Below are positions 1 to 54,639 of a stretch of 54,639 nt of DNA, piece after piece (the first letter of the stretch is position 1; each line of letters starts with the position of its first letter). This DNA comes from Nitrospinaceae bacterium (GTDB taxonomy: Bacteria; Nitrospinota; Nitrospinia; Nitrospinales; VA-1). The stretch is from positions 1 to 54,639 of the forward strand of contig JAJDBG010000120.1 of the NCBI GenBank assembly GCA_029261475.1. Reading direction: 5' to 3'. The notes below the pieces were generated by a model, which was given only the letters and a program-made list of their open reading frames with translations, searched no databases and had not been told where the DNA came from. Made by a program: the position numbers and the translations under genes.

Positions 1-2355
1 AAAAATAAGCTGATCTGGACCATGCTTGGAGTTGGGGCTTTGCCTTTAATGCTGGCAATGATCCTTTCCTACTTACAGGGAACAAAATCCCTGCAGGGAG
101 TGATCGGAGCCAGCTTCAAGGCATTGGCTTATGAAACTTCGACCAAAATAGATTTGTTGATCGAGGGTGAAACCTCAAGCAATATTCGCCTCGCCGCTCA
201 CCCCGATATAAAATCCGCGATTCTGGATTTCAATCAAACACTCCTCTCTAGCAACACAAGAAAACAAAATATTCAGGAACAAGAGAATGCCTGGACCGAA
301 TCCCCTCAAATCATTCTCGAATCAAAAATCAGCCAGACGCTTCGAAATTTCCTAAAAAGAAAAACCCTATCTGCTATTGCAACGCGTGCCTTGTACATCA
401 CCGATGCCTTCGGGGTTCTCAGAGCCAGCGTCAATGACTACCCTGAGTTTTTGTATTCAGAAAAACCTGAATGGGAAAAAACCATAACAGGAGGAAAGGA
501 TTTCGTATACATAGGCCCCGTTGTTTTTGATGAAAAGCTGGAATCTTTCCTCATGACTTTTGCCTTCCCCATCCTCGATGATAATGAAAAAAACATTGGA
601 GTTCTTCATCATGTCTTTGATGCTAAGGAATTTTTTTCTGGTTCCATTGAACCCATCACCTTTGGTGAAACGGGGCATGTCATGTTGATCGATTCCACGG
701 GAATGGTGATCGACTGCCCCATATTGCCAACAGGATTTATTTTGCCAGACCCTATTCTGGTGAAAAGTGTCACAAAAAATAATCCGGATTGGGCTAATAC
801 CATGGGGGACGGTCACGGCGGTGAAGACCTTTCCATCATCGGATTTTCCCCTTTGGAAAGCACCCGGAAATGGATCACTCAATCGAATGGGAAAACCATA
901 TTCACTTTTGCCTGGCAGGCATCGGATGAATTGTTTGCTCCTATGCAAAAACTTTTTTCATGGATTTCTATGGCCGGAGTGGTTTCGATTTTATTGATTG
1001 GCGGCATGGGTTCCCTCGCGGCAAAAAAAATTGTCCAACCCATTCGCAAACTCCAGAAAGCCGCAGAGCGTATTGGCAAAGGCGAAAAAGTAGAAGCTCT
1101 TCAAATCAACACAGGGGACGAACTGGAAGCACTGGCTAATGAAGTGAATCAGATGAATAAACTTTTGCAAAAATCTTTTTCCGGCTTGGAAAATCAAGTC
1201 CGCAAAAAAACAAAAGAGGTCCTGTATCTCAAAGAATACACGGACAGCATTCTAAGAAGCGTTCCCGACGCAGTGGCCATTTTTGATCCCAATCTCAAAA
1301 TAGAATACGCCAACGAAGCCTTTGAATCGGTTGTTCAGAAAACAGCAGAACAACTACGCGGTCGCTCTTTGGTCGATGGCATGCTGGATTCTTCATCTAC
1401 CTGGGAAACGGTTCAGAATGCTCTCCTCAATTTTTATAATGATCTCATTTCCATTGAATCTCAAAATTCAAGAAATCGGGGCATACAGTATCGTCCTGCT
1501 CGCGATCCTCTGGCCCCCAAAGAGCCACCACCACTGCAAAGCATGAAACAAACTATCAAGCTGAATGAAAGAATTTTTGCTTTTCAGGTTTTCGATATTG
1601 TCATTCACGATGACAGTGAAAAACGTCTCGGTCTCCTTTTAAGAGATGTTACTGAAGATGTTGAATTGCACGACCAACTGGCCATGGCAGAAAAACTCGC
1701 TGGACTAGGAACTCTCACCGCTGGCATCGCACACGAACTGAACAACCCCCTGGTGTCCATCATGGGTTTCACTGAAGCCATTCTGGCGGAAAATAATTCC
1801 AGCAAAATTCAAAGGTATGCTGGTAAAATTTTTAATCGTTCCAAGCATATGTCATCCATCATTCTTAATATGTCGGGCTACTCTCGATCGGCGATTTCAA
1901 CGGAAGCAAGGGATGTGAATCTCAACGAGCGAATCAATGCCGCTATTGATATTGCAATCCTCACTTCTTATCACAACGATATTACGCTTGATAAAAAGTT
2001 CTCAGACTTGCCTCCTATCAAGGCAAAGCCTGATGAAATCCAACAAATTTTCACGAACCTTCTTGTCAATGCGGTGCAGGCTATGGAAGGCAAAGGGGAA
2101 TTGATCATTTCAACAGAAATAGAAAATGGGAATGTCGTCGCGAAAATCAAAGACACCGGTCCCGGGATTCCTGAAAAATTTCTGTCAAAAATTTATGATC
2201 CCTTTTTCACAACTAAAGAGCAAGGCAAAGGGACCGGGTTGGGCTTGAACATTGTCCATCAACTGGTAGTTAAATATGGCGGGAAAATAGATGTGTCTTC
2301 AACCCCTGGCAAAGGAACCACCTTCACTCTGAACTTTCCAATCAGCCCTGCCTGA
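1..2355 (+). CDS. Sensor histidine kinase (Cache-like/HAMP/PAS/HisKA/HATPase), 5' truncated
   Basis: Membrane-bound two-component kinase. The frame stays open from base 1, so the N-terminus lies outside the window; the ATG at base 22 lies inside the first membrane segment. Numbering from that ATG: a periplasmic sensor region (about 25-310) resembling Cache domains, a second membrane segment (about 315-335), HAMP (about 335-385), a PAS region (about 405-530), then the kinase core. The H-box HELNNP gives phospho-acceptor His571. The HATPase domain shows the N-box NLLVNAVQAME, DTGPGIP and GKGTGLGLNIV. There is no receiver domain and no regulator gene directly downstream, so the partner is unknown. 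The signal sensed cannot be told from the sequence. Kinase assignment is secure; the Cache label is an inference from layout. Confidence 0.9.
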   Translation, partial: KNKLIWTMLGVGALPLMLAMILSYLQGTKSLQGVIGASFKALAYETSTKIDLLIEGETSSNIRLAAHPDIKSAILDFNQTLLSSNTRKQNIQEQENAWTESPQIILESKISQTLRNFLKRKTLSAIATRALYITDAFGVLRASVNDYPEFLYSEKPEWEKTITGGKDFVYIGPVVFDEKLESFLMTFAFPILDDNEKNIGVLHHVFDAKEFFSGSIEPITFGETGHVMLIDSTGMVIDCPILPTGFILPDPILVKSVTKNNPDWANTMGDGHGGEDLSIIGFSPLESTRKWITQSNGKTIFTFAWQASDELFAPMQKLFSWISMAGVVSILLIGGMGSLAAKKIVQPIRKLQKAAERIGKGEKVEALQINTGDELEALANEVNQMNKLLQKSFSGLENQVRKKTKEVLYLKEYTDSILRSVPDAVAIFDPNLKIEYANEAFESVVQKTAEQLRGRSLVDGMLDSSSTWETVQNALLNFYNDLISIESQNSRNRGIQYRPARDPLAPKEPPPLQSMKQTIKLNERIFAFQVFDIVIHDDSEKRLGLLLRDVTEDVELHDQLAMAEKLAGLGTLTAGIAHELNNPLVSIMGFTEAILAENNSSKIQRYAGKIFNRSKHMSSIILNMSGYSRSAISTEARDVNLNERINAAIDIAILTSYHNDITLDKKFSDLPPIKAKPDEIQQIFTNLLVNAVQAMEGKGELIISTEIENGNVVAKIKDTGPGIPEKFLSKIYDPFFTTKEQGKGTGLGLNIVHQLVVKYGGKIDVSSTPGKGTTFTLNFPISPA

Positions 2356-2696
2356 CAAATTTTCAAGGACATTATCTTGCCCTGAAATAGTGGACATCAA
2401 GAAAGTGATTTGTAATAATTTTACTGGTTATTCTAATGGCAAAGTAGCTCAGACCTTTGCCGAGGGGACTGACTTTTTCGATGGCTATTTTAAATGCAGA
2501 AGAAGATCGCCTGTTGTCTATGGAACGTGATATCTTTACGTGGAAACAAGGGCCATAATTTTCGAATAGAAGGTATTTTTTTCTCCGTTCGATGCTTTTT
2601 TCAGCACACCCCCTATCAGACTAAGACATTACACTGACCTGATTTTCTCAACTCAGGCGGTCGTTTTTTAACGACTGGAAACCACAAGGAATCAAT
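2356..2696. other. Intergenic region upstream of nnrS-like gene
   Basis: This 341-base gap has no convincing gene. Short open stretches exist (for example an ATG at about 2480 with 25 codons) but none has a clear ribosome binding site. It presumably carries the promoter of the NnrS gene; I could not pick a convincing -35/-10 pair or an FNR/NsrR-like palindrome. An AAGGA ribosome binding site sits six bases before the ATG at 2697. Confidence 0.4.
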
Positions 2697-3866
2697 ATGG
2701 AAAAATCGCACAGAGGGGTGTTTGATCACCCTATTCTAGGATATGGATTCAGGCCCTTTTTCTTACTGGGCGCACTTTACACGACTATCAGCTTGCTAAT
2801 ATGGGGTGGATTTTATTTTGGATATGTCACACCACCTGTATTCCTGTTGGATCCGGTATCTTGGCATGCGCATGAAATGATCTTTGGATATACTCTGGCT
2901 ATAGTCTCTGGTTTTTTGCTCACTGCTGTCGCGAACTGGACAGACAGCCCGCCAACACAGAAAATTCATTTATTCGGACTTTGCCTACTCTGGCTAGCCG
3001 GGCGTATCGTTATGAATTTCGACCTGGGCTTGCCAGACAGTTTCATTTTAATTTGTGAAGGAGCTTTTATCCCAGCACTCGCAATCAGCATAGCTATCCC
3101 ACTATTTAAAGACTGGAACAAACGTAACTTCATATTTCTGGTCTTACTGAGCATTTTGTTTGCCTGTGATATGACCTTCATCATCCTGAAAGAGCGCATA
3201 TCACTCTATATCGCTGTGATGGTCATTGTTACCATGATTTCCTTGATTGGTGGGCGAATCATTCCATCCTTCACCGTAGACGCTCTGGAACTGCGGGGAG
3301 AAAAAGCTGACGAAATAGATCAAGGCAAGTTAGATGTTCTAGCACTTATATCCTTAGCGGCGGTTGCCTTGGTACTGCTATTTGCGCAACAGGAAAAAAA
3401 TGCTCTTGCCATAACAGCCTTTGTATCCGCTATTATTCATGCATTGCGCCTGCGGCATTACCATACGCGCAGAATATTGAACGACCCAATGGTCTGGATT
3501 CTTCATGTGGGTTACAGTTGGGTAATTCTTGGGCTGTTTTTGCTGGGAGGGTCGGCACTGGGTTTTCTTCCTTTCTCCGTTGCCTTGCACGCCTTCACAT
3601 CTGGAGCGATAGGGTCTATGACACTTGGCATGATGTGTCGTGTGGCATTAGGGCATACAGGGCGCAGTAAGATAGCGACCCGGATGACGACCTTAAGTTT
3701 TGTTCTGGTGCAATGTGCGGCTCTTATGCGGGTATTTGGCTTTGTGATTGCCCCGGACTATAGCATTGAGTGGGTCATCATTTCCGCTGTGCTTTGGGCA
3801 TCTGCTTTCACACTTTATATTATTGGCTATGCCCCAATGCTATCGAAACCTGCTCTCGATGAATAG
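2697..3866 (+). CDS. NnrS family heme/copper membrane protein
   Basis: Polytopic inner-membrane protein of 389 residues with roughly 12 hydrophobic segments, the usual size for NnrS. Family hallmarks visible: GFRPFFLLG near the N-terminus, WHAHEMIFGY (about 60-70), GGRIIPSFT (about 181) and HAFTSGAIGSMTLGMM followed by ALGHTGR (about 300-325). The histidines in these motifs are the likely heme/copper ligands. NnrS proteins are associated with nitric oxide stress and denitrification regulons, protecting the cell or its iron proteins from NO; the exact chemistry is not established. An AAGGA ribosome binding site precedes the ATG. It stands alone and is followed by a shared, bidirectional terminator. 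Confidence 0.9.
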   Translation: MEKSHRGVFDHPILGYGFRPFFLLGALYTTISLLIWGGFYFGYVTPPVFLLDPVSWHAHEMIFGYTLAIVSGFLLTAVANWTDSPPTQKIHLFGLCLLWLAGRIVMNFDLGLPDSFILICEGAFIPALAISIAIPLFKDWNKRNFIFLVLLSILFACDMTFIILKERISLYIAVMVIVTMISLIGGRIIPSFTVDALELRGEKADEIDQGKLDVLALISLAAVALVLLFAQQEKNALAITAFVSAIIHALRLRHYHTRRILNDPMVWILHVGYSWVILGLFLLGGSALGFLPFSVALHAFTSGAIGSMTLGMMCRVALGHTGRSKIATRMTTLSFVLVQCAALMRVFGFVIAPDYSIEWVIISAVLWASAFTLYIIGYAPMLSKPALDE

Positions 3867-3910
3867 GCCCTGATCTTGATTTAAGGAAGTTAGCTCTGGC
3901 GTAAAATAAA

Positions 3911-3944
3911 AAAGGCCCCGCTTAAAAAGCGGGGCCTTTCCTTT
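3911..3944. terminator. Bidirectional intrinsic terminator
   Basis: A perfect 13-bp stem (3911-3923 with 3927-3939, core GGCCCCGC) and an AAA loop. On the minus strand the stem runs into six T, an A and four more T, a strong terminator for the candidate RNA at 4104-3904. On the plus strand the tail is weaker (TTTCCTTT) but would serve the NnrS gene that ends at 3866. Confidence 0.85.
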
Positions 3945-3977
3945 ATCCGAGCAAGAGGAGCTTCCGTTAACCTGGCG

Positions 3978-4025
3978 TTAACAAGTTTCCTCGGAAGCTC
4001 CCTTCATACTGTGACTGTTAGACAA
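3978..4025 (-). CDS. Possible 15-codon peptide with an ideal Shine-Dalgarno
   Basis: A TTG start at 4025 lies seven bases after AAGGAGG (4039-4033), the best-placed ribosome binding site of any short frame in the window. The frame reads MSNSHSMKGASEETC and stops with TAA at 3980-3978, inside the 10-bp hairpin. Nothing is encoded downstream on this strand before the terminator, so it is not an ordinary leader peptide. The peptide resembles nothing I know. The Shine-Dalgarno match may instead belong to an RNA that contacts ribosomes. Confidence 0.2.
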   Translation of the reverse strand: MSNSHSMKGASEETC

Positions 4026-4109
4026 GGGATCACCTCCTTTTCATCAGGGGGATTCCATTTACACTGAAGGCTCCCCTGACGCCTGTCAGCGTAACGCACT
4101 AATGACACT

Positions 4110-4138
4110 ATTTTGAGGTTATTTTGAAAAAATGTCAA
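4110..4138 (-). promoter_or_regulatory. Sigma70-like promoter for the minus-strand RNA
   Basis: Consensus -35 TTGACA at 4138-4133, a 17-base spacer, and -10 CAAAAT at 4115-4110 (four of six matches). Transcription would begin near 4104 and run to the terminator at 3911-3939. Confidence 0.4.
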
Positions 4139-4401
4139 GATTGAGATTCACATTTTGGAGGCAATAATATACTCCCCCAAAACACCTATTCACTTCAATT
4201 CACAAACAAGGTCTGTAAAGAAAAATACCTGGGAATGTGGCAATACCAGTGCCTGTTTCTTAACTTGGAGAATGATTCACTATCAATGTATGGAGGCTTT
4301 TCTTTTTCGCAACCATCCTGAGCTTGCAAGGCGGACGATAAGAGGGATCGTCCCGACTGTTTACATTTTCAATGGAAGGATTTTGGGGATCGTACTATTT
4401 G

Positions 4402-5295
4402 TTACAGGCTTGGCCTGTCTGCCGCCCAGACGCGCTTGAACTCATCGTAAAATTTGCAATCCATTCGAGTGCCACCCAAAACTTTGGCGGACTGACCTGT
4501 TGAGAAACCATGAAAATCCCGGCTTCCAGTAACGATCAAACCAAATTGTCGAGCCAGATCTTTATAGTATTGAACTTTACGAATTTTCTCGTGATAAGGA
4601 TACACGCATTCGAGTCCCATCAAGCCCCAAGACGCAAGCTCTTCAACCATGACAGGTACATCCGAATACTCCCTGCCTTTTGCGGGGCAGTACAATGAGT
4701 AGGCTCGCTCACCGGGATGAGCTAAAACGGGTATGCCGCCGCTCTCTCTAATAAGGCGGAGGACTTCTTTCATATCAATATTTTTTCGCATTACATTGTA
4801 AGGCGCAAGGTAACGGTCGAAAGCTTCTCGAGTGTTGGAAACAATTCCAAGGCTCACCATTTCCCTTGCCAAGTGAGGACGCGCCAATACACCTTCTGCC
4901 GCTTTCCTGACATTATCAAATTCAAGGGAACCTTTGAAGCGATCGGGAACCAAATCGTTGACGCGGTCGATCAACTCGTGCATACGCTTGACACGTGCCC
5001 CAGCCATTTCCTTGACCCTAGCCGCCAACTCCGGCAGAATATCCTCCTGCGCGCTGAAATAAGCCAGAACATGCAATTGGAAATCCTGATAGGATACAGT
5101 GATTTCGATACCTGGAAATCCTTGAATCCCTGCAGAACGTGTCGCCTCGATAAACTCACCGATACCTTCAAAAGTATCATGGTCAGTCAAGCTCAGGATT
5201 GATACGGAATTTTTCCTGGCAATATCCACTAGTTTCTGCGGAGAAAACTCTCCGTCAGAATAAATGGAATGCATGTGAATTTCAGATTTCATCAT
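4402..5295 (-). CDS. PHP domain phosphoesterase (TrpH/YciV-like)
   Basis: Cytoplasmic metal-dependent phosphoesterase of 297 residues, the usual length of the TrpH/YciV group, whose members remove 3' phosphates from 3',5'-bisphosphonucleotides or act as 5'-3' exonucleases on short RNA. PHP metal motifs are clear: HMHSIYSDG at the N-terminus, LTDHDT (about 38), a central region with ARPHLAREM (about 138), AHPGE (about 192) and SRDFHG (about 257). Two start codons are adjacent (5295 and 5292) without a strong ribosome binding site. It is transcribed alone and divergently from the cytochrome fusion gene at 5393. The substrate is inferred from the family. Confidence 0.85.
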   Translation of the reverse strand: MMKSEIHMHSIYSDGEFSPQKLVDIARKNSVSILSLTDHDTFEGIGEFIEATRSAGIQGFPGIEITVSYQDFQLHVLAYFSAQEDILPELAARVKEMAGARVKRMHELIDRVNDLVPDRFKGSLEFDNVRKAAEGVLARPHLAREMVSLGIVSNTREAFDRYLAPYNVMRKNIDMKEVLRLIRESGGIPVLAHPGERAYSLYCPAKGREYSDVPVMVEELASWGLMGLECVYPYHEKIRKVQYYKDLARQFGLIVTGSRDFHGFSTGQSAKVLGGTRMDCKFYDEFKRVWAADRPSL

Positions 5296-5392
5296 TCGTT
5301 ATAATAAGATAATCTATTGATATCGATATGATAGCAGTATAAGTTTTTTATTTCATATATTCTTTATCCTGTACCACCATTGCTAACTTGAT

Positions 5393-6706
5393 ATGCGTAT
5401 TTTTTTGAGTCTCACATCTATTCTAAGCTTGGGATTTTTGTTTTCCTTTTGTTCGTCTCCAAGCGTGCGTGCCCATAGCGGCGAGGTCCTCGTTATCTAT
5501 TCAGGCAATACTCTTGGAGAGTTGAAACCTTGTGGATGCTCTCGTGAAGAAGACCAGGGCGGCGTCGAAAGACGGGCTACTTATTTGAAGAAAACACTGA
5601 CAAAGCATGGCAATGTCCTGTTGCTGGATACAGGAGATAGTTTTGATCAACCCACACAACAGGGGAAGATCAAGGCGCATTACCTGATGAAGAGTCTCCA
5701 GGCTATGAACTATTCTGCAATCATGCTGGGTGACAAGGACTTGGTGTATGGAAAAGATTTTATAAAAAATCAGCCCGGGATTCCATGGGTTGGTAGCAAT
5801 TATAAAATCGACGGACTGCCTTTATCCCGTTATAAAATCAAGCAATTTAACAAAGGTCTCAAAGTCGCTATTCTAGCCGTCGGCGATCCGGCTCTCTTTT
5901 ACTCTGATAAAAGTCAGCAAATGGAGTCGGCGGAAAAAACGGTCAAAGCTCTTGTTTTAGAACTACAGTCTCAGGAACAACCCGACTTGATTCTCTTGAT
6001 GACACATATGAAACGCGACAAAGCACTCTCATTTCTATCAACTCCCGGAATTGATATCATCGTTAATGGAAACATTGAAAAAGCCACTGACGTTATCGAC
6101 ATGAATCCGGTTGAGAGGGATGGTAAAATTTTCGTACAAGCTGGGCCACGTGGGCAAAAGATGGGCGAACTGAGCATCAAAATTTCTGCATCCGGAGAAA
6201 AATCATTTTCACAAAAAATGGTCCCCCTTGGATCGGCTTTCGAGTTTGATGTGGAAATGACAGCTCTATATGAAAAATATAATGAGGAAATAGAAACACT
6301 GTTTTTTGAAACAATGACGGCACGCCGGAGCAAAACAACAGAAAAAGTATATGCGGGCGACACTATCTGCAAAACCTGCCATAGCAAAGGCCATGAGACC
6401 TGGACTCAATCGCGCCATGGTCACGCATATGCCACTCTGAAAAAAGTCAATAAAGCATTTGATCCAGAATGCCTCGTCTGCCATGTTGTTGGCTTCAATA
6501 AACCCGGAGGATTCATCAGCGAACTGGACACACCCGACCTGGAAAACGTTCAATGCGAGAACTGCCACGGTTCTGGGCTACAACATTCCCAATCACCCCA
6601 ACCCGGTTTTGGATCTCAAGCGAAAAAAGCCTGCGTCCAATGCCATGTGAAAAATCACAGCCCAAAATTTCAATTCGACAAATACTGGTCTAAAATCAAA
6701 CATTGA
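5393..6706 (+). CDS. Periplasmic metallophosphatase fused to tetraheme cytochrome c
   Basis: A 437-residue exported protein with two modules. An N-terminal signal sequence (about 1-27, cleavage probably after VRA) leads into a calcineurin-like/5'-nucleotidase-type domain (about 30-290) with GDSFD, GDKDLVYG, MTHMKRD and NGNIE. The C-terminal part carries four CxxCH heme sites at Cys326, Cys360, Cys388 and Cys414, laid out like cytochrome c554-type proteins. This gives four covalent hemes beside a hydrolase-like domain. The catalytic histidine pair of classical phosphodiesterases is not fully obvious, so the first domain may be structural or bind another ligand. A DsbA-like gene follows after 11 bases, which suits a protein with several cysteine pairs. 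The heme domain is certain; the role is unknown. Confidence 0.85.
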   Translation: MRIFLSLTSILSLGFLFSFCSSPSVRAHSGEVLVIYSGNTLGELKPCGCSREEDQGGVERRATYLKKTLTKHGNVLLLDTGDSFDQPTQQGKIKAHYLMKSLQAMNYSAIMLGDKDLVYGKDFIKNQPGIPWVGSNYKIDGLPLSRYKIKQFNKGLKVAILAVGDPALFYSDKSQQMESAEKTVKALVLELQSQEQPDLILLMTHMKRDKALSFLSTPGIDIIVNGNIEKATDVIDMNPVERDGKIFVQAGPRGQKMGELSIKISASGEKSFSQKMVPLGSAFEFDVEMTALYEKYNEEIETLFFETMTARRSKTTEKVYAGDTICKTCHSKGHETWTQSRHGHAYATLKKVNKAFDPECLVCHVVGFNKPGGFISELDTPDLENVQCENCHGSGLQHSQSPQPGFGSQAKKACVQCHVKNHSPKFQFDKYWSKIKH

Positions 6707-6717
6707 AGGAGAGATTC

Positions 6718-7341
6718 ATGAAAATTGTTTCAGCACTCATTTTATCTATTCTATTTTTCATTCCCAATATGGCTTGCGCCGATGAAAAAATCAGAGGAAA
6801 CTATAAGGTAATAGGTGATATCGAAAAGTTGAAAGGTGCCAAGCAAATCGAAATAAAGGAATTCTTTAATTATTCCTGCGGACATTGCTATCGATTTCTC
6901 ACGGCTGTAAAAACCTTGAAAGCTAAATACAAGGATAAGCTTTACCATAAAAAGTTCCCTGTATACTGGGGCAATCAACAGCCCTACCCTGCTCGCGCTT
7001 TTTATATTGCAGACAATCTTGGCATTGAGGAAAAGTTCACACAAGAACTGTTCGATACCAATTTCAAATTGAACATCAATATTTTTCAGCCCAGAGTCAT
7101 CCAGTTTATAGCCAAGGATTTTGGTGTCGAAAAAGAAATGAAAGCCGCAATGCAAGACCCCGCTATTCAGGCAAAAGTTCAAAAATCTCTGGATATGTCC
7201 AAGCAATACGGTGCCGACGAAACACCCACGATCATCATCAACGACGTTCTTAAAGTAGCACCCAGTCTCTACAGCGGAAGCGTGGACGAAATGACGAAAG
7301 GATTGGAGCAGATTTTTGATGACATTTTGAGTTACAATTAA
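6718..7341 (+). CDS. DsbA family thiol:disulfide oxidoreductase
   Basis: Exported thioredoxin-fold protein of 207 residues. A signal peptide (about 1-20, ending at ACA) precedes the domain; the active site is Cys54-Gly-His-Cys57 in FFNYSCGHCYRF, and the cis-proline region is ETPTIIIN (about 169). DsbA proteins insert disulfides into exported proteins. An in-frame upstream ATG at 6703 exists, but AAGGAGAG four bases before 6718 and the hydrophobic signal that follows decide for 6718. It lies 11 bases after the tetraheme fusion gene, so the two are probably co-transcribed and DsbA may assist that protein. Confidence 0.9.
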   Translation: MKIVSALILSILFFIPNMACADEKIRGNYKVIGDIEKLKGAKQIEIKEFFNYSCGHCYRFLTAVKTLKAKYKDKLYHKKFPVYWGNQQPYPARAFYIADNLGIEEKFTQELFDTNFKLNINIFQPRVIQFIAKDFGVEKEMKAAMQDPAIQAKVQKSLDMSKQYGADETPTIIINDVLKVAPSLYSGSVDEMTKGLEQIFDDILSYN

Positions 7342-7523
7342 AAGGAAATTCTTTCAAGACATTTCCAAGGATTTCTGAAACCATTCAAATCCATTCATTT
7401 ATCAATCTCGCATCTTAGTTTGTTAGGATAGTTTGGAGCGGCCTTTTAGCCAAAGGGCCTGCAAGTTGTATTTGGGTGGATTGCCTGTTAATTATAGACA
7501 CTCTAAAGACCAACGTAGCCTCT

Positions 7524-9104
7524 ATGGAAAAAACTTTCAAATATTTGCCGGTTGTTTTTCTCGTCTTCATCGGCACCCTGATTCTTTCTATCTCCTTGGA
7601 GGTCAGAGGGAAATCTTTATTTTTTTCCTCAGCTCATGCGGGCTTTTTTGATCGTGATCTTGAGCTGTTCGAAGAAACAGTTGACCTTGTTGCGGAAAAA
7701 TATGTCTACCCTCCCAACTTCAAAAAACTGTTTGATGGAGCCATAGAAAACATGGTGAAATCCATTGAAGATGAAAAATTGGTTCACAGCAAACGCCCAA
7801 ACTTTCAATCCTTGACTTGGAAGGGAAGAACCATTCGCTTTCATCTAACTTATGAGCAAGATGAAAATTTTGCATCATTTGTTAGTGTTTATAATTTCCT
7901 TGTCGATGAATTTGAAGGGACAACTACCAAAGAAAAGCTGGAGCTGTCTGCAATTCGTGGCCTGATAGAAACGCTGGACCCCTATTCTCAATTCATGGAC
8001 AAAGAGGTCTTCAATCGTTCCATGCGCGATACCGAGGGCAAATACGGTGGCTTGGGGATGTTGATCACGATGAAGGACAAGAAGCTGGAAGTCGTCGATA
8101 CGATGCGAAACTCACCCGCGCAAAGAGCAGGAATTACGGCGGGAGATATTTTTGTATCGGCCGCTGGAAAAGAAACGAAGGACATTCACATTGAAGATTT
8201 GGCGGAAAGATTGCGGGGTTACCCAGATACCCAGGTAAAACTTTCGCTGAAACGTCCTGCTGACGAAGTGGTTCGCGATTACACTCTGACTCGCGAAATC
8301 ATAGAAATTGAAACCGTTCAATATGAAACACTCGATGGACACGTAGGGCATATTCGCATCAGTGGTTTCTCTAAACAAACTGACAGCCAACTGGCAGACG
8401 CTTTCAAACAAGCCAAAAAAGACAAGGTCAAAGGTTTCATCCTCGACTTAAGAGACAATCCCGGTGGCTTGTTAACTCAATCTGTAAAGGTTGCGGGGCA
8501 TTTCCTGCTTCACAATCGTCTGGTTGTGTACACGCGCGGTCGCGAAAAGCAGGATTATTACGAATATCGGGCAGATTACGATAATAGCCTGCACAATGCT
8601 CCGGTGGTTGCACTTGTTAACGGCAACAGTGCCAGTGCATCGGAGATCGTTGCCGGTGCCTTGCGAGACGTTGGGCGAGCCTTGATTCTTGGTGAAACTT
8701 CCTACGGGAAAGGATCGGTCCAAACCATCTTCCGCATCAGCGATGGAGCAGGCTTGCGTTTGACCACTTCTAAATATTACACTCCCTCTGGAATTGATAT
8801 CACCGAACACGGCATCATTCCAGACATACTTGTGGAAACCGATTTGGGAGAAAATGAATCCGAAGAAGAGGCTCCTGACGACGAGATATATCACAAAAAG
8901 AAAACAGCTTTACCCGGTTTTCCCTCTCTGCGTTTGAAGGAAAAAGATGTAGAGAAAATTGTTATTCAAAGCGGCGGTAAAATCGACCGTGACCACGATC
9001 CACTGCTTGGCTTGGCACAAATGGCACTAAAAAATATTGTCAAGGCTGACAAGAAAAACACTCTGGAAAAAGTACGCGAACTGGCCGCTAATATTATTTA
9101 TTAA
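7524..9104 (+). CDS. S41 family C-terminal processing peptidase
   Basis: Membrane-anchored periplasmic serine protease of 526 residues, family S41 (CtpA/Prc). A hydrophobic anchor (about 8-25) is followed by an N-terminal helical region, the GGLGMLI entry to a PDZ domain (about 175-250) and the catalytic domain with GHIRISGF, DLRDNPGGLL and NGNSASASEIVAGAL. By comparison with plant D1 protease, the nucleophile is Ser371 and the general base Lys396 (in GETSYGKG). Such enzymes trim the C-termini of exported proteins or degrade tagged ones. A GTG at 7476 would extend the protein by 16 residues; I prefer the ATG at 7524 because the anchor follows it directly. No strong ribosome binding site is seen at either. 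Confidence 0.92.
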   Translation: MEKTFKYLPVVFLVFIGTLILSISLEVRGKSLFFSSAHAGFFDRDLELFEETVDLVAEKYVYPPNFKKLFDGAIENMVKSIEDEKLVHSKRPNFQSLTWKGRTIRFHLTYEQDENFASFVSVYNFLVDEFEGTTTKEKLELSAIRGLIETLDPYSQFMDKEVFNRSMRDTEGKYGGLGMLITMKDKKLEVVDTMRNSPAQRAGITAGDIFVSAAGKETKDIHIEDLAERLRGYPDTQVKLSLKRPADEVVRDYTLTREIIEIETVQYETLDGHVGHIRISGFSKQTDSQLADAFKQAKKDKVKGFILDLRDNPGGLLTQSVKVAGHFLLHNRLVVYTRGREKQDYYEYRADYDNSLHNAPVVALVNGNSASASEIVAGALRDVGRALILGETSYGKGSVQTIFRISDGAGLRLTTSKYYTPSGIDITEHGIIPDILVETDLGENESEEEAPDDEIYHKKKTALPGFPSLRLKEKDVEKIVIQSGGKIDRDHDPLLGLAQMALKNIVKADKKNTLEKVRELAANIIY

Positions 9105-9141
9105 TTTTCAAACCGAAAAATATTTTTCATGGAGTAACAAA

Positions 9142-9384
9142 TTGAACATCATCAGCATCGATTATGACAATAACAAAGTGCAATGCGAGTACAACACATG
9201 GGATATCGTTTCCAATAATGAAGGGAAGTTTTTGTTATTACAAAGAGAAGAAGGTGGCCGCTTCATCGCGGCAGAGGCGGATGTAAAAAAGAAACATATC
9301 TGGGAGGTAAAAGAAATAGCCTATCGTGGTCCCAATGGCGATACCTTTTTCTACGACGAAGACAGCGGTATCCTGCAAATTTGA
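9142..9384 (+). CDS. Conserved-looking small hypothetical protein, TTG start
   Basis: An 80-residue soluble protein that I do not recognise. It begins NIISIDYDNNKVQCEY and appears rich in beta-strand, ending at an acidic segment DEDSGILQI. I chose the TTG at 9142 because GGAG lies seven bases upstream (9131-9134) and the frame before it overlaps the protease gene and reads like out-of-frame translation. An ATG at 9037 in the same frame would add 35 unlikely residues. It follows the S41 protease by 37 bases and may share its transcript. No function can be assigned. Confidence 0.6.
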   Translation: MNIISIDYDNNKVQCEYNTWDIVSNNEGKFLLLQREEGGRFIAAEADVKKKHIWEVKEIAYRGPNGDTFFYDEDSGILQI

Positions 9385-9510
9385 TCCTTGCTGGAAAATG
9401 AAAAGGAAGTGGTGTTCGTCATCAGCCCTTTCTACTGCCAAGGACACTTGTGATATCTGAAAACGTTTAAAGCCATTCAGGTGGGATAGATATGGTGGGG
9501 AGGATACCGA

Positions 9511-9774
9511 TCAATTGATTAAATTTTTAGTGCTAATCGAGTTGGAATCGATTCCTCCCAAATTACGAGGGATCTCCATTTTTTTGAATTCTTCCCAATC
9601 GTCTCGAAACAGGTTAAACCCCAAGTAGTCTAAAGCCTGCATGATCTCCAAATCAGAAAACTTACCTTCTCCACACTCAACATCGTTGATAGCTTCTTCG
9701 AGTGCTTCACACAGGCGCCCAAATTTTGCGTCATCTTCAACCATCATAAAACTTTTCATAAAATCAAAAGCCAT
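9511..9774 (-). CDS. Small acidic hypothetical protein
   Basis: An 87-residue, acidic and probably helical cytoplasmic protein, beginning MAFDFMKSFMMVEDDAKF. A clear AAGGAAGGA ribosome binding site lies six bases before the ATG. It is 44 bases downstream of the KDPG-type aldolase on the same strand and may be the last gene of that operon. I recognise no family; there is no signal peptide or membrane segment. Confidence 0.65.
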   Translation of the reverse strand: MAFDFMKSFMMVEDDAKFGRLCEALEEAINDVECGEGKFSDLEIMQALDYLGFNLFRDDWEEFKKMEIPRNLGGIDSNSISTKNLIN

Positions 9775-9818
9775 AAAAAATCCTTCCTTTTGCCAAATTC
9801 GCTAAAATTTACATGCTA

Positions 9819-10478
9819 CTACTTTTTAGAGCAAAATGATTGCACAGGCAACAAAAATTCCTGGATTTCTTTTTGAATAACATCAAACGCTTTCTCTTGC
9901 ATACGTTTAACAGAGAATATAGACCCTCCCATAGCCACCGCAGAGGCCCCTGCATTCAAGTATTCAATGGCATTTTTAGCATTCACACCGCCAACGGCCA
10001 TTAAACTTATATCCTGAAAAGGACCTTTCAGCATCTTCAAATAATCGGAACCCATTTTCTCGACGGGAAATACCTTGACCATAAACGCTCCAGCAGACCA
10101 AGCCTTTTCAATTTCCGTCGGGGTCAGTGCTCCTGGGAAATAGGGAATATTCTGGTCTTTGCAGTAACTGGCCACGTCTTCATTCAAAGTGGGAGCCACT
10201 AAGAAACGCGCTCCCGACGAATGAGCCTGGCGGGCCTGATCCAAGCTAAGAACCGTTCCTGCTCCAATGCACAACGAGGGTAAGTTTAAACTATTGGCCT
10301 GCTCTATCAACTCCAGAGCATTGGCCGTATTGAGAGTGATTTCTATAAAACGGAGCCCGCCGGCGTGAGAAACCTGTAAAACTCCCGGCAATGAACCTTT
10401 ATCCACCCCTCTCAGGATTCCCATAACCCGTTCTGCTTGAAACAGAACGGGATCAAAATCCAAACCACTTCGGGTCAT
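9819..10478 (-). CDS. KDPG/KHG aldolase family protein
   Basis: Class I (Schiff-base) aldolase of 219 residues, the length of 2-keto-3-deoxy-6-phosphogluconate aldolases, which split KDPG or 4-hydroxy-2-oxoglutarate to pyruvate plus an aldehyde. Family motifs: MGILRG, FIEITLNT (active-site Glu), GAGTVL, FLVAPTLNEDV, YFPGALTPTEIE, MVKVFPVE (Schiff-base Lys) and AVGGVNAKN. The start at 10478 overlaps the stop of the upstream aldolase gene as ATGA, so translation is coupled; a longer frame back to 10613 merely reads through that gene. The pairing with a DRE-TIM aldolase and the absence of other Entner-Doudoroff genes nearby make a role outside glucose breakdown plausible. Confidence 0.88.
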   Translation of the reverse strand: MTRSGLDFDPVLFQAERVMGILRGVDKGSLPGVLQVSHAGGLRFIEITLNTANALELIEQANSLNLPSLCIGAGTVLSLDQARQAHSSGARFLVAPTLNEDVASYCKDQNIPYFPGALTPTEIEKAWSAGAFMVKVFPVEKMGSDYLKMLKGPFQDISLMAVGGVNAKNAIEYLNAGASAVAMGGSIFSVKRMQEKAFDVIQKEIQEFLLPVQSFCSKK

Positions 10479-11425
10479 ACGATAGCTTCGTTGGTCAACT
10501 GTTCGTAAAAATCCAAATAGGCGTCCTTGTTCTCTGAGCGTCGCAACTTCATGGCCGCTCGCGGATGAAGGTCCAAAATACCGGTGATCGCATAAGGGAC
10601 GGTATATCCCCATTCAATTTCCTCAGACAGCTTGACAAAATCCGATTCCAGAACTGACAGAATGGGCCGCAAATCAAATTTCGGATTTTTCAGGAATCCC
10701 AGCAAAAGTTCCAAAGGACAATTCCCTGCCGCGCGCCCAATACCAAGGATCGTAGCATCAAGATAATTGATGTTATTTATAATCGATTCAATCGTATTGG
10801 CATAAGCCAACTGCTGGTTATTATGAGCATGGATACCCAGTTCCCGCGTTTTCAAAATACGTTTGTACTTTTTCGCAAGATAAGCAATTTGTTCAGAGTA
10901 AAGAGCACCAAAGCTGTCTACCAGATAAACAACATCAACCGCACTTTCTTTTTCTATCTGCTCAAGTGCTTCGTCCAACTCACGTTCGCGTGCGTGCGAG
11001 ACAGCCATGATATTTATGGTTGTTTCGTAGCCTTTCGCTTTAATAGAGTTGACCAAATCAATGGCTTTGTCGATGTCTTTTACATATGAAGCGACACGCA
11101 TCATATCCACAAGACTTTCACTTTGAGGAAGAATATCGTCGGGGTTCACTCTACCCATATCAACCATGACCGACATCTTGCATTTTTTCTCTGTCTTACC
11201 AACGGCCTTTTCAAGATCTTTTTCCGAACAAAACTTCATAGGCCCAAATTCTTTTCTGCTAAACTGAGACTCATCTGCTTTATAACCTAATTCAATATAA
11301 TCAACACCCGAAGCATTGACAGCTTGAAATACGCGATTCACAAATTCATCAGAAAACAGATGGTTGTTCATTAATCCGCCATCGCGGATGGTGCAATCAA
11401 GTACTTTAATTTCCTTACGATACAT
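10475..11425 (-). CDS. DRE-TIM (HMGL-like) aldolase domain protein
   Basis: Metal-dependent aldolase of 316 residues from the HMG-CoA lyase/4-hydroxy-2-oxovalerate aldolase superfamily. The signature DCTIRDGG (about 10-17) supplies a metal ligand and the catalytic Arg; YIELGY, VDSFGALY and LGIHAHNNQQLAYAN (with the H-x-H metal pair at about 202-204) complete the TIM-barrel active site. The C-terminal DmpG communication domain is absent, so channelling to an aldehyde dehydrogenase is unlikely. It precedes the KDPG-type aldolase with a 4-base overlap. Relatives occur in sugar or nucleotide-sugar clusters, but nothing nearby reveals the substrate. Confidence 0.82.
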   Translation of the reverse strand: MYRKEIKVLDCTIRDGGLMNNHLFSDEFVNRVFQAVNASGVDYIELGYKADESQFSRKEFGPMKFCSEKDLEKAVGKTEKKCKMSVMVDMGRVNPDDILPQSESLVDMMRVASYVKDIDKAIDLVNSIKAKGYETTINIMAVSHARERELDEALEQIEKESAVDVVYLVDSFGALYSEQIAYLAKKYKRILKTRELGIHAHNNQQLAYANTIESIINNINYLDATILGIGRAAGNCPLELLLGFLKNPKFDLRPILSVLESDFVKLSEEIEWGYTVPYAITGILDLHPRAAMKLRRSENKDAYLDFYEQLTNEAIV

Positions 11426-11639
11426 TTCAGAGGGCCTCTGGCAAAAAAGTCGCCGTCCTATTGAACGACGCTCTCTTGACCGCGAATCAATTTTACAAAA
11501 TAATAGTTTGAATTATTTGATTATATTGGGATAATTCTTCCTCGTCAATCAGATATTTTGTATACAGGCTAAACAATACTAAAAATCATTTTTCCATAAA
11601 ATAATTCCTTATATAACCTCCTAATAAATCAATCAAATC

Positions 11640-12053
11640 ATGAGACATTGGCTAGTGAAACAGGAACCTTCCAAATACAGCTGGGAGCAATTTGTAAAAG
11701 ACAAAAGCACTTTGTGGGATGGCGTGCGGAATTATCAAGCGCGAAATAATTTAAAAGAGATGAAAAAAGGCGACTATGTCCTTTTTTATCACAGCGTGGT
11801 GGGCAAGGAAATCAAAGGTGTCGCGCGTGTCATCCGGGAATTTTACCCCGATCCAACCATTGATGACGACCGCTGGGTTGTCGTCGATATTGAAGCGGTG
11901 CGTGCATTCGACCATCCCGTCACTTTGGAGGAAGTCAAAATCGCTCCCAAACTTCAATCGATCGCCCTAATCAAACAAGCTCGACTCTCAGTCATGCCTC
12001 TGACTGCAGACGAATTCAAAACCTTGCTCAAAATGGGAAAAATTAAACTATAG
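11640..12053 (+). CDS. EVE domain protein
   Basis: A 137-residue cytoplasmic protein that is a single EVE domain, the PUA-like fold related to YTH domains that binds modified bases in DNA or RNA. Motifs: HWLVKQEPSKYSW at the N-terminus, LWDGVRNYQARNNL (about 25-38), GDYVLFYHS (about 45-53) and VDIEAVRAF. Bacterial members are often stand-alone, close to human THYN1. The upstream sequence is AT-rich without a clear ribosome binding site. It is monocistronic here. The domain is certain; the ligand is not known. Confidence 0.93.
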   Translation: MRHWLVKQEPSKYSWEQFVKDKSTLWDGVRNYQARNNLKEMKKGDYVLFYHSVVGKEIKGVARVIREFYPDPTIDDDRWVVVDIEAVRAFDHPVTLEEVKIAPKLQSIALIKQARLSVMPLTADEFKTLLKMGKIKL

Positions 12054-12222
12054 AAGATTGAGCTGTTCCCGGATTTTAAACGATACCATTCGGAAATAAA
12101 CTGCGCGCTACAAGCATTAGTAAACAATAAAAGTCAATTGACTTGTTAGCCTTGCACCTTTAAATTGCATGGACTCTCAATATTACTAACAAATCAATTT
12201 CATTCAAATTTTCAAAATAAAT

Positions 12223-12882
12223 ATGAAAATCAAAACACTGATTCTTTTTGCCTTGTACGCCTTATTTTTTGCACCATCGGTCATTCATGCCAACGAAGCT
12301 CAGTGTTTAAAATGGATATACCCCTTCAAGCAAGCTCATGAGAAAGCTAACGAAGAGGGTGGAATATGGGCGCAGTTTGAAAAACGAGTCGACTTGAGAA
12401 ACGACTCCACGCTAGCTTTAAAACTTGACTCAAAAATCAAGGAGTTGTTTGGTGCATTGAGCTATCTTTGCAAAACTCAAGAGGGCGTACCTTATGACGA
12501 GCTTGCTAATTTCGTCGCTAAGGAACTGGCGCAAATCAGCATCCCCGATTTTAAAAAAAAGTGGATACAACTTGGCAAGCCACCTGAGCGGGTGGACTCA
12601 TGGATTGAGTATCATTCCTTTACCAAGAAAAACCTTCACCGCAAACTTGAGATAGAAAAAATTAAAACCTCCATTCAAGAGTCCAGTCTCTTTTTTGATC
12701 GCTACCAAAAGTTATTTGAAAAACTCTCTTCTCAAACTCAAACATCGACTCTCGAAGTTACCCGCGAGTTACTCAACGAAATCAGCCAATTATTTCAAAC
12801 AGAGCCTTATTTATTACAGGCCACACATGAAAATTCCCGAGTGCTTTACTGGGATATCGACGAAAATTATGGCGGCTCCTGA
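12223..12882 (+). CDS. Exported hypothetical protein
   Basis: A 219-residue protein with a standard signal peptide (about 1-23, cleavage near IHA-NEA). The mature part is charged and mostly helical (EKANEEGG, KKWIQLGK, EKIKTSIQ), with cysteines at about 28 and 82 that could pair in the periplasm. I recognise no family. It is separately placed, with a weak promoter-like TTGACT/TTAAAT pair (16-base spacer) about 60 bases upstream. Confidence 0.6.
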   Translation: MKIKTLILFALYALFFAPSVIHANEAQCLKWIYPFKQAHEKANEEGGIWAQFEKRVDLRNDSTLALKLDSKIKELFGALSYLCKTQEGVPYDELANFVAKELAQISIPDFKKKWIQLGKPPERVDSWIEYHSFTKKNLHRKLEIEKIKTSIQESSLFFDRYQKLFEKLSSQTQTSTLEVTRELLNEISQLFQTEPYLLQATHENSRVLYWDIDENYGGS

Positions 12883-13005
12883 CAATTCATATCCGTTATG
12901 CAGGAAAAATTCATTCCAGGCAACGCCACTTGCCAAAACTCTTTACTAAAAGCAGTAGAAATCCTTTAAATAATAGTTCAATCATATTCTCATATGGAGG
13001 TACAC

Positions 13006-13809
13006 ATGGATAATGTATTAGTTGTCGGCGGTACAGGGGTAATGGGCACCGCAGCAATTCAAGCTTTACGCCATCGTTTTGGCAATAACTTAAAAATTCT
13101 GGCCAACTGGTACGGGAAAAAAGATGATGGGATTGCCATCGAAGGGGCCGATGAAACCCTATTTGGGGATATTACAGACCCTGAGTGCCTGGAAAAAATA
13201 AAAGCATTCAGTGATGGGAAATTCAAATACCTTTTCTACGCAACCGCATTGGGCGAAGTCGGATCACCCATAGCAAGCGTTACTGCCGAGGAAATTGCCC
13301 ATTCCAACCGCCTCTCTTTCGATCCTATTTTGCATTTGGAAGAATGCTTTGATATCGATCTCATTGTGGCCTATTCCACCTTCTATGTTATCAAACATCA
13401 ATTAGCAACTTACGGTGCCATGGGCTATTCAAAAGAAGCAATTGAAAAATGGACGGTCGAACAAGGCCGATCCCGACACGCCTGTATCCGTGCGGGATTA
13501 TTTGAGTCGCCCTCCTCTCGCGGCATTAAATTACTTCTAAGGAAAGCCGCTAAAAATCCCGAAAAGATTAAAGACCCTGTGGTTCGATCCTATTTTGAAA
13601 ATAGACCTTCAAGCGAAGGCATTAAGTTGTTTGAAGAAGGAATTTTTAACGAAGAAAAGGAATTGTACGGTGATTGTCGGACAACTCAGGAAGACCTTTA
13701 CCAGTCCCACCTAGCCTTATTTGAAAAAGAAAATTCCGTATTTGTTAACGTCTGTGGGAAAAAAATATGGCACACAGCAGAGCCACTTTTACTAAAAGAT
13801 TATTTATAG
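13006..13809 (+). CDS. NAD(P)-binding Rossmann-fold (SDR-like) protein
   Basis: A 267-residue cytoplasmic protein. The N-terminus, VLVVGGTGVMGTAA, is a dinucleotide-binding loop (GGTGxxG). An acidic residue after strand two is not obvious. YSTFYVIKHQ and YGAMGYSKEAIEKW resemble the serine and Tyr/Lys active-site strip of short-chain dehydrogenases, but spacing differs from classical YxxxK. The start at 13006 has GGAGG five bases upstream; an ATG at 12994 in frame overlaps that site. No operon partner. It might reduce an acyl or carbonyl substrate; the fab operon at 19-24 kb lacks an enoyl reductase, but I see no specific evidence linking the two. Confidence 0.65.
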   Translation: MDNVLVVGGTGVMGTAAIQALRHRFGNNLKILANWYGKKDDGIAIEGADETLFGDITDPECLEKIKAFSDGKFKYLFYATALGEVGSPIASVTAEEIAHSNRLSFDPILHLEECFDIDLIVAYSTFYVIKHQLATYGAMGYSKEAIEKWTVEQGRSRHACIRAGLFESPSSRGIKLLLRKAAKNPEKIKDPVVRSYFENRPSSEGIKLFEEGIFNEEKELYGDCRTTQEDLYQSHLALFEKENSVFVNVCGKKIWHTAEPLLLKDYL

Positions 13810-13940
13810 AGCCTAAACAATCAATCAGTTCACAATCACTTATTTTCAAAAAATCGTCTTAATTTACTTGGCTTTTTGAATAGCAAATAGGATAATACAT
13901 AGAAACTCAATCTCACTCATTGTTCACAGGCTCAGCACAG

Positions 13941-15650
13941 ATGACTTCTGGAAATACAAATCCAAATGACGAAGTGCAAAGTAAGCTTTCGGAAGATGAC
14001 AATCTGAACGAACTTCTTCAGAGTGTCGTTTTCGAAGTAAAGACTTACGCCGATCACTTGGCGAATCAGATAACAAAGCTATCTGATATCGGCAGAGCAT
14101 TATCTGGTGTCCATGATCTCAACGAGTTGTTGGAAATGATTGTAGACCAGGCCCGGCAGTTTACCAATGCTGACGCGGGGACTTTGTATTTGAGGGAAGA
14201 CGGGTGTCTTCGTTTCAAAATCGTCCAAAACGACAAACTGAATATACGAATGGGGGGAAAAACAGGTGAAGCCATTCCCTTCCCTCCGGTGGAGCTCAAG
14301 GAAAGTAATGTTTCTGCATTCGTCGCCATCAAGGGAGAGTCCGTAAACATCCCTGACGTATATTACACAGACCTATTCGATTTCACCGGTCCTAAAAAGT
14401 TTGATGAGTCCACAGGCTACCGGTCAAAATCCATGCTCGTCGTTCCAATGAGAAATCATGAAAACGATGTCATTGGCGTTTTGCAATTACTCAACGCACA
14501 AAACCCCAAAACGAAAAAGGTAATTTCATTTTCTCCTGACAATGAAAACCTGACCGAATCGTTGGCCTCGCAAGCCGCAGTGGCGGTGACCAATGCAAAG
14601 CTCATTACAGACATGACAGAATTGTTCGAGTCATTCGTACAAGTCATGGCAACCGCAATCGACGAAAAATCTCCAGTAACGGGCGGTCACATTCGCAGAG
14701 TAGCGAACCTCACGCTCACTATGGCCGACACCATCAATAAGCAGGGCAGTGGCCACTTCAAAGATAAGCATTTCAACGCCGATCAAATTTACGAATTACG
14801 CATTGCCGCCTGGATGCACGATATCGGCAAGGTCACAACTCCTGTTGAAATCGTAGAGAAAGCCAAGAAACTCCAGACCATCTTTGACCGAATCCATTAT
14901 ATCAACGTCAGAATGGATTATTTATTGCAAAAGGTAAAACTGAATGGAATGGAGAAAAAGGTCGAACTCCTACAAAGCGGAGCGTCTCCTGAAACCATAC
15001 AAAAAGTAGATGCGGAGATGGCGGTAAAAAGTGAAGAGCTTCAGGATATCAAGACATTCATCAATAGATGCAATGAACCTGGAGAGTTTCTCGAGGATGA
15101 CAATATCGACCGACTCAAAGAAATATCGAAGCGGACCTACATTGATGAAGATGGTGCGGAACAACACTTTCTTGACGAAAATGAACTACTCAACCTCTCA
15201 ATTCGACGCGGAAGTATCACTGAGGACGAGCGCAAGAAGATGCAGGATCACGCCGCGGTCACATTAAAAATGCTCAATCAGATCCCTTTCACCAAAAAGC
15301 TGAAAAACATTCCACTTTTTGCAGGTGCCCATCATGAGTACATCAACGGCAAAGGGTATCCATTGGGCCTTGCTGGCGATGAGATTCCCTTCGAAGGAAA
15401 ACTCATGGCAGTAACAGACATCGCAGAAGCCCTCACGGCCTCTGATCGCCCTTACAAAAAAGCAATGCCTTTGAATGTTGTCTATAAAATTTTGAGAAGT
15501 ATGGCAAAAAACGGGGAACTGGATAACGACTTAGTCGAACTGTTCATCAACGAAGGTGTCTACGAAAAATACAAAGCAAAATACGAAACCATAGCCGCTC
15601 CTCCTGAGACAGAAACAAAGAAAGAGCTACTCACAGCCAAAGCGGACTGA
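13941..15650 (+). CDS. GAF and HD-GYP domain phosphodiesterase
   Basis: Cytoplasmic signalling protein of 569 residues. An N-terminal GAF domain (about 50-225) is followed by an HD-GYP domain (about 225-540), the class that hydrolyses cyclic di-GMP. Visible active-site parts: GGHIRRVANL, MHDIGKV with His293-Asp294, AGAHHEYINGKGYP with the GYP triplet at 472-474. An insertion of about 100 helical, charged residues (about 310-430) separates the HD and GYP parts, longer than usual. Start uncertain: a TTG at 13920 gives seven more residues, and neither site has a strong ribosome binding site. There is no partner gene. Target processes could be motility or biofilm. Confidence 0.88.
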   Translation: MTSGNTNPNDEVQSKLSEDDNLNELLQSVVFEVKTYADHLANQITKLSDIGRALSGVHDLNELLEMIVDQARQFTNADAGTLYLREDGCLRFKIVQNDKLNIRMGGKTGEAIPFPPVELKESNVSAFVAIKGESVNIPDVYYTDLFDFTGPKKFDESTGYRSKSMLVVPMRNHENDVIGVLQLLNAQNPKTKKVISFSPDNENLTESLASQAAVAVTNAKLITDMTELFESFVQVMATAIDEKSPVTGGHIRRVANLTLTMADTINKQGSGHFKDKHFNADQIYELRIAAWMHDIGKVTTPVEIVEKAKKLQTIFDRIHYINVRMDYLLQKVKLNGMEKKVELLQSGASPETIQKVDAEMAVKSEELQDIKTFINRCNEPGEFLEDDNIDRLKEISKRTYIDEDGAEQHFLDENELLNLSIRRGSITEDERKKMQDHAAVTLKMLNQIPFTKKLKNIPLFAGAHHEYINGKGYPLGLAGDEIPFEGKLMAVTDIAEALTASDRPYKKAMPLNVVYKILRSMAKNGELDNDLVELFINEGVYEKYKAKYETIAAPPETETKKELLTAKAD

Positions 15651-15907
15651 ATTTATTGTAACTCCTCATCGTCACCACGAAACACACCCCTCGCCGCCCC
15701 TCAAAGACTCACAAAAGAACACTCACACGTTTATATTTTATAGCCTCAAATATGTCGCGTCAGCCTACTTTTGCTTTTGCAGACCGATCAATTTATTTTA
15801 TATGACATTGAATGTCCGCTAGGGCTTCATTGATTTGGTCGCCCGAAAAAAATGAAGAAAAGAAATGAGTAAGGAAAGTTCCTGGTTACGGATGACAATA
15901 AAACCTG
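15651..15907. other. Intergenic region without recognised features
   Basis: About 250 bases between two convergent genes. I see no terminator hairpin, RNA gene or credible small frame here. Confidence 0.4.
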
Positions 15908-16150
15908 TTATTTCTTTTTAGGCTGGTAAGGACCTGTCCGCATATAATTGTCGTTCATTTTCATATGCTCATCCATTTGAACAGACCCATCTTCCATTGC
16001 AGAAGTAGTGTATAGTTTAGATTGCTTTAAGGCCTTTCCCATCGTTTTATCAGACAAAATAGCAGTCCTTCTTCTGCGTTGAGTCGTTTTTTGTTCTTTC
16101 AAACTTGCTTTGTATTTCTTTTTATCTTCATGTGAGATATTGAGAACCAT
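15908..16150 (-). CDS. Small basic hypothetical protein
   Basis: An 80-residue, lysine- and arginine-rich protein, beginning MVLNISHEDKKKYK with a basic cluster QRRRRTA and ending PYQPKKK. It has no signal peptide, membrane segment or recognised domain. AAGGGTGG precedes the ATG at 16150 closely; a GTG two codons earlier (16156) would overlap that site. Its charge would suit nucleic-acid binding, but this is a guess. Confidence 0.5.
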   Translation of the reverse strand: MVLNISHEDKKKYKASLKEQKTTQRRRRTAILSDKTMGKALKQSKLYTTSAMEDGSVQMDEHMKMNDNYMRTGPYQPKKK

Positions 16151-16272
16151 AACCACCCTTATCTATTTTATTGAACAACACACCATCAAACTTTATGATA
16201 GTCAGATTCGCCCACCAATCGGGTCTATACAGCTAAACTATCGAAATACGATCCTATTTACCAGTAAAAAAA

Positions 16273-17625
16273 ATGCCTCTGGAAAAAATCAAACTCATGC
16301 TTCAGTCACCCGACACCTCTTCACACGATTTTTCAGAGACTGTCAACCAGAGCAATCATTTTGAAATTGCCCGCCTGCTTCACAAATTATCAACAGATGA
16401 AAAAATAAAAGTATTCGAGGAACTTGATTCGGATGCGAAGCGACAGGATCTTTTGTACGAAACCGATCTCGACAGTCGTATGGAAATCCAGGAATCTCTC
16501 GATCTGGGATATTTGGCAGGTCTATTGGACGAAATGCCCGAAGATGAGGCGACCGATCTTTTAAAGGAACACGACGAGGAAACTCAAAAAGAGCTTCTTA
16601 GTAAAATGGAGTCCAGGGATGCCGAGGTGATAAAGGACCTCATCACCTACAGCGAAGAAACAGCTGGCGGCTTGATGACCCCACATTTCAATAAAGTTTT
16701 CACCGATCAAACGGCGACCGACATTCTAGTTCATCTGAAAACAGAATCTAAGCATGACACGGCACCCTATTTTTACGTTGTAGAAGACAGCGGCGAATTA
16801 TTGGGTTATTTTGAGCTACGAGATTTACTCAATGTTCCAGCTTTTTCAAAGGCATCGAATTTCATGAGAACCGGTGGGGAGAGAGTCCAGTTACAAGACT
16901 CCTGCGATAAAATAGCCAACCTCATGGACCAAGGTAACTTAAGTGCAATTCCCGTCGTAGATGAAAAAAACAAGATACAGGGAATTGTTACTTTCGACGA
17001 TGTCATTCGGATGATGCAAGACATAGCAAGCGAAGACATTTATACGATGGTAGGTACTGCCAAGGTCGACCCCTTCGCCAAACGCATCCGTGGAAAAATA
17101 ATTGCTCGAGCTCCCTGGCTTCTAACCACATTTCTAGGGGGTATGGTCAGTGCCGCTATCATGGCTTCATTTGAAGCATCAATAATAGAATTTGCGACAA
17201 TCATTCTCTTCGTACCCTTCGTCATTGGCTTGGCAGGAAACGTCGGAATACAAGGTGCAACGGTCATTGTGCGTGGTCTCGCAACAGGCGACATTCAGTC
17301 TGACAATCTTCAAACAGTGGTCCGTAGTGAACTCTTTGTAGGCATAAGCAATGGAGTCATCTTCGGCGTCTTGTGCGGTGCTCTTATTTCAGCGATAGCT
17401 TCGCCCATACTTCACTCGACACCACTTTTGGGAATAGTTGTTGGCGTGGGCATCATAATGGCAGTAGCCATGGCAGCACTCATAGGTTCGCTCATGCCAT
17501 CGATTTTTTTAAAAATGGGAATAGACCCCGCCATTGCCGCGGGTCCTGTTGTGACCGTATCCAATGACATTTTGGGTATCCTGATTTACTTAACAACGGC
17601 CCGGCTAATTTTAACCACAGTTTAG
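16273..17625 (+). CDS. mgtE: MgtE family magnesium transporter
   Basis: Inner-membrane magnesium channel of 450 residues, the normal MgtE length. Order of domains: cytosolic MgtE_N helical superhelix (about 20-125), tandem CBS domains (about 130-255, with GGLMTPHF and IPVVDEKNKIQGIVTFDD), a plug helix, and five membrane helices (about 275-450). The pore motifs include FVIGLAGNVGIQGATVIVRGLA and a C-terminal GPVVTVSNDILG with the conserved Asp near the pore. Cytosolic Mg2+ binding to the N and CBS domains closes the channel. Upstream sequence is AT-rich without a strong ribosome binding site. The gene ends convergently with the lipoyl-like gene, five bases apart. Confidence 0.93.
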   Translation: MPLEKIKLMLQSPDTSSHDFSETVNQSNHFEIARLLHKLSTDEKIKVFEELDSDAKRQDLLYETDLDSRMEIQESLDLGYLAGLLDEMPEDEATDLLKEHDEETQKELLSKMESRDAEVIKDLITYSEETAGGLMTPHFNKVFTDQTATDILVHLKTESKHDTAPYFYVVEDSGELLGYFELRDLLNVPAFSKASNFMRTGGERVQLQDSCDKIANLMDQGNLSAIPVVDEKNKIQGIVTFDDVIRMMQDIASEDIYTMVGTAKVDPFAKRIRGKIIARAPWLLTTFLGGMVSAAIMASFEASIIEFATIILFVPFVIGLAGNVGIQGATVIVRGLATGDIQSDNLQTVVRSELFVGISNGVIFGVLCGALISAIASPILHSTPLLGIVVGVGIIMAVAMAALIGSLMPSIFLKMGIDPAIAAGPVVTVSNDILGILIYLTTARLILTTV

Positions 17626-17630
17626 TGCCC

Positions 17631-17873
17631 TTACTCAGCAAGTTCGATAGACATCAAAACCGTGTCCACTTCTACATATTCGTCCTCACTCACATAAAAA
17701 TCCTTGACGCTCCCATTCACTTCAGATAATAAGGTAAAGTAGCCTTCTGAAATAATTTCGGCGACAGCCATACCAACAATGACTTTGTCCCCCGGTTGCA
17801 CAAGAAATTTATCAACTTTGCCGGAGGTCATCGTCGGGTACATAGCCGACATAACAATATATTCTTCTTCCAT
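17631..17873 (-). CDS. Biotinyl/lipoyl-like domain protein lacking the acceptor lysine
   Basis: An 80-residue stand-alone domain with the beta-barrel pattern of biotinyl/lipoyl carriers: GKVDKFLVQPGDKVIVGM, then AEIISEGYFTLLSEVNGSV, then FYVSEDEYVEVDTVLMSIE. In true carriers a lysine sits in the hairpin (E-x-D-K-A or A-M-K-M); here the corresponding stretch is ISEGYFTLL, with no lysine, so it cannot be lipoylated or biotinylated in the usual way. The start at 17873 has GAGGAG six bases upstream; a longer frame to 17897 is less likely. No dehydrogenase or carboxylase genes lie nearby. It may be a GcvH-like or HlyD-barrel-like protein with a binding role. Confidence 0.65.
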   Translation of the reverse strand: MEEEYIVMSAMYPTMTSGKVDKFLVQPGDKVIVGMAVAEIISEGYFTLLSEVNGSVKDFYVSEDEYVEVDTVLMSIELAE

Positions 17874-17952
17874 GAAACACTCCTCAAATACCGCCAATAC
17901 GCTGGTGGTATCCTATCTTTTTACTTAGCTGGAAAGGAAACAAGACACCTCA

Positions 17953-18168
17953 ATGAAACTAAAAATCGGAGACATGCTGTTCGAGCCTCTTTCCAGGAAC
18001 ACTGGAGAAATCATCGATATCGAAGAAGGGCCCAACGGAAAAATAGTACAAATCCGCTGGCGCCCCGAGGAAAACCATTTGCCTCACGATACTGAGCATT
18101 TCTACAAAAAGGTTCTACGATGCGTTAAAAACGGAGAGTTTGAATACACACCAAAAGTCAAAGGGTGA
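17953..18168 (+). CDS. Small hypothetical protein
   Basis: A 71-residue soluble protein beginning MKLKIGDMLFEPLSRNTGEI, likely all-beta (a small barrel, from the GEIIDIEEGPNGKIVQIRW pattern). AAAGGAAA lies about 12 bases upstream of the ATG, longer than ideal. It is divergent from the lipoyl-like gene and convergent with the monooxygenase-like gene. I recognise no family. Confidence 0.6.
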   Translation: MKLKIGDMLFEPLSRNTGEIIDIEEGPNGKIVQIRWRPEENHLPHDTEHFYKKVLRCVKNGEFEYTPKVKG

Positions 18169-18183
18169 TATCCAAAACCAAAC

Positions 18184-18468
18184 TCAACTTTTATACAGCT
18201 TATGGCTCGGACGACCGGCTAGGATATTTTCTTTCCCCCAGTTCACAACACCTTTAAACTTATCTGAACTAATAAACGTCTGGTAAGCTTCTTCCGAGTT
18301 CCACTCGGAAACAATCAAATACGATTGGGCATTGTTAACGTCTTTATACAGGGCAGACTTATCATGCCCTTCGCCCGCTTCCATAACACCAATAACGCTT
18401 GCAAAAGCCTTCTCAAAAGCCTCTTCCTTACCAGGAAGAACATTATAATTCATGCCTACTGTGACCAT
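18184..18468 (-). CDS. Antibiotic biosynthesis monooxygenase (ABM) domain protein
   Basis: A 94-residue dimeric ferredoxin-like (ABM) fold protein: MVTVGMNYNVLPGKEEAFEK at the start, a central helix, YLIVSEWNSEEAYQTFI (the typical W-x-s-x-e-A-y motif, about 55-68) and HKLYKS at the end. Members are heme-degrading (IsdG-like) or cofactor-free monooxygenases, or stress proteins; key IsdG Asn/Trp/His residues cannot be assigned with confidence. AAGGATAAATC precedes the ATG. It lies 21 bases after rnc on the same strand and may be at the end of the fab operon transcript. Confidence 0.8.
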   Translation of the reverse strand: MVTVGMNYNVLPGKEEAFEKAFASVIGVMEAGEGHDKSALYKDVNNAQSYLIVSEWNSEEAYQTFISSDKFKGVVNWGKENILAGRPSHKLYKS

Positions 18469-18489
18469 GATTTATCCTTTCATTTAACC

Positions 18490-19203
18490 TTATTTTTCAT
18501 TCAATCGGAAGCTTTCCAGAGCCTTCATTGCCGCAGACTGCTCTGCCTCCTTCTTACTTTTTCCAAGGCCCTTGCCTTGAATATTTTTTTTAACCGATAC
18601 AGCAACTTCAAAGAGCTTATCATGATCGGGTCCCGTTTCACCCACTACTTTGTAAACGGGAACACAATTCAATCTATTTTGTGTGTACTCCTGAAAATCA
18701 CTCTTAAAATCACGGAGAGTGGCCGCACCTTCATTTCGTTCGATCTCCTTTTTCAGAAGAGGAAACAATGCCTCGCGAACCGGGTCTAACTGACCGTCAA
18801 AAAAAATAGCTCCTGCAAGTGCTTCAAATGCATTTGCTAATAAAGAAGACTTGTCTCGCCCTCCTGTATTTTCTTCACCCTTTCCCAGTAGCAAAAAACG
18901 TCCCAAATCAATTTCTCTAGCGAAACCAGCAAGACTTGTTTCATTCACCACCGCCGCACGCATCTTTGAAAGAACTCCCTCATTAAGCTCGGAGTACTGC
19001 CGTACCATAAAATCGCTGACGATCAAATCCAGCACGGAATCGCCTAAAAATTCAAAGCGTTCATTGTGTCTGAATGTCTCTCGATTTTCGTGGGTGTAGG
19101 ATTTGTGAGTCAGGGCTTTATTCAATAATCCAACATCATTGAATCGGTACCCTAACCTATCCTGAAGCAACATCAGTGCTTCAAGCCGGTGCTCGGAAAG
19201 CAT
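18490..19203 (-). CDS. rnc: Ribonuclease III
   Basis: Double-strand-specific endoribonuclease of 237 residues that processes rRNA and structured mRNA. The catalytic domain (about 10-155) has the signature ERFEFLGDSVLDLIV with the metal-binding Glu/Asp, and a second acidic site at NAFEALAGAIFFD. A C-terminal double-stranded-RNA-binding domain (about 165-235) has DFKSDFQEYTQ and GKGLGKSKKEAEQSAAMKAL. It starts five bases after fabF ends, the last main gene of the fab operon, an arrangement common in bacteria. Confidence 0.97.
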   Translation of the reverse strand: MLSEHRLEALMLLQDRLGYRFNDVGLLNKALTHKSYTHENRETFRHNERFEFLGDSVLDLIVSDFMVRQYSELNEGVLSKMRAAVVNETSLAGFAREIDLGRFLLLGKGEENTGGRDKSSLLANAFEALAGAIFFDGQLDPVREALFPLLKKEIERNEGAATLRDFKSDFQEYTQNRLNCVPVYKVVGETGPDHDKLFEVAVSVKKNIQGKGLGKSKKEAEQSAAMKALESFRLNEK

Positions 19204-19208
19204 CGTTT

Positions 19209-20450
19209 TCAGCTTAAAAATTCATTAAAGATCAGAGCTCCATTGGTACCGCCAAATCCAAAAGAATTGGACATTCCTGTTGTGATTTTTTTCTCGCGAG
19301 CCTCGTTGGGCACGTAGTCAAGATCACATTCAGGATCTGGAGTTGTGTAATTTATCGTTGGAGGCAGGACACCTCTAGTGATGGCAAGAACAACAAAGAT
19401 GGCTTCCACTCCTCCTGCGGCACCAAGAAGGTGGCCTGTCATGGATTTTGTGGAGCTTACTGCAAGCTTCCGGGCGTGATCCCCGAAAACAGTTTTGATA
19501 GCCGAGGTTTCCGTAGCGTCTGCGCCGGTAGAGGTTCCATGGGCATTGATATAATCAATTTCATCTAAATTAATGGATCCACTATCCAAAGCCTTCTTCA
19601 TGCATCGCGCCGCGCCCTCGCCATTTGGAGAAGTTGCGGTGATATGGTAAGCATCACTATTCAATCCATAGCCTGTAAGCTCTGCATAAATTTTGGCACC
19701 ACGTTTTTTAGCTGATTCCAACTCTTCAAGGATCATGACACCGCATCCTTCACCGATAACAAAACCATCACGGTTTTTGTCGAAAGGACGGCTAGCACCC
19801 TGAGGATCATCGTTATTCGTGGAAAGTGCTTTTGCGGCGTGAAACCCGCCCACACACAAAGGAGTGATGACAGATTCCGTTCCGCCAGAAATCATCATGT
19901 CGGCTTCGCCGTCACGAATCAAGCGGGCAGACTCTCCAATGCTATGCGTACCCGTTGCGCAAGCACTCACCACACAATTATTCGGTCCTTTTGCACCAAA
20001 TAAGATGGAGACTTGTCCCGACGCCAGATTAGCAATCAGCATAGGAATAAAGAAGGGAGTGATCTTTCGAACACCCTTTTCCTTTAAAACGTCATGGTAT
20101 TTTTCTATGGCTGGCAACCCTCCTAGTCCTACACCAACCTGCACACCACAGCGTTCCGCATTTTCGTCAGAAATTTCATATCCCGAATCTTCCAATGCCA
20201 TCTTGCTACAAGCAACAGCGTAATGGATGAAACGGTCCATTTTTTTAATTTCTTTATGGTCGATGAAATCGGCGGGGTCAAAACCGCGCACTTCTCCTGC
20301 AATTTTTACGGGAAAATCACTTGCGTCAAATTTTGTGATGGGTCCAATGCCTGAACGCCCTTCAACTACAGAGGTCCAATTTTCTTCGATTCCCATCCCC
20401 AGTGGGGAAACCATCCCCATACCCGTTACAACCACACGTCGTTTCATCAT
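19209..20450 (-). CDS. fabF: 3-oxoacyl-ACP synthase II (KAS II)
   Basis: Condensing enzyme of 413 residues that extends acyl-ACP with malonyl-ACP in fatty acid synthesis. Cys-His-His active site: [13 protein letters not shown] (Cys about 164), [14 protein letters not shown] (His about 304) and [15 protein letters not shown] (His about 341). The N-terminus [15 protein letters not shown] and C-terminus [12 protein letters not shown] are typical. It follows acpP by 24 bases and precedes rnc by 5. The length and motifs match FabF. Confidence 0.97.
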
Positions 20451-20474
20451 TGCCTTATAGATATTTGAGCGGAA

Positions 20475-20708
20475 TTAATTTGTGTGATTCTTAATATAAT
20501 CGATAGCGTTCTGAACGGTAGCGATCTTTTCAGCATCTTCATCGGGAATTTCAACATCGAATTCCTCTTCGAGAGCCATAACCAATTCCACAGTATCGAG
20601 AGAATCGGCACCCAAATCATCAATAAAAGATGCTGTTCCTTCTACTTGCTTGCTATCAACACCCAGTTGATCAACAATAATTTCTTTTACTTTTTCTTCT
20701 ACGGACAT
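20475..20708 (-). CDS. acpP: Acyl carrier protein
   Basis: Small acidic four-helix carrier of 77 residues that shuttles acyl chains during fatty acid and lipid synthesis. The 4'-phosphopantetheine serine is in [18 protein letters not shown] (about Ser38). AGGAG precedes the ATG. It sits between fabG and fabF, its standard position. Sequence is close to the canonical ACP throughout. Confidence 0.98.
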
Positions 20709-20730
20709 AAATCAGAACTCCTGATAGGGG

Positions 20731-21471
20731 TTACATCAACATACCACCGTTAACATTAATCACTTGCCCTGTAATATATCGGGCTTTATCTGAAACTAGA
20801 AACGAAACACAGTCTGCAATATCTTCCGGCTCACCCAAACGCGCCAAAGGAATTTGCTCTATCAATTTGCCTCTTACTTTTTCATCCAGCACGCGAGTCA
20901 TTTCGGTATCAATGAAACCCGGTGCCACTGCGTTTACGGTAATATTACGAGGGGCCAATTCACGAGCCATGGTTTTGGTGAGGCCGATCAAACCTGCTTT
21001 GGATGAAGAATAATTCGCCTGACCGGCATTGCCCATCACCCCAACGATCGAAGAAATGTTCACAATCGTGCCCTGCCTCTGCTTCATCATTTGTTTGGCC
21101 GCCTGCTGACTACACAGAAAGCTACCCTTCAAATTGATGTTGAGGACAAGATCCCAATCCTCTTCTTTCATTCTCATCGCTAAACCATCGCGGGTAATAC
21201 CTGCATTGTTGACGAGAATATCAACCGGTTTAAATTCTTTGGAAATAGAATCAAAGACAGAGCGCACCTGTTCCGTATCAGCCACATTCAACTGCACAGC
21301 ACTTGCAGACCAGCCTTGACTTCGTAGCATCTCTACCGATTTTTCTGCACCATCAAGGTTCACATCTCCCAAAACGACATGAGCCCCATCGCCAGCTAAG
21401 GACTGGGCAATGGTCAAACCTATTCCTTGAGCCCCACCCGTTATGAGTGCAACCTTATCTTTTAAAGACAT
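20731..21471 (-). CDS. fabG: 3-oxoacyl-ACP reductase
   Basis: NADPH-dependent short-chain dehydrogenase of 246 residues that reduces 3-oxoacyl-ACP. Cofactor loop ITGGAQGIGLTIA, structural NNAGITRDGLAMRM, catalytic Ser in NISSIVGVMGNAGQ, Tyr/Lys in ANYSSSKAGLIG, and PGFIDTEMT are all as in FabG. The C-terminus YITGQVINVNGGM is the family ending. It starts seven bases after fabD ends and precedes acpP by 22 bases. Confidence 0.97.
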   Translation of the reverse strand: MSLKDKVALITGGAQGIGLTIAQSLAGDGAHVVLGDVNLDGAEKSVEMLRSQGWSASAVQLNVADTEQVRSVFDSISKEFKPVDILVNNAGITRDGLAMRMKEEDWDLVLNINLKGSFLCSQQAAKQMMKQRQGTIVNISSIVGVMGNAGQANYSSSKAGLIGLTKTMARELAPRNITVNAVAPGFIDTEMTRVLDEKVRGKLIEQIPLARLGEPEDIADCVSFLVSDKARYITGQVINVNGGMLM

Positions 21472-21478
21472 AGTAATA

Positions 21479-22423
21479 TCATGAAAGCTGTTTGAGTTGA
21501 GTCACCGTCTGCTCAAGTGTTTTACAATCGGAAACCTGAAAACATTCTGTTGTCTTATCAAAACGTCGCATCAAACCGGATAATACCCGACCGGGTCCCA
21601 GTTCTACAAATTTTTCAACACCTTGTTCTCGTAACTTCGCCATTGTGTCAGCCCATAATACGGGAGAACATACCTGAAGAGCAAGATTCTCTCGAGCCTT
21701 TTGTCCTTCAGACACAGGCTTGGCATCTACATTTGCGATTACGGGAAAAGTAAGATTTTTAAAGTCAACACGCTCCAGTTCAGGTCGTAATTTCTCTTCA
21801 GCTGGCTTCATGAGCGGGCAATGAAATGGAGCGCTGACAGGAAGCATGACTGTTTTCTTTGCACCTGATTTATTAGCTTCCTCAGATGCCTGTTCAACTG
21901 CCTGACGGTGCCCAGCGATAACCAATTGCTCGGAACTATTTATATTCGCCGCCTGCACCAAATGACCGGGACTCGAAATTTTATTGCAAATCTCCTGAAG
22001 GACTTCTGAAGACAAACCTATAATAGCGGCCATACCACCAACGCCGACAGGCACTGCCTCTTGCATGAAGCGTCCACGCGCCTGAACCAAGCGTACCGCA
22101 TCCAGAAACTCCAGTGCTCCAGCAGCAACCAAGGCAGAATATTCACCCAAGCTGTGACCCGCCGCAACAACGGCAGATATACCATTTCCCCTCAGCATTT
22201 TCAAGGCGATTATACTATGAATGAGTATGGCTGGCTGTGTGTTTTCGGTCAAGGTCAAAGCAGATTCAGGCCCATTAAAACAAATGTCAGCGATGTCCAC
22301 TCCCAAAGCCTCGCCGGCTTCTTCATACATCTGCCTGGCTTCGGGCAACTGGTCGTAAAAGTCCTTGCCCATTCCTACCGATTGCGAACCTTGCCCTGGA
22401 AATAAAAATCCTATTTTTACCAT
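21479..22423 (-). CDS. fabD: Malonyl-CoA:ACP transacylase
   Basis: A 314-residue acyltransferase that loads malonyl groups onto ACP. The start KIGFLFPGQGSQSVGMG and the GHSLGEYSALVAAG nucleophile elbow (Ser about 92) are characteristic; the catalytic His is in PVSAPFHCPLM and a C-terminal ELGPGRVLSGLMRR follows. The ATG at 22423 overlaps the stop codon of fabH (ATGGTAA), so translation is coupled; an upstream in-frame ATG at 22444 would lie further inside fabH. Confidence 0.97.
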   Translation of the reverse strand: MVKIGFLFPGQGSQSVGMGKDFYDQLPEARQMYEEAGEALGVDIADICFNGPESALTLTENTQPAILIHSIIALKMLRGNGISAVVAAGHSLGEYSALVAAGALEFLDAVRLVQARGRFMQEAVPVGVGGMAAIIGLSSEVLQEICNKISSPGHLVQAANINSSEQLVIAGHRQAVEQASEEANKSGAKKTVMLPVSAPFHCPLMKPAEEKLRPELERVDFKNLTFPVIANVDAKPVSEGQKARENLALQVCSPVLWADTMAKLREQGVEKFVELGPGRVLSGLMRRFDKTTECFQVSDCKTLEQTVTQLKQLS

Positions 22424-23418
22424 CGAATAAGCCCCGCTCCCCAAGTCAAACCAGACCCCACCACCATGAGAAGGACCAGGTTTCCTTTTTTAATCACACC
22501 CTTTTCATACGCCTCTGCGAGAGCAATGGGTATGGATGCGGCGGATGTGTTTCCATATTTATGAATATTTGAAAATACTTTGCCTTTATCAATATCGAGT
22601 CGCTCGGCCGCCGCGTCGATGATTCTGCGATTGGCCTGATGCGGCACGACAACATCTACATCATCGGTTGAAAACCCGTTGTGTGCCAAAGCCTCACGAG
22701 ACACCTCTTCCAATTTTTGTACGGCGATTTTAAAGGTCGCATTCCCTGACATATGAATAAAATACTCGCCGTTTTCAACTGCTTGCGAGGACACACCTGT
22801 CCGCCCTATCCCTCCAGGAACTCGAATCAATTCCGACCGATTCCCATCGGAGTGGATATGGGTAGAGAGAACTCCCTTGCGCTCTGAACCTTGGCTTCGC
22901 TTCAAAACCATAGCACCCGCTCCATCACCAAATAGAATGCAAGTGCTACGATCTTTCCAATTGACTATTCTGGAGTTGACTTCACTTCCTATGACCAAAG
23001 CCGTTTCAAATTTTCCGGTTTTGAGGTATTGCTCTGCCACAGATAGGGCAAAAACAAAACCCGAGCAAACAGCAGTGATGTCAAATGCAACGGCTCGACT
23101 CGCGGCTAATTCCTTTTGAACAAAACAGGCGGTAGCGGGAAAAAGGACATCTGGACTGGAAGTCGCCACTATGATCAAATCCACATCTCCTGCTTCAAGA
23201 TTTGCGGCAGATAAAGCGCGGCGCCCGGCCTGAGACGCTAGGACTGAGGAAGATTCTTCTTTTGATGCGATGCGTCGTTCTTCAATGCCTGTTCGCTTAC
23301 GAATCCATTCGTCGTTCGTATCGATCTTTTCTTGTAGCTCAGAATTGGTCAAGACCTTTTCTGGAAGGTAAGAACCAATACCGGCTATTTCTGCTTGAAA
23401 TGGGAGAGTAGAATTCAT
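22417..23418 (-). CDS. fabH: 3-oxoacyl-ACP synthase III (KAS III)
   Basis: Initiating condensing enzyme of 333 residues that joins acetyl-CoA and malonyl-ACP. Active site: Cys in DITAVCSGFVFAL, His in VVPHQANRRI, Asn in HKYGNTSAASIPIA. The N-terminus has the family's GIGSYLPEKVLTN and RTGIEERRI. The start is taken at the ATG 23418; a TTG at 23433, five codons upstream and next to an AGGA, overlaps the end of plsX and is also possible. Confidence 0.96.
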   Translation of the reverse strand: MNSTLPFQAEIAGIGSYLPEKVLTNSELQEKIDTNDEWIRKRTGIEERRIASKEESSSVLASQAGRRALSAANLEAGDVDLIIVATSSPDVLFPATACFVQKELAASRAVAFDITAVCSGFVFALSVAEQYLKTGKFETALVIGSEVNSRIVNWKDRSTCILFGDGAGAMVLKRSQGSERKGVLSTHIHSDGNRSELIRVPGGIGRTGVSSQAVENGEYFIHMSGNATFKIAVQKLEEVSREALAHNGFSTDDVDVVVPHQANRRIIDAAAERLDIDKGKVFSNIHKYGNTSAASIPIALAEAYEKGVIKKGNLVLLMVVGSGLTWGAGLIRW

Positions 23419-23429
23419 TAAATAACTGT

Positions 23430-24575
23430 TCAAACGTCCTTGTCTTTTTCACTAGTCGAGGGAGCTTCATCGCCACCCGTCTCGTCTTCCCCTACCACTT
23501 CTTCTTCAGTTTTTTTGTCGTCTTCAAGAGAGTCTGGAACAAAGGCACTTTTTATTTGTTTCCATATCCCAAGATCTAAATCCGCTAAGTTCGATTCTAT
23601 ATCTTCACGAATGTGATCGTTGATTTTTTTCTCGGCAAGCTCATTAGCTCTTTTAATAGCATTTTTAATGGCTTTGGGGGAAGAACTACCATGCGCGATA
23701 ATACACACCCCATTAATGCCCAGCAGTGGGGCTCCACCCGTCTCCGAATGATCCACCTTTTTCTTGAACTCAGCCAATTGATCTTTTAATAAAAAGTAGC
23801 CCAGCTTGCTTTTCCAGTTGCGACTGAACATTGCCTTGAGATTTTTACCGATCATCTCAGCAAGACTTTCACTGATTTTTAACGCCACATTGCCTGTAAA
23901 TCCATCACAAACCACTACGTCGGCGTTGCCTCGGTAAACTTCCTTACCCTCGACATTCCCGATAAAATTAACGTGGCTCTTTTTCAGCATATGAAAAACT
24001 TCTTTGGTAATTTCATTGCCTTTGCCATCTTCCTCGCCAATACTTAGAATGCCCACACGTGGTTCTTCTTTACCTATAATATACTTGGCAAATGCATGTC
24101 CCATGACCCCAAACTGAAATAATTGAATGGGCTTGCAATCGACATTTGCACCTGCATCTAAGAGTAGCGAAGAGCCTTGTAAGGTAGGAAGCTGTACAGT
24201 TATGGCAGGGCGACTTACGCCTTTCAGGGGACGAAGAATCAAGGTAGAGAAGGCCAAGACTGCACCTGTATTGCCCGCACTGACAAAAGCATCGGCCGAT
24301 CCCGCCTTGACTAGGTCCAGACCGATTTTAATGGATGATTTGCGCTTGCTACGCAACACTTTTCCAGGAGCGTCGTGCATATCAACAATCTGCTCCGCAT
24401 GTTCTATGCGAATAGGAAGCTGATCTACGTCGTGCTTGTCCAGCTCCTCCTGGATTTTCTCGTCAACACCAACCAGAATGACTTCAACATCACCTTCTCT
24501 GGCCGCAAGAACCGCGCCTTCCACAATAGCCGACGGCGCGTGGTCTCCGCCCATTGCGTCTACCGCAATTATCAT
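23430..24575 (-). CDS. plsX: Phosphate acyltransferase PlsX with acidic C-terminal tail
   Basis: Enzyme of 381 residues that makes acyl-phosphate from acyl-ACP for phospholipid synthesis (with PlsY). Hallmarks: IIAVDAMGGDHAPSAIVEGA at the start, SAGNTGAVLAFSTL, LLDAGANVDCKP, GNEITKEVFHML and VCDGFTGNVALK. The family is usually about 330-345 residues; here the C-terminus continues for about 40 residues of Glu/Asp-rich, low-complexity sequence (DDKKTEEEVVGEDETGGDE), presumably disordered. GGGAGG precedes the ATG. It is 234 bases after rpmF. Confidence 0.95.
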   Translation of the reverse strand: MIIAVDAMGGDHAPSAIVEGAVLAAREGDVEVILVGVDEKIQEELDKHDVDQLPIRIEHAEQIVDMHDAPGKVLRSKRKSSIKIGLDLVKAGSADAFVSAGNTGAVLAFSTLILRPLKGVSRPAITVQLPTLQGSSLLLDAGANVDCKPIQLFQFGVMGHAFAKYIIGKEEPRVGILSIGEEDGKGNEITKEVFHMLKKSHVNFIGNVEGKEVYRGNADVVVCDGFTGNVALKISESLAEMIGKNLKAMFSRNWKSKLGYFLLKDQLAEFKKKVDHSETGGAPLLGINGVCIIAHGSSSPKAIKNAIKRANELAEKKINDHIREDIESNLADLDLGIWKQIKSAFVPDSLEDDKKTEEEVVGEDETGGDEAPSTSEKDKDV

Positions 24576-24809
24576 TGAATCCTGCCTCCCGGAAAAGCCA
24601 ATCTCTGATCTATGAACACAAGAGACATTCTAAATTTCCAGAAAAATACAAGAAACAAACCAACTCTGGATGCACCAAGAGCTAAGGTAAGGCCATGTTG
24701 TTTTTTCATTCTAAAGTAGAATTTTCAATCGTTTTCGAATGGCGAAGCACCAAGACCAAGTGGTCGCTACTTGCACACAATTGTCCACCAAGAGCCACTA
24801 CAAACTGGC

Positions 24810-24992
24810 TCAGAGCGAATCGACTGCCATAACTTCTTTTTCTTTGTAGAACCCGCAGCTCGGGCAGATATGATGAGGGCGTTTCATTTCATGACACTCA
24901 GAGCACTCACTATACACAGGGACTTTCAAGGCATCGTGCGAACGACGATTACCTTTTCGGGATGGAGACATACGTTTCTTTGGAACTGGCAT
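24810..24992 (-). CDS. rpmF: 50S ribosomal protein L32
   Basis: A 60-residue, basic ribosomal protein of the large subunit. Begins MPVPKKRMSPSRKGNRRSHD, the L32 signature, and has a four-cysteine zinc ribbon (CSECHEMKRPHHICPSC). GAGAGG lies upstream of the ATG. It follows the YceD gene by 15 bases and heads the plsX-fab operon, the usual arrangement. The 234 bases between it and plsX hold no gene; the motif CACCAAGA appears there three times (about 24671, 24750 and 24785) without clear meaning. Confidence 0.98.
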   Translation of the reverse strand: MPVPKKRMSPSRKGNRRSHDALKVPVYSECSECHEMKRPHHICPSCGFYKEKEVMAVDSL

Positions 24993-25007
24993 TTTAACCT
25001 CTCACAA

Positions 25008-25553
25008 TTATTTTAATTTTTCTTTTAACAGTCTTAACTTTTCAAATCTAGGGTCTACAACTTCATCTAAACTGCAAGTGCAGGGGGCCAAGTTCAGGTT
25101 CGCTCCACATTGGGAACACAAGCCCTGACAATCGTCCTTACACAAAACCATCGTAGTAAAAGAAAGTAGTATTGCGTCGCGCACGACTTCAGCTAAAGAA
25201 ATCGTTTCTCCCTCGTAATACTCTATTTCACAATCTTCCGCCCGAAGTTCTATCTCAGCCTCGGACTGAATCGCTTCTTCCTTCGGCTTGAACTGCGCCT
25301 TGGCATCACATTTTACATTTTGAGAAAATGTGCCCAGGCACCGAGAACATCTCACCGTTGCTTCAGTCCCAACTCGGGCATAAAACAAGATATCCCGCCT
25401 CACCCTCTTCAACTCGCCCTTAAGCTCAACGTCTTGATTTAGGGTGATATCCTCATCTTCAATATCAAAGAGTCCCCCATCGATTACCCGATCGAGAACC
25501 ATCCCGTTTTCGGGAACCCTATCAATTTCAAACACCAGACATTGTCGATCCAT
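25008..25553 (-). CDS. YceD/DUF177 family protein
   Basis: A 181-residue cytoplasmic protein of the DUF177 (YceD) family, nearly always encoded just before rpmF and implicated in 23S rRNA processing or ribosome biogenesis. Two cysteine pairs are visible: CSRCLGTF (about 71) and a C-terminal CKDDCQGLCSQCGANLN, matching the family's zinc-ribbon-like end (GLCpxCG.nLN). The ATG at 25553 is preferred to the GTG two codons upstream; neither has a clear ribosome binding site. Context and motifs agree. Confidence 0.9.
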   Translation of the reverse strand: MDRQCLVFEIDRVPENGMVLDRVIDGGLFDIEDEDITLNQDVELKGELKRVRRDILFYARVGTEATVRCSRCLGTFSQNVKCDAKAQFKPKEEAIQSEAEIELRAEDCEIEYYEGETISLAEVVRDAILLSFTTMVLCKDDCQGLCSQCGANLNLAPCTCSLDEVVDPRFEKLRLLKEKLK

Positions 25554-25700
25554 CGGCACAAACAGAAACCCTTTTGAATTCCAATAGATAGAACTTTAGA
25601 AGGAAGGGATAAAATTGCTTCGATGGTAGCTTTAATCCCATTTCCAGTCAAGGGAAATTCCACACATCAAAACCTTAATTATTCTTTTTTTTTAAATTGC

Positions 25701-27335
25701 CTACAAACCTGAAACTTTCTTGCCTTCAGGGTATTCCACTTGAAAATCCATGACAATTCGTTTCTTTTCCCTTGGCGACAAATCAACCTTCCATCTTAAG
25801 ACGTTTTCATTGTCCTTTTTGTCGGGTTTTGGTTCCAATCGGTTCACTTTAACAACAATATCTTCTTGATAAGACAAGGGTATTTGATCCTGCACTTCGA
25901 TTGATTTTGCCTTAGAATTCAAATTCTCCAGCTCAATTTCATAAACATAACGTTGCCGATTTTTAGAGTTGAACAACCCGCCGTCACCGCCTTCTTTTTT
26001 GATCAATTTTTTTTCGACCCGAATATTCGGGTCCACTCCTAGAGCTATCTCCATTTTCCCTTCAGGAACGGCAGATTTTAAGTGGCTTGTTCCCACAAAA
26101 TCTCCATCTAAATATTTCCAGACCCTTCCGGGCAAATACTCATAGCCTCCGCTATTTATCCAATCGGTCGTCAAATACACACGGTCGCTCTTCTTGGGGA
26201 TGGTCAGGTAGTTCAAATGCGCTTCAAATTTTTTTCTGGAAATTTCGGCGCGCATTTTAGCAGATCCTGTTTCGATATTATGCTTGCCATTGAGCACATA
26301 AAGAAGCGCATGCCCTCCTTGTGCTTTTTGAATAGGCACCGCCTGACTGAAAGCTTTCGCCACTCCACGCCCCCGCTTCTCCATGGAGCTCTCTGCCATA
26401 GAATCCATCATCACTCTAGGACGATCATTATAATAGTCTACAATCCAGGGGAAAAGTTTAGGTGGCACACCTCCAAACTGCGGATTGCCCGTAGAAAGCT
26501 CTAGCTCAACACCATTCCAGTCTTCACCAGACGATTGAGAAATTTCGCCGTAATACTCCAGTGTCATTTTTTTCCCGATGCTATCCGCACGCGCAACATA
26601 AGCAGGATTCCAACGTGCCTGTCGCGTTTGATACTTCAATTCAAAAATACGATGCCCCTGTCCGTTAAATTGCCCTTGCCCCGAAAGACTCCAGGTCTGC
26701 TTTTTTGCACCTTTTTGCAAATCGGCCAACTTCTTTTTTGCCGCCACCAGCTTTTGCTCAATCACATCGCTCTGACGTTTCGATTGCCGCAATTTACCGG
26801 TGATTTCCATTCCTTTTTTTGAAATATAATCAATCGCCTGATCCGCCCAATCGGCGTTAAAGCTTGTAGATATTTCGCCTTTTCCACGCGGCTTGGCATT
26901 GCCGCTTGTAATGCTATCCAGTGCACGCAACTGGCGCCCTAAAATACTTTGAGTGTCTCCTTGAGCGTTTAACCTCTCATTCAATGCCAAGATCAGCTCC
27001 TCCTGCTTCTGTATCGCTGGGCTGGAAAATCCAGTGTCGAAGCTTCGTTCTGCATTCAATATGGAAAGCTCCCCCGGCAAGCCATCGATCAATGACACCC
27101 GAACTGAATCCGGGATCAAAGAAGCCGGCAAGCCTTTCACGGTAAAGACTCCCGAGCCGCTGGGAAACGTCCGCTCAACATGGCGTGTGATTTCAGCTCT
27201 GTCGGTATAAACCCGAACACGAACGATGGAACCCGGCTCAACTGAAGCTGAGGACTGCCCCAAAACAATATCTGCAGGAAAGAAAATCGCCGACAGGAAT
27301 ACAAAAACGATTGCACGATAGCGGTATGAAAACAT
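25701..27335 (-). CDS. MuiA-like (DUF4139/DUF4140) exported protein
   Basis: A 544-residue exported protein with a signal peptide (about 1-26, ending VLG-QSS). It resembles the 'mucoidy inhibitor MuiA' group: an N-terminal DUF4140 domain (VRVYTDRAEITRHVERTFPSGSGVFTVKGLP), a coiled-coil middle (about 100-210), and a DUF4139 beta-rich domain (about 220-544: LKYQTRQARWNPAYVARAD, LELSTGNPQ, VLRWKVDLSPREKKRI). The function of the family is not established beyond effects on exopolysaccharide in one host. It is monocistronic, and has no cytoplasmic partner nearby. Confidence 0.85.
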   Translation of the reverse strand: MFSYRYRAIVFVFLSAIFFPADIVLGQSSASVEPGSIVRVRVYTDRAEITRHVERTFPSGSGVFTVKGLPASLIPDSVRVSLIDGLPGELSILNAERSFDTGFSSPAIQKQEELILALNERLNAQGDTQSILGRQLRALDSITSGNAKPRGKGEISTSFNADWADQAIDYISKKGMEITGKLRQSKRQSDVIEQKLVAAKKKLADLQKGAKKQTWSLSGQGQFNGQGHRIFELKYQTRQARWNPAYVARADSIGKKMTLEYYGEISQSSGEDWNGVELELSTGNPQFGGVPPKLFPWIVDYYNDRPRVMMDSMAESSMEKRGRGVAKAFSQAVPIQKAQGGHALLYVLNGKHNIETGSAKMRAEISRKKFEAHLNYLTIPKKSDRVYLTTDWINSGGYEYLPGRVWKYLDGDFVGTSHLKSAVPEGKMEIALGVDPNIRVEKKLIKKEGGDGGLFNSKNRQRYVYEIELENLNSKAKSIEVQDQIPLSYQEDIVVKVNRLEPKPDKKDNENVLRWKVDLSPREKKRIVMDFQVEYPEGKKVSGL

Positions 27336-27400
27336 AATTAAGGCCCTATAAAATTTAGAAATCCCACAATATTTTGTGGCTTAGAGAAACTATCGAAGTG

Positions 27401-27985
27401 TTAATTGACCATTCCTTTATTCCCCCAATGTGACGATCCTAAAAACGAAGCATTTTGCTGGGAATTAAAAGTCTCGATCAACGAATCTGAAAATGCAGAG
27501 TCGCATTCATGCAGATACTTCAGAACGGCGATGCCCCACTCCGATTCATCTGGGGCGCGAATCACAGCAATGTTGTCCTCTTCATAAGATTTGCAAATTT
27601 CAGATTCTGTGCGTGCCCCTTTAGCAAGAATTTCTTTTTTTTCGATGGTCAAAGGGCGGAGGGGATCGATTTGCACAATTTCCAGGCCACAATATTCATC
27701 AGGGAGATCATCTGAAATAAATTCCTCTATAGGGACCCCTGAGACATCGTGAACTCTCGGATCAACAAGCGATGCAATATAAACGGGTGCTCTCTGAATG
27801 GTCGCCTGCTCGGCAAAACCTTTACGTAAAACAATATCTTCTTTTCCCGAAGGACCAAAAACAACAAAGTCCCAACGACCCAAAACCATCTTTTTTTGCC
27901 GCTGTAAAATCTCTGTATTACTGAAAGCCGCAGATACCCTATCGAAAGTTTTTTGATCTTTAGCTTTGAACTTGAAACGTGGCAT
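27401..27985 (-). CDS. Hypothetical protein
   Basis: A 194-residue soluble protein that I do not recognise. It begins MPRFKFKAKDQKTFDRVSAA and has mixed alpha/beta character (EILQRQKKMVLGRWDFVVFG). AGGATGACTCC precedes the ATG, a good ribosome binding site. No signal peptide or membrane segment. It is 65 bases upstream of the MuiA-like gene on the same strand, where the two may share a transcript. Function unknown. Confidence 0.65.
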   Translation of the reverse strand: MPRFKFKAKDQKTFDRVSAAFSNTEILQRQKKMVLGRWDFVVFGPSGKEDIVLRKGFAEQATIQRAPVYIASLVDPRVHDVSGVPIEEFISDDLPDEYCGLEIVQIDPLRPLTIEKKEILAKGARTESEICKSYEEDNIAVIRAPDESEWGIAVLKYLHECDSAFSDSLIETFNSQQNASFLGSSHWGNKGMVN

Positions 27986-28284
27986 GGAGTCATCCTAAAA
28001 AGGGACTGTTGAAAAAGATATTTCTTGGGAATTGTTCCGTTCGAGGCTTTAATCAACACACCCCAAACAGTACTTCCGTAAAGTATAGCATGATGCTTTC
28101 TCATCTGGATTGACGAAAAATACTTTTAAATATTATTTTCCCTATCTAAAAACCAGATCGCAAGCAATACCAGCAATCCAAAAAATTCATACTTATTTCC
28201 ATCACAGCTGATTGCCATAATTAGGGTATGTCGAGACTTGACCCTTTTAAAGAGGAATATCAAAGGCGGCGGCAGTCAACCAGA
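27986..28284. other. Intergenic region
   Basis: About 300 bases between two minus-strand genes. I see no gene or terminator hairpin. It presumably contains the promoter of the hypothetical gene ending at 27401. Confidence 0.35.
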
Positions 28285-28536
28285 TCAATACAAATCAATC
28301 CCATGGTCAACAAAAATTTTCTTAGCCGATATCCTTGCAACAGGATATTTGGATAGATTCACTATCAAATTTCTCAGGCACTCTTCCTGAGGACCCAAAA
28401 AAGATTTTGGCTCTAACTCTTCCGATAACTCTATCAACGATTGTTCAAAAATTTCCTTGATGACTTTGGAGGAGTCGGAGACCTTCAAGGAAACCTTAAT
28501 AATTTCTTTCAATGCCGTAAATTGTGGTTCTTCCAC
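28285..28536 (-). CDS. Small hypothetical protein just beyond a terminator
   Basis: An 83-residue, charged and helical protein (VEEPQFTALKEIIKVSLKVSD, IFEQSLIELSEELEPKSF). I take GTG 28536 because GGGGAGGA lies nine bases upstream, directly after the T-run of the chemoreceptor's terminator; a TTG at 28554 in frame is inside that T-run. It would be translated only from read-through or a promoter inside the terminator region. No family recognised. Confidence 0.45.
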   Translation of the reverse strand: MEEPQFTALKEIIKVSLKVSDSSKVIKEIFEQSLIELSEELEPKSFLGPQEECLRNLIVNLSKYPVARISAKKIFVDHGIDLY

Positions 28537-28552
28537 AGATCCATTCCTCCCC

Positions 28553-28590
28553 AAAAAAAAACCGCCTCCCCCTGCACGGGAAAGGCGGCT
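28553..28590 (-). terminator. Intrinsic terminator of the chemoreceptor gene
   Basis: On the minus strand AGGCGG/CCGCCT pairs around a loop strengthened by CCC/GGG, followed by a run of nine T. It sits 13 bases after the stop of the chemoreceptor gene, so transcription should end here. Confidence 0.85.
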
Positions 28591-28602
28591 TGATTGATAA
28601 AT

Positions 28603-31083
28603 TTAAATCTTGAAACGCTGAACCAGCGATTGAAGATCTGAAGCCATTTGCGCCAACTCATTTGCCGCTGTTTGGGTTTGGTTAACCCCAGAGTTGGTAT
28701 CGCTTGCCGCTCGTGCAACGCCTTCAATGTTGCTCGATATCTCGCTACTGCCTTGCGCGGCCTGGGTAACATTGCGACCCATCTCCGATGTGGTTGCAGT
28801 TTGTTCCTCAACCGCACTGGCGATGGTATTGGAAATGTCGTTGATCTCATTAATGATCTGACTGATCTCTCCAATTGCCTTAACAGCGTTAGAGGTATCG
28901 CTTTGGATAGCCTGAATTTTCTGGCTGATTTCTTCCGTAGCTTTACCGGTTTCTTTCGCCAGTTCCTTGACTTCATTTGCGACTACCGCAAAACCCTTGC
29001 CCGCTTCGCCTGCACGTGCCGCCTCGATGGTGGCATTTAGTGCCAGCAGATTCGTCTGTTCTGCAATAGAGGTAATGACTTTGATGACTTCGCCAATTTC
29101 GGCAGAACTATCGCCTAGCTTACCAACGGTTGTGGTCGTGCTTTCCGCGACAATAACTGCTTGTTGTGCAACAGAAGCGGCCTGTCCTGCATTCCGGGCG
29201 ATCTCTTGAATACTTGCATTCATCTCCTCGGTACCAGTCGCAACGGTCTGAATATTTCTGCTGATCTCCTCTGAAGCGGCTGATACGACACCCGCCTGAT
29301 TGGATGTTTCATTGGCATTACCAGCCATTTCCTGACTGACAGAGGTCAACTCCTCAGAAGAACTTGCAAGAGTCTGAGAGGTGTTAGCAATCTCAGTGAT
29401 ATTGTCTCTCAAGTCGCGGAAGAACTTAGCCAATCCTTCACCCATCTTACCAATAGGATCGTCACCTTTAACACTAACCTCTCTAGTCAAATCACCCTCA
29501 CTGGCGGCAGATACAACCTCCAGCATACTTCCGACCTTTTGGTTGAGTTCTTCTGCTTCTTTTTGCTCCTGCTCCATTTGCTCGCGTTGACGGCGGCTCT
29601 CTTCTTCAGACTGCCTACGTGCCTGCTCATTTTGCTCTGATTTGAGCCTTTCCTGCTCTTTAGCGGCGACACGTCCTTCTTCTTCCGCCACACGTTTTTC
29701 CTCAGCCTGTTTCGCCATATTGTTCAAAGATTTCAAGAAATCACCTTCGAGGTTGAAAGCCTGGTTCTGTGACTTTCCAGCCAGTATTTCCTCTGTGTAT
29801 TTAATGAAATTTTGCAGTCGGCTTATCATGTTATTGCATGACTGACTGAGAATCCCCACTTCATCTCCCGAGGTAACTGGCAAAGATTCCTGGGCCAGAT
29901 CGCCCTTCGATATCTTCTCAAGAGTGTGTGAAATCTGCACTACAGGCCCAACCACTACCTTGCTCAGAAAAATAGTTATACCAACCAACAACAATAAGCT
30001 GATGATACTTGAGATCAAAATGGATCTCTGTATCAACTCTTGTTGATGGGTTACAATTTCTCCCCATCTGCCCACCAATTCATTACTGATCTTTCTGAGT
30101 ACATTGGCTTCAGAAATGATTGTCGCCTGAGACCTTCTATAGGATAAAGAATTTGGCTCCGACTTTGTCAGCGTTTGTATTGCAGAGTTAAAAGTTTTAA
30201 AACTTTTCTCAACCTTTTTAATGAGACCCAGAACAGACGAATCCTCTGTGGCTGAAATTGTTCTGAATTTTGTCATTTTGAGATCGAGTGGGTACTTACC
30301 ACCGGTTTTAACTGCTGAAAGTGTTTGCTCAAATACTTTCTTGGCATCCTTATACTCGTCTAAAGACGCTTGCAATTCACTTCGTCCCAATGGGATATTG
30401 TCTGAAAATACCAATTTAAATTTTCGGACACCCAACATATCACCTACCTTGAAAGGTTTGCCTTTCATAGCCTGATGACAAGAAGCGCATGAAGGGACAA
30501 CAGCATTGTCTGGTGTATAAACCGTGATGTACAGCTTCCCTTTTTCTTCTGAAGTTTTAGTAAAGAGCTTCCCTTTTCTCGACTTCAGGTACCTATTAGC
30601 CTCTTTATCCATTCCCGTTTCAAGAGTCTGATCGGGATTGATTGGATCTTCAGAAATAATATCAACTTTAAAATCTTTGCCTTCGCCAAACTTCCCATTC
30701 ACCATTCGTGTGAAAGTAGCAGGAAAGGGTACCGTCGGATGATCTTCCTTAGAGGGGTCCATACTGATACCAACCCCCTCAACTTTTTTGGCGACACTGA
30801 CAATGGACTTGGAGTAGGTCCCGCGCATTTTTGTTATGTAATTGTCTAAATCTTCAATGTTTTGCTCAATTGTACGCACACGGCTTTTTGCCATGGCATA
30901 ACCCAAACTTGCCTTGCCCATTGCCTGCGACAACATTCTCTGACGCCCCAAAGCATCGTAAGTCTTTGTTTCTTCAGCCGCTCTCTGTAGTTTGTCATAA
31001 ATGAAAAAACCCGAAGCGATGATAACTACAAACAAAACCGCGATGACACTGTTCACCTTCTTCTGAATCGTCCAATCACGCAT
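28603..31083 (-). CDS. Methyl-accepting chemotaxis protein with c-heme DUF3365 sensor domain
   Basis: Inner-membrane chemoreceptor of 826 residues. A first membrane segment (about 11-32) is followed by a large periplasmic domain, most like DUF3365/Tll0287 (about 35-330), with a CASCH heme c site at Cys199-His203. A second membrane segment (about 350-370), a HAMP domain (about 370-425), a second HAMP-like segment (about 505-555) and the signalling domain (about 570-826) follow, with the conserved tip [34 protein letters not shown]3365 proteins bind a c-type heme and are likely redox, oxygen or NO sensors. The start at 31083 has AAGGGGGAG upstream; the longer frame to 31260 adds unlikely residues. 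It has its own terminator and no adjacent che genes. Confidence 0.92.
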
Positions 31084-31383
31084 AACCGAACTCCCCCTTT
31101 GGAACTTTAATATGCCTGCCTCAAGGAAACTTGGGGCAAAATAAGTACATACCTTTTTAACCAAAACTAATAACAGAAAAAAATATTTGCCTATCGGATA
31201 CTTAAAAGTAACGGTAAGACAATCGTTTCGTTTTAATTGTATATGCTTAGTTAAAGGCAATTGGGAATTTTTGTCAAGCCTTATTACATTGAATTTCCCA
31301 CACTAAAAACCAGAAAAAGTCCTACACGAAAAAGAATCTAACCTAATTTCAAATGATTCAATAAAATGCGAGGAAATCCGTTC
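31084..31383. other. Intergenic region upstream of chemoreceptor
   Basis: 300 bases without a gene. On the minus strand a consensus TTGACA at 31277-31272 is the best promoter hint for the chemoreceptor, but no good -10 lies at the right distance (TTAACT at 17 bases is weak). A TATACAAT lies 28 bases away. Confidence 0.25.
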
Positions 31384-31674
31384 TCATGCCAAGCCTGAAG
31401 ACTCCCATTCATCTGGTGTGTAAGTCTTGATCTGCAAGGCGTGGATCAATTTCGGTTGGCCGTTGATCTGATCATCAAGGGCACTGTAAACCAATCTGCA
31501 TTTATCGATTAGGTTCACATCTCTAAAGTGCTCTGACACCACCGTCACTGTATAATGCCCTCCGCCACCTGCGGCTTTATGCCCTCTATGCTTATCGCTA
31601 TCGTCAATGATGCCAACGTGCTTGGCGGCAAGCTTTTCTTTTAAAATTTGATCAATCAATTGAACTGTTTCCAT
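31384..31674 (-). CDS. BolA family protein
   Basis: A 96-residue protein of the BolA/IbaG class, which binds [2Fe-2S] clusters with monothiol glutaredoxins and acts in iron-sulfur trafficking or as a transcription regulator. Motifs: VQLIDQILKEKL (N-terminal helix), DSDKHRGHKAAGGGGHYTVTVV and the end IHALQIKTYTPDEW. The histidine in LIHALQIKTYTP is the usual cluster ligand. AAGGATAAATT precedes the ATG. It follows the zinc-ribbon gene by 27 bases in the same direction. Confidence 0.93.
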   Translation of the reverse strand: METVQLIDQILKEKLAAKHVGIIDDSDKHRGHKAAGGGGHYTVTVVSEHFRDVNLIDKCRLVYSALDDQINGQPKLIHALQIKTYTPDEWESSGLA

Positions 31675-31701
31675 AATTTATCCTTTAGTTTATATAATTT
31701 T

Positions 31702-31914
31702 TTAATCTTTATCCGAACGCAAGCCCAAGTCAGGAAGACCCTGAAAGCCCTTCAGCGACTCTTCAAACTTGAAATGAGCTGTACTTTCCTTTTCAGTCAT
31801 CAGATGTCCTTTGCATTTCGCACAAACGGGAATTTTCCCTTCGCGAAGGCGTTGAATTCGGTTTTTGACACCGCATTGCGGGCAAGCTATAATTGTAAAT
31901 GTGGGTTCAGTCAT
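31702..31914 (-). CDS. Small zinc-ribbon protein resembling the TrxC N-terminus
   Basis: A 70-residue protein with two CxxC pairs (CPQCG about 11-14 and CAKCKGHL about 31-34), very like the N-terminal zinc ribbon of thioredoxin 2 (TrxC), which has CPHCG...CGRCK, but here no thioredoxin domain follows. The C-terminal half is polar and ends GLPDLGLRSDKD. AGGATAAAGT precedes the ATG. Next to bolA, it may work in redox or metal handling; that is inference from context. Confidence 0.7.
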   Translation of the reverse strand: MTEPTFTIIACPQCGVKNRIQRLREGKIPVCAKCKGHLMTEKESTAHFKFEESLKGFQGLPDLGLRSDKD

Positions 31915-32048
31915 ACTTTATCCTAGCAAATTCTTCTCTGTAATAAAATGTCATCTCGCAATTGAGAGACAACTTACATTTCATTTAATAATACCAATCC
32001 AGTTCTAAGCTGGATACGGTCTATACATTTATACCTTGAGAAATCCTA

Positions 32049-32330
32049 ATGTTTTTTCGTCAATTTGCTTTTAATCCAAATCAAAAGATGTCTCTCGGTG
32101 CCAAGATAACCCTGACCCTCTGGATTATTATTGGGTTGGGGCTGTTATTTGCCTTCACCTTTAGCCTCTTTGTGATTGCCATTTTAGCCGGACTTGTCAT
32201 ACTCATTTTACGCTTATTTGGAGCAAGAACTACCCCAACTATGAGTGTCCAGAATCCAGAAATTTTTATCGACAACTCACGCTCACAACAATCCGAAAAA
32301 AAACGTAGTGATGACATTATAGATATATAA
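32049..32330 (+). CDS. Small membrane protein, unknown function
   Basis: A 93-residue protein with two adjacent hydrophobic segments (about 20-39 and 42-60) and a polar, charged tail ending EKKRSDDIIDI. The N-terminus MFFRQFAFNPNQK is polar. I recognise no family. A possible 31-codon frame begins 13 bases downstream with its own ribosome binding site. Confidence 0.55.
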   Translation: MFFRQFAFNPNQKMSLGAKITLTLWIIIGLGLLFAFTFSLFVIAILAGLVILILRLFGARTTPTMSVQNPEIFIDNSRSQQSEKKRSDDIIDI

Positions 32331-32342
32331 AAGGATACGCTA

Positions 32343-32438
32343 ATGGCTGATTCGCTCAAATCAGCGAATGTTGCCCTATTCCCCAAATTATCAAAAACCT
32401 TTTGGGGCCGATCCTTTCACCGCTTCAACATTCTGTAA
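32343..32438 (+). CDS. Possible 31-residue small protein
   Basis: An ATG at 32343 with AAAGGA seven bases upstream (32331-32336) begins a 31-codon frame, 12 bases after the preceding gene stops. The product would be basic and moderately hydrophobic (begins MADSLKSANVALFPKL). Two hairpins lie in or at the frame (32350-32356/32363-32369 and 32381-32387/32401-32407), which might instead mark a structured 3' untranslated region. Too short to judge by sequence alone. Confidence 0.3.
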   Translation: MADSLKSANVALFPKLSKTFWGRSFHRFNIL

Positions 32439-32582
32439 ATTGTATTAATAGCAATTATAGGTATATGTACGTATTTGCAAATAATTTCGCCCTCATTGCT
32501 CTTAATTTGATATAATTCCTCGCATGTTAGTTTTGTTTCAATTCTCTGAGTGCTGTCCCCTCCATTAGCCCTTCCCTTTCAC

Positions 32583-34151
32583 ATGCAAGAAAATATTCAA
32601 GTCGGGAAAGCCGCGGGAACCGTCGGCGGAATGACTCTCATATCCCGTATTTTGGGCTTTACAAGAGACACCATCATCGCCATGACTTTTGGTTCCTCCA
32701 TGGCCGCAGATGCCTTTTTCGTAGCCTTTCGCATTCCCAACATGCAAAGACGTTTGTTGGGGGAAGGTGCTGTGTCTGCCGCATTCATTCCTATATTTTC
32801 CGAGACCCTCAATCAAAGAGGAGAATCCAACGCCTGGATTCTTGCAGGCAATCTGCTCAATATCTTTTTGATTCTTCTCACTTCCATGGCCCTTTTTTTG
32901 ATTCTCCTGGCCCCCTGGGTGGTGATGGCTTTTGCGCCAGGTTTCATAGACAATCCTGAAAAACTTGAGTTGACGGTCACATTGACGCAGTGGATGGCTC
33001 CTTACTTGATTTTTATAGGAGTCGGGTCTCTGTTCATGGGTATTTTGAACACATTCAAGGTATTTGCGATACCAGCCGCCGCTCCAGCCTTGCTCAACGT
33101 GTCAATCATCCTGTCGGCATTAACTGTCGCACCAAATATTGAAGAACCTGTCATGAGTCTGGCTTACGGTGTGCTGGCAGGGGGAATTTTGCAGGTCTTA
33201 TTTCAACTGCCGATAGTTCTGAAAAAAGGTCTGCGATGGTCACCTAAATTAGACTTGAAACACCCCGACCTCATAAAAATTGGCAAACTGACCCCGCCCA
33301 TTGTTTTTGGCATGGCGGTTTACGAAATCAACATCCTCATAGACACATTACTGGCTTCTTTATTAGAAGAAGGTTCTATTTCATACCTCTATTACGGAAA
33401 CAGGCTAGTGCAATTGCCATTGGGGATATTCGGAGTTGCACTGGGCGTAGCACTCCTTCCCACGCTTTCAGGGCAGGCGGCTCGTAAGGAATTTTCGAAA
33501 TTGACCGAAACCCTTGCATTCGGAATTCGTCTGATATTTTTCATCACTATCCCAGCCACAGTCGGCCTGATTTTATTACGCCATCCTATGATCAATGCAC
33601 TTTGGGAGCGTGGAGAGTTTACTGAGATCAGCACAAAGGGAACTGCCGATGCCCTGTTATTTTACTCAATTGGCCTTTGCGCCTTCGCGGGAATCAAAGT
33701 AATAGCCCCGGCATTTTATTCATTAAAGGACACCAAAACACCCGTCAAAATAGGTGTTTATGCCTTGATTTTAAATGTCATTCTGAATCTCGTTTTAATA
33801 GGCCCTTTGGGCCATGGAGGACTGGCACTTGCAACTTCACTGTCAGCTTTTTTCAACGTTGCACTACTGATATTTCATATCCGTAAACGATTGGGTCCTA
33901 TGGGTGGAAAGCGCATTGCGATTTCCCTTCTAAAATTTTCATTTGCCGCTTTCATTATGGGAACCGCCGTCTTCTGGACTCGTGAAATATTTTTCTCCAC
34001 AATCAGTTCTGCAAGCGTTAAGATTGCAGTCTTGTTTTCCTTAATCGCTCTGGGCGTTTTCACATTCACCCTGATGTCACGGCTAATGAAAATTGATGAG
34101 CTCGATTTCGTGCTCAAGATCGTTCGCAAATCTAAGGGGACAAACAACTGA
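32583..34151 (+). CDS. murJ: Lipid II flippase MurJ
   Basis: Inner-membrane flippase of 522 residues with about 14 membrane helices that moves lipid II for peptidoglycan synthesis. N-terminal signature AAGTVGGMTLISRILGFTRD, then FGSSMAADAFFVAFRIPNMQRRLLGEGAVSAAFIPIF; the arginines in RILGFTRD and RIPNMQRR are the family's functional residues. An upstream GTG at 32550 would add 11 residues; I choose the ATG at 32583. No strong ribosome binding site is visible. The thrH gene follows by 37 bases and is likely co-transcribed. Confidence 0.96.
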   Translation: MQENIQVGKAAGTVGGMTLISRILGFTRDTIIAMTFGSSMAADAFFVAFRIPNMQRRLLGEGAVSAAFIPIFSETLNQRGESNAWILAGNLLNIFLILLTSMALFLILLAPWVVMAFAPGFIDNPEKLELTVTLTQWMAPYLIFIGVGSLFMGILNTFKVFAIPAAAPALLNVSIILSALTVAPNIEEPVMSLAYGVLAGGILQVLFQLPIVLKKGLRWSPKLDLKHPDLIKIGKLTPPIVFGMAVYEINILIDTLLASLLEEGSISYLYYGNRLVQLPLGIFGVALGVALLPTLSGQAARKEFSKLTETLAFGIRLIFFITIPATVGLILLRHPMINALWERGEFTEISTKGTADALLFYSIGLCAFAGIKVIAPAFYSLKDTKTPVKIGVYALILNVILNLVLIGPLGHGGLALATSLSAFFNVALLIFHIRKRLGPMGGKRIAISLLKFSFAAFIMGTAVFWTREIFFSTISSASVKIAVLFSLIALGVFTFTLMSRLMKIDELDFVLKIVRKSKGTNN

Positions 34152-34188
34152 TCTCTCGATCAAACGAACTTACGAAAGGTTATCTATT

Positions 34189-34803
34189 ATGATTGCATGT
34201 CTGGATTTGGAAGGGGTTCTTATTCCCGAAGTATGGATCAAGTTTGCAGAAAAGACTGGGATAGAAAAGCTGAAACTAACAACGAGAGATATCCCGGATT
34301 ATGATGAATTGATGCAGGGTCGGCTCAAGATTCTGCGCGAACATAATTTGAAATTACAGGATATTCAAAAGGTAATCGGTGAAATGTCACCTTTGGACGG
34401 AGCCTATGACTTTTTAAAATGGCTTAAATCTGAATTCCAGGTCGTCATTTTATCCGATACTTTTTATCAATTCGCAGGTCCTTTAATGGCTCAACTGGAC
34501 TACCCCACACTTTTCTGCCACAAATTGATCGTGGACAACGATGGCAATATCAGTGATTACAAATTACGCATCAAAGATGGAAAAACAAAGGCAGTTGCTG
34601 CATTTCAGAAATTGAATTTTCAAGTCATTGCCGCTGGAGACTCTTATAATGATACCGGAATGTTGAAGCAAGCCGATGCCGGAATTTTCTTTCGTCCGCC
34701 CCCATCTATCACCGGAGAGTTTCCACAGTTCAAGGTAACAGAAAAATATGATGACTTTCGTTCGGCATTCTTGTCCGCAAGAGAAAGTATCCAAACCGAC
34801 TGA
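34189..34803 (+). CDS. thrH: ThrH-type HAD phosphatase (phosphoserine/homoserine)
   Basis: A 204-residue HAD-superfamily enzyme matching ThrH, which acts as phosphoserine phosphatase and phosphoserine:homoserine phosphotransferase. N-terminal motif I is ACLDLEGVLIPE (nucleophile Asp, then Glu as in ThrH); motif II VVILSDT; motif III/IV AAGDSYNDTGM (Asp pair). Length equals the Pseudomonas ThrH (about 205). Start at 34189 has AAAGG nine bases upstream; a longer frame from 34093 overlaps murJ. Presumably in serine/threonine metabolism; co-transcription with murJ is plausible. Confidence 0.9.
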   Translation: MIACLDLEGVLIPEVWIKFAEKTGIEKLKLTTRDIPDYDELMQGRLKILREHNLKLQDIQKVIGEMSPLDGAYDFLKWLKSEFQVVILSDTFYQFAGPLMAQLDYPTLFCHKLIVDNDGNISDYKLRIKDGKTKAVAAFQKLNFQVIAAGDSYNDTGMLKQADAGIFFRPPPSITGEFPQFKVTEKYDDFRSAFLSARESIQTD

Positions 34804-35112
34804 GAAAATTCAATTTCCACGCGAGACCGGCGAAGCACACAGCATTGGATAAGTGTTGATCTTTTTTAAAAATCGGCTGATATAAAATTTATCTCATTGC
34901 GTCCAAAGTCAAAAAATCAACCGCTTTCACGATAAAAACATTTACACATAACGTTAATCTAAGTAGAATGCAGTAGAGATCAGTAATTCAAAGAATTTAT
35001 AAAAATCAATACGATATAATTTTCCAATAGGGTTTAAATGGCATAGCAAATAGCCTTCATGCAACCCGCCACAAACAACACTGGCTTGCTAAATTTTAAT
35101 GGTGATATCCGC
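34804..35112. other. Intergenic region with a perfect -10 box
   Basis: 309 bases without a gene. A TATAAT at 35015-35020 on the plus strand is the best promoter hint for the sensor kinase downstream; the -35 region (AGAATT at about 17-18 bases upstream) is poor. No hairpin with a T-run was seen after thrH. Confidence 0.3.
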
Positions 35113-37611
35113 ATGTCTCAAACGCCGGCAAATCCATCTAGAGAAGAAGAGCAATTCAACTCGATTGCAAACGTTTCTCTGGACGGAATTGTGGTTTTTA
35201 ACCAAAATGCAGTCGTTTGTTTTTGCAATCAAGCGACAGCTTCGCTGTTTGGTTTCCATGCCTTTGATATTGTCGGAAATAATATTGCCTGCCTCCTTTC
35301 AAAGTCCGACAATCAAGAATTTAGAGATGATTTTGAAAACTATTTAAAGACCAAAGAAATCTGGGATCTAGGATTACAAAAAAATTTCAAAGGTCAACGA
35401 AAAGATGCCTCAATAATTTTTCTAAACCTAACCGTTCACCCTGTAAATTGGGGGAGCCGGCCACTTTTCATTGGAAGAATTCGCGACCTCAGCCAAGAAA
35501 AAAGACTGTTTGAACAACAAGAATTATTACATAGACTGACTGTCTATCTTGCTCAATCCGGCGACTTGAAACAAGGTTGTATAAAAGTTTTACAAACTCT
35601 CTCCGAGTTCATGAGTTCGGAAGTCGCTTTTTGCTGGACTCTGGACAAAGAAAACCAAGTCCTACGCTGCAGCCATTCCTGGTATTCAACCGAGAACAAA
35701 GAACTCTATCAGGAATTTGTCAATCAATCCTTGAATATGACTTTCAAGAAAGGAAGCGATTTTCCTGGCAGGATATGGGAAATTTGCGAACCCTATTGGG
35801 TCAAAGATATTGGTCTGGATATGAATTTATCCCGACGATCACAGACACCTCAAGACAACCTTATATCAGGATTTGGATTTCCAATAACAGATTCTAGCGG
35901 CCTGATTGGAGTGATCGAACTTTTCTCTACCAAAGTTCTAAAACCAGATCCAGGTCTTGCGAATATGGTAAGTAGCATGAGCAAGCAAATGGGTCTGTTT
36001 TTTCAGCATTACGAATCAAAACAGGGCTTGGCAAAAGATCGACAGAACTTTTTTAATCTACTGGATAATCTTCCCATCTCTTTCCACCTCCAGGCTTCAG
36101 ATTATTCGATCCCCTATGCCAACAAAATGTTTAAGGAAAAATTTGGGGTACCAAGAAAAGAAAGAAACTGCTTTGATCTGATCCACAAAAGAGAAGAGCC
36201 TTGCGAGGTATGCCCTACCTTTGACTCGATAGAGAGCAATAAAACTATCGAATCGGTATGGACCGACCAGGCGGGTCGCACTTTTTTGACAGTCGTAACG
36301 CCCTTCTTCAATGAAGATGGCGCAAAGCTGGTCATGGAAATGGCTGTGGATATCACCAAGGAAAAAGAGGCTGAGAAAAAGAACCAGCTCTTCCATCAAA
36401 AATTACGCAAGATCGTGGAAAGCTGTGCGACCACCTACGACGATGCAGACTTTTTCCATTCGCTTGTGAAAAATCTGGCCACAACCTTACAAGTCCGTTG
36501 TGTTTTCGTTTCAGAGCTTGTAAGCGACAAGAGAGCTAGAACCCTTGCATTATGGCTAAAAAATGATTTTATTGATAATCTGGAATATGAATTGGAAGGC
36601 ACCCCCTGCGAAAACATTTCCAAGAAAGCAATTTATTACTGCCCTGAAAATGTTCAGGAGGTATTCACAAAAGATAACACTCTGCTCCAGTTTGGAGTTG
36701 ATAATTACATGAGCATGCCTTTTTTTGATGCGGCAGGGAAGCCTTTGGGGCACCTAGGTGTAATGTGTGCTAAGCCTCTGGAAGACCATGAAACAGTTCA
36801 AACTATTTTAAAAATATTTGCTCAATATGCAGGATCAGCTCTTGATCGGAAAAGGATCGCCGACAATTTAAAAGCCTCTTACCATAAGCTAGAAGTCAGT
36901 AATGACGAGTTGAGAGACTTTGTACATATCGCTTCGCACGATTTACAGGAGCCTTTAAGGAAAATTATTTCCTTTGGCGACCTTTTGAAATGGAGTTCCA
37001 ATACGCTAGACGAAGAAGGTACTTTTTTCCTGGAAAGAATGAAAAATGCAACTCGGCGCCTGCAATCACTATTGAGTGATCTCGTTAAATTTTCGACTTT
37101 AGACGCTTCAGTCAATGAACGAATGGACCCTGTGAAATTGGCCAGTATCATTCAACAAGTCATAATCGACCTGGAAATATTAATCAAAGAAACAAACACA
37201 AAAATAGAAATCGGTGACTTACCGATTATCGATGGCAACTCATTTCACTTGCTTCGTTTATTTCAAAACCTGCTTAGCAACGCTATCAAATATGGGAGGG
37301 AAGGCGTCGCACCTAAAATCAAAATCTTTGATACGACCCCTGCCCATAGTAAATATTGCGAAATAAATATTCAGGACAATGGAATCGGGTTCGATGAAAA
37401 ATACATTGACCGAATCTTCAAACCGTTCCAACGTCTGCATCGAATCGACCAGTTTGGAGGAACCGGGATGGGATTGGCGATATGTAAAAAAATTGTAGAT
37501 CGTCACAACGGAACAATCACAGCAAAAAGCGTATCCCAAAAAGGAACAACGTTTACATTAAGGCTTCCAATAAAACAAACCCGAAAAAGTAAAGCCAATG
37601 ACAGACACTAG
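35113..37611 (+). CDS. Cytoplasmic multi-PAS/GAF sensor histidine kinase
   Basis: An 832-residue soluble kinase without membrane segments. Domain order: PAS (about 10-130), GAF (about 145-290, with AFCWTLDKENQVLRC), PAS-like (about 310-430), GAF (about 440-570), then HisKA with His609 in FVHIASHDLQEPLRK and a HATPase domain (NLLSNAIKYG, DNGIGF, FGGTGMGLAICKKI). The phytochrome-type DLQEPLR H-box suggests kinship with cyanobacterial-type light or redox kinases, but no bilin lysine/cysteine motif is visible. Start at 35113 has GGTGAT upstream; an ATG at 35059 is possible. The last 14 bases overlap the response regulator gene, so the two form a pair. Confidence 0.9.
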   Translation: MSQTPANPSREEEQFNSIANVSLDGIVVFNQNAVVCFCNQATASLFGFHAFDIVGNNIACLLSKSDNQEFRDDFENYLKTKEIWDLGLQKNFKGQRKDASIIFLNLTVHPVNWGSRPLFIGRIRDLSQEKRLFEQQELLHRLTVYLAQSGDLKQGCIKVLQTLSEFMSSEVAFCWTLDKENQVLRCSHSWYSTENKELYQEFVNQSLNMTFKKGSDFPGRIWEICEPYWVKDIGLDMNLSRRSQTPQDNLISGFGFPITDSSGLIGVIELFSTKVLKPDPGLANMVSSMSKQMGLFFQHYESKQGLAKDRQNFFNLLDNLPISFHLQASDYSIPYANKMFKEKFGVPRKERNCFDLIHKREEPCEVCPTFDSIESNKTIESVWTDQAGRTFLTVVTPFFNEDGAKLVMEMAVDITKEKEAEKKNQLFHQKLRKIVESCATTYDDADFFHSLVKNLATTLQVRCVFVSELVSDKRARTLALWLKNDFIDNLEYELEGTPCENISKKAIYYCPENVQEVFTKDNTLLQFGVDNYMSMPFFDAAGKPLGHLGVMCAKPLEDHETVQTILKIFAQYAGSALDRKRIADNLKASYHKLEVSNDELRDFVHIASHDLQEPLRKIISFGDLLKWSSNTLDEEGTFFLERMKNATRRLQSLLSDLVKFSTLDASVNERMDPVKLASIIQQVIIDLEILIKETNTKIEIGDLPIIDGNSFHLLRLFQNLLSNAIKYGREGVAPKIKIFDTTPAHSKYCEINIQDNGIGFDEKYIDRIFKPFQRLHRIDQFGGTGMGLAICKKIVDRHNGTITAKSVSQKGTTFTLRLPIKQTRKSKANDRH

Positions 37612-38065
37612 CAAACAACCCGTTGTTCTTATCGTTGAAGACGATGCAGACGATTTTTTCTTTATTTCAAGGGTTTTGGAGAACATCAAATCAAAATTTA
37701 AATTTGATGCTATTTGGGTCAAAGATGGCCTTGAAGCAATGGACTATCTCTTGCGGCGAGGGAAATGGGAGAATCCTGAAAAATCGCCCCTTCCGTCTCT
37801 CGTCCTGTTGGACATCAATATGCCCAAAAAAAATGGCCTCGAAGTATTAAAGGAAATGAACGAGCACGAAAACTTGAAAAATCTAATCACCATCATTTTC
37901 ACGTCGTCAAGAAATGAACTGAACGTCGTTTTGTCCTATGAGCTAGGAGCAAATTCATATATCTACAAATCTTCAGAAATAGATAAATTGGGGAAAAAAC
38001 TAGAATTATTGTTCTCTTATTGGTTCGGGATCGTCGAGCTTCCTTCCCATACAAAAGAAAATTAA
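37598..38065 (+). CDS. Single-domain response regulator (Rcp1-like)
   Basis: A 155-residue receiver domain without an output domain. Acidic pocket EDDADDFF, phospho-acceptor Asp72 in LLDINMPKKNGLEVL and the Thr/Ser and Lys positions later (FTSSRNE, IYKSSE). The insertion around residues 40-65 (GLEAMDYLLRRGKWENPEK) is typical of the Rcp1 group that partners phytochrome-like kinases. It overlaps the kinase gene by 14 bases, so the two are translationally coupled. It probably passes phosphate to a further protein. Confidence 0.93.
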   Translation: MTDTSKQPVVLIVEDDADDFFFISRVLENIKSKFKFDAIWVKDGLEAMDYLLRRGKWENPEKSPLPSLVLLDINMPKKNGLEVLKEMNEHENLKNLITIIFTSSRNELNVVLSYELGANSYIYKSSEIDKLGKKLELLFSYWFGIVELPSHTKEN

Positions 38066-38169
38066 CTCAAGCGACAGACAGATTGCCTCATAGAAAAGAG
38101 AACCTTTTCAAATAGCAACTTTCGCGAACCTTTGACAACAGGAAAGAAGCCCCGCAAAATATCCCCATT

Positions 38170-38751
38170 CTATTCCATATTTTTTTCGATGTTTATTAGA
38201 CAATCCTGACAGTAGCCATGCGATAACTCCAAGTCCGATTTTTCTGTCAAATACATTTCATAATTGACCCACCTACCCTTTCCTGGAGCGGTTTGCGAAT
38301 CGTCCCGGATTTTTTTACAAACACAACAAATGGGTAAAATCTTCTCATAAAGTTTTATTTTCTGCTTTAATTCCATTTTCTCAAAACAATTGCTTACTCG
38401 AAGAAGCAATTCCCCCCTCTGATAGGGTTTGATCAAAAAATCTGTGGCACCAAGACGCAAGGCATCAACCGCCGTGTCGAAAATGCCATATCCTGTAAGC
38501 ATCATTACAAAAGCTTCGGGGTCTACTTTCTTTACTTCCCTTAAAAACGATACGCCATCCATTCCGGGCATCTTAAGATCAGTTATGACCAAATCGTGAC
38601 GTTTTTCTTCATACTGTGGAAGTGCCTCATCACCAGATAGTGCCGTATCAACCTTATATCCTGCATATTCAAGATCGTAACTAAGGACTTTTAATATTTC
38701 CGGTTCATCGTCTACCAAAAGAATAAAACCCTTATTTCCTCCTCCAACCAT
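38170..38751 (-). CDS. Response regulator with C-terminal cysteine-rich tail
   Basis: A 193-residue protein: receiver domain (about 8-125) with the pocket VDDEP and phospho-acceptor Asp58 in VITDLKMPGMDGVSFL, followed by a linker (ELKQKIKLYEKILPIC) and a tail with Cys142-x-x-Cys145 and Cys181-x-x-Cys184 around KKIRDD and a WxxxExY pattern. This tail is seen on receivers in deltaproteobacteria and Nitrospirae and may bind a metal or respond to redox; its role is unestablished. It converges with the kinase/regulator pair. Confidence 0.88.
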   Translation of the reverse strand: MVGGGNKGFILLVDDEPEILKVLSYDLEYAGYKVDTALSGDEALPQYEEKRHDLVITDLKMPGMDGVSFLREVKKVDPEAFVMMLTGYGIFDTAVDALRLGATDFLIKPYQRGELLLRVSNCFEKMELKQKIKLYEKILPICCVCKKIRDDSQTAPGKGRWVNYEMYLTEKSDLELSHGYCQDCLINIEKNME

Positions 38752-38898
38752 CTATTTCCCCTAACTGATTATATAAAAAATACACTCACACTCTAAAGCT
38801 AACGGTAAAAAAATAATTTTCAATCATAAATTTCAATTATTACCGAATGAGTCAAAAATTAATCCGCGAGGGAAACCAATCGGCCTACAAGAGTTCCC

Positions 38899-39648
38899 CT
38901 ATTCAGAGAGTCGTCCAAGAACCAAAATTCCAGATGAAGCGTAAACCTTTTCCGTATGAATGATACTGAAACCTGCTGACTGCATTTCATTGCAAAGTTC
39001 TTGCGTTGAATAACTCTTCCATAGCCCTTCTTTTAAACGTCGCTCTATATTTTTTAGCCCCAAGGAGTATGTGATGCGGTAAAGAACAAATTTTTTAAAC
39101 CAATGCTTCCATTTTGAGTCCACTCCAAGCGACGTCTGAAGACTTTCCCTAATGATTTGCCGCCCATCATATTCTTCCGATGGATTGACAACAGCGCACA
39201 ATCCGCCTTGTCGCAATACAGAACAAATATTATTCAAAGCGCGATGACGCTCTTCCTTATCCCCAATCGTGTATAAAGAAAAGTGGGCAACGGCAATATC
39301 AATACTTTCGTTTTTAATCGGCAAAGGCGATGTCAGGTCAGAGCGAAAAAATAGAATTTTCTCCTCAACCAAACCCTTTTCAAAAAATTTTCTCCGGGCA
39401 ATACGTATCCCGGAGTCCAGAATATCAGTTGCAAAAATCATTTTTGACGATGCTATTTTTTCCGCACCCACATCAATTAATATTCCAGAACCACAACCTG
39501 CATCCAACCAAACCGCACCCGGCTCTTCGCCGATACATTCCAGAGTTCGAGTCATCGACTCTCGATAACTTTCAGGAGTCAACCAATCGTACAACCTGGA
39601 TTGATAGCCAAACAGCCAATAGTATTTCAGCCACAAGCGTTTTATCAT
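38899..39648 (-). CDS. SAM-dependent methyltransferase
   Basis: A 249-residue class I methyltransferase. The N-terminal part (WLKYYWLFGYQSRLYDWLTPESY) resembles UbiE-like enzymes; motif I VWLDAGCGSGILIDVGA binds SAM, with FATDIL (motif II) and HFSLYTIGD (post-I). The substrate is not revealed by context. Start at ATG 39648; an upstream TTG at 39675 is possible. Confidence 0.85.
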   Translation of the reverse strand: MIKRLWLKYYWLFGYQSRLYDWLTPESYRESMTRTLECIGEEPGAVWLDAGCGSGILIDVGAEKIASSKMIFATDILDSGIRIARRKFFEKGLVEEKILFFRSDLTSPLPIKNESIDIAVAHFSLYTIGDKEERHRALNNICSVLRQGGLCAVVNPSEEYDGRQIIRESLQTSLGVDSKWKHWFKKFVLYRITYSLGLKNIERRLKEGLWKSYSTQELCNEMQSAGFSIIHTEKVYASSGILVLGRLSE

Positions 39649-39813
39649 TTCTATCCGTTTTCTAAAATGACCCAAGAATGCACATCATTCTTTATGAAGA
39701 CATAAAAATCACAGGTCTCAATAATAAACCCTAAAAAGATTTTGCTTTCCACCCGGGAAAAGTCCATCTAAAATAAGGCGGCTATCATCTTTTTAACTGA
39801 GGTAATTCTTTAA

Positions 39814-40248
39814 ATGGCAAAAAAACCTTTTATAAACAAACACGGCTTTGTCGAATATCCATTCCTTCACGATACACGTAAACAGAGAAACTGGTGGTTC
39901 TGGAACTTACTGGAAGATTATTTAAAGAGAAGGGCTCGCCATAAGCACGGTCCAGAGTTTACGCACGAAAATATGGACGAAGATTTTAAAAGCTTTCTAC
40001 ACGATACAAATTTAAAATTCTTCGCCCTCGTTCCCGTCGGCATGGGAATGGAGTTTAAATTGATCGGTTTTTTTAATACTCCCGATATGGTTCATCTTGA
40101 AGACCCCGTTCCATTTATCACAGAAACCTACGGAGGCGGAAAATACAAAGTCAATATTTACCATGAAGGAACCTTTGCCGGAACCGAAAATTTTAAAGCC
40201 CACGGAGACCCCAAATGGGTTGAGATCGAAGACCCCGCACCTTATTGA
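39814..40248 (+). CDS. Hypothetical protein
   Basis: A 144-residue soluble protein beginning MAKKPFINKHGFVEYPFLHD with a tryptophan-rich N-terminus (NWWFWNLLEDYLKRR) and beta-rich C-terminus (ALVPVGMGMEFKLIGFFNT, VNIYHEGTFAG). I do not recognise it. GAGG lies upstream but about 14 bases from the ATG, far for a ribosome binding site. It is followed by a 150-base gap with a tight hairpin. Confidence 0.6.
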   Translation: MAKKPFINKHGFVEYPFLHDTRKQRNWWFWNLLEDYLKRRARHKHGPEFTHENMDEDFKSFLHDTNLKFFALVPVGMGMEFKLIGFFNTPDMVHLEDPVPFITETYGGGKYKVNIYHEGTFAGTENFKAHGDPKWVEIEDPAPY

Positions 40249-40324
40249 GTCGGATTAAGGTCTGCAAAATAATAAAAATTCTCGAAAAAGCATTTCAACA
40301 AATTGACTTGCCATTTGCTATGGA

Positions 40325-40342
40325 GTCCCGCTTCGGCGGGAC
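40325..40342. repeat. UUCG-type hairpin
   Basis: A perfect 7-bp inverted repeat GTCCCGC/GCGGGAC enclosing TTCG. It lies between the hypothetical gene and the end of bioD. No T-run on either side, so it is not a canonical terminator; it could stabilise mRNA 3' ends or be a dispersed element. Confidence 0.5.
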
Positions 40343-40400
40343 AGCTATACTTTATTACCGAAGGCAGTCTGCCCCATATATCAATCCACATCCACTTTGT

Positions 40401-41135
40401 TCAACCTCGATTCTTCGCCCGTTTTACCAGCCAGTTGTCTGTTTCACTCAAGTTCAGCATTTTCATTATAAAGTCTAACTTTTCGGAGAAAATTTCCGGT
40501 GCAATGGGGCCTAGGTAGGGACAAATTCCCAAGACAGGTGCTTCACTGAACTCGGCAATCATTTTTCCCAAATCGTTCAGGACAGGATTCTGTAGAGCAT
40601 CCTCTATATCAACCAGAACGATTCCAGCAACCTTTAGTTTCTCTTCGCGTGCGGCTCGTAGCGTAAGCAGGCTATGATTCAAAGCTCCCAATCGGATGGG
40701 GACAGCAAGGATCAGCGGTAAACCTATTTCTCTCGCAAGGTCATACAGCATTTTATCTCGGCTGATGGGTACTGAAAGCCCACCGACTCCTTCAACCAAC
40801 ATGATATCCCGTTCCGCTTCTAATCGCCGATATGCCTTTAACACTGGTGCCAGATCGATAGTCCTTCCTTCCATCAAACTGGCTTGATAAGGCGAAGCCG
40901 GGGTTTTAAGCCGGATGGGGCAAATCTCCGACATCCTCGTTCCATCTCCAGCAACTTCGGCTAAAAACTGGGCATCTGAATTGGCCGATGAGTAACACTC
41001 TGGATCAACACCCGTCTCTATCGGCTTCATATACCCCACATTCATCCCTTGTCGCTTGCAGTAAGAGATAAGACTTGCTGTAACAATCGTTTTTCCTGCG
41101 CCCGTATCAACCCCTGTTATAAAAAATCCAGACAT
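40401..41135 (-). CDS. bioD: Dethiobiotin synthetase
   Basis: ATP-dependent carboxylase of 244 residues that closes the ureido ring of dethiobiotin. P-loop GVDTGAGKTIVTASL near the N-terminus, KPIETG (substrate binding), then FLAEVAGDG, the VEGVGGLSVPISRDK motif and a glycine-rich LIKLGALNHSL. Length is near the usual 225-240. The ATG at 41135 is favoured: AAGGAAGG is six bases upstream, while the ATG at 41141 touches it. No other biotin genes are in the window. Confidence 0.95.
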   Translation of the reverse strand: MSGFFITGVDTGAGKTIVTASLISYCKRQGMNVGYMKPIETGVDPECYSSANSDAQFLAEVAGDGTRMSEICPIRLKTPASPYQASLMEGRTIDLAPVLKAYRRLEAERDIMLVEGVGGLSVPISRDKMLYDLAREIGLPLILAVPIRLGALNHSLLTLRAAREEKLKVAGIVLVDIEDALQNPVLNDLGKMIAEFSEAPVLGICPYLGPIAPEIFSEKLDFIMKMLNLSETDNWLVKRAKNRG

Positions 41136-41222
41136 GCTCATCCTTCCTTAAAAAACGTCAAGTGGGGATTGCTCCCGGCTGACCACAGTTGCCCCTGGCT
41201 AGCGTTCTACTCACAAGTGTGC

Positions 41223-41252
41223 TTGTACCGATTTCATTTTGTTTGCTATAAT
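41223..41252 (+). promoter_or_regulatory. Sigma70 promoter for the small cysteine-motif gene
   Basis: TTGTAC (41223-41228), 18-base spacer, TATAAT (41247-41252). It lies about 55 bases before the gene at 41308 and divergent from bioD. Confidence 0.5.
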
Positions 41253-41307
41253 AAACAAGCGGCATTTATACGCGCTACTCGAACAATTTTCCATAGATCA
41301 AACTGTC

Positions 41308-41598
41308 ATGGGTTCTAAAAAACTGGATGTGGTCTGCCCTTGTTGTGAAACAAAACTGACCGTAGACAAAAAAACGGGCGAAGTCATCTGGGAGGCAAAG
41401 AAGGAAAAATCAGTTGCCTCACTTTCAGATATGATGAAAAATTTGGATTCTCAGCGAAAGGAACAGGAAAATATTTTCAAACAACGCAGTGCCAGCGAAA
41501 AAGATCGCAATCGACTTCTACAGGATAAATTTCGAGAAGCTCAAAAAAATGTCGATAAGGACAGCGATCTCCCCTTCCGCGATATCGACTTCGATTGA
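41308..41598 (+). CDS. Small charged protein with a cysteine pair
   Basis: A 96-residue, hydrophilic protein. The N-terminus VVCPCCETKLTVDKKTGEVIW carries a CPCC pair typical of half a zinc ribbon; the rest is helical and charged (SLSDMMKNLDSQRKEQENIF) and may form a coiled coil. No signal peptide. A promoter lies just upstream. I recognise a family-like pattern seen in Nitrospinae-type genomes but cannot name it. Confidence 0.6.
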   Translation: MGSKKLDVVCPCCETKLTVDKKTGEVIWEAKKEKSVASLSDMMKNLDSQRKEQENIFKQRSASEKDRNRLLQDKFREAQKNVDKDSDLPFRDIDFD

Positions 41599-41704
41599 TA
41601 CTGGCGCGTGGGCTGACAGCCAAGCCTTTCAGTTCATGACTCATCCCCAAAAATCAAACTCCATTTTTTAGACGAATACCCGGAAATTCCCCTCCATAAA
41701 GACG

Positions 41705-42487
41705 CTAACCAACAACAGCCTGACCGATCTGCATTCTGAGCCCATCGTAAGCGAGTTCCACATTTGCAGGCAACTCAGCACTTATTTTTTCATGATCGAA
41801 TTTATGATTGATATGCGTTAGCAAAGCTCGCCGAGGTTGCAAATCTTCAATCGTCTCCAAAGCTTGCGACAAACAAAAGTGAGTGGGATGGGGTTCAAAT
41901 CCCAAAGCGTTGATGATCAATAAATCGAGACCTGTCAGCTTCTCTCTAGTCTCAGCAGGAATACCGCTACAATCTGTGACATAAGCCATATCGTTCAAGC
42001 GGTAGGCTGTGATAGTCAAACCACCGTGCATGATATCCAGCGGCGTCACCGATATGCCACCGAGTGAAAAAGCCTCACCCTTTATTTCGTTTAAAGTCAA
42101 CTTCGGAAGTCCACCACCCACTTGAATATTTGGATCAAATATATAGCTGAACTTCGAGCGAATGTCTTTCAGTGTTTGAGCACTTCCGTAACAAGGTGTT
42201 GTTGTTCTATTGAAAAAATTGAAACTTCTCAGTTCATCAATCCCATGAACGTGATCGGCATGGTGATGCGTGTACAAGACCGCATCGATACGCCGGATTT
42301 TCCTTTCCAGGCACTGTTGCCGCATATCTGTAGACGTATCAATGAGAAGATGATAGTCCCCATTCCTCACCAAAATAGACGACCGCAATCGCTGGTTTTT
42401 AGGATGATCGGACTGACAAACTTCGCAATCACAGCATAGTGAAGGCACCCCTGTAGATGTCCCCGTCCCGAGAAAAATCAGTTCCAT
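41705..42487 (-). CDS. PhnP-like MBL-fold hydrolase
   Basis: A 260-residue metallo-beta-lactamase-fold enzyme. Metal motif THHHADH (His74, His76, Asp78, His79) plus downstream DCSG and a late HINHKFDH region. A cluster CCDCEVC (about 18-24) is the PhnP-type extra zinc site followed by RLRSSILV, which points to the phosphodiesterase PhnP family rather than RNase Z. AAAGGACAAAT precedes the ATG. It starts nine bases after the cation-efflux gene and may share its transcript. No phosphonate genes are nearby. Confidence 0.88.
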   Translation of the reverse strand: MELIFLGTGTSTGVPSLCCDCEVCQSDHPKNQRLRSSILVRNGDYHLLIDTSTDMRQQCLERKIRRIDAVLYTHHHADHVHGIDELRSFNFFNRTTTPCYGSAQTLKDIRSKFSYIFDPNIQVGGGLPKLTLNEIKGEAFSLGGISVTPLDIMHGGLTITAYRLNDMAYVTDCSGIPAETREKLTGLDLLIINALGFEPHPTHFCLSQALETIEDLQPRRALLTHINHKFDHEKISAELPANVELAYDGLRMQIGQAVVG

Positions 42488-42496
42488 ATTTGTCCT

Positions 42497-43396
42497 TTAA
42501 TGTTCAATATCGCAAGAAAGCTCTGGCGTCTTACAAAGCGCACTTTCAAATTGAATCGTGGAATGAGTGATATTAAATTTATCAGCAAGCGCAGATTGAA
42601 TGTCGCCCAGCAAAACTTCTGCTTGATTGACTTTTTGATCGGGAATCAGAACATGAGCACTCAGGGCGTTGACATTCGAACAAATACTCCAGATATGAAG
42701 CTCATGAATATCAATGATTCCTGGTAATAACTTAAGTTCCTCCACAACATCATCAATCGGTGCGTTTTTAGGTGCGCCTTCCATTAGAATATGTACCGAG
42801 TCGGAAAGAATATTTTTTGCCCCCCAAACCAGCAGACCTGCAATGGCCAGAGCGATCAAAGAATCAACATAATACCAGCCCGTAAACCAAATCACGGCAC
42901 CACCGATAATAACCCCGGCCGAACTGACCGTATCTCCAATGACATGATAAAAGGCACTCTTTACATTCAAGTCATGAGAATGGTGGTGATGCGAATCTTT
43001 CAAAATTAAAATAACGATCAGGTTCGCAACCAAGCCGATTGCCGCAACTACCATAACAGTGATGGGATCAATTTTACTCGGCTCGTTCAGCCGTTCCCAA
43101 GCCGACATGGCAATCATTCCTGCCATGGAAAATAGTAAAACCCCGTTGATCAGAGCCGCTAAAATTTCTGCCCTGTGGTAACCATAGGTTTTATCATCTG
43201 GCGAGGGACGATGCGCCCAAGTGAGAGCCATCCAACTGAGGCTTAGAGCCGCCATGTCCGAGAACATATGTGCGGCATCACCGATCAAAGCCAGACTATT
43301 GGCAAGTATTCCACCCACCAACTCGACAACTAAAATCAAGGCCGTAAAAAGCAGTGCCCATTTCAACCGTTGTTTAACATCTGAAGACGTTGTCAT
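42497..43396 (-). CDS. Cation diffusion facilitator (CzcD-like)
   Basis: Inner-membrane zinc/cobalt-type efflux antiporter of 299 residues with six membrane helices. Motifs: LIGDAAHMFSDMAALSLS (helix 2 metal site), HHHHSHDLN (cytoplasmic histidine loop, about 136-142), VIGDTVSSAGVIIGG (helix 5) and the C-terminal cytoplasmic domain (EELKLLPGIIDIHELHIWSI). The histidine-rich loop is usual for zinc exporters. It lies just upstream of the PhnP-like gene. Metal specificity is inferred. Confidence 0.94.
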   Translation of the reverse strand: MTTSSDVKQRLKWALLFTALILVVELVGGILANSLALIGDAAHMFSDMAALSLSWMALTWAHRPSPDDKTYGYHRAEILAALINGVLLFSMAGMIAMSAWERLNEPSKIDPITVMVVAAIGLVANLIVILILKDSHHHHSHDLNVKSAFYHVIGDTVSSAGVIIGGAVIWFTGWYYVDSLIALAIAGLLVWGAKNILSDSVHILMEGAPKNAPIDDVVEELKLLPGIIDIHELHIWSICSNVNALSAHVLIPDQKVNQAEVLLGDIQSALADKFNITHSTIQFESALCKTPELSCDIEH

Positions 43397-43582
43397 TTAT
43401 TTTGACTTGGCAAAGTGTGATATTTCTGCTATCCCGTTAGAGCATTCAATGTTTCGAACTAACATGAATCATTTTAGAAAGGCCCTGCATTGATGTCAAG
43501 GTAAGGCCGTTTGCAAGACGTTTTATTTTAGAGGATAAAAATCAATCAGATACACCACCTGAACTGATTATAGAGAAAATCT

Positions 43583-43610
43583 TTGCTTTTGATATGCATT
43601 GAGGTATAAT
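43583..43610 (+). promoter_or_regulatory. Sigma70-like promoter for the PCP_red/Cld-like gene
   Basis: TTGCTT (43583-43588), 16-base spacer, TATAAT (43605-43610). Transcription would start near 43617, 34 bases before the GTG at 43651. Confidence 0.45.
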
Positions 43611-43650
43611 TTCCGCTTATCCTAAACCTTTAAATAAAGAGAATTCCGAC

Positions 43651-44604
43651 GTGAGCATCGACGACAAAGAGCTGGAAGATTTTATGCCGGCTGTGGAATT
43701 GAATTGGACCGACGAAGCAGTGGAAAGAATGAAGAATGTCCCATTTTTCGTCCGAAAAAGCGTAGTCCGCGGAATCGAAAATTACGCAAAAGATAAGGGC
43801 ATTGAGGAAGTGGACGACGCAGTGGTTTCGCGTGCAAGACAAGAACGCGAAGGTGCCGCAATGGCCGCATCCAACGCTGAAAAAGCTCAAGCCCAAACCG
43901 CTACGGCAGAAAAAGCAGTGAGACGGCAGTACGTTAACTTTGCTTTTTACAAACTGGACCCCGCTTTTCGCAGACTGCCTAAGGAAGAAAAAGAATCAGC
44001 CAAAAAGGAATTTATAGATTTTCTGGAAGATTGGGACACGCAATCCAAAATGATTTTGCTCAGCTACTCAATGGTTGGCATTCGTAGCGACTGCGATATC
44101 ATGCTTTGGCGTATTTCCTATGAACTGGAAGAATTTCAACGCATGACGACGAAACTATTGCAAACTCGTCTGGGTGCCTATCTTATTATTACAACGTCCT
44201 ACCTGTCTATGACCAAGCGGTCAATGTATCAGGACATGTTCAATCCTGAGCACGAAGAGGACAGGACGCACATTATACCCGGCAAGGCAAAGTACTTGTT
44301 CATATACCCTTTCGTCAAATCACGAGAGTGGTATCTTCTCACGCAATTTACGCGACAGGGAATCATGGACGAGCATATCTATGTCGGTAATAAATTCCCT
44401 TCCGTTAAACTAAACACCACTTATTCTTTCGGAATCGACGACCAAGAATTTGTTGTCGCCTTCGAAACGGATTATCCCGCAGACTTTGTGGATCTAGTTA
44501 TGGAACTCAGAGAAACCGAAGGCAGTCGCTATGTTGTGGAGGACACTCCAATTTTCACATGTATCGCAATGTCACTCGAAGACGCGATCAACAGCATGGC
44601 TTGA
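43651..44604 (+). CDS. PCP_red domain fused to chlorite dismutase/ChdC-family protein
   Basis: A 317-residue cytoplasmic protein. Residues about 15-55 match the small PCP_red domain (WTDEAVERMKNVPFFVRKSVVRGIENYA), named from protochlorophyllide reductase but widespread elsewhere. Residues about 85-317 match the chlorite dismutase/coproheme decarboxylase (HemQ) superfamily: YVNFAFYKLDPAFRRL, TTSYLSMTKRS, YPFVKSREWYLL, the proximal heme His242 (DEHIYVGN) and SFGIDDQEF. The distal position carries Leu254/Asn255 instead of the Arg of true chlorite dismutases or the Gln of Firmicute HemQ (my recollected alignment). A GTG start is used, with a promoter and its own terminator. Heme-related function is likely; chlorite removal is not supported. 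Confidence 0.85.
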   Translation: MSIDDKELEDFMPAVELNWTDEAVERMKNVPFFVRKSVVRGIENYAKDKGIEEVDDAVVSRARQEREGAAMAASNAEKAQAQTATAEKAVRRQYVNFAFYKLDPAFRRLPKEEKESAKKEFIDFLEDWDTQSKMILLSYSMVGIRSDCDIMLWRISYELEEFQRMTTKLLQTRLGAYLIITTSYLSMTKRSMYQDMFNPEHEEDRTHIIPGKAKYLFIYPFVKSREWYLLTQFTRQGIMDEHIYVGNKFPSVKLNTTYSFGIDDQEFVVAFETDYPADFVDLVMELRETEGSRYVVEDTPIFTCIAMSLEDAINSMA

Positions 44605-44621
44605 TTGATTCATTATAATTT

Positions 44622-44662
44622 AAAGGGGCTTGCGCCAAAAGGCGCAGGCCCCTTTTTATTTT
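44622..44662 (+). terminator. Intrinsic terminator
   Basis: Near-perfect 15-bp stem (44622-44636 with 44641-44655, GGGGC...GCGCC core), AAAA loop, then TTTTTATTTT. It ends the PCP_red/Cld-like transcript and precedes the SGNH gene by 14 bases. Confidence 0.9.
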
Positions 44663-44675
44663 GTAGAGATAACAA

Positions 44676-45359
44676 ATGATATTCCGCTCCCTGGCTTTTC
44701 TTCTATTGTTCATCGCCCATGGAGAAAATCTGGTTTTTGCCGAAAATGAGACGCTAAGATACGTTGCCTTGGGAGATTCCTATAGCAGTGGAAAGGGAGT
44801 CACTCCCGCGGAAAGCTGGCCTGCCCAATTAGCAGGTCGCTTGAATGAAGAAGGATTGAAAATCGAAGAAATCGCCAATCTCGCCCAGCCTGGCAACACC
44901 TCCACTCAAGTTCTAGAACACCAGATCCCTCAGTTGAAAACTCTAAAACCTCAATTACTGAGCCTGCAAATTGGCGTGAACGATTGGGTGCACGGATTCA
45001 CCAGTAAACGCTATCGGAAAGAAATCATCCTCGTTCTGGATTCACTATTAAAAATCATGCCCTCAAGGAAAATTTTGATCGTAACCGCACCCGAATTTTC
45101 CTGCTCTCCCACTGGCAAAAAATGGGGCTACGGGAAAAGTGCCGTCAATGGCATCGAAAGGATGAACCGCATTCTCGTCGAAGAAGCCAGAAATCGCCAG
45201 CTCACCACAGTCGATCTCTTTCCTCTTTCACAAGAACTATGCTCGAAAACAGGAATGTTTTCTAACGATGGAATGCACCCCTCCGCCAAACAGTATCAGC
45301 TATGGGTCAATGCCCTATTGCCTGCGACTAAAAAAATGCTGGGAGCTAGAAGCCGATGA
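44676..45359 (+). CDS. SGNH/GDSL hydrolase, exported
   Basis: A 227-residue hydrolase with a signal peptide (about 1-23, ending VFA). SGNH blocks: GDSYSSGKG (Ser nucleophile in block I, about 34), LAQPGNTSTQ, IGVNDW (block III) and NDGMHPSAKQYQLW (block V Asp/His). Substrates in this superfamily are carbohydrate or lipid esters. The last four bases overlap the DUF1643 gene (ATGA). Confidence 0.9.
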   Translation: MIFRSLAFLLLFIAHGENLVFAENETLRYVALGDSYSSGKGVTPAESWPAQLAGRLNEEGLKIEEIANLAQPGNTSTQVLEHQIPQLKTLKPQLLSLQIGVNDWVHGFTSKRYRKEIILVLDSLLKIMPSRKILIVTAPEFSCSPTGKKWGYGKSAVNGIERMNRILVEEARNRQLTTVDLFPLSQELCSKTGMFSNDGMHPSAKQYQLWVNALLPATKKMLGARSR

Positions 45360-45835
45360 TCATGGACACAGGTGCCGTCTTTTCAAAATGCAAACAATAC
45401 CGCTACGACTTATGGCGTTTGTGGGAAAAAGAAAAAGGCGTTGTCGCTTTCATTATGCTCAATCCCTCAACAGCGGATGAGACAAAAAACGATCCAACGG
45501 TCGAACGTTGCCAGCGTTTTGCAAAACTCTGGGGTTTTGGTGGGATGTACGTTTGCAATATATTTGCCTTCCGTACCACCTATCCGAAAGAGCTTTTGAA
45601 AATGGGGAAACCCATCGGACCTAAAAATAATGCCATGATTTTAAAAAGAGCAAAGGAAGCAAAAAAAGTCGTATGCGCCTGGGGCAATCACGGCTTATAT
45701 ATGGAGCGCGGTGATAAACTTTTACTGTTGTTAAAAAAAGAAGGGATCGAACCCGAGACCTTCGGCTTGACACAAATGGGCCAACCCCGGCACCCGCTCT
45801 ATCTACGCAAAACTGCTAAAACAACGCCTTTCTGA
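45356..45835 (+). CDS. DUF1643 family protein
   Basis: A 159-residue protein of DUF1643: YRYDLWRLW, FIMLNPSTADETKNDPTVERC, YVCNIFAFRTTYPKELLK and CAWGNHG are the family's conserved parts. It is cytoplasmic and of unknown function. Its start overlaps the stop of the hydrolase (ATGA), so translation is coupled, though no shared role is apparent. Confidence 0.9.
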   Translation: MIMDTGAVFSKCKQYRYDLWRLWEKEKGVVAFIMLNPSTADETKNDPTVERCQRFAKLWGFGGMYVCNIFAFRTTYPKELLKMGKPIGPKNNAMILKRAKEAKKVVCAWGNHGLYMERGDKLLLLLKKEGIEPETFGLTQMGQPRHPLYLRKTAKTTPF

Positions 45836-45859
45836 TTCCCAAGTATTCAGACCGTCCCG

Positions 45860-46165
45860 CTAATCCGCCCACTCGTCGTCATCGTCGCCGTCGTCTTCTT
45901 TTTCAGTTTCCTCGATCAGAGCGTCCACTTGTTCCTGCTCCGCCGCATTCATCAGTTCATGGATTTCTTCGTATCCCGAAGCCAATCGCTGAATATTGAG
46001 CAGTAGATTGATCAGATCGGCTTCCTTGCATTCCTGAATACCCGCTACCAGTGGGCCTCGCTCATCCTCATCATAAACTTCGTCCCATTTGTCGAAAGTG
46101 GACAAAATTTTGTCTTTGCAGTGAATCAGATCATAAAAAAAACTCTGTATTTCAATTTTAGGCAT
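45860..46165 (-). CDS. Small acidic hypothetical protein
   Basis: A 101-residue, helical, acidic cytoplasmic protein ending in EKEDDGDDDDEWAD. AAGG lies about nine bases upstream of the ATG. I recognise no domain. It is convergent with the DUF1643 gene and divergent from the DUF1566 gene. Confidence 0.6.
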   Translation of the reverse strand: MPKIEIQSFFYDLIHCKDKILSTFDKWDEVYDEDERGPLVAGIQECKEADLINLLLNIQRLASGYEEIHELMNAAEQEQVDALIEETEKEDDGDDDDEWAD

Positions 46166-46324
46166 CGTCCAACCTTTCTAGTTGCTTTCAATCTATATCA
46201 AGTATCTACATTACGACTCATAATAAGCGATAAGGATTCACTATTTAACGCTAATTTATTTACTGATATATTATAATGGTTTTTTACGGATAATCTAAAA
46301 CCCCATTCACTCCTAATAAATATA

Positions 46325-46810
46325 ATGTCAGAAGAAGACAATCGCTTTAAAGATAACGAAAATGGAACCCTCACAGATACGAAATACAATCTGATGTGGT
46401 TTAAAGAAGACACCTATCAACTCAAGGGAAAATGGTGCACTTGGAAAGGTGCCAGCAAATTTGTCGAAAAAATGAATGAGGAAAAATTCGCAGGATTTTC
46501 CGACTGGCGCTTGCCCAGCTCTCAGGAATGCAGAAATCTCTACGATCATGAATGCAAAAACATGGACTTCAATGATGACATCGTCCACATTGATTTGAAA
46601 TTTCCTGAAGGATGCGGGTTCACCTATTGGTGCGCGGAAGACAAAGGCATCAATGCCATGGCCTATAATTTCTACAGCGACCGGGCTTACACCATTCGAA
46701 AAACCACCTCCAGCGAAAGCAATATGTCCTGTCGCCCAATTCGTACCGCTGGCCCAAAAGTTAAAAAAATGGGTCGCGTTTCCAACACTGGGCGTTCACG
46801 CCGAGAATAA
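46325..46810 (+). CDS. DUF1566 domain protein
   Basis: A 161-residue protein with a DUF1566 (Lcl C-terminal) domain: NGTLTDTKYNLMWFKEDT, the typical CTWKGASKFVEKMN and FAGFSDWRLPSSQE motifs, and a C-terminal SCRPIR. The domain is common in secreted proteins of marine bacteria, but no signal peptide is visible here. The basic tail is unusual (RSRRE). Function unknown. Confidence 0.9.
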   Translation: MSEEDNRFKDNENGTLTDTKYNLMWFKEDTYQLKGKWCTWKGASKFVEKMNEEKFAGFSDWRLPSSQECRNLYDHECKNMDFNDDIVHIDLKFPEGCGFTYWCAEDKGINAMAYNFYSDRAYTIRKTTSSESNMSCRPIRTAGPKVKKMGRVSNTGRSRRE

Positions 46811-46851
46811 GCCTTATCTTTCTCGTATTACTCTAGTTACAAAATACTTTT

Positions 46852-48039
46852 ATGGCATTCCACCGAGCAAGCCAGGCCGAGATCAATCTCAGTGCTTTGC
46901 GTGATAATTTTGCGACCGTTCGTCGACTTCTTCCTCCTGCGACCGAAATCCTTGCCGTAGTCAAAGCCGACTCCTATGGGCATGGCGTACTGCCTTGCGC
47001 TAAAACCTTAATCAATGCAGGGGCCAGTGGCCTCGGCGTCGCAATAGGCAACGAAGGCATTGAGTTGAGGGAAAATGGAATCGACAGTCCTATTCTGGTA
47101 ATGGGCGGATTTGTTCCTGAAGAAATCGGTGATCTCATCCATCATGATCTCGAAATCACCCTGCATGACGAAAATCAGGCCATCGCCGTTGCCAAGGAAG
47201 CGCGGCGGCAAAATAAAAACGTTCCCGTCCACCTCAAAATTGATACGGGAATGGGACGGCTTGGAGTTCTCCCTTCTGCCGTTGCCGAATTAGCAAATTA
47301 CATTGATGGCGAAAAATCATTGTCTCTGGCAGGAGTTTCAACTCACCTTGCAACCGCTGAATGGGAGGACAAAAAACACTCTCAGGAGCAAATTGAAAAG
47401 TTCAGAAAAATAACAGCACGGTTCAAAAAAAACAGAGCCCACTTCCCAAAGTTTCATTGCGCCAATTCGGCGGGGATCATCAACCATCCTGAAAGCTGGT
47501 TTGACAAAGTTCGCCCTGGCATCATGCTTTATGGTGCCTTTTCCTCTACACGATTGGCCCCCATCCTTTTAGAGTCTGGAGCAGATCACCCCCAACTCAA
47601 ACCTGTGATGACCTGGAAGTGCAGGATACTGCATATCAAATCCGTTCCCAAAGGATCTCCACTAAGCTATGGAGCCATATTCACAACTCAACGTGACAGC
47701 AGGATCGCCCTGATCGGCGTTGGTTATGCAGACGGACTCCGCCGCCAATTATCAAATAAAATGGAGTTATTGGTTCAGGGAAAACGTGTTCCACAGGTGG
47801 GAAGAATTTGCATGGACAATACACTCATTGATGTTACCGATCACCCTGACATCCAGGTCGGTGATGAGGCTGTGATATTTGGACATCAAAAGGGAGCGTT
47901 TATCCCGGTAGAAGAGACCGCAGAGAAATGTGACACGGTGTCCTACGAGCTACTCTGCGCCGTCGGGCAAAGAGTCCCCCGAGTTTATATTGATTCGGCC
48001 GGCCCCACCCCAGCAAATCTGGAGCGTAAAAAGGGGTAA
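46852..48039 (+). CDS. alr: Alanine racemase
   Basis: PLP-dependent enzyme of 395 residues that makes D-alanine for peptidoglycan. PLP lysine in AVVKADSYGHG (about Lys39), the catalytic Tyr in PLSYGAIFTT (about 278) and VRPGIMLYGA (about 227). Length is normal. The last 55 bases overlap, on the opposite strand, the 3' end of the membrane protein gene at 47985. Confidence 0.97.
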   Translation: MAFHRASQAEINLSALRDNFATVRRLLPPATEILAVVKADSYGHGVLPCAKTLINAGASGLGVAIGNEGIELRENGIDSPILVMGGFVPEEIGDLIHHDLEITLHDENQAIAVAKEARRQNKNVPVHLKIDTGMGRLGVLPSAVAELANYIDGEKSLSLAGVSTHLATAEWEDKKHSQEQIEKFRKITARFKKNRAHFPKFHCANSAGIINHPESWFDKVRPGIMLYGAFSSTRLAPILLESGADHPQLKPVMTWKCRILHIKSVPKGSPLSYGAIFTTQRDSRIALIGVGYADGLRRQLSNKMELLVQGKRVPQVGRICMDNTLIDVTDHPDIQVGDEAVIFGHQKGAFIPVEETAEKCDTVSYELLCAVGQRVPRVYIDSAGPTPANLERKKG

Positions 48040-48575
48040 GAAAAGGCCAGCCAGATCAAAACAGGGACGGCATACACTCCAATTTCAGAATTGAAGCTGT
48101 CCAAAGTTCCAAAAATATTACGTTGAATATCCATATATGTGATCAAACTGTATTCACCCAACTGCGTCGAATAAACAAGAAAAATTTTATTCAAGACCAC
48201 AAAGGCATGGTAGAGAACAACGAAGCACATGCCCCAACCAAAAACCTTGCCCTTTTCATCCCATTCCATTGTAGGAATAAGCAGAGCCAGAGCAAACAAA
48301 ATACAAATACTGAATTGAAAAGCCTGAAAATCGACCTTTGGAAGTTGTCCAACAACAGATGCCGTATCCGAGTTTAAGGCCACCTCCCAGTTCGTCATAG
48401 CCACAACACCCTTCACATCAGAGGGCCCTAAAGCCGACAGCATTGGCGTCGTCAAATGTGCCAGCAATTGATTGTAAGCAAAAGAAAAGGGAGTCCACAG
48501 TAAAAAAACCATAAAACCTACCGCCACCGAATTCAAAATAGCCCCACCCGAATCCTTGCGAATAGAAAAAGTCAT
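47985..48575 (-). CDS. Membrane protein of unknown function
   Basis: A 196-residue protein with four to five hydrophobic segments (about 15-38, 85-105, 115-140, 175-190). It begins MTFSIRKDSGGAILN and contains FSFAYNQLLAHLTTPMLSALG, which is suggestive of a periplasm-facing loop. The start at 48575 is chosen because GGAGG lies upstream; a longer frame to 48635 is possible. Its 3' end overlaps alr on the other strand by 55 bases. No family assigned. Confidence 0.65.
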   Translation of the reverse strand: MTFSIRKDSGGAILNSVAVGFMVFLLWTPFSFAYNQLLAHLTTPMLSALGPSDVKGVVAMTNWEVALNSDTASVVGQLPKVDFQAFQFSICILFALALLIPTMEWDEKGKVFGWGMCFVVLYHAFVVLNKIFLVYSTQLGEYSLITYMDIQRNIFGTLDSFNSEIGVYAVPVLIWLAFSYPFLRSRFAGVGPAESI

Positions 48576-48802
48576 GCCCTTGTCTGCCTCCAGATGATGA
48601 ACTTGAATAAAAAACCACAGGTTATCTATCGGCAAGAAACAGCAATATAATTAGCCCGGCGAACCGCTGGAGGGAAAAAAATCAGAGGCAAACATTTTTT
48701 GCAAAGCCAACGCAAATAAGGTGTCTATAAATCCAGAGGCATAACGAGTTTTAAAATTGAGTTATAGAGCATGAAAATATATCGACATACATCTTTCCTA
48801 TC

Positions 48803-49369
48803 TCAAATCTCCTTTAAAATCGCTCTGAGATTCTCAAACGCTTTTCTGCGGTGGGAGATTGCATTTTTTTCATCAGGTGTCATTTCTGCGAAAGTTCGCG
48901 TGTGACCATCGGGGATGAATATCACATCCCAGCCAAAGCCACCCGCCCCGCGTATCTCATGTGAGATAAAACCAGACACTTCTCCTTTAGCAATATGAAT
49001 ATCTTTTCCATCGTGTAAGGCAGAATAACAAATAGCTCGGGCCTTCCTGTTCTCGAAGCCCTCCAGCATTTTCAGCATTCCTTCACATCCCACACTGTCT
49101 TCAAACCACTTGACCAAAGCACCCGGGAGTTGCCCCCAGGCATCGAAAATCAGACCAGAATCTTCAATCAAAACGGGAGAGCCCAGTTTTTCATAAGCCA
49201 TCGAAACTTTATGAACCGCCAACTCTTCCAAATCGGCAGTTTGAATTTCAAATAAACCTTCAACACAGACCTGCTGTAATTCGACACCCAGAATTGTGCT
49301 AGCTTCCTTTGCTTTATTGGGATTTCCCGTCACAAAGGAAATATTTTTCCATATAGAATTTTCCGTCAT
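48803..49369 (-). CDS. rdgB: XTP/dITP diphosphatase (RdgB/HAM1)
   Basis: A 188-residue house-cleaning pyrophosphatase that removes ITP and XTP. Motifs: VTGNPNKAKEASTIL at the N-terminus, EDSGLIFDAWGQLPGALVKWF and GFGWDVIFIPDG, then EKNAISHRRKAFE. Slightly shorter than E. coli RdgB (197). GGTGAGAA precedes the ATG. It stands alone. Confidence 0.95.
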   Translation of the reverse strand: MTENSIWKNISFVTGNPNKAKEASTILGVELQQVCVEGLFEIQTADLEELAVHKVSMAYEKLGSPVLIEDSGLIFDAWGQLPGALVKWFEDSVGCEGMLKMLEGFENRKARAICYSALHDGKDIHIAKGEVSGFISHEIRGAGGFGWDVIFIPDGHTRTFAEMTPDEKNAISHRRKAFENLRAILKEI

Positions 49370-49463
49370 TTCTCACCCATCGTATTGCCTGATTTTGGTT
49401 CATGTGATATAAGATTAAACTTTCCAAATTATTTGAACCTTACTATTACCAGCCCAATTCCCT

Positions 49464-50240
49464 ATGATAGCCGCTTACAAACGAATCGTTTTCATATTCA
49501 TCATCCTGACACTCACCTCTGCCTGCAAACCCATCTTTGAATCCGACGAGGATTTCCTCTCACAAAAGGTGTTGCATGAGTTAGGAGAAATTCAGGAAAA
49601 ATATCATGCCGAAACCGGGAAATACGCCAGCACGCTTCTCGAAATCGAAAAATACAATTTAAAGTACGACAATGGCGTTGTCTATCTGGAATTTCAGGAA
49701 GCTAATAAAGACGATTGGCGTGCTATTGCTCTGCCCGCAGAGTCGGTCACCGCACGCGCTTTCGCTTTTGATACCAAGCAAGACGGGTTTTATGAGATGG
49801 GAGCCGAAGAGGTCTCTAGTTATGTATTGGGATCTCTTAATTCTATACGGGCCGACCAAAGAAAGCAGAACATCAACGACTGGACCTCAAAGGTCTTGTT
49901 GGTCCTTCTGTTATTTTTTGGTGTGAAACTCTTCTTTAAGTATAACGAGCCAAGATATCGCAAATTGTTTGTCAGCTATTTTATAACCCTCCCTCCTGCA
50001 GGCTGGTCTCTTGCCGTGGTCAATCACATGAAACCCGATACCATCTTCAGCTCAAGCATTTTGACTATGACCTTTATAGCTCTCGTGCTTTCGGCCTTGA
50101 GTCTGGGAGTGAATGGATGGTGGGTGTCCAGAAATGCAATGACCACCCCAGGACCTGTCATGGCTATGGTTTCGAGTGCCCTGCTTATGGCTTTTCTTTC
50201 ATTTGGAGTTCAGGTCTTTGTATTTGCTAAATTTTACTGA
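49464..50240 (+). CDS. Putative lipoprotein with C-terminal membrane helices
   Basis: A 258-residue protein. N-terminal signal with a lipobox (LTSAC, Cys about 21), a polar periplasmic region (about 22-130), then four hydrophobic segments (about 145-160, 170-185, 196-215, 235-255). The combination of lipobox and several membrane helices is odd; the lipobox may be coincidental. No family recognised. Confidence 0.6.
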   Translation: MIAAYKRIVFIFIILTLTSACKPIFESDEDFLSQKVLHELGEIQEKYHAETGKYASTLLEIEKYNLKYDNGVVYLEFQEANKDDWRAIALPAESVTARAFAFDTKQDGFYEMGAEEVSSYVLGSLNSIRADQRKQNINDWTSKVLLVLLLFFGVKLFFKYNEPRYRKLFVSYFITLPPAGWSLAVVNHMKPDTIFSSSILTMTFIALVLSALSLGVNGWWVSRNAMTTPGPVMAMVSSALLMAFLSFGVQVFVFAKFY

Positions 50241-50251
50241 CAGGTCGTTAT

Positions 50252-51100
50252 TCAACCCCTTATCTCTTCCATTCGAGCAAAATCCTGGTCAACATAATTC
50301 AGCGTAACAACATGTGCTTTTCGCTGAACGTGTTCGGCTGTTTTTCTGCCCGATAAAGAGAACGATTGACCTTCTTTAGAATTTTTAGGAAGAAAAAATT
50401 TAATAGGACCTTCCGCCGTTTTCAAAGTACAAGCGCGCCCATCCTGAATGTGTTTTTTATTAACATATAGATTATAATAGGACTGCAGTTCCTTATTTTC
50501 GGATTTTTTGTCTGGCAAGATCTTAACGGAAATCGTCAAATCGCCCCTGCGATTATTAAACAAACTGGACTCACCTCTTGCAGGAATTTTAAGAGTCATC
50601 TTATCCCAGGCACCCGGTGGAATACGCACTTCAAAATTTTCTTTTCCCTTGCGGATTCGCACCACACCGCCACGAACTGCAACAGAAGGAGATATAGCGA
50701 CCTCCTGGCAAATGTCCAATTGAAAAATTGTCTTGTCCAATCGGCTCATGATCCGGCCTAAATTATCAAGGATTTGCTTTGCTCGCGGGTTTTTATCCCT
50801 CTGTTTTTTGATGAAGTTAAAAAAAACATTCGAGTCGGCTTTTCCATCGGTAGGATGAAAGGTCTCTTCCATAGAATAAGAGTCCCCGTTTTCAAATAGG
50901 AATTTTCGTTCAAGAGTTTGAAAAGCCAGGCTTATTTCTTTAAAGCGTGCTTCAGACTCCAGATTTCCCTGATTTTTGTCAGGATGATATTTTTTGGCCA
51001 AGGTATAATAGGTCTTTTTAATTTCTTCCCAAGGAAGATTTTCTTCGATCTGTAATACCCGGCAACATTCGTTAAAATCCATAGCAGAAAAATTATTCAT
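50252..51100 (-). CDS. J-domain protein (DnaJ/CbpA-like)
   Basis: A 282-residue co-chaperone. N-terminal J domain (about 8-70) with the HPD motif in AKKYHPDKNQGN, no Gly/Phe or zinc region, then a region with IRIPPGAWDKMTLKIPARGE resembling a DnaJ C-terminal peptide-binding domain (about 160-230). It presumably stimulates an Hsp70 ATPase. Start among several candidates (51112 TTG, 51100 ATG, 51082 ATG); none has a clear ribosome binding site. Confidence 0.88.
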   Translation of the reverse strand: MNNFSAMDFNECCRVLQIEENLPWEEIKKTYYTLAKKYHPDKNQGNLESEARFKEISLAFQTLERKFLFENGDSYSMEETFHPTDGKADSNVFFNFIKKQRDKNPRAKQILDNLGRIMSRLDKTIFQLDICQEVAISPSVAVRGGVVRIRKGKENFEVRIPPGAWDKMTLKIPARGESSLFNNRRGDLTISVKILPDKKSENKELQSYYNLYVNKKHIQDGRACTLKTAEGPIKFFLPKNSKEGQSFSLSGRKTAEHVQRKAHVVTLNYVDQDFARMEEIRG

Positions 51101-51295
51101 AATCCGTGCCAAATAAAAAAGGTGGAAAAGTACTGATATTTATGGTTATTTGATACGTTGCAAGCCTGCGAAGGCAAACCAACTCGGCAAATTTTTCCCT
51201 TTTTTTCACCAAATAGTTACTTAATTCAATGAAGTAAGACAAGGGATGTAGTTGTAAGTTCTGATATTCCCCAATGTTAACGCTTTTAAAATTCA

Positions 51296-52345
51296 ATGCA
51301 AACTAAAAATTTCATAGGATTTCCCGAACAAAAACTCATCGAAATTTTCGAAGAGCTTGGCGAACCTGCATATAGAGTCCGGCAGACCTTGACCTGGGTC
51401 TATCATTACCGCGTCAAAGATTTCATGGAAATGACCAATCTTTCCAAAAACCTGCGAGCTCGTCTGGCAGAACGCTTTCATATAAGTCTTCCAAAAATCA
51501 ACAAGAGGGATCTTTCCCGAGATGGAACGATCAAATACCTTTTTGAATTATCCGATGGGCAATTGATCGAAAGCGTCTGGATGCCATCAGATACCAGAAG
51601 GACCCTTTGTGTCTCCAGTCAAGTCGGCTGTCGTTTGAACTGCTCGTTTTGCATGACAGCAACAATGGGGCTTCAACGCAATCTGGAGTCGAGTGAAATC
51701 ATCGGTCAAATAATGGCCGTTAATGAAGATTTGCAAGAGAAAGACAATATCACTAACATTGTTCTGATGGGGATGGGTGAACCTCTCGACAACTATTCCG
51801 CACTCGTGGATGCAGTACGCCTCATGATCTCACCCGAGGCCATGAAGATATCAACCCGCAAAGTCACCGTTTCCACCTCGGGACTGGTAGATAAAATCAA
51901 ACAATTCCAAGAAGAAAATTTACACGTCAATCTAGCAATTTCTCTCAATGCGACAGAAAATGCCACTCGGGACATATTGATTCCCATAAACAAAAAGTAT
52001 CCCATTGAAGTCTTGCTAGAATGCTTGAGAAACTATCCACTCAAGCCACAACGTCGACTAACATTTGAGTACATCCTCTTGAAAGATATCAACGACAGCC
52101 AAGAAGATGCAGAGCGATTGGTCCATTTGCTCAAGGGCATACCATCCAAGATCAATTTGATTCCCTTCAACCCCTTTGAGCCATCTCCGTATCTTCCTCC
52201 TTCCGAGGAAACTGTCTCTCATTTTCAGAATTATTTGATCGAAAGAAATTTCACAACATTTGTCAGGAAAAATCGGGGGGCCGACATCATGGGTGCTTGC
52301 GGACAACTCGCCGCTAATTCCCTGCCCCAGCCCTCTCCGGCCTGA
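51296..52345 (+). CDS. rlmN: 23S rRNA (adenine2503-C2) methyltransferase RlmN
   Basis: Radical-SAM enzyme of 349 residues that methylates 23S rRNA A2503 and tRNA A37. Cluster motif CRLNCSFC (CxxxCxxC, about 109-116), the catalytic cysteine in TLCVSSQVG (about 102) and the second, methyl-carrying cysteine in ADIMGACGQL near the C-terminus. MGMGEPL and VSTSGLV are also present. Length normal. Confidence 0.97.
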   Translation: MQTKNFIGFPEQKLIEIFEELGEPAYRVRQTLTWVYHYRVKDFMEMTNLSKNLRARLAERFHISLPKINKRDLSRDGTIKYLFELSDGQLIESVWMPSDTRRTLCVSSQVGCRLNCSFCMTATMGLQRNLESSEIIGQIMAVNEDLQEKDNITNIVLMGMGEPLDNYSALVDAVRLMISPEAMKISTRKVTVSTSGLVDKIKQFQEENLHVNLAISLNATENATRDILIPINKKYPIEVLLECLRNYPLKPQRRLTFEYILLKDINDSQEDAERLVHLLKGIPSKINLIPFNPFEPSPYLPPSEETVSHFQNYLIERNFTTFVRKNRGADIMGACGQLAANSLPQPSPA

Positions 52346-52363
52346 TTTTAGAAAATCCAAAAA

Positions 52364-53095
52364 ATGAACACAGAGCAAGCAGAAGAACTCGAACTTTCTA
52401 TTGTCATCCCACTTTACAATGAAAGAGATAATCTGGTTCCCCTGGAAGCAGAACTAGAGAAAACCTTGCCCGAACTCGGTCTGAGTTATGAAATTGTTTT
52501 GATCGATGATGGGAGTACCGACGGGAGTGCGCACCTTGTACGCGAACTGCAAACGGTCAATCCTCACATTCGCTTGATTCGATTTGGGAATAATCATGGG
52601 CAGACGGCCGCTTTTTGGGCTGGATTCAAAAAAGCACGCGGCAAGATAATCATCACTATGGATGCCGATTTGCAGAACAGCCCGGCAGACATTCCCCTCT
52701 TACTGGAAAAAATGGGAAGCTACGATGTCGTCTGCGGCTGGCGCCACAAACGTAACGACCCCTGGATTAGAAAGATATCCTCGAAAATTGCCAACTCAAT
52801 AAGGAACGCGTTGAGTGCCGAGACTATCGCCGACACCGGTTGCTCCCTAAAAGCATTTCGCCGGGAATGTTTCGACAACATTCGCCTCTATAATGGACTC
52901 CACCGATTCTTTCCGACCCTGATGAAAATGGAAGGGTTCAAAGTGACCCAAGTCAAAGTCGGGCATTATCCTCGCGTTCATGGGGTTTCTAAATATGGCA
53001 TTGGCAATCGAGCCTTGGTCGCATTTCTCGATCTACTGGCTATTCGATGGATGAAAAAAAGATGGATCAACTACGATATTGTGGAGGATAATTGA
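52364..53095 (+). CDS. GT2 family glycosyltransferase (DPM1-like)
   Basis: A 243-residue GT-A fold enzyme: SIVIPLYNERDNL, IVLIDDGSTDGS, ITMDADLQNSP (DxD nucleotide-sugar/metal site) and DTGCSLKAFRRE (acceptor region). It resembles polyprenyl-phosphate sugar transferases but lacks C-terminal membrane helices. The LAB_N protein follows after four bases, so the two may act together in lipid-linked sugar or lipid A modification. Sugar specificity is unknown. Confidence 0.92.
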   Translation: MNTEQAEELELSIVIPLYNERDNLVPLEAELEKTLPELGLSYEIVLIDDGSTDGSAHLVRELQTVNPHIRLIRFGNNHGQTAAFWAGFKKARGKIIITMDADLQNSPADIPLLLEKMGSYDVVCGWRHKRNDPWIRKISSKIANSIRNALSAETIADTGCSLKAFRRECFDNIRLYNGLHRFFPTLMKMEGFKVTQVKVGHYPRVHGVSKYGIGNRALVAFLDLLAIRWMKKRWINYDIVEDN

Positions 53096-53099
53096 GTTT

Positions 53100-53558
53100 A
53101 TGACTGCAACATTATGGCTTGTAGTAGGTTTTGCCGGGCAGGCCTTGTTTGGTGCCCGTTTCATTATTCAGTGGATAGTGTCAGAAAAAAAGGGTGAGAG
53201 CACTATTCCCCTCGCATTCTGGTACTGTAGCATCGGTGGCAGTATCATCCTGTTGACCTATTCCATCTACAAACAAGATCCTGTATTTATCGTAGGCCAA
53301 AGTCTCGGTTCTATAATCTACATAAGAAATCTAGTACTGATCGACCAAAAAAAGAAAAGAGCACGAGCCGCAGAGATGGAGAACAATGCTGCGGAGATGG
53401 AGAACAATGCCGCAACACTGGAAAGTAATGCCGCAGAGATGGAAAACAACGCCACAGAACTGAAGAACAATGCCGCAGAGATGGAGAGCAACGCCGCAGA
53501 GCTAAAGAACAATGCCGCAGAACTGAGGAGCAATGCTGCAGAGCTGAGGAATAGTTAA
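53100..53558 (+). CDS. LAB_N domain membrane protein with heptad-repeat tail
   Basis: A 152-residue protein. Residues 1-85 have about three membrane segments matching the LAB_N (lipid A biosynthesis N-terminal) domain: LWLVVGFAGQALFGARFIIQWI, YCSIGGSIILLTYSIYKQD, VGQSLGSIIYIRNL. Residues about 90-152 are nine heptads (consensus AAEMENN) encoded by a 21-bp tandem repeat, likely a coiled coil with asparagine-rich face. The ATG at 53100 is preferred over a TTG at 53079 inside the glycosyltransferase gene. Stand-alone LAB_N proteins next to GT2 enzymes are common; the tail is not. Confidence 0.85.
   Translation: MTATLWLVVGFAGQALFGARFIIQWIVSEKKGESTIPLAFWYCSIGGSIILLTYSIYKQDPVFIVGQSLGSIIYIRNLVLIDQKKKRARAAEMENNAAEMENNAATLESNAAEMENNATELKNNAAEMESNAAELKNNAAELRSNAAELRNS
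53367..53555 (+). repeat. Nine tandem 21-bp repeats in coding sequence
   Basis: Nine consecutive 21-base units, each coding one heptad (first unit AAEMENN, later AAELKNN/AAELRSN). Units at the start are most alike; later ones have diverged by base changes. The repeat keeps the reading frame and ends at the stop codon. Confidence 0.9.
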
Positions 53559-53764
53559 TGAAGAATAAATTAAAACTCCGCGCAGTCGGCCTTGGCCTGA
53601 TGATTCTGGGTGGAATTCTCTTTGTTGTTGCAGTCAAATACATTAACTCCGAGTGGCCACAAATTTTTGTAGGGCTCGCCAGTATCCTCTCATCAGCAAT
53701 GGGTTTCGGCATCTTGATCATGCCACTCGAACCCTCCTCGACAGAGCCAGAGCAAAACGATTGA
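53558..53764 (+). CDS. Small membrane protein
   Basis: A 68-residue protein with two hydrophobic segments (about 7-25 and 35-54) and a polar C-terminus. Its ATG overlaps the stop of the LAB_N gene (TAATG), so it is probably translated with it. No family recognised. It may belong to the same glycosylation unit. Confidence 0.6.
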   Translation: MKNKLKLRAVGLGLMILGGILFVVAVKYINSEWPQIFVGLASILSSAMGFGILIMPLEPSSTEPEQND

Positions 53765-54022
53765 ATTTCCGTTTTGTCCAAAGTCCCTTAATCATCAAAA
53801 ACATAGCATTTAAAAGCCTTACCCTGCATTTTAGGTCCCTGCAAAATTCTTGACTTTAACTAACCCCTATGATATTTCTCTACACTTCGTGCCGCCTCTC
53901 AGCACAATTTGTGAGGATAGATGACCGGTTTTAAAACTCAAATCATTGGTCGTTTTGTTTGTTTAATAAAATTATTTTGAATTGATTGCGGATTCTTAAC
54001 CACAGGCTATCAAGAGATCCTA

Positions 54023-54639
54023 ATGGAAAAGTCACCTAAGCAACTGAACCAAGCTTCATTCTTTCAAAAACTGGGAATTTCATTCCTCCTTATACTAATC
54101 TACGGACTGGTCCACATTGGCCCTGCCCTCGCACCATTTTCTTCAAGCGGAATGACACTGACCTTGGGTGGTGTTTCTTCAGCCTATGCAGAAGAAGACG
54201 ACGAGGAGGAGTATGAGGACGACGAGGACGAGGAGGATGAGGACGAGGAAGGCGGCGATGAAGAAGGAGGCGGAGAAGGCGAAGAAGGCGCCGAGGCCGA
54301 AGAGGATGACAAATCCTACCTGACCGATATCGGCCCTGCTAAAGACCATGAATTCTCTGAATTCTCCTTTTTAGGCACCAGCAACAGGAAGTTCACCTGG
54401 TTTGCCGCTCAGCTTCATATACTATTTGCATCATTTATTCTGGGTTGTCCCATGTTCGTTGTCATCATGGAAGTCATGGGCGCACGTCGAACACAGGGAG
54501 TGCGAAAATCCATTATTTTATCAAACGTCTTTTTAGCCGTACTCATTGGCGTTGTCATAGGTATTGTGGGAGAAATTATCGTCGGGATTCATCACGGCGT
54601 ACTCTACGGTTTATGGGCTTGTGCATTCGCCTCATTGCT
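54023..54639 (+). CDS. CydA-like membrane protein with acidic linker, 3' truncated
   Basis: The frame opens at 54023 and runs off the window after 205 codons. An N-terminal hydrophobic segment (about 18-38, possibly a signal) precedes a very acidic, low-complexity stretch (about 57-97: runs of Glu/Asp, then Gly/Glu). After DIGPAKDHEF, the sequence FTWFAAQLHILFASFILGCP resembles the first helix of cytochrome bd-type CydA subunits, where a histidine ligates heme. Two more helices follow. Nitrospira- and Nitrospina-type genomes carry such bd-like proteins. The assignment needs the missing part. Confidence 0.5.
   Translation, partial: MEKSPKQLNQASFFQKLGISFLLILIYGLVHIGPALAPFSSSGMTLTLGGVSSAYAEEDDEEEYEDDEDEEDEDEEGGDEEGGGEGEEGAEAEEDDKSYLTDIGPAKDHEFSEFSFLGTSNRKFTWFAAQLHILFASFILGCPMFVVIMEVMGARRTQGVRKSIILSNVFLAVLIGVVIGIVGEIIVGIHHGVLYGLWACAFASL

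Follow-up and report, generated by a model that had tools for sequence, protein, structure and literature searches.

A conserved, probably translated micro-ORF RNA with an extended Shine–Dalgarno sequence in Nitrospinales

Ms_IGR-5 (RF02471) is an actinobacterial small RNA (sRNA), a stand-alone transcript with a AAGGAGGUGGUCC-type sequence and a terminator. Its consensus contains a possible short open reading frame (ORF), read here as ...WTCEVAAR followed by a stop. In M. abscessus and M. smegmatis, ribosome footprints lie on homologues of Ms_IGR-5 (PMC4974804), and expression of homologues is known from Streptomyces (PMC8079986, PMC8780764). In those relatives of the alphaproteobacterial sRNA CC2171 (RF01867) that were read here, AAAGGAGGUGAUC precedes GUG/AUG UCU and a short ORF, and a terminator comes next; relatives from plasmid records have a GUG/AUG UCU CAU UG start, with ORFs of 24–26 codons in five distinct cases. 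Behind an extended Shine–Dalgarno (SD) sequence, RF01867 relatives (L144–L148, L153) have a short conserved ORF whose product starts MSHC, which makes the non-coding label of CC2171 doubtful. Two previously predicted ncRNAs of Caulobacter have been reported to be translated (PMC4117421). The same extended SD with AUG UCU CAU also stands before a longer protein, MSHGA..., of about 57–60 residues on Azospirillum plasmids (L149–L152); three of these four records have carbonic anhydrase genes nearby. In Sinorhizobium meliloti, the attenuator leader rnTrpL/peTrpL is reported to have a short leader-type ORF that acts in trans (PMC7298713). Ordinary mRNAs of S. aureus also make use of extended SD pairing (PMC13009471); the length of an SD is therefore no proof by itself of a special function.

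The locus described here lies on contig JAJDBG010000120.1 of a Nitrospinaceae bacterium (assembly GCA_029261475.1); the whole stretch analysed, 54,639 nt, is referred to below as the window. A minus-strand RNA gene spans about 4104–3904 (Table 1). The initial annotation described it as an independent small RNA, and this is borne out by order-wide conservation, by conserved terminators and −35 boxes, by covariation in hairpin 1, the pseudoknot and hairpin 2, and by neighbours that differ between genera. The promoter named there is present as claimed, both copies of the GTTAAC pair were located on the minus strand (3982–3977 and 3971–3966) and the terminator stem, given as 13 bp with a T-run, measures 12–13 bp. 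A TTGAC box is found in most homologues, about 92–108 nt upstream of the SD core, and a promoter-like match of some kind lies upstream in 35 of 49. The terminator was detected in 48 of 50 homologues; the one in the window was not listed by the pattern scanner, yet it is plain in the sequence. The folding energy of 4104–3904 is −81.8 kcal/mol, compared with −58.9 ± 4.8 kcal/mol for shuffled sequences (z = −4.8), and none of 200 shuffles was as low. A PHP-domain gene (4402–5295) is located upstream on the same strand as the RNA and an NnrS gene (2697–3866) lies downstream in convergent orientation. Different genera have different genes beside the RNA, and the one downstream is often in convergent orientation, like NnrS here; the RNA is therefore not the leader of a neighbour. 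ARAGORN detected neither tRNA nor tmRNA genes in the window. At 53367–53543, the window holds a tandem array of 8.4 copies of a 21-bp unit, which can alternatively be read as a 63-bp unit.

Table 1. Features of the RNA gene, in the order of transcription (positions in the window).
Feature	Position	Strand	Details or basis
Sigma-70-type promoter, TTGACA-17-CAAAAT	4110–4138	−	TTGACA 4138–4133, 17-nt spacer, CAAAAT 4115–4110
Hairpin 1 (P1)	4059–4094	−	4094–4086 with 4067–4059, plus inner AGGC/GCCU pairs; covariation
Pseudoknot helix	4044–4079	−	Hairpin 1 loop 4079–4073 UCAGGGG with 4050–4044 CCCCUGA; simple search and compensations
Extended Shine–Dalgarno sequence AAAGGAGGUGAUCC	4027–4040	−	14-nt exact complement of the 16S rRNA 3′ end
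Micro-ORF, 15 codons and stop, UUG start	3978–4025	−	(M)LSNSHSMKGASEETC (as codons, LSNSHSMKGASEETC); translation, homologues
Hairpin 2	3957–4001	−	4001–3992 GGAGCUUCCG with 3966–3957 CGGAAGCUCC; perfect 10-bp outer stem, variable inner stem
Intrinsic terminator, 12–13-bp GC-rich stem and T-run	3903–3941	−	Stem 3941–3912

A DNA search gave matches in 34 of the 46 genomes of the family. Of 77 genomes of the phylum, 49 gave a match to a covariance model built from 40 relatives of the RNA, and these 49 belong to a single order with four families. By a count from the table of covariance-model matches, the RNA is present in 25 of that order's 28 good-quality genomes (E 1e-29 to 7e-51); no match came from the 13 genomes that the class has outside this order. 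When named genomes were scanned with a pattern, 31 contigs came back, almost all of them carrying the label Nitrospinota, Nitrospina or Nitrospinaceae; judging by these labels, the order would be Nitrospinales. The RNA is a real conserved gene of this order and stands outside Rfam 15 at the gathering threshold, at which no match was obtained anywhere in the window. It was not found in a scan of viral contigs. The only convincing homologue outside the phylum is that of genome G128 (58 bits); this copy (L097/L117) keeps hairpin 2, the terminator and the SD and has no NUG start, while an AUU would open a 13-codon frame with a UAG stop at the equivalent site. The other members of its family that were searched gave no match. 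Marginal matches of about 20 bits in other phyla (G116, G143, G081, G094, G159) look like chance. A contig labelled as an alphaproteobacterial MAG (L039) has a Nitrospinales-type copy with a peptide identical to that of L010, which may be binning contamination.

Sequence comparison supports an RNA with its own promoter and terminator, a 5′ pseudoknot, a maximal SD, a start codon, an ORF and a hairpin over the stop. In hairpin 1, 11 of 12 pairs are changed on both sides among 22 relatives, and the covariation score is 0.525 against 0.315 for shuffled alignments, none of 500 of which scored as high. The two strong hairpins of the initial annotation both have stems that are conserved in relatives, but the stem 4044–4050/4073–4079 is a pseudoknot helix and not a hairpin. 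Its 3′ strand stands just before the SD sequence. The helix was found by simple search in 47 of 50 homologues, with compensations CCAGGGG/CCCCUGG and CCAAGG/CCUUGG and, by eye in L102, CCGGGG/CCCCGG. Hairpin 2 has its 5′ arm inside the ORF and the stop codon in or near its terminal loop. The 10-bp outer stem is near-invariant (96% of cells paired) and the inner stem covaries freely (86% of cells paired, six of seven pairs changed on both sides). RNAalifold, applied to the alignment, reported a helix between the SD and the 5′ arm and missed hairpin 2, because both are nearly invariant; this SD/5′-arm helix led to the idea of a switch.

The AAAGGAGGUGAUCC block is nearly invariant in 40 aligned homologues. 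The 16S rRNA of a same-genus genome ends in ...GGATCACCTCCTTTCT, also given as ...GGCTGGATCACCTCCTTTCT, and matches 4040–4027; the initial annotation overlooked this 14-nt match. The 13-mer core AAGGAGGTGATCC is present at the RNA in eight of nine Nitrospinales genomes searched. Seven of these eight, including the present one, where the 13-mer occurs only once, have no second copy in the sequence examined, in counts from most of which the 16S gene is missing, possibly through incomplete sequence; the eighth, G001, has a second copy, which is the 16S gene. The ninth genome, G054, has its sole exact copy elsewhere and GGAGGUGAUCU in the RNA.

The earlier remark that no gene of normal size fits the locus hides a conserved micro-ORF behind this SD. 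Its start codon lies 7 nt behind AGGAGG, and every homologue has a NUG codon at 6–9 nt, mostly 7. Most homologues were collected without requiring a start codon; the pattern scan of named genomes did require one. Among 50 distinct homologues, the start is UUG in 29, AUG in 20 and GUG in one, and the stop is UAA in 39, UGA in six and UAG in five. The ORF has 14 codons in 42 homologues and 15 codons in six, and 48 of the 50 ORFs, with start and frame conserved, stop at about one common site in hairpin 2. L033 and L105 have frameshifted ORFs, extended to 19 and 18 codons, respectively; in L022 and L106, the spacing from SD to start differs by one or two bases and the ORF frame is intact. The inner frame of the 42 14-codon ORFs contains no in-frame stop, compared with a mean of 32 in column permutations, of which one in 300 was free of stops; the other two frames contain 38 and 66. 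Alternatively, the UAA, UGA or UAG in the loop could represent a UNR turn, although its fixed frame relative to the start codon speaks against this. Neither synonymous change nor residue similarity significantly exceeds column permutation (amino-acid conservation p about 0.13–0.22), so the peptide sequence is not demonstrably selected. The reading frame is protected; selection seems to act more clearly on translation itself than on the peptide.

Because an unusually long ribosome-binding sequence precedes a conserved frame of 14–15 codons, the RNA is very probably a translated micro-ORF RNA, a ribosome-engaging micro-message rather than an untranslated CsrA sponge. Translation is suggested also by analogy with the Rfam 'sRNA' Ms_IGR-5 and its footprints in two mycobacteria. 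The explanation that we consider probable is a stand-alone translated micro-ORF RNA of Nitrospinales, whose maximal SD captures ribosomes and which probably serves as a ribosome-driven switch or holds ribosomes. Its cellular role, and a mechanism beyond ribosome binding, we infer as follows. The RNA would capture initiating ribosomes and be translated, and a ribosome reaching the stop codon would open hairpin 2. The ORF-internal GGGAGCUUCC can pair with the SD while the 3′ arm, CGGAAGCUCC, has yet to be made, or else with that arm; a ribosome-driven switch is probable because both pairings are available. In 48 of 50 homologues, all six SD core pairs are possible between GGGAGCUUCC and GGAGGUGAUCC. 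When transcripts that stop short of the 3′ arm are folded, the SD lies in the SD/5′-arm helix; at full length, hairpin 2 forms and the mean unpaired probability of the SD is 0.46, versus 0.31 in the shortened transcripts. Since this difference in accessibility is modest and the folding model lacks pseudoknot energies, the switch is offered as a hypothesis, as is action in trans, both drawn from complementarity and folding. Translation would occupy the 5′ arm and so expose the 3′ arm, with its CUCC, for pairing in trans. Alternatively, the RNA may simply hold 30S or 70S ribosomes.

There are two further readings. In one, the RNA is an mRNA for a functional peptide of 14–15 residues with a conserved Gly-Ala-Ser, translated as above, with the peptide itself acting. 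The conserved frame agrees with this, as does the covariation in hairpin 2 from GGA GCU UCC to GGA GCC UCU/UCC (L109, L110, L113), which keeps Gly-Ala-Ser; however, the stem forces these residues as well, residue conservation does not exceed permutation and the C-terminal residue varies (C, G, A, Y, R, K, S, L), making a functional peptide rather unlikely. In the other, the RNA is an untranslated 30S decoy whose 14-nt 16S complement sequesters the anti-Shine–Dalgarno sequence, the ORF being incidental. Conservation of GAUCC, beyond the usual SD core, in nearly all homologues would fit a decoy, and so would the single genomic occurrence of the 13-mer. Interchange among start codons at a normal distance from the SD, the open frame and interchange among stop codons at one site would all be left unexplained, and a decoy is judged distinctly improbable.

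The initial annotation had proposed, as one hypothesis, a CsrA-sequestering RNA of the CsrB/RsmY type. Such RNAs have several GGA triplets; its count of about eight proved accurate (eight within 4104–3904), and csrA, whose presence it had proposed to check, is in this genome. The Nitrospinales RNA differs in having no repeated GGA hairpin loops: of its conserved GGA triplets, only that of the SD is clear of the proposed helices, and the others are part of, or abut, the helices of the pseudoknot and hairpin 2. It also persists, by covariance-model match, in five genomes with no CsrA match (G003, G012, G035, G036 and G057). G035 and G036 are both members of genus g8; G036 is one contig, and the remaining four are estimated to be 94–97% complete (G035, 97%), draft absence being no proof of csrA loss. 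With no gathering-level Rfam match either, sequestration of CsrA is unsupported and very improbable. A leader-peptide attenuator of a downstream gene is scarcely credible. The length of the ORF, the stop inside a hairpin and the terminator that follows are reminiscent of trpL-type attenuators, and there are weak Thr/Trp/Phe leader scores; against this, no regulated same-strand gene lies downstream, NnrS being convergent here and not conserved elsewhere. Several other genera, too, have a convergent gene downstream, and which gene this is varies among genera. The peTrpL leader derives from a trp attenuator; the Nitrospinales RNA is without a cis target. Sub-threshold Rfam matches to leader peptides, RsaE, GcvB and RsmY are weak and mostly cover the terminator.

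The Nitrospinales RNA resembles Ms_IGR-5 in being a stand-alone transcript with the same type of sequence, a short ORF (in Ms_IGR-5 a possible one) and a terminator. It differs in ORF sequence and hairpins and in its 5′ pseudoknot, which is outside the Ms_IGR-5 model; that model gave no gathering-level match in the window and is not listed at E ≤ 1 for 3850–4200. Among sub-threshold Rfam families, CC2171 is the one that the Nitrospinales RNAs match best, at about 26–41 bits against a gathering cut-off of 75; the common AAAGGAGGUGAUCC block and the terminator drive this match. In CC2171, a start-region helix CAUUGUC/GACAAUG replaces hairpin 2, the ORF is longer and no 5′ pseudoknot was seen. 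In a survey of 387 genomes, AGGAGGTGRTCCNDTG occurs about once per positive genome; about half of the 24 sites read in other phyla open ORFs of 10–16 codons, which are followed by hairpins and terminators, and several of these ORFs share similar ends (EVA/CEV). An arrangement of AGGAGGTGRTCC, short ORF, hairpins and mostly a terminator was seen in L166, L170, L174, L177, L179, L180 and L181, and the micro-ORF layout likewise in L196, L197, L200, L201 and L133 of other phyla. Two of these loci, L179 and L174, exceed the gathering score of Ms_IGR-5. Three loci from other phyla were also searched against plasmids, and no match was obtained.

The similar layouts of CC2171, Ms_IGR-5 and the other-phylum loci suggest a broader unrecognised class. 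We tentatively propose, as a possibility short of an even chance, that this class is widespread in many phyla, usually at about one member per genome, each with a near-complete complement of the 16S 3′ end, an ORF of 10–26 codons, a hairpin over the ORF end and a terminator. Several members are filed as non-coding (CC2171, Ms_IGR-5), and they may be ribosome-capturing regulators that report or buffer ribosome availability. The Nitrospinales, CC2171, Ms_IGR-5 and other-phylum RNAs may be either homologous or convergent. The reading of the locus thus shifts from a CsrA sponge to a probable ribosome-engaging micro-message, an RNA gene conserved across an order that includes ecologically important marine nitrite oxidisers. 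If these RNAs are one class, the 'non-coding' RNAs of Caulobacter, mycobacteria and Streptomyces would become testable as translated regulators with near-maximal Shine–Dalgarno sequences.
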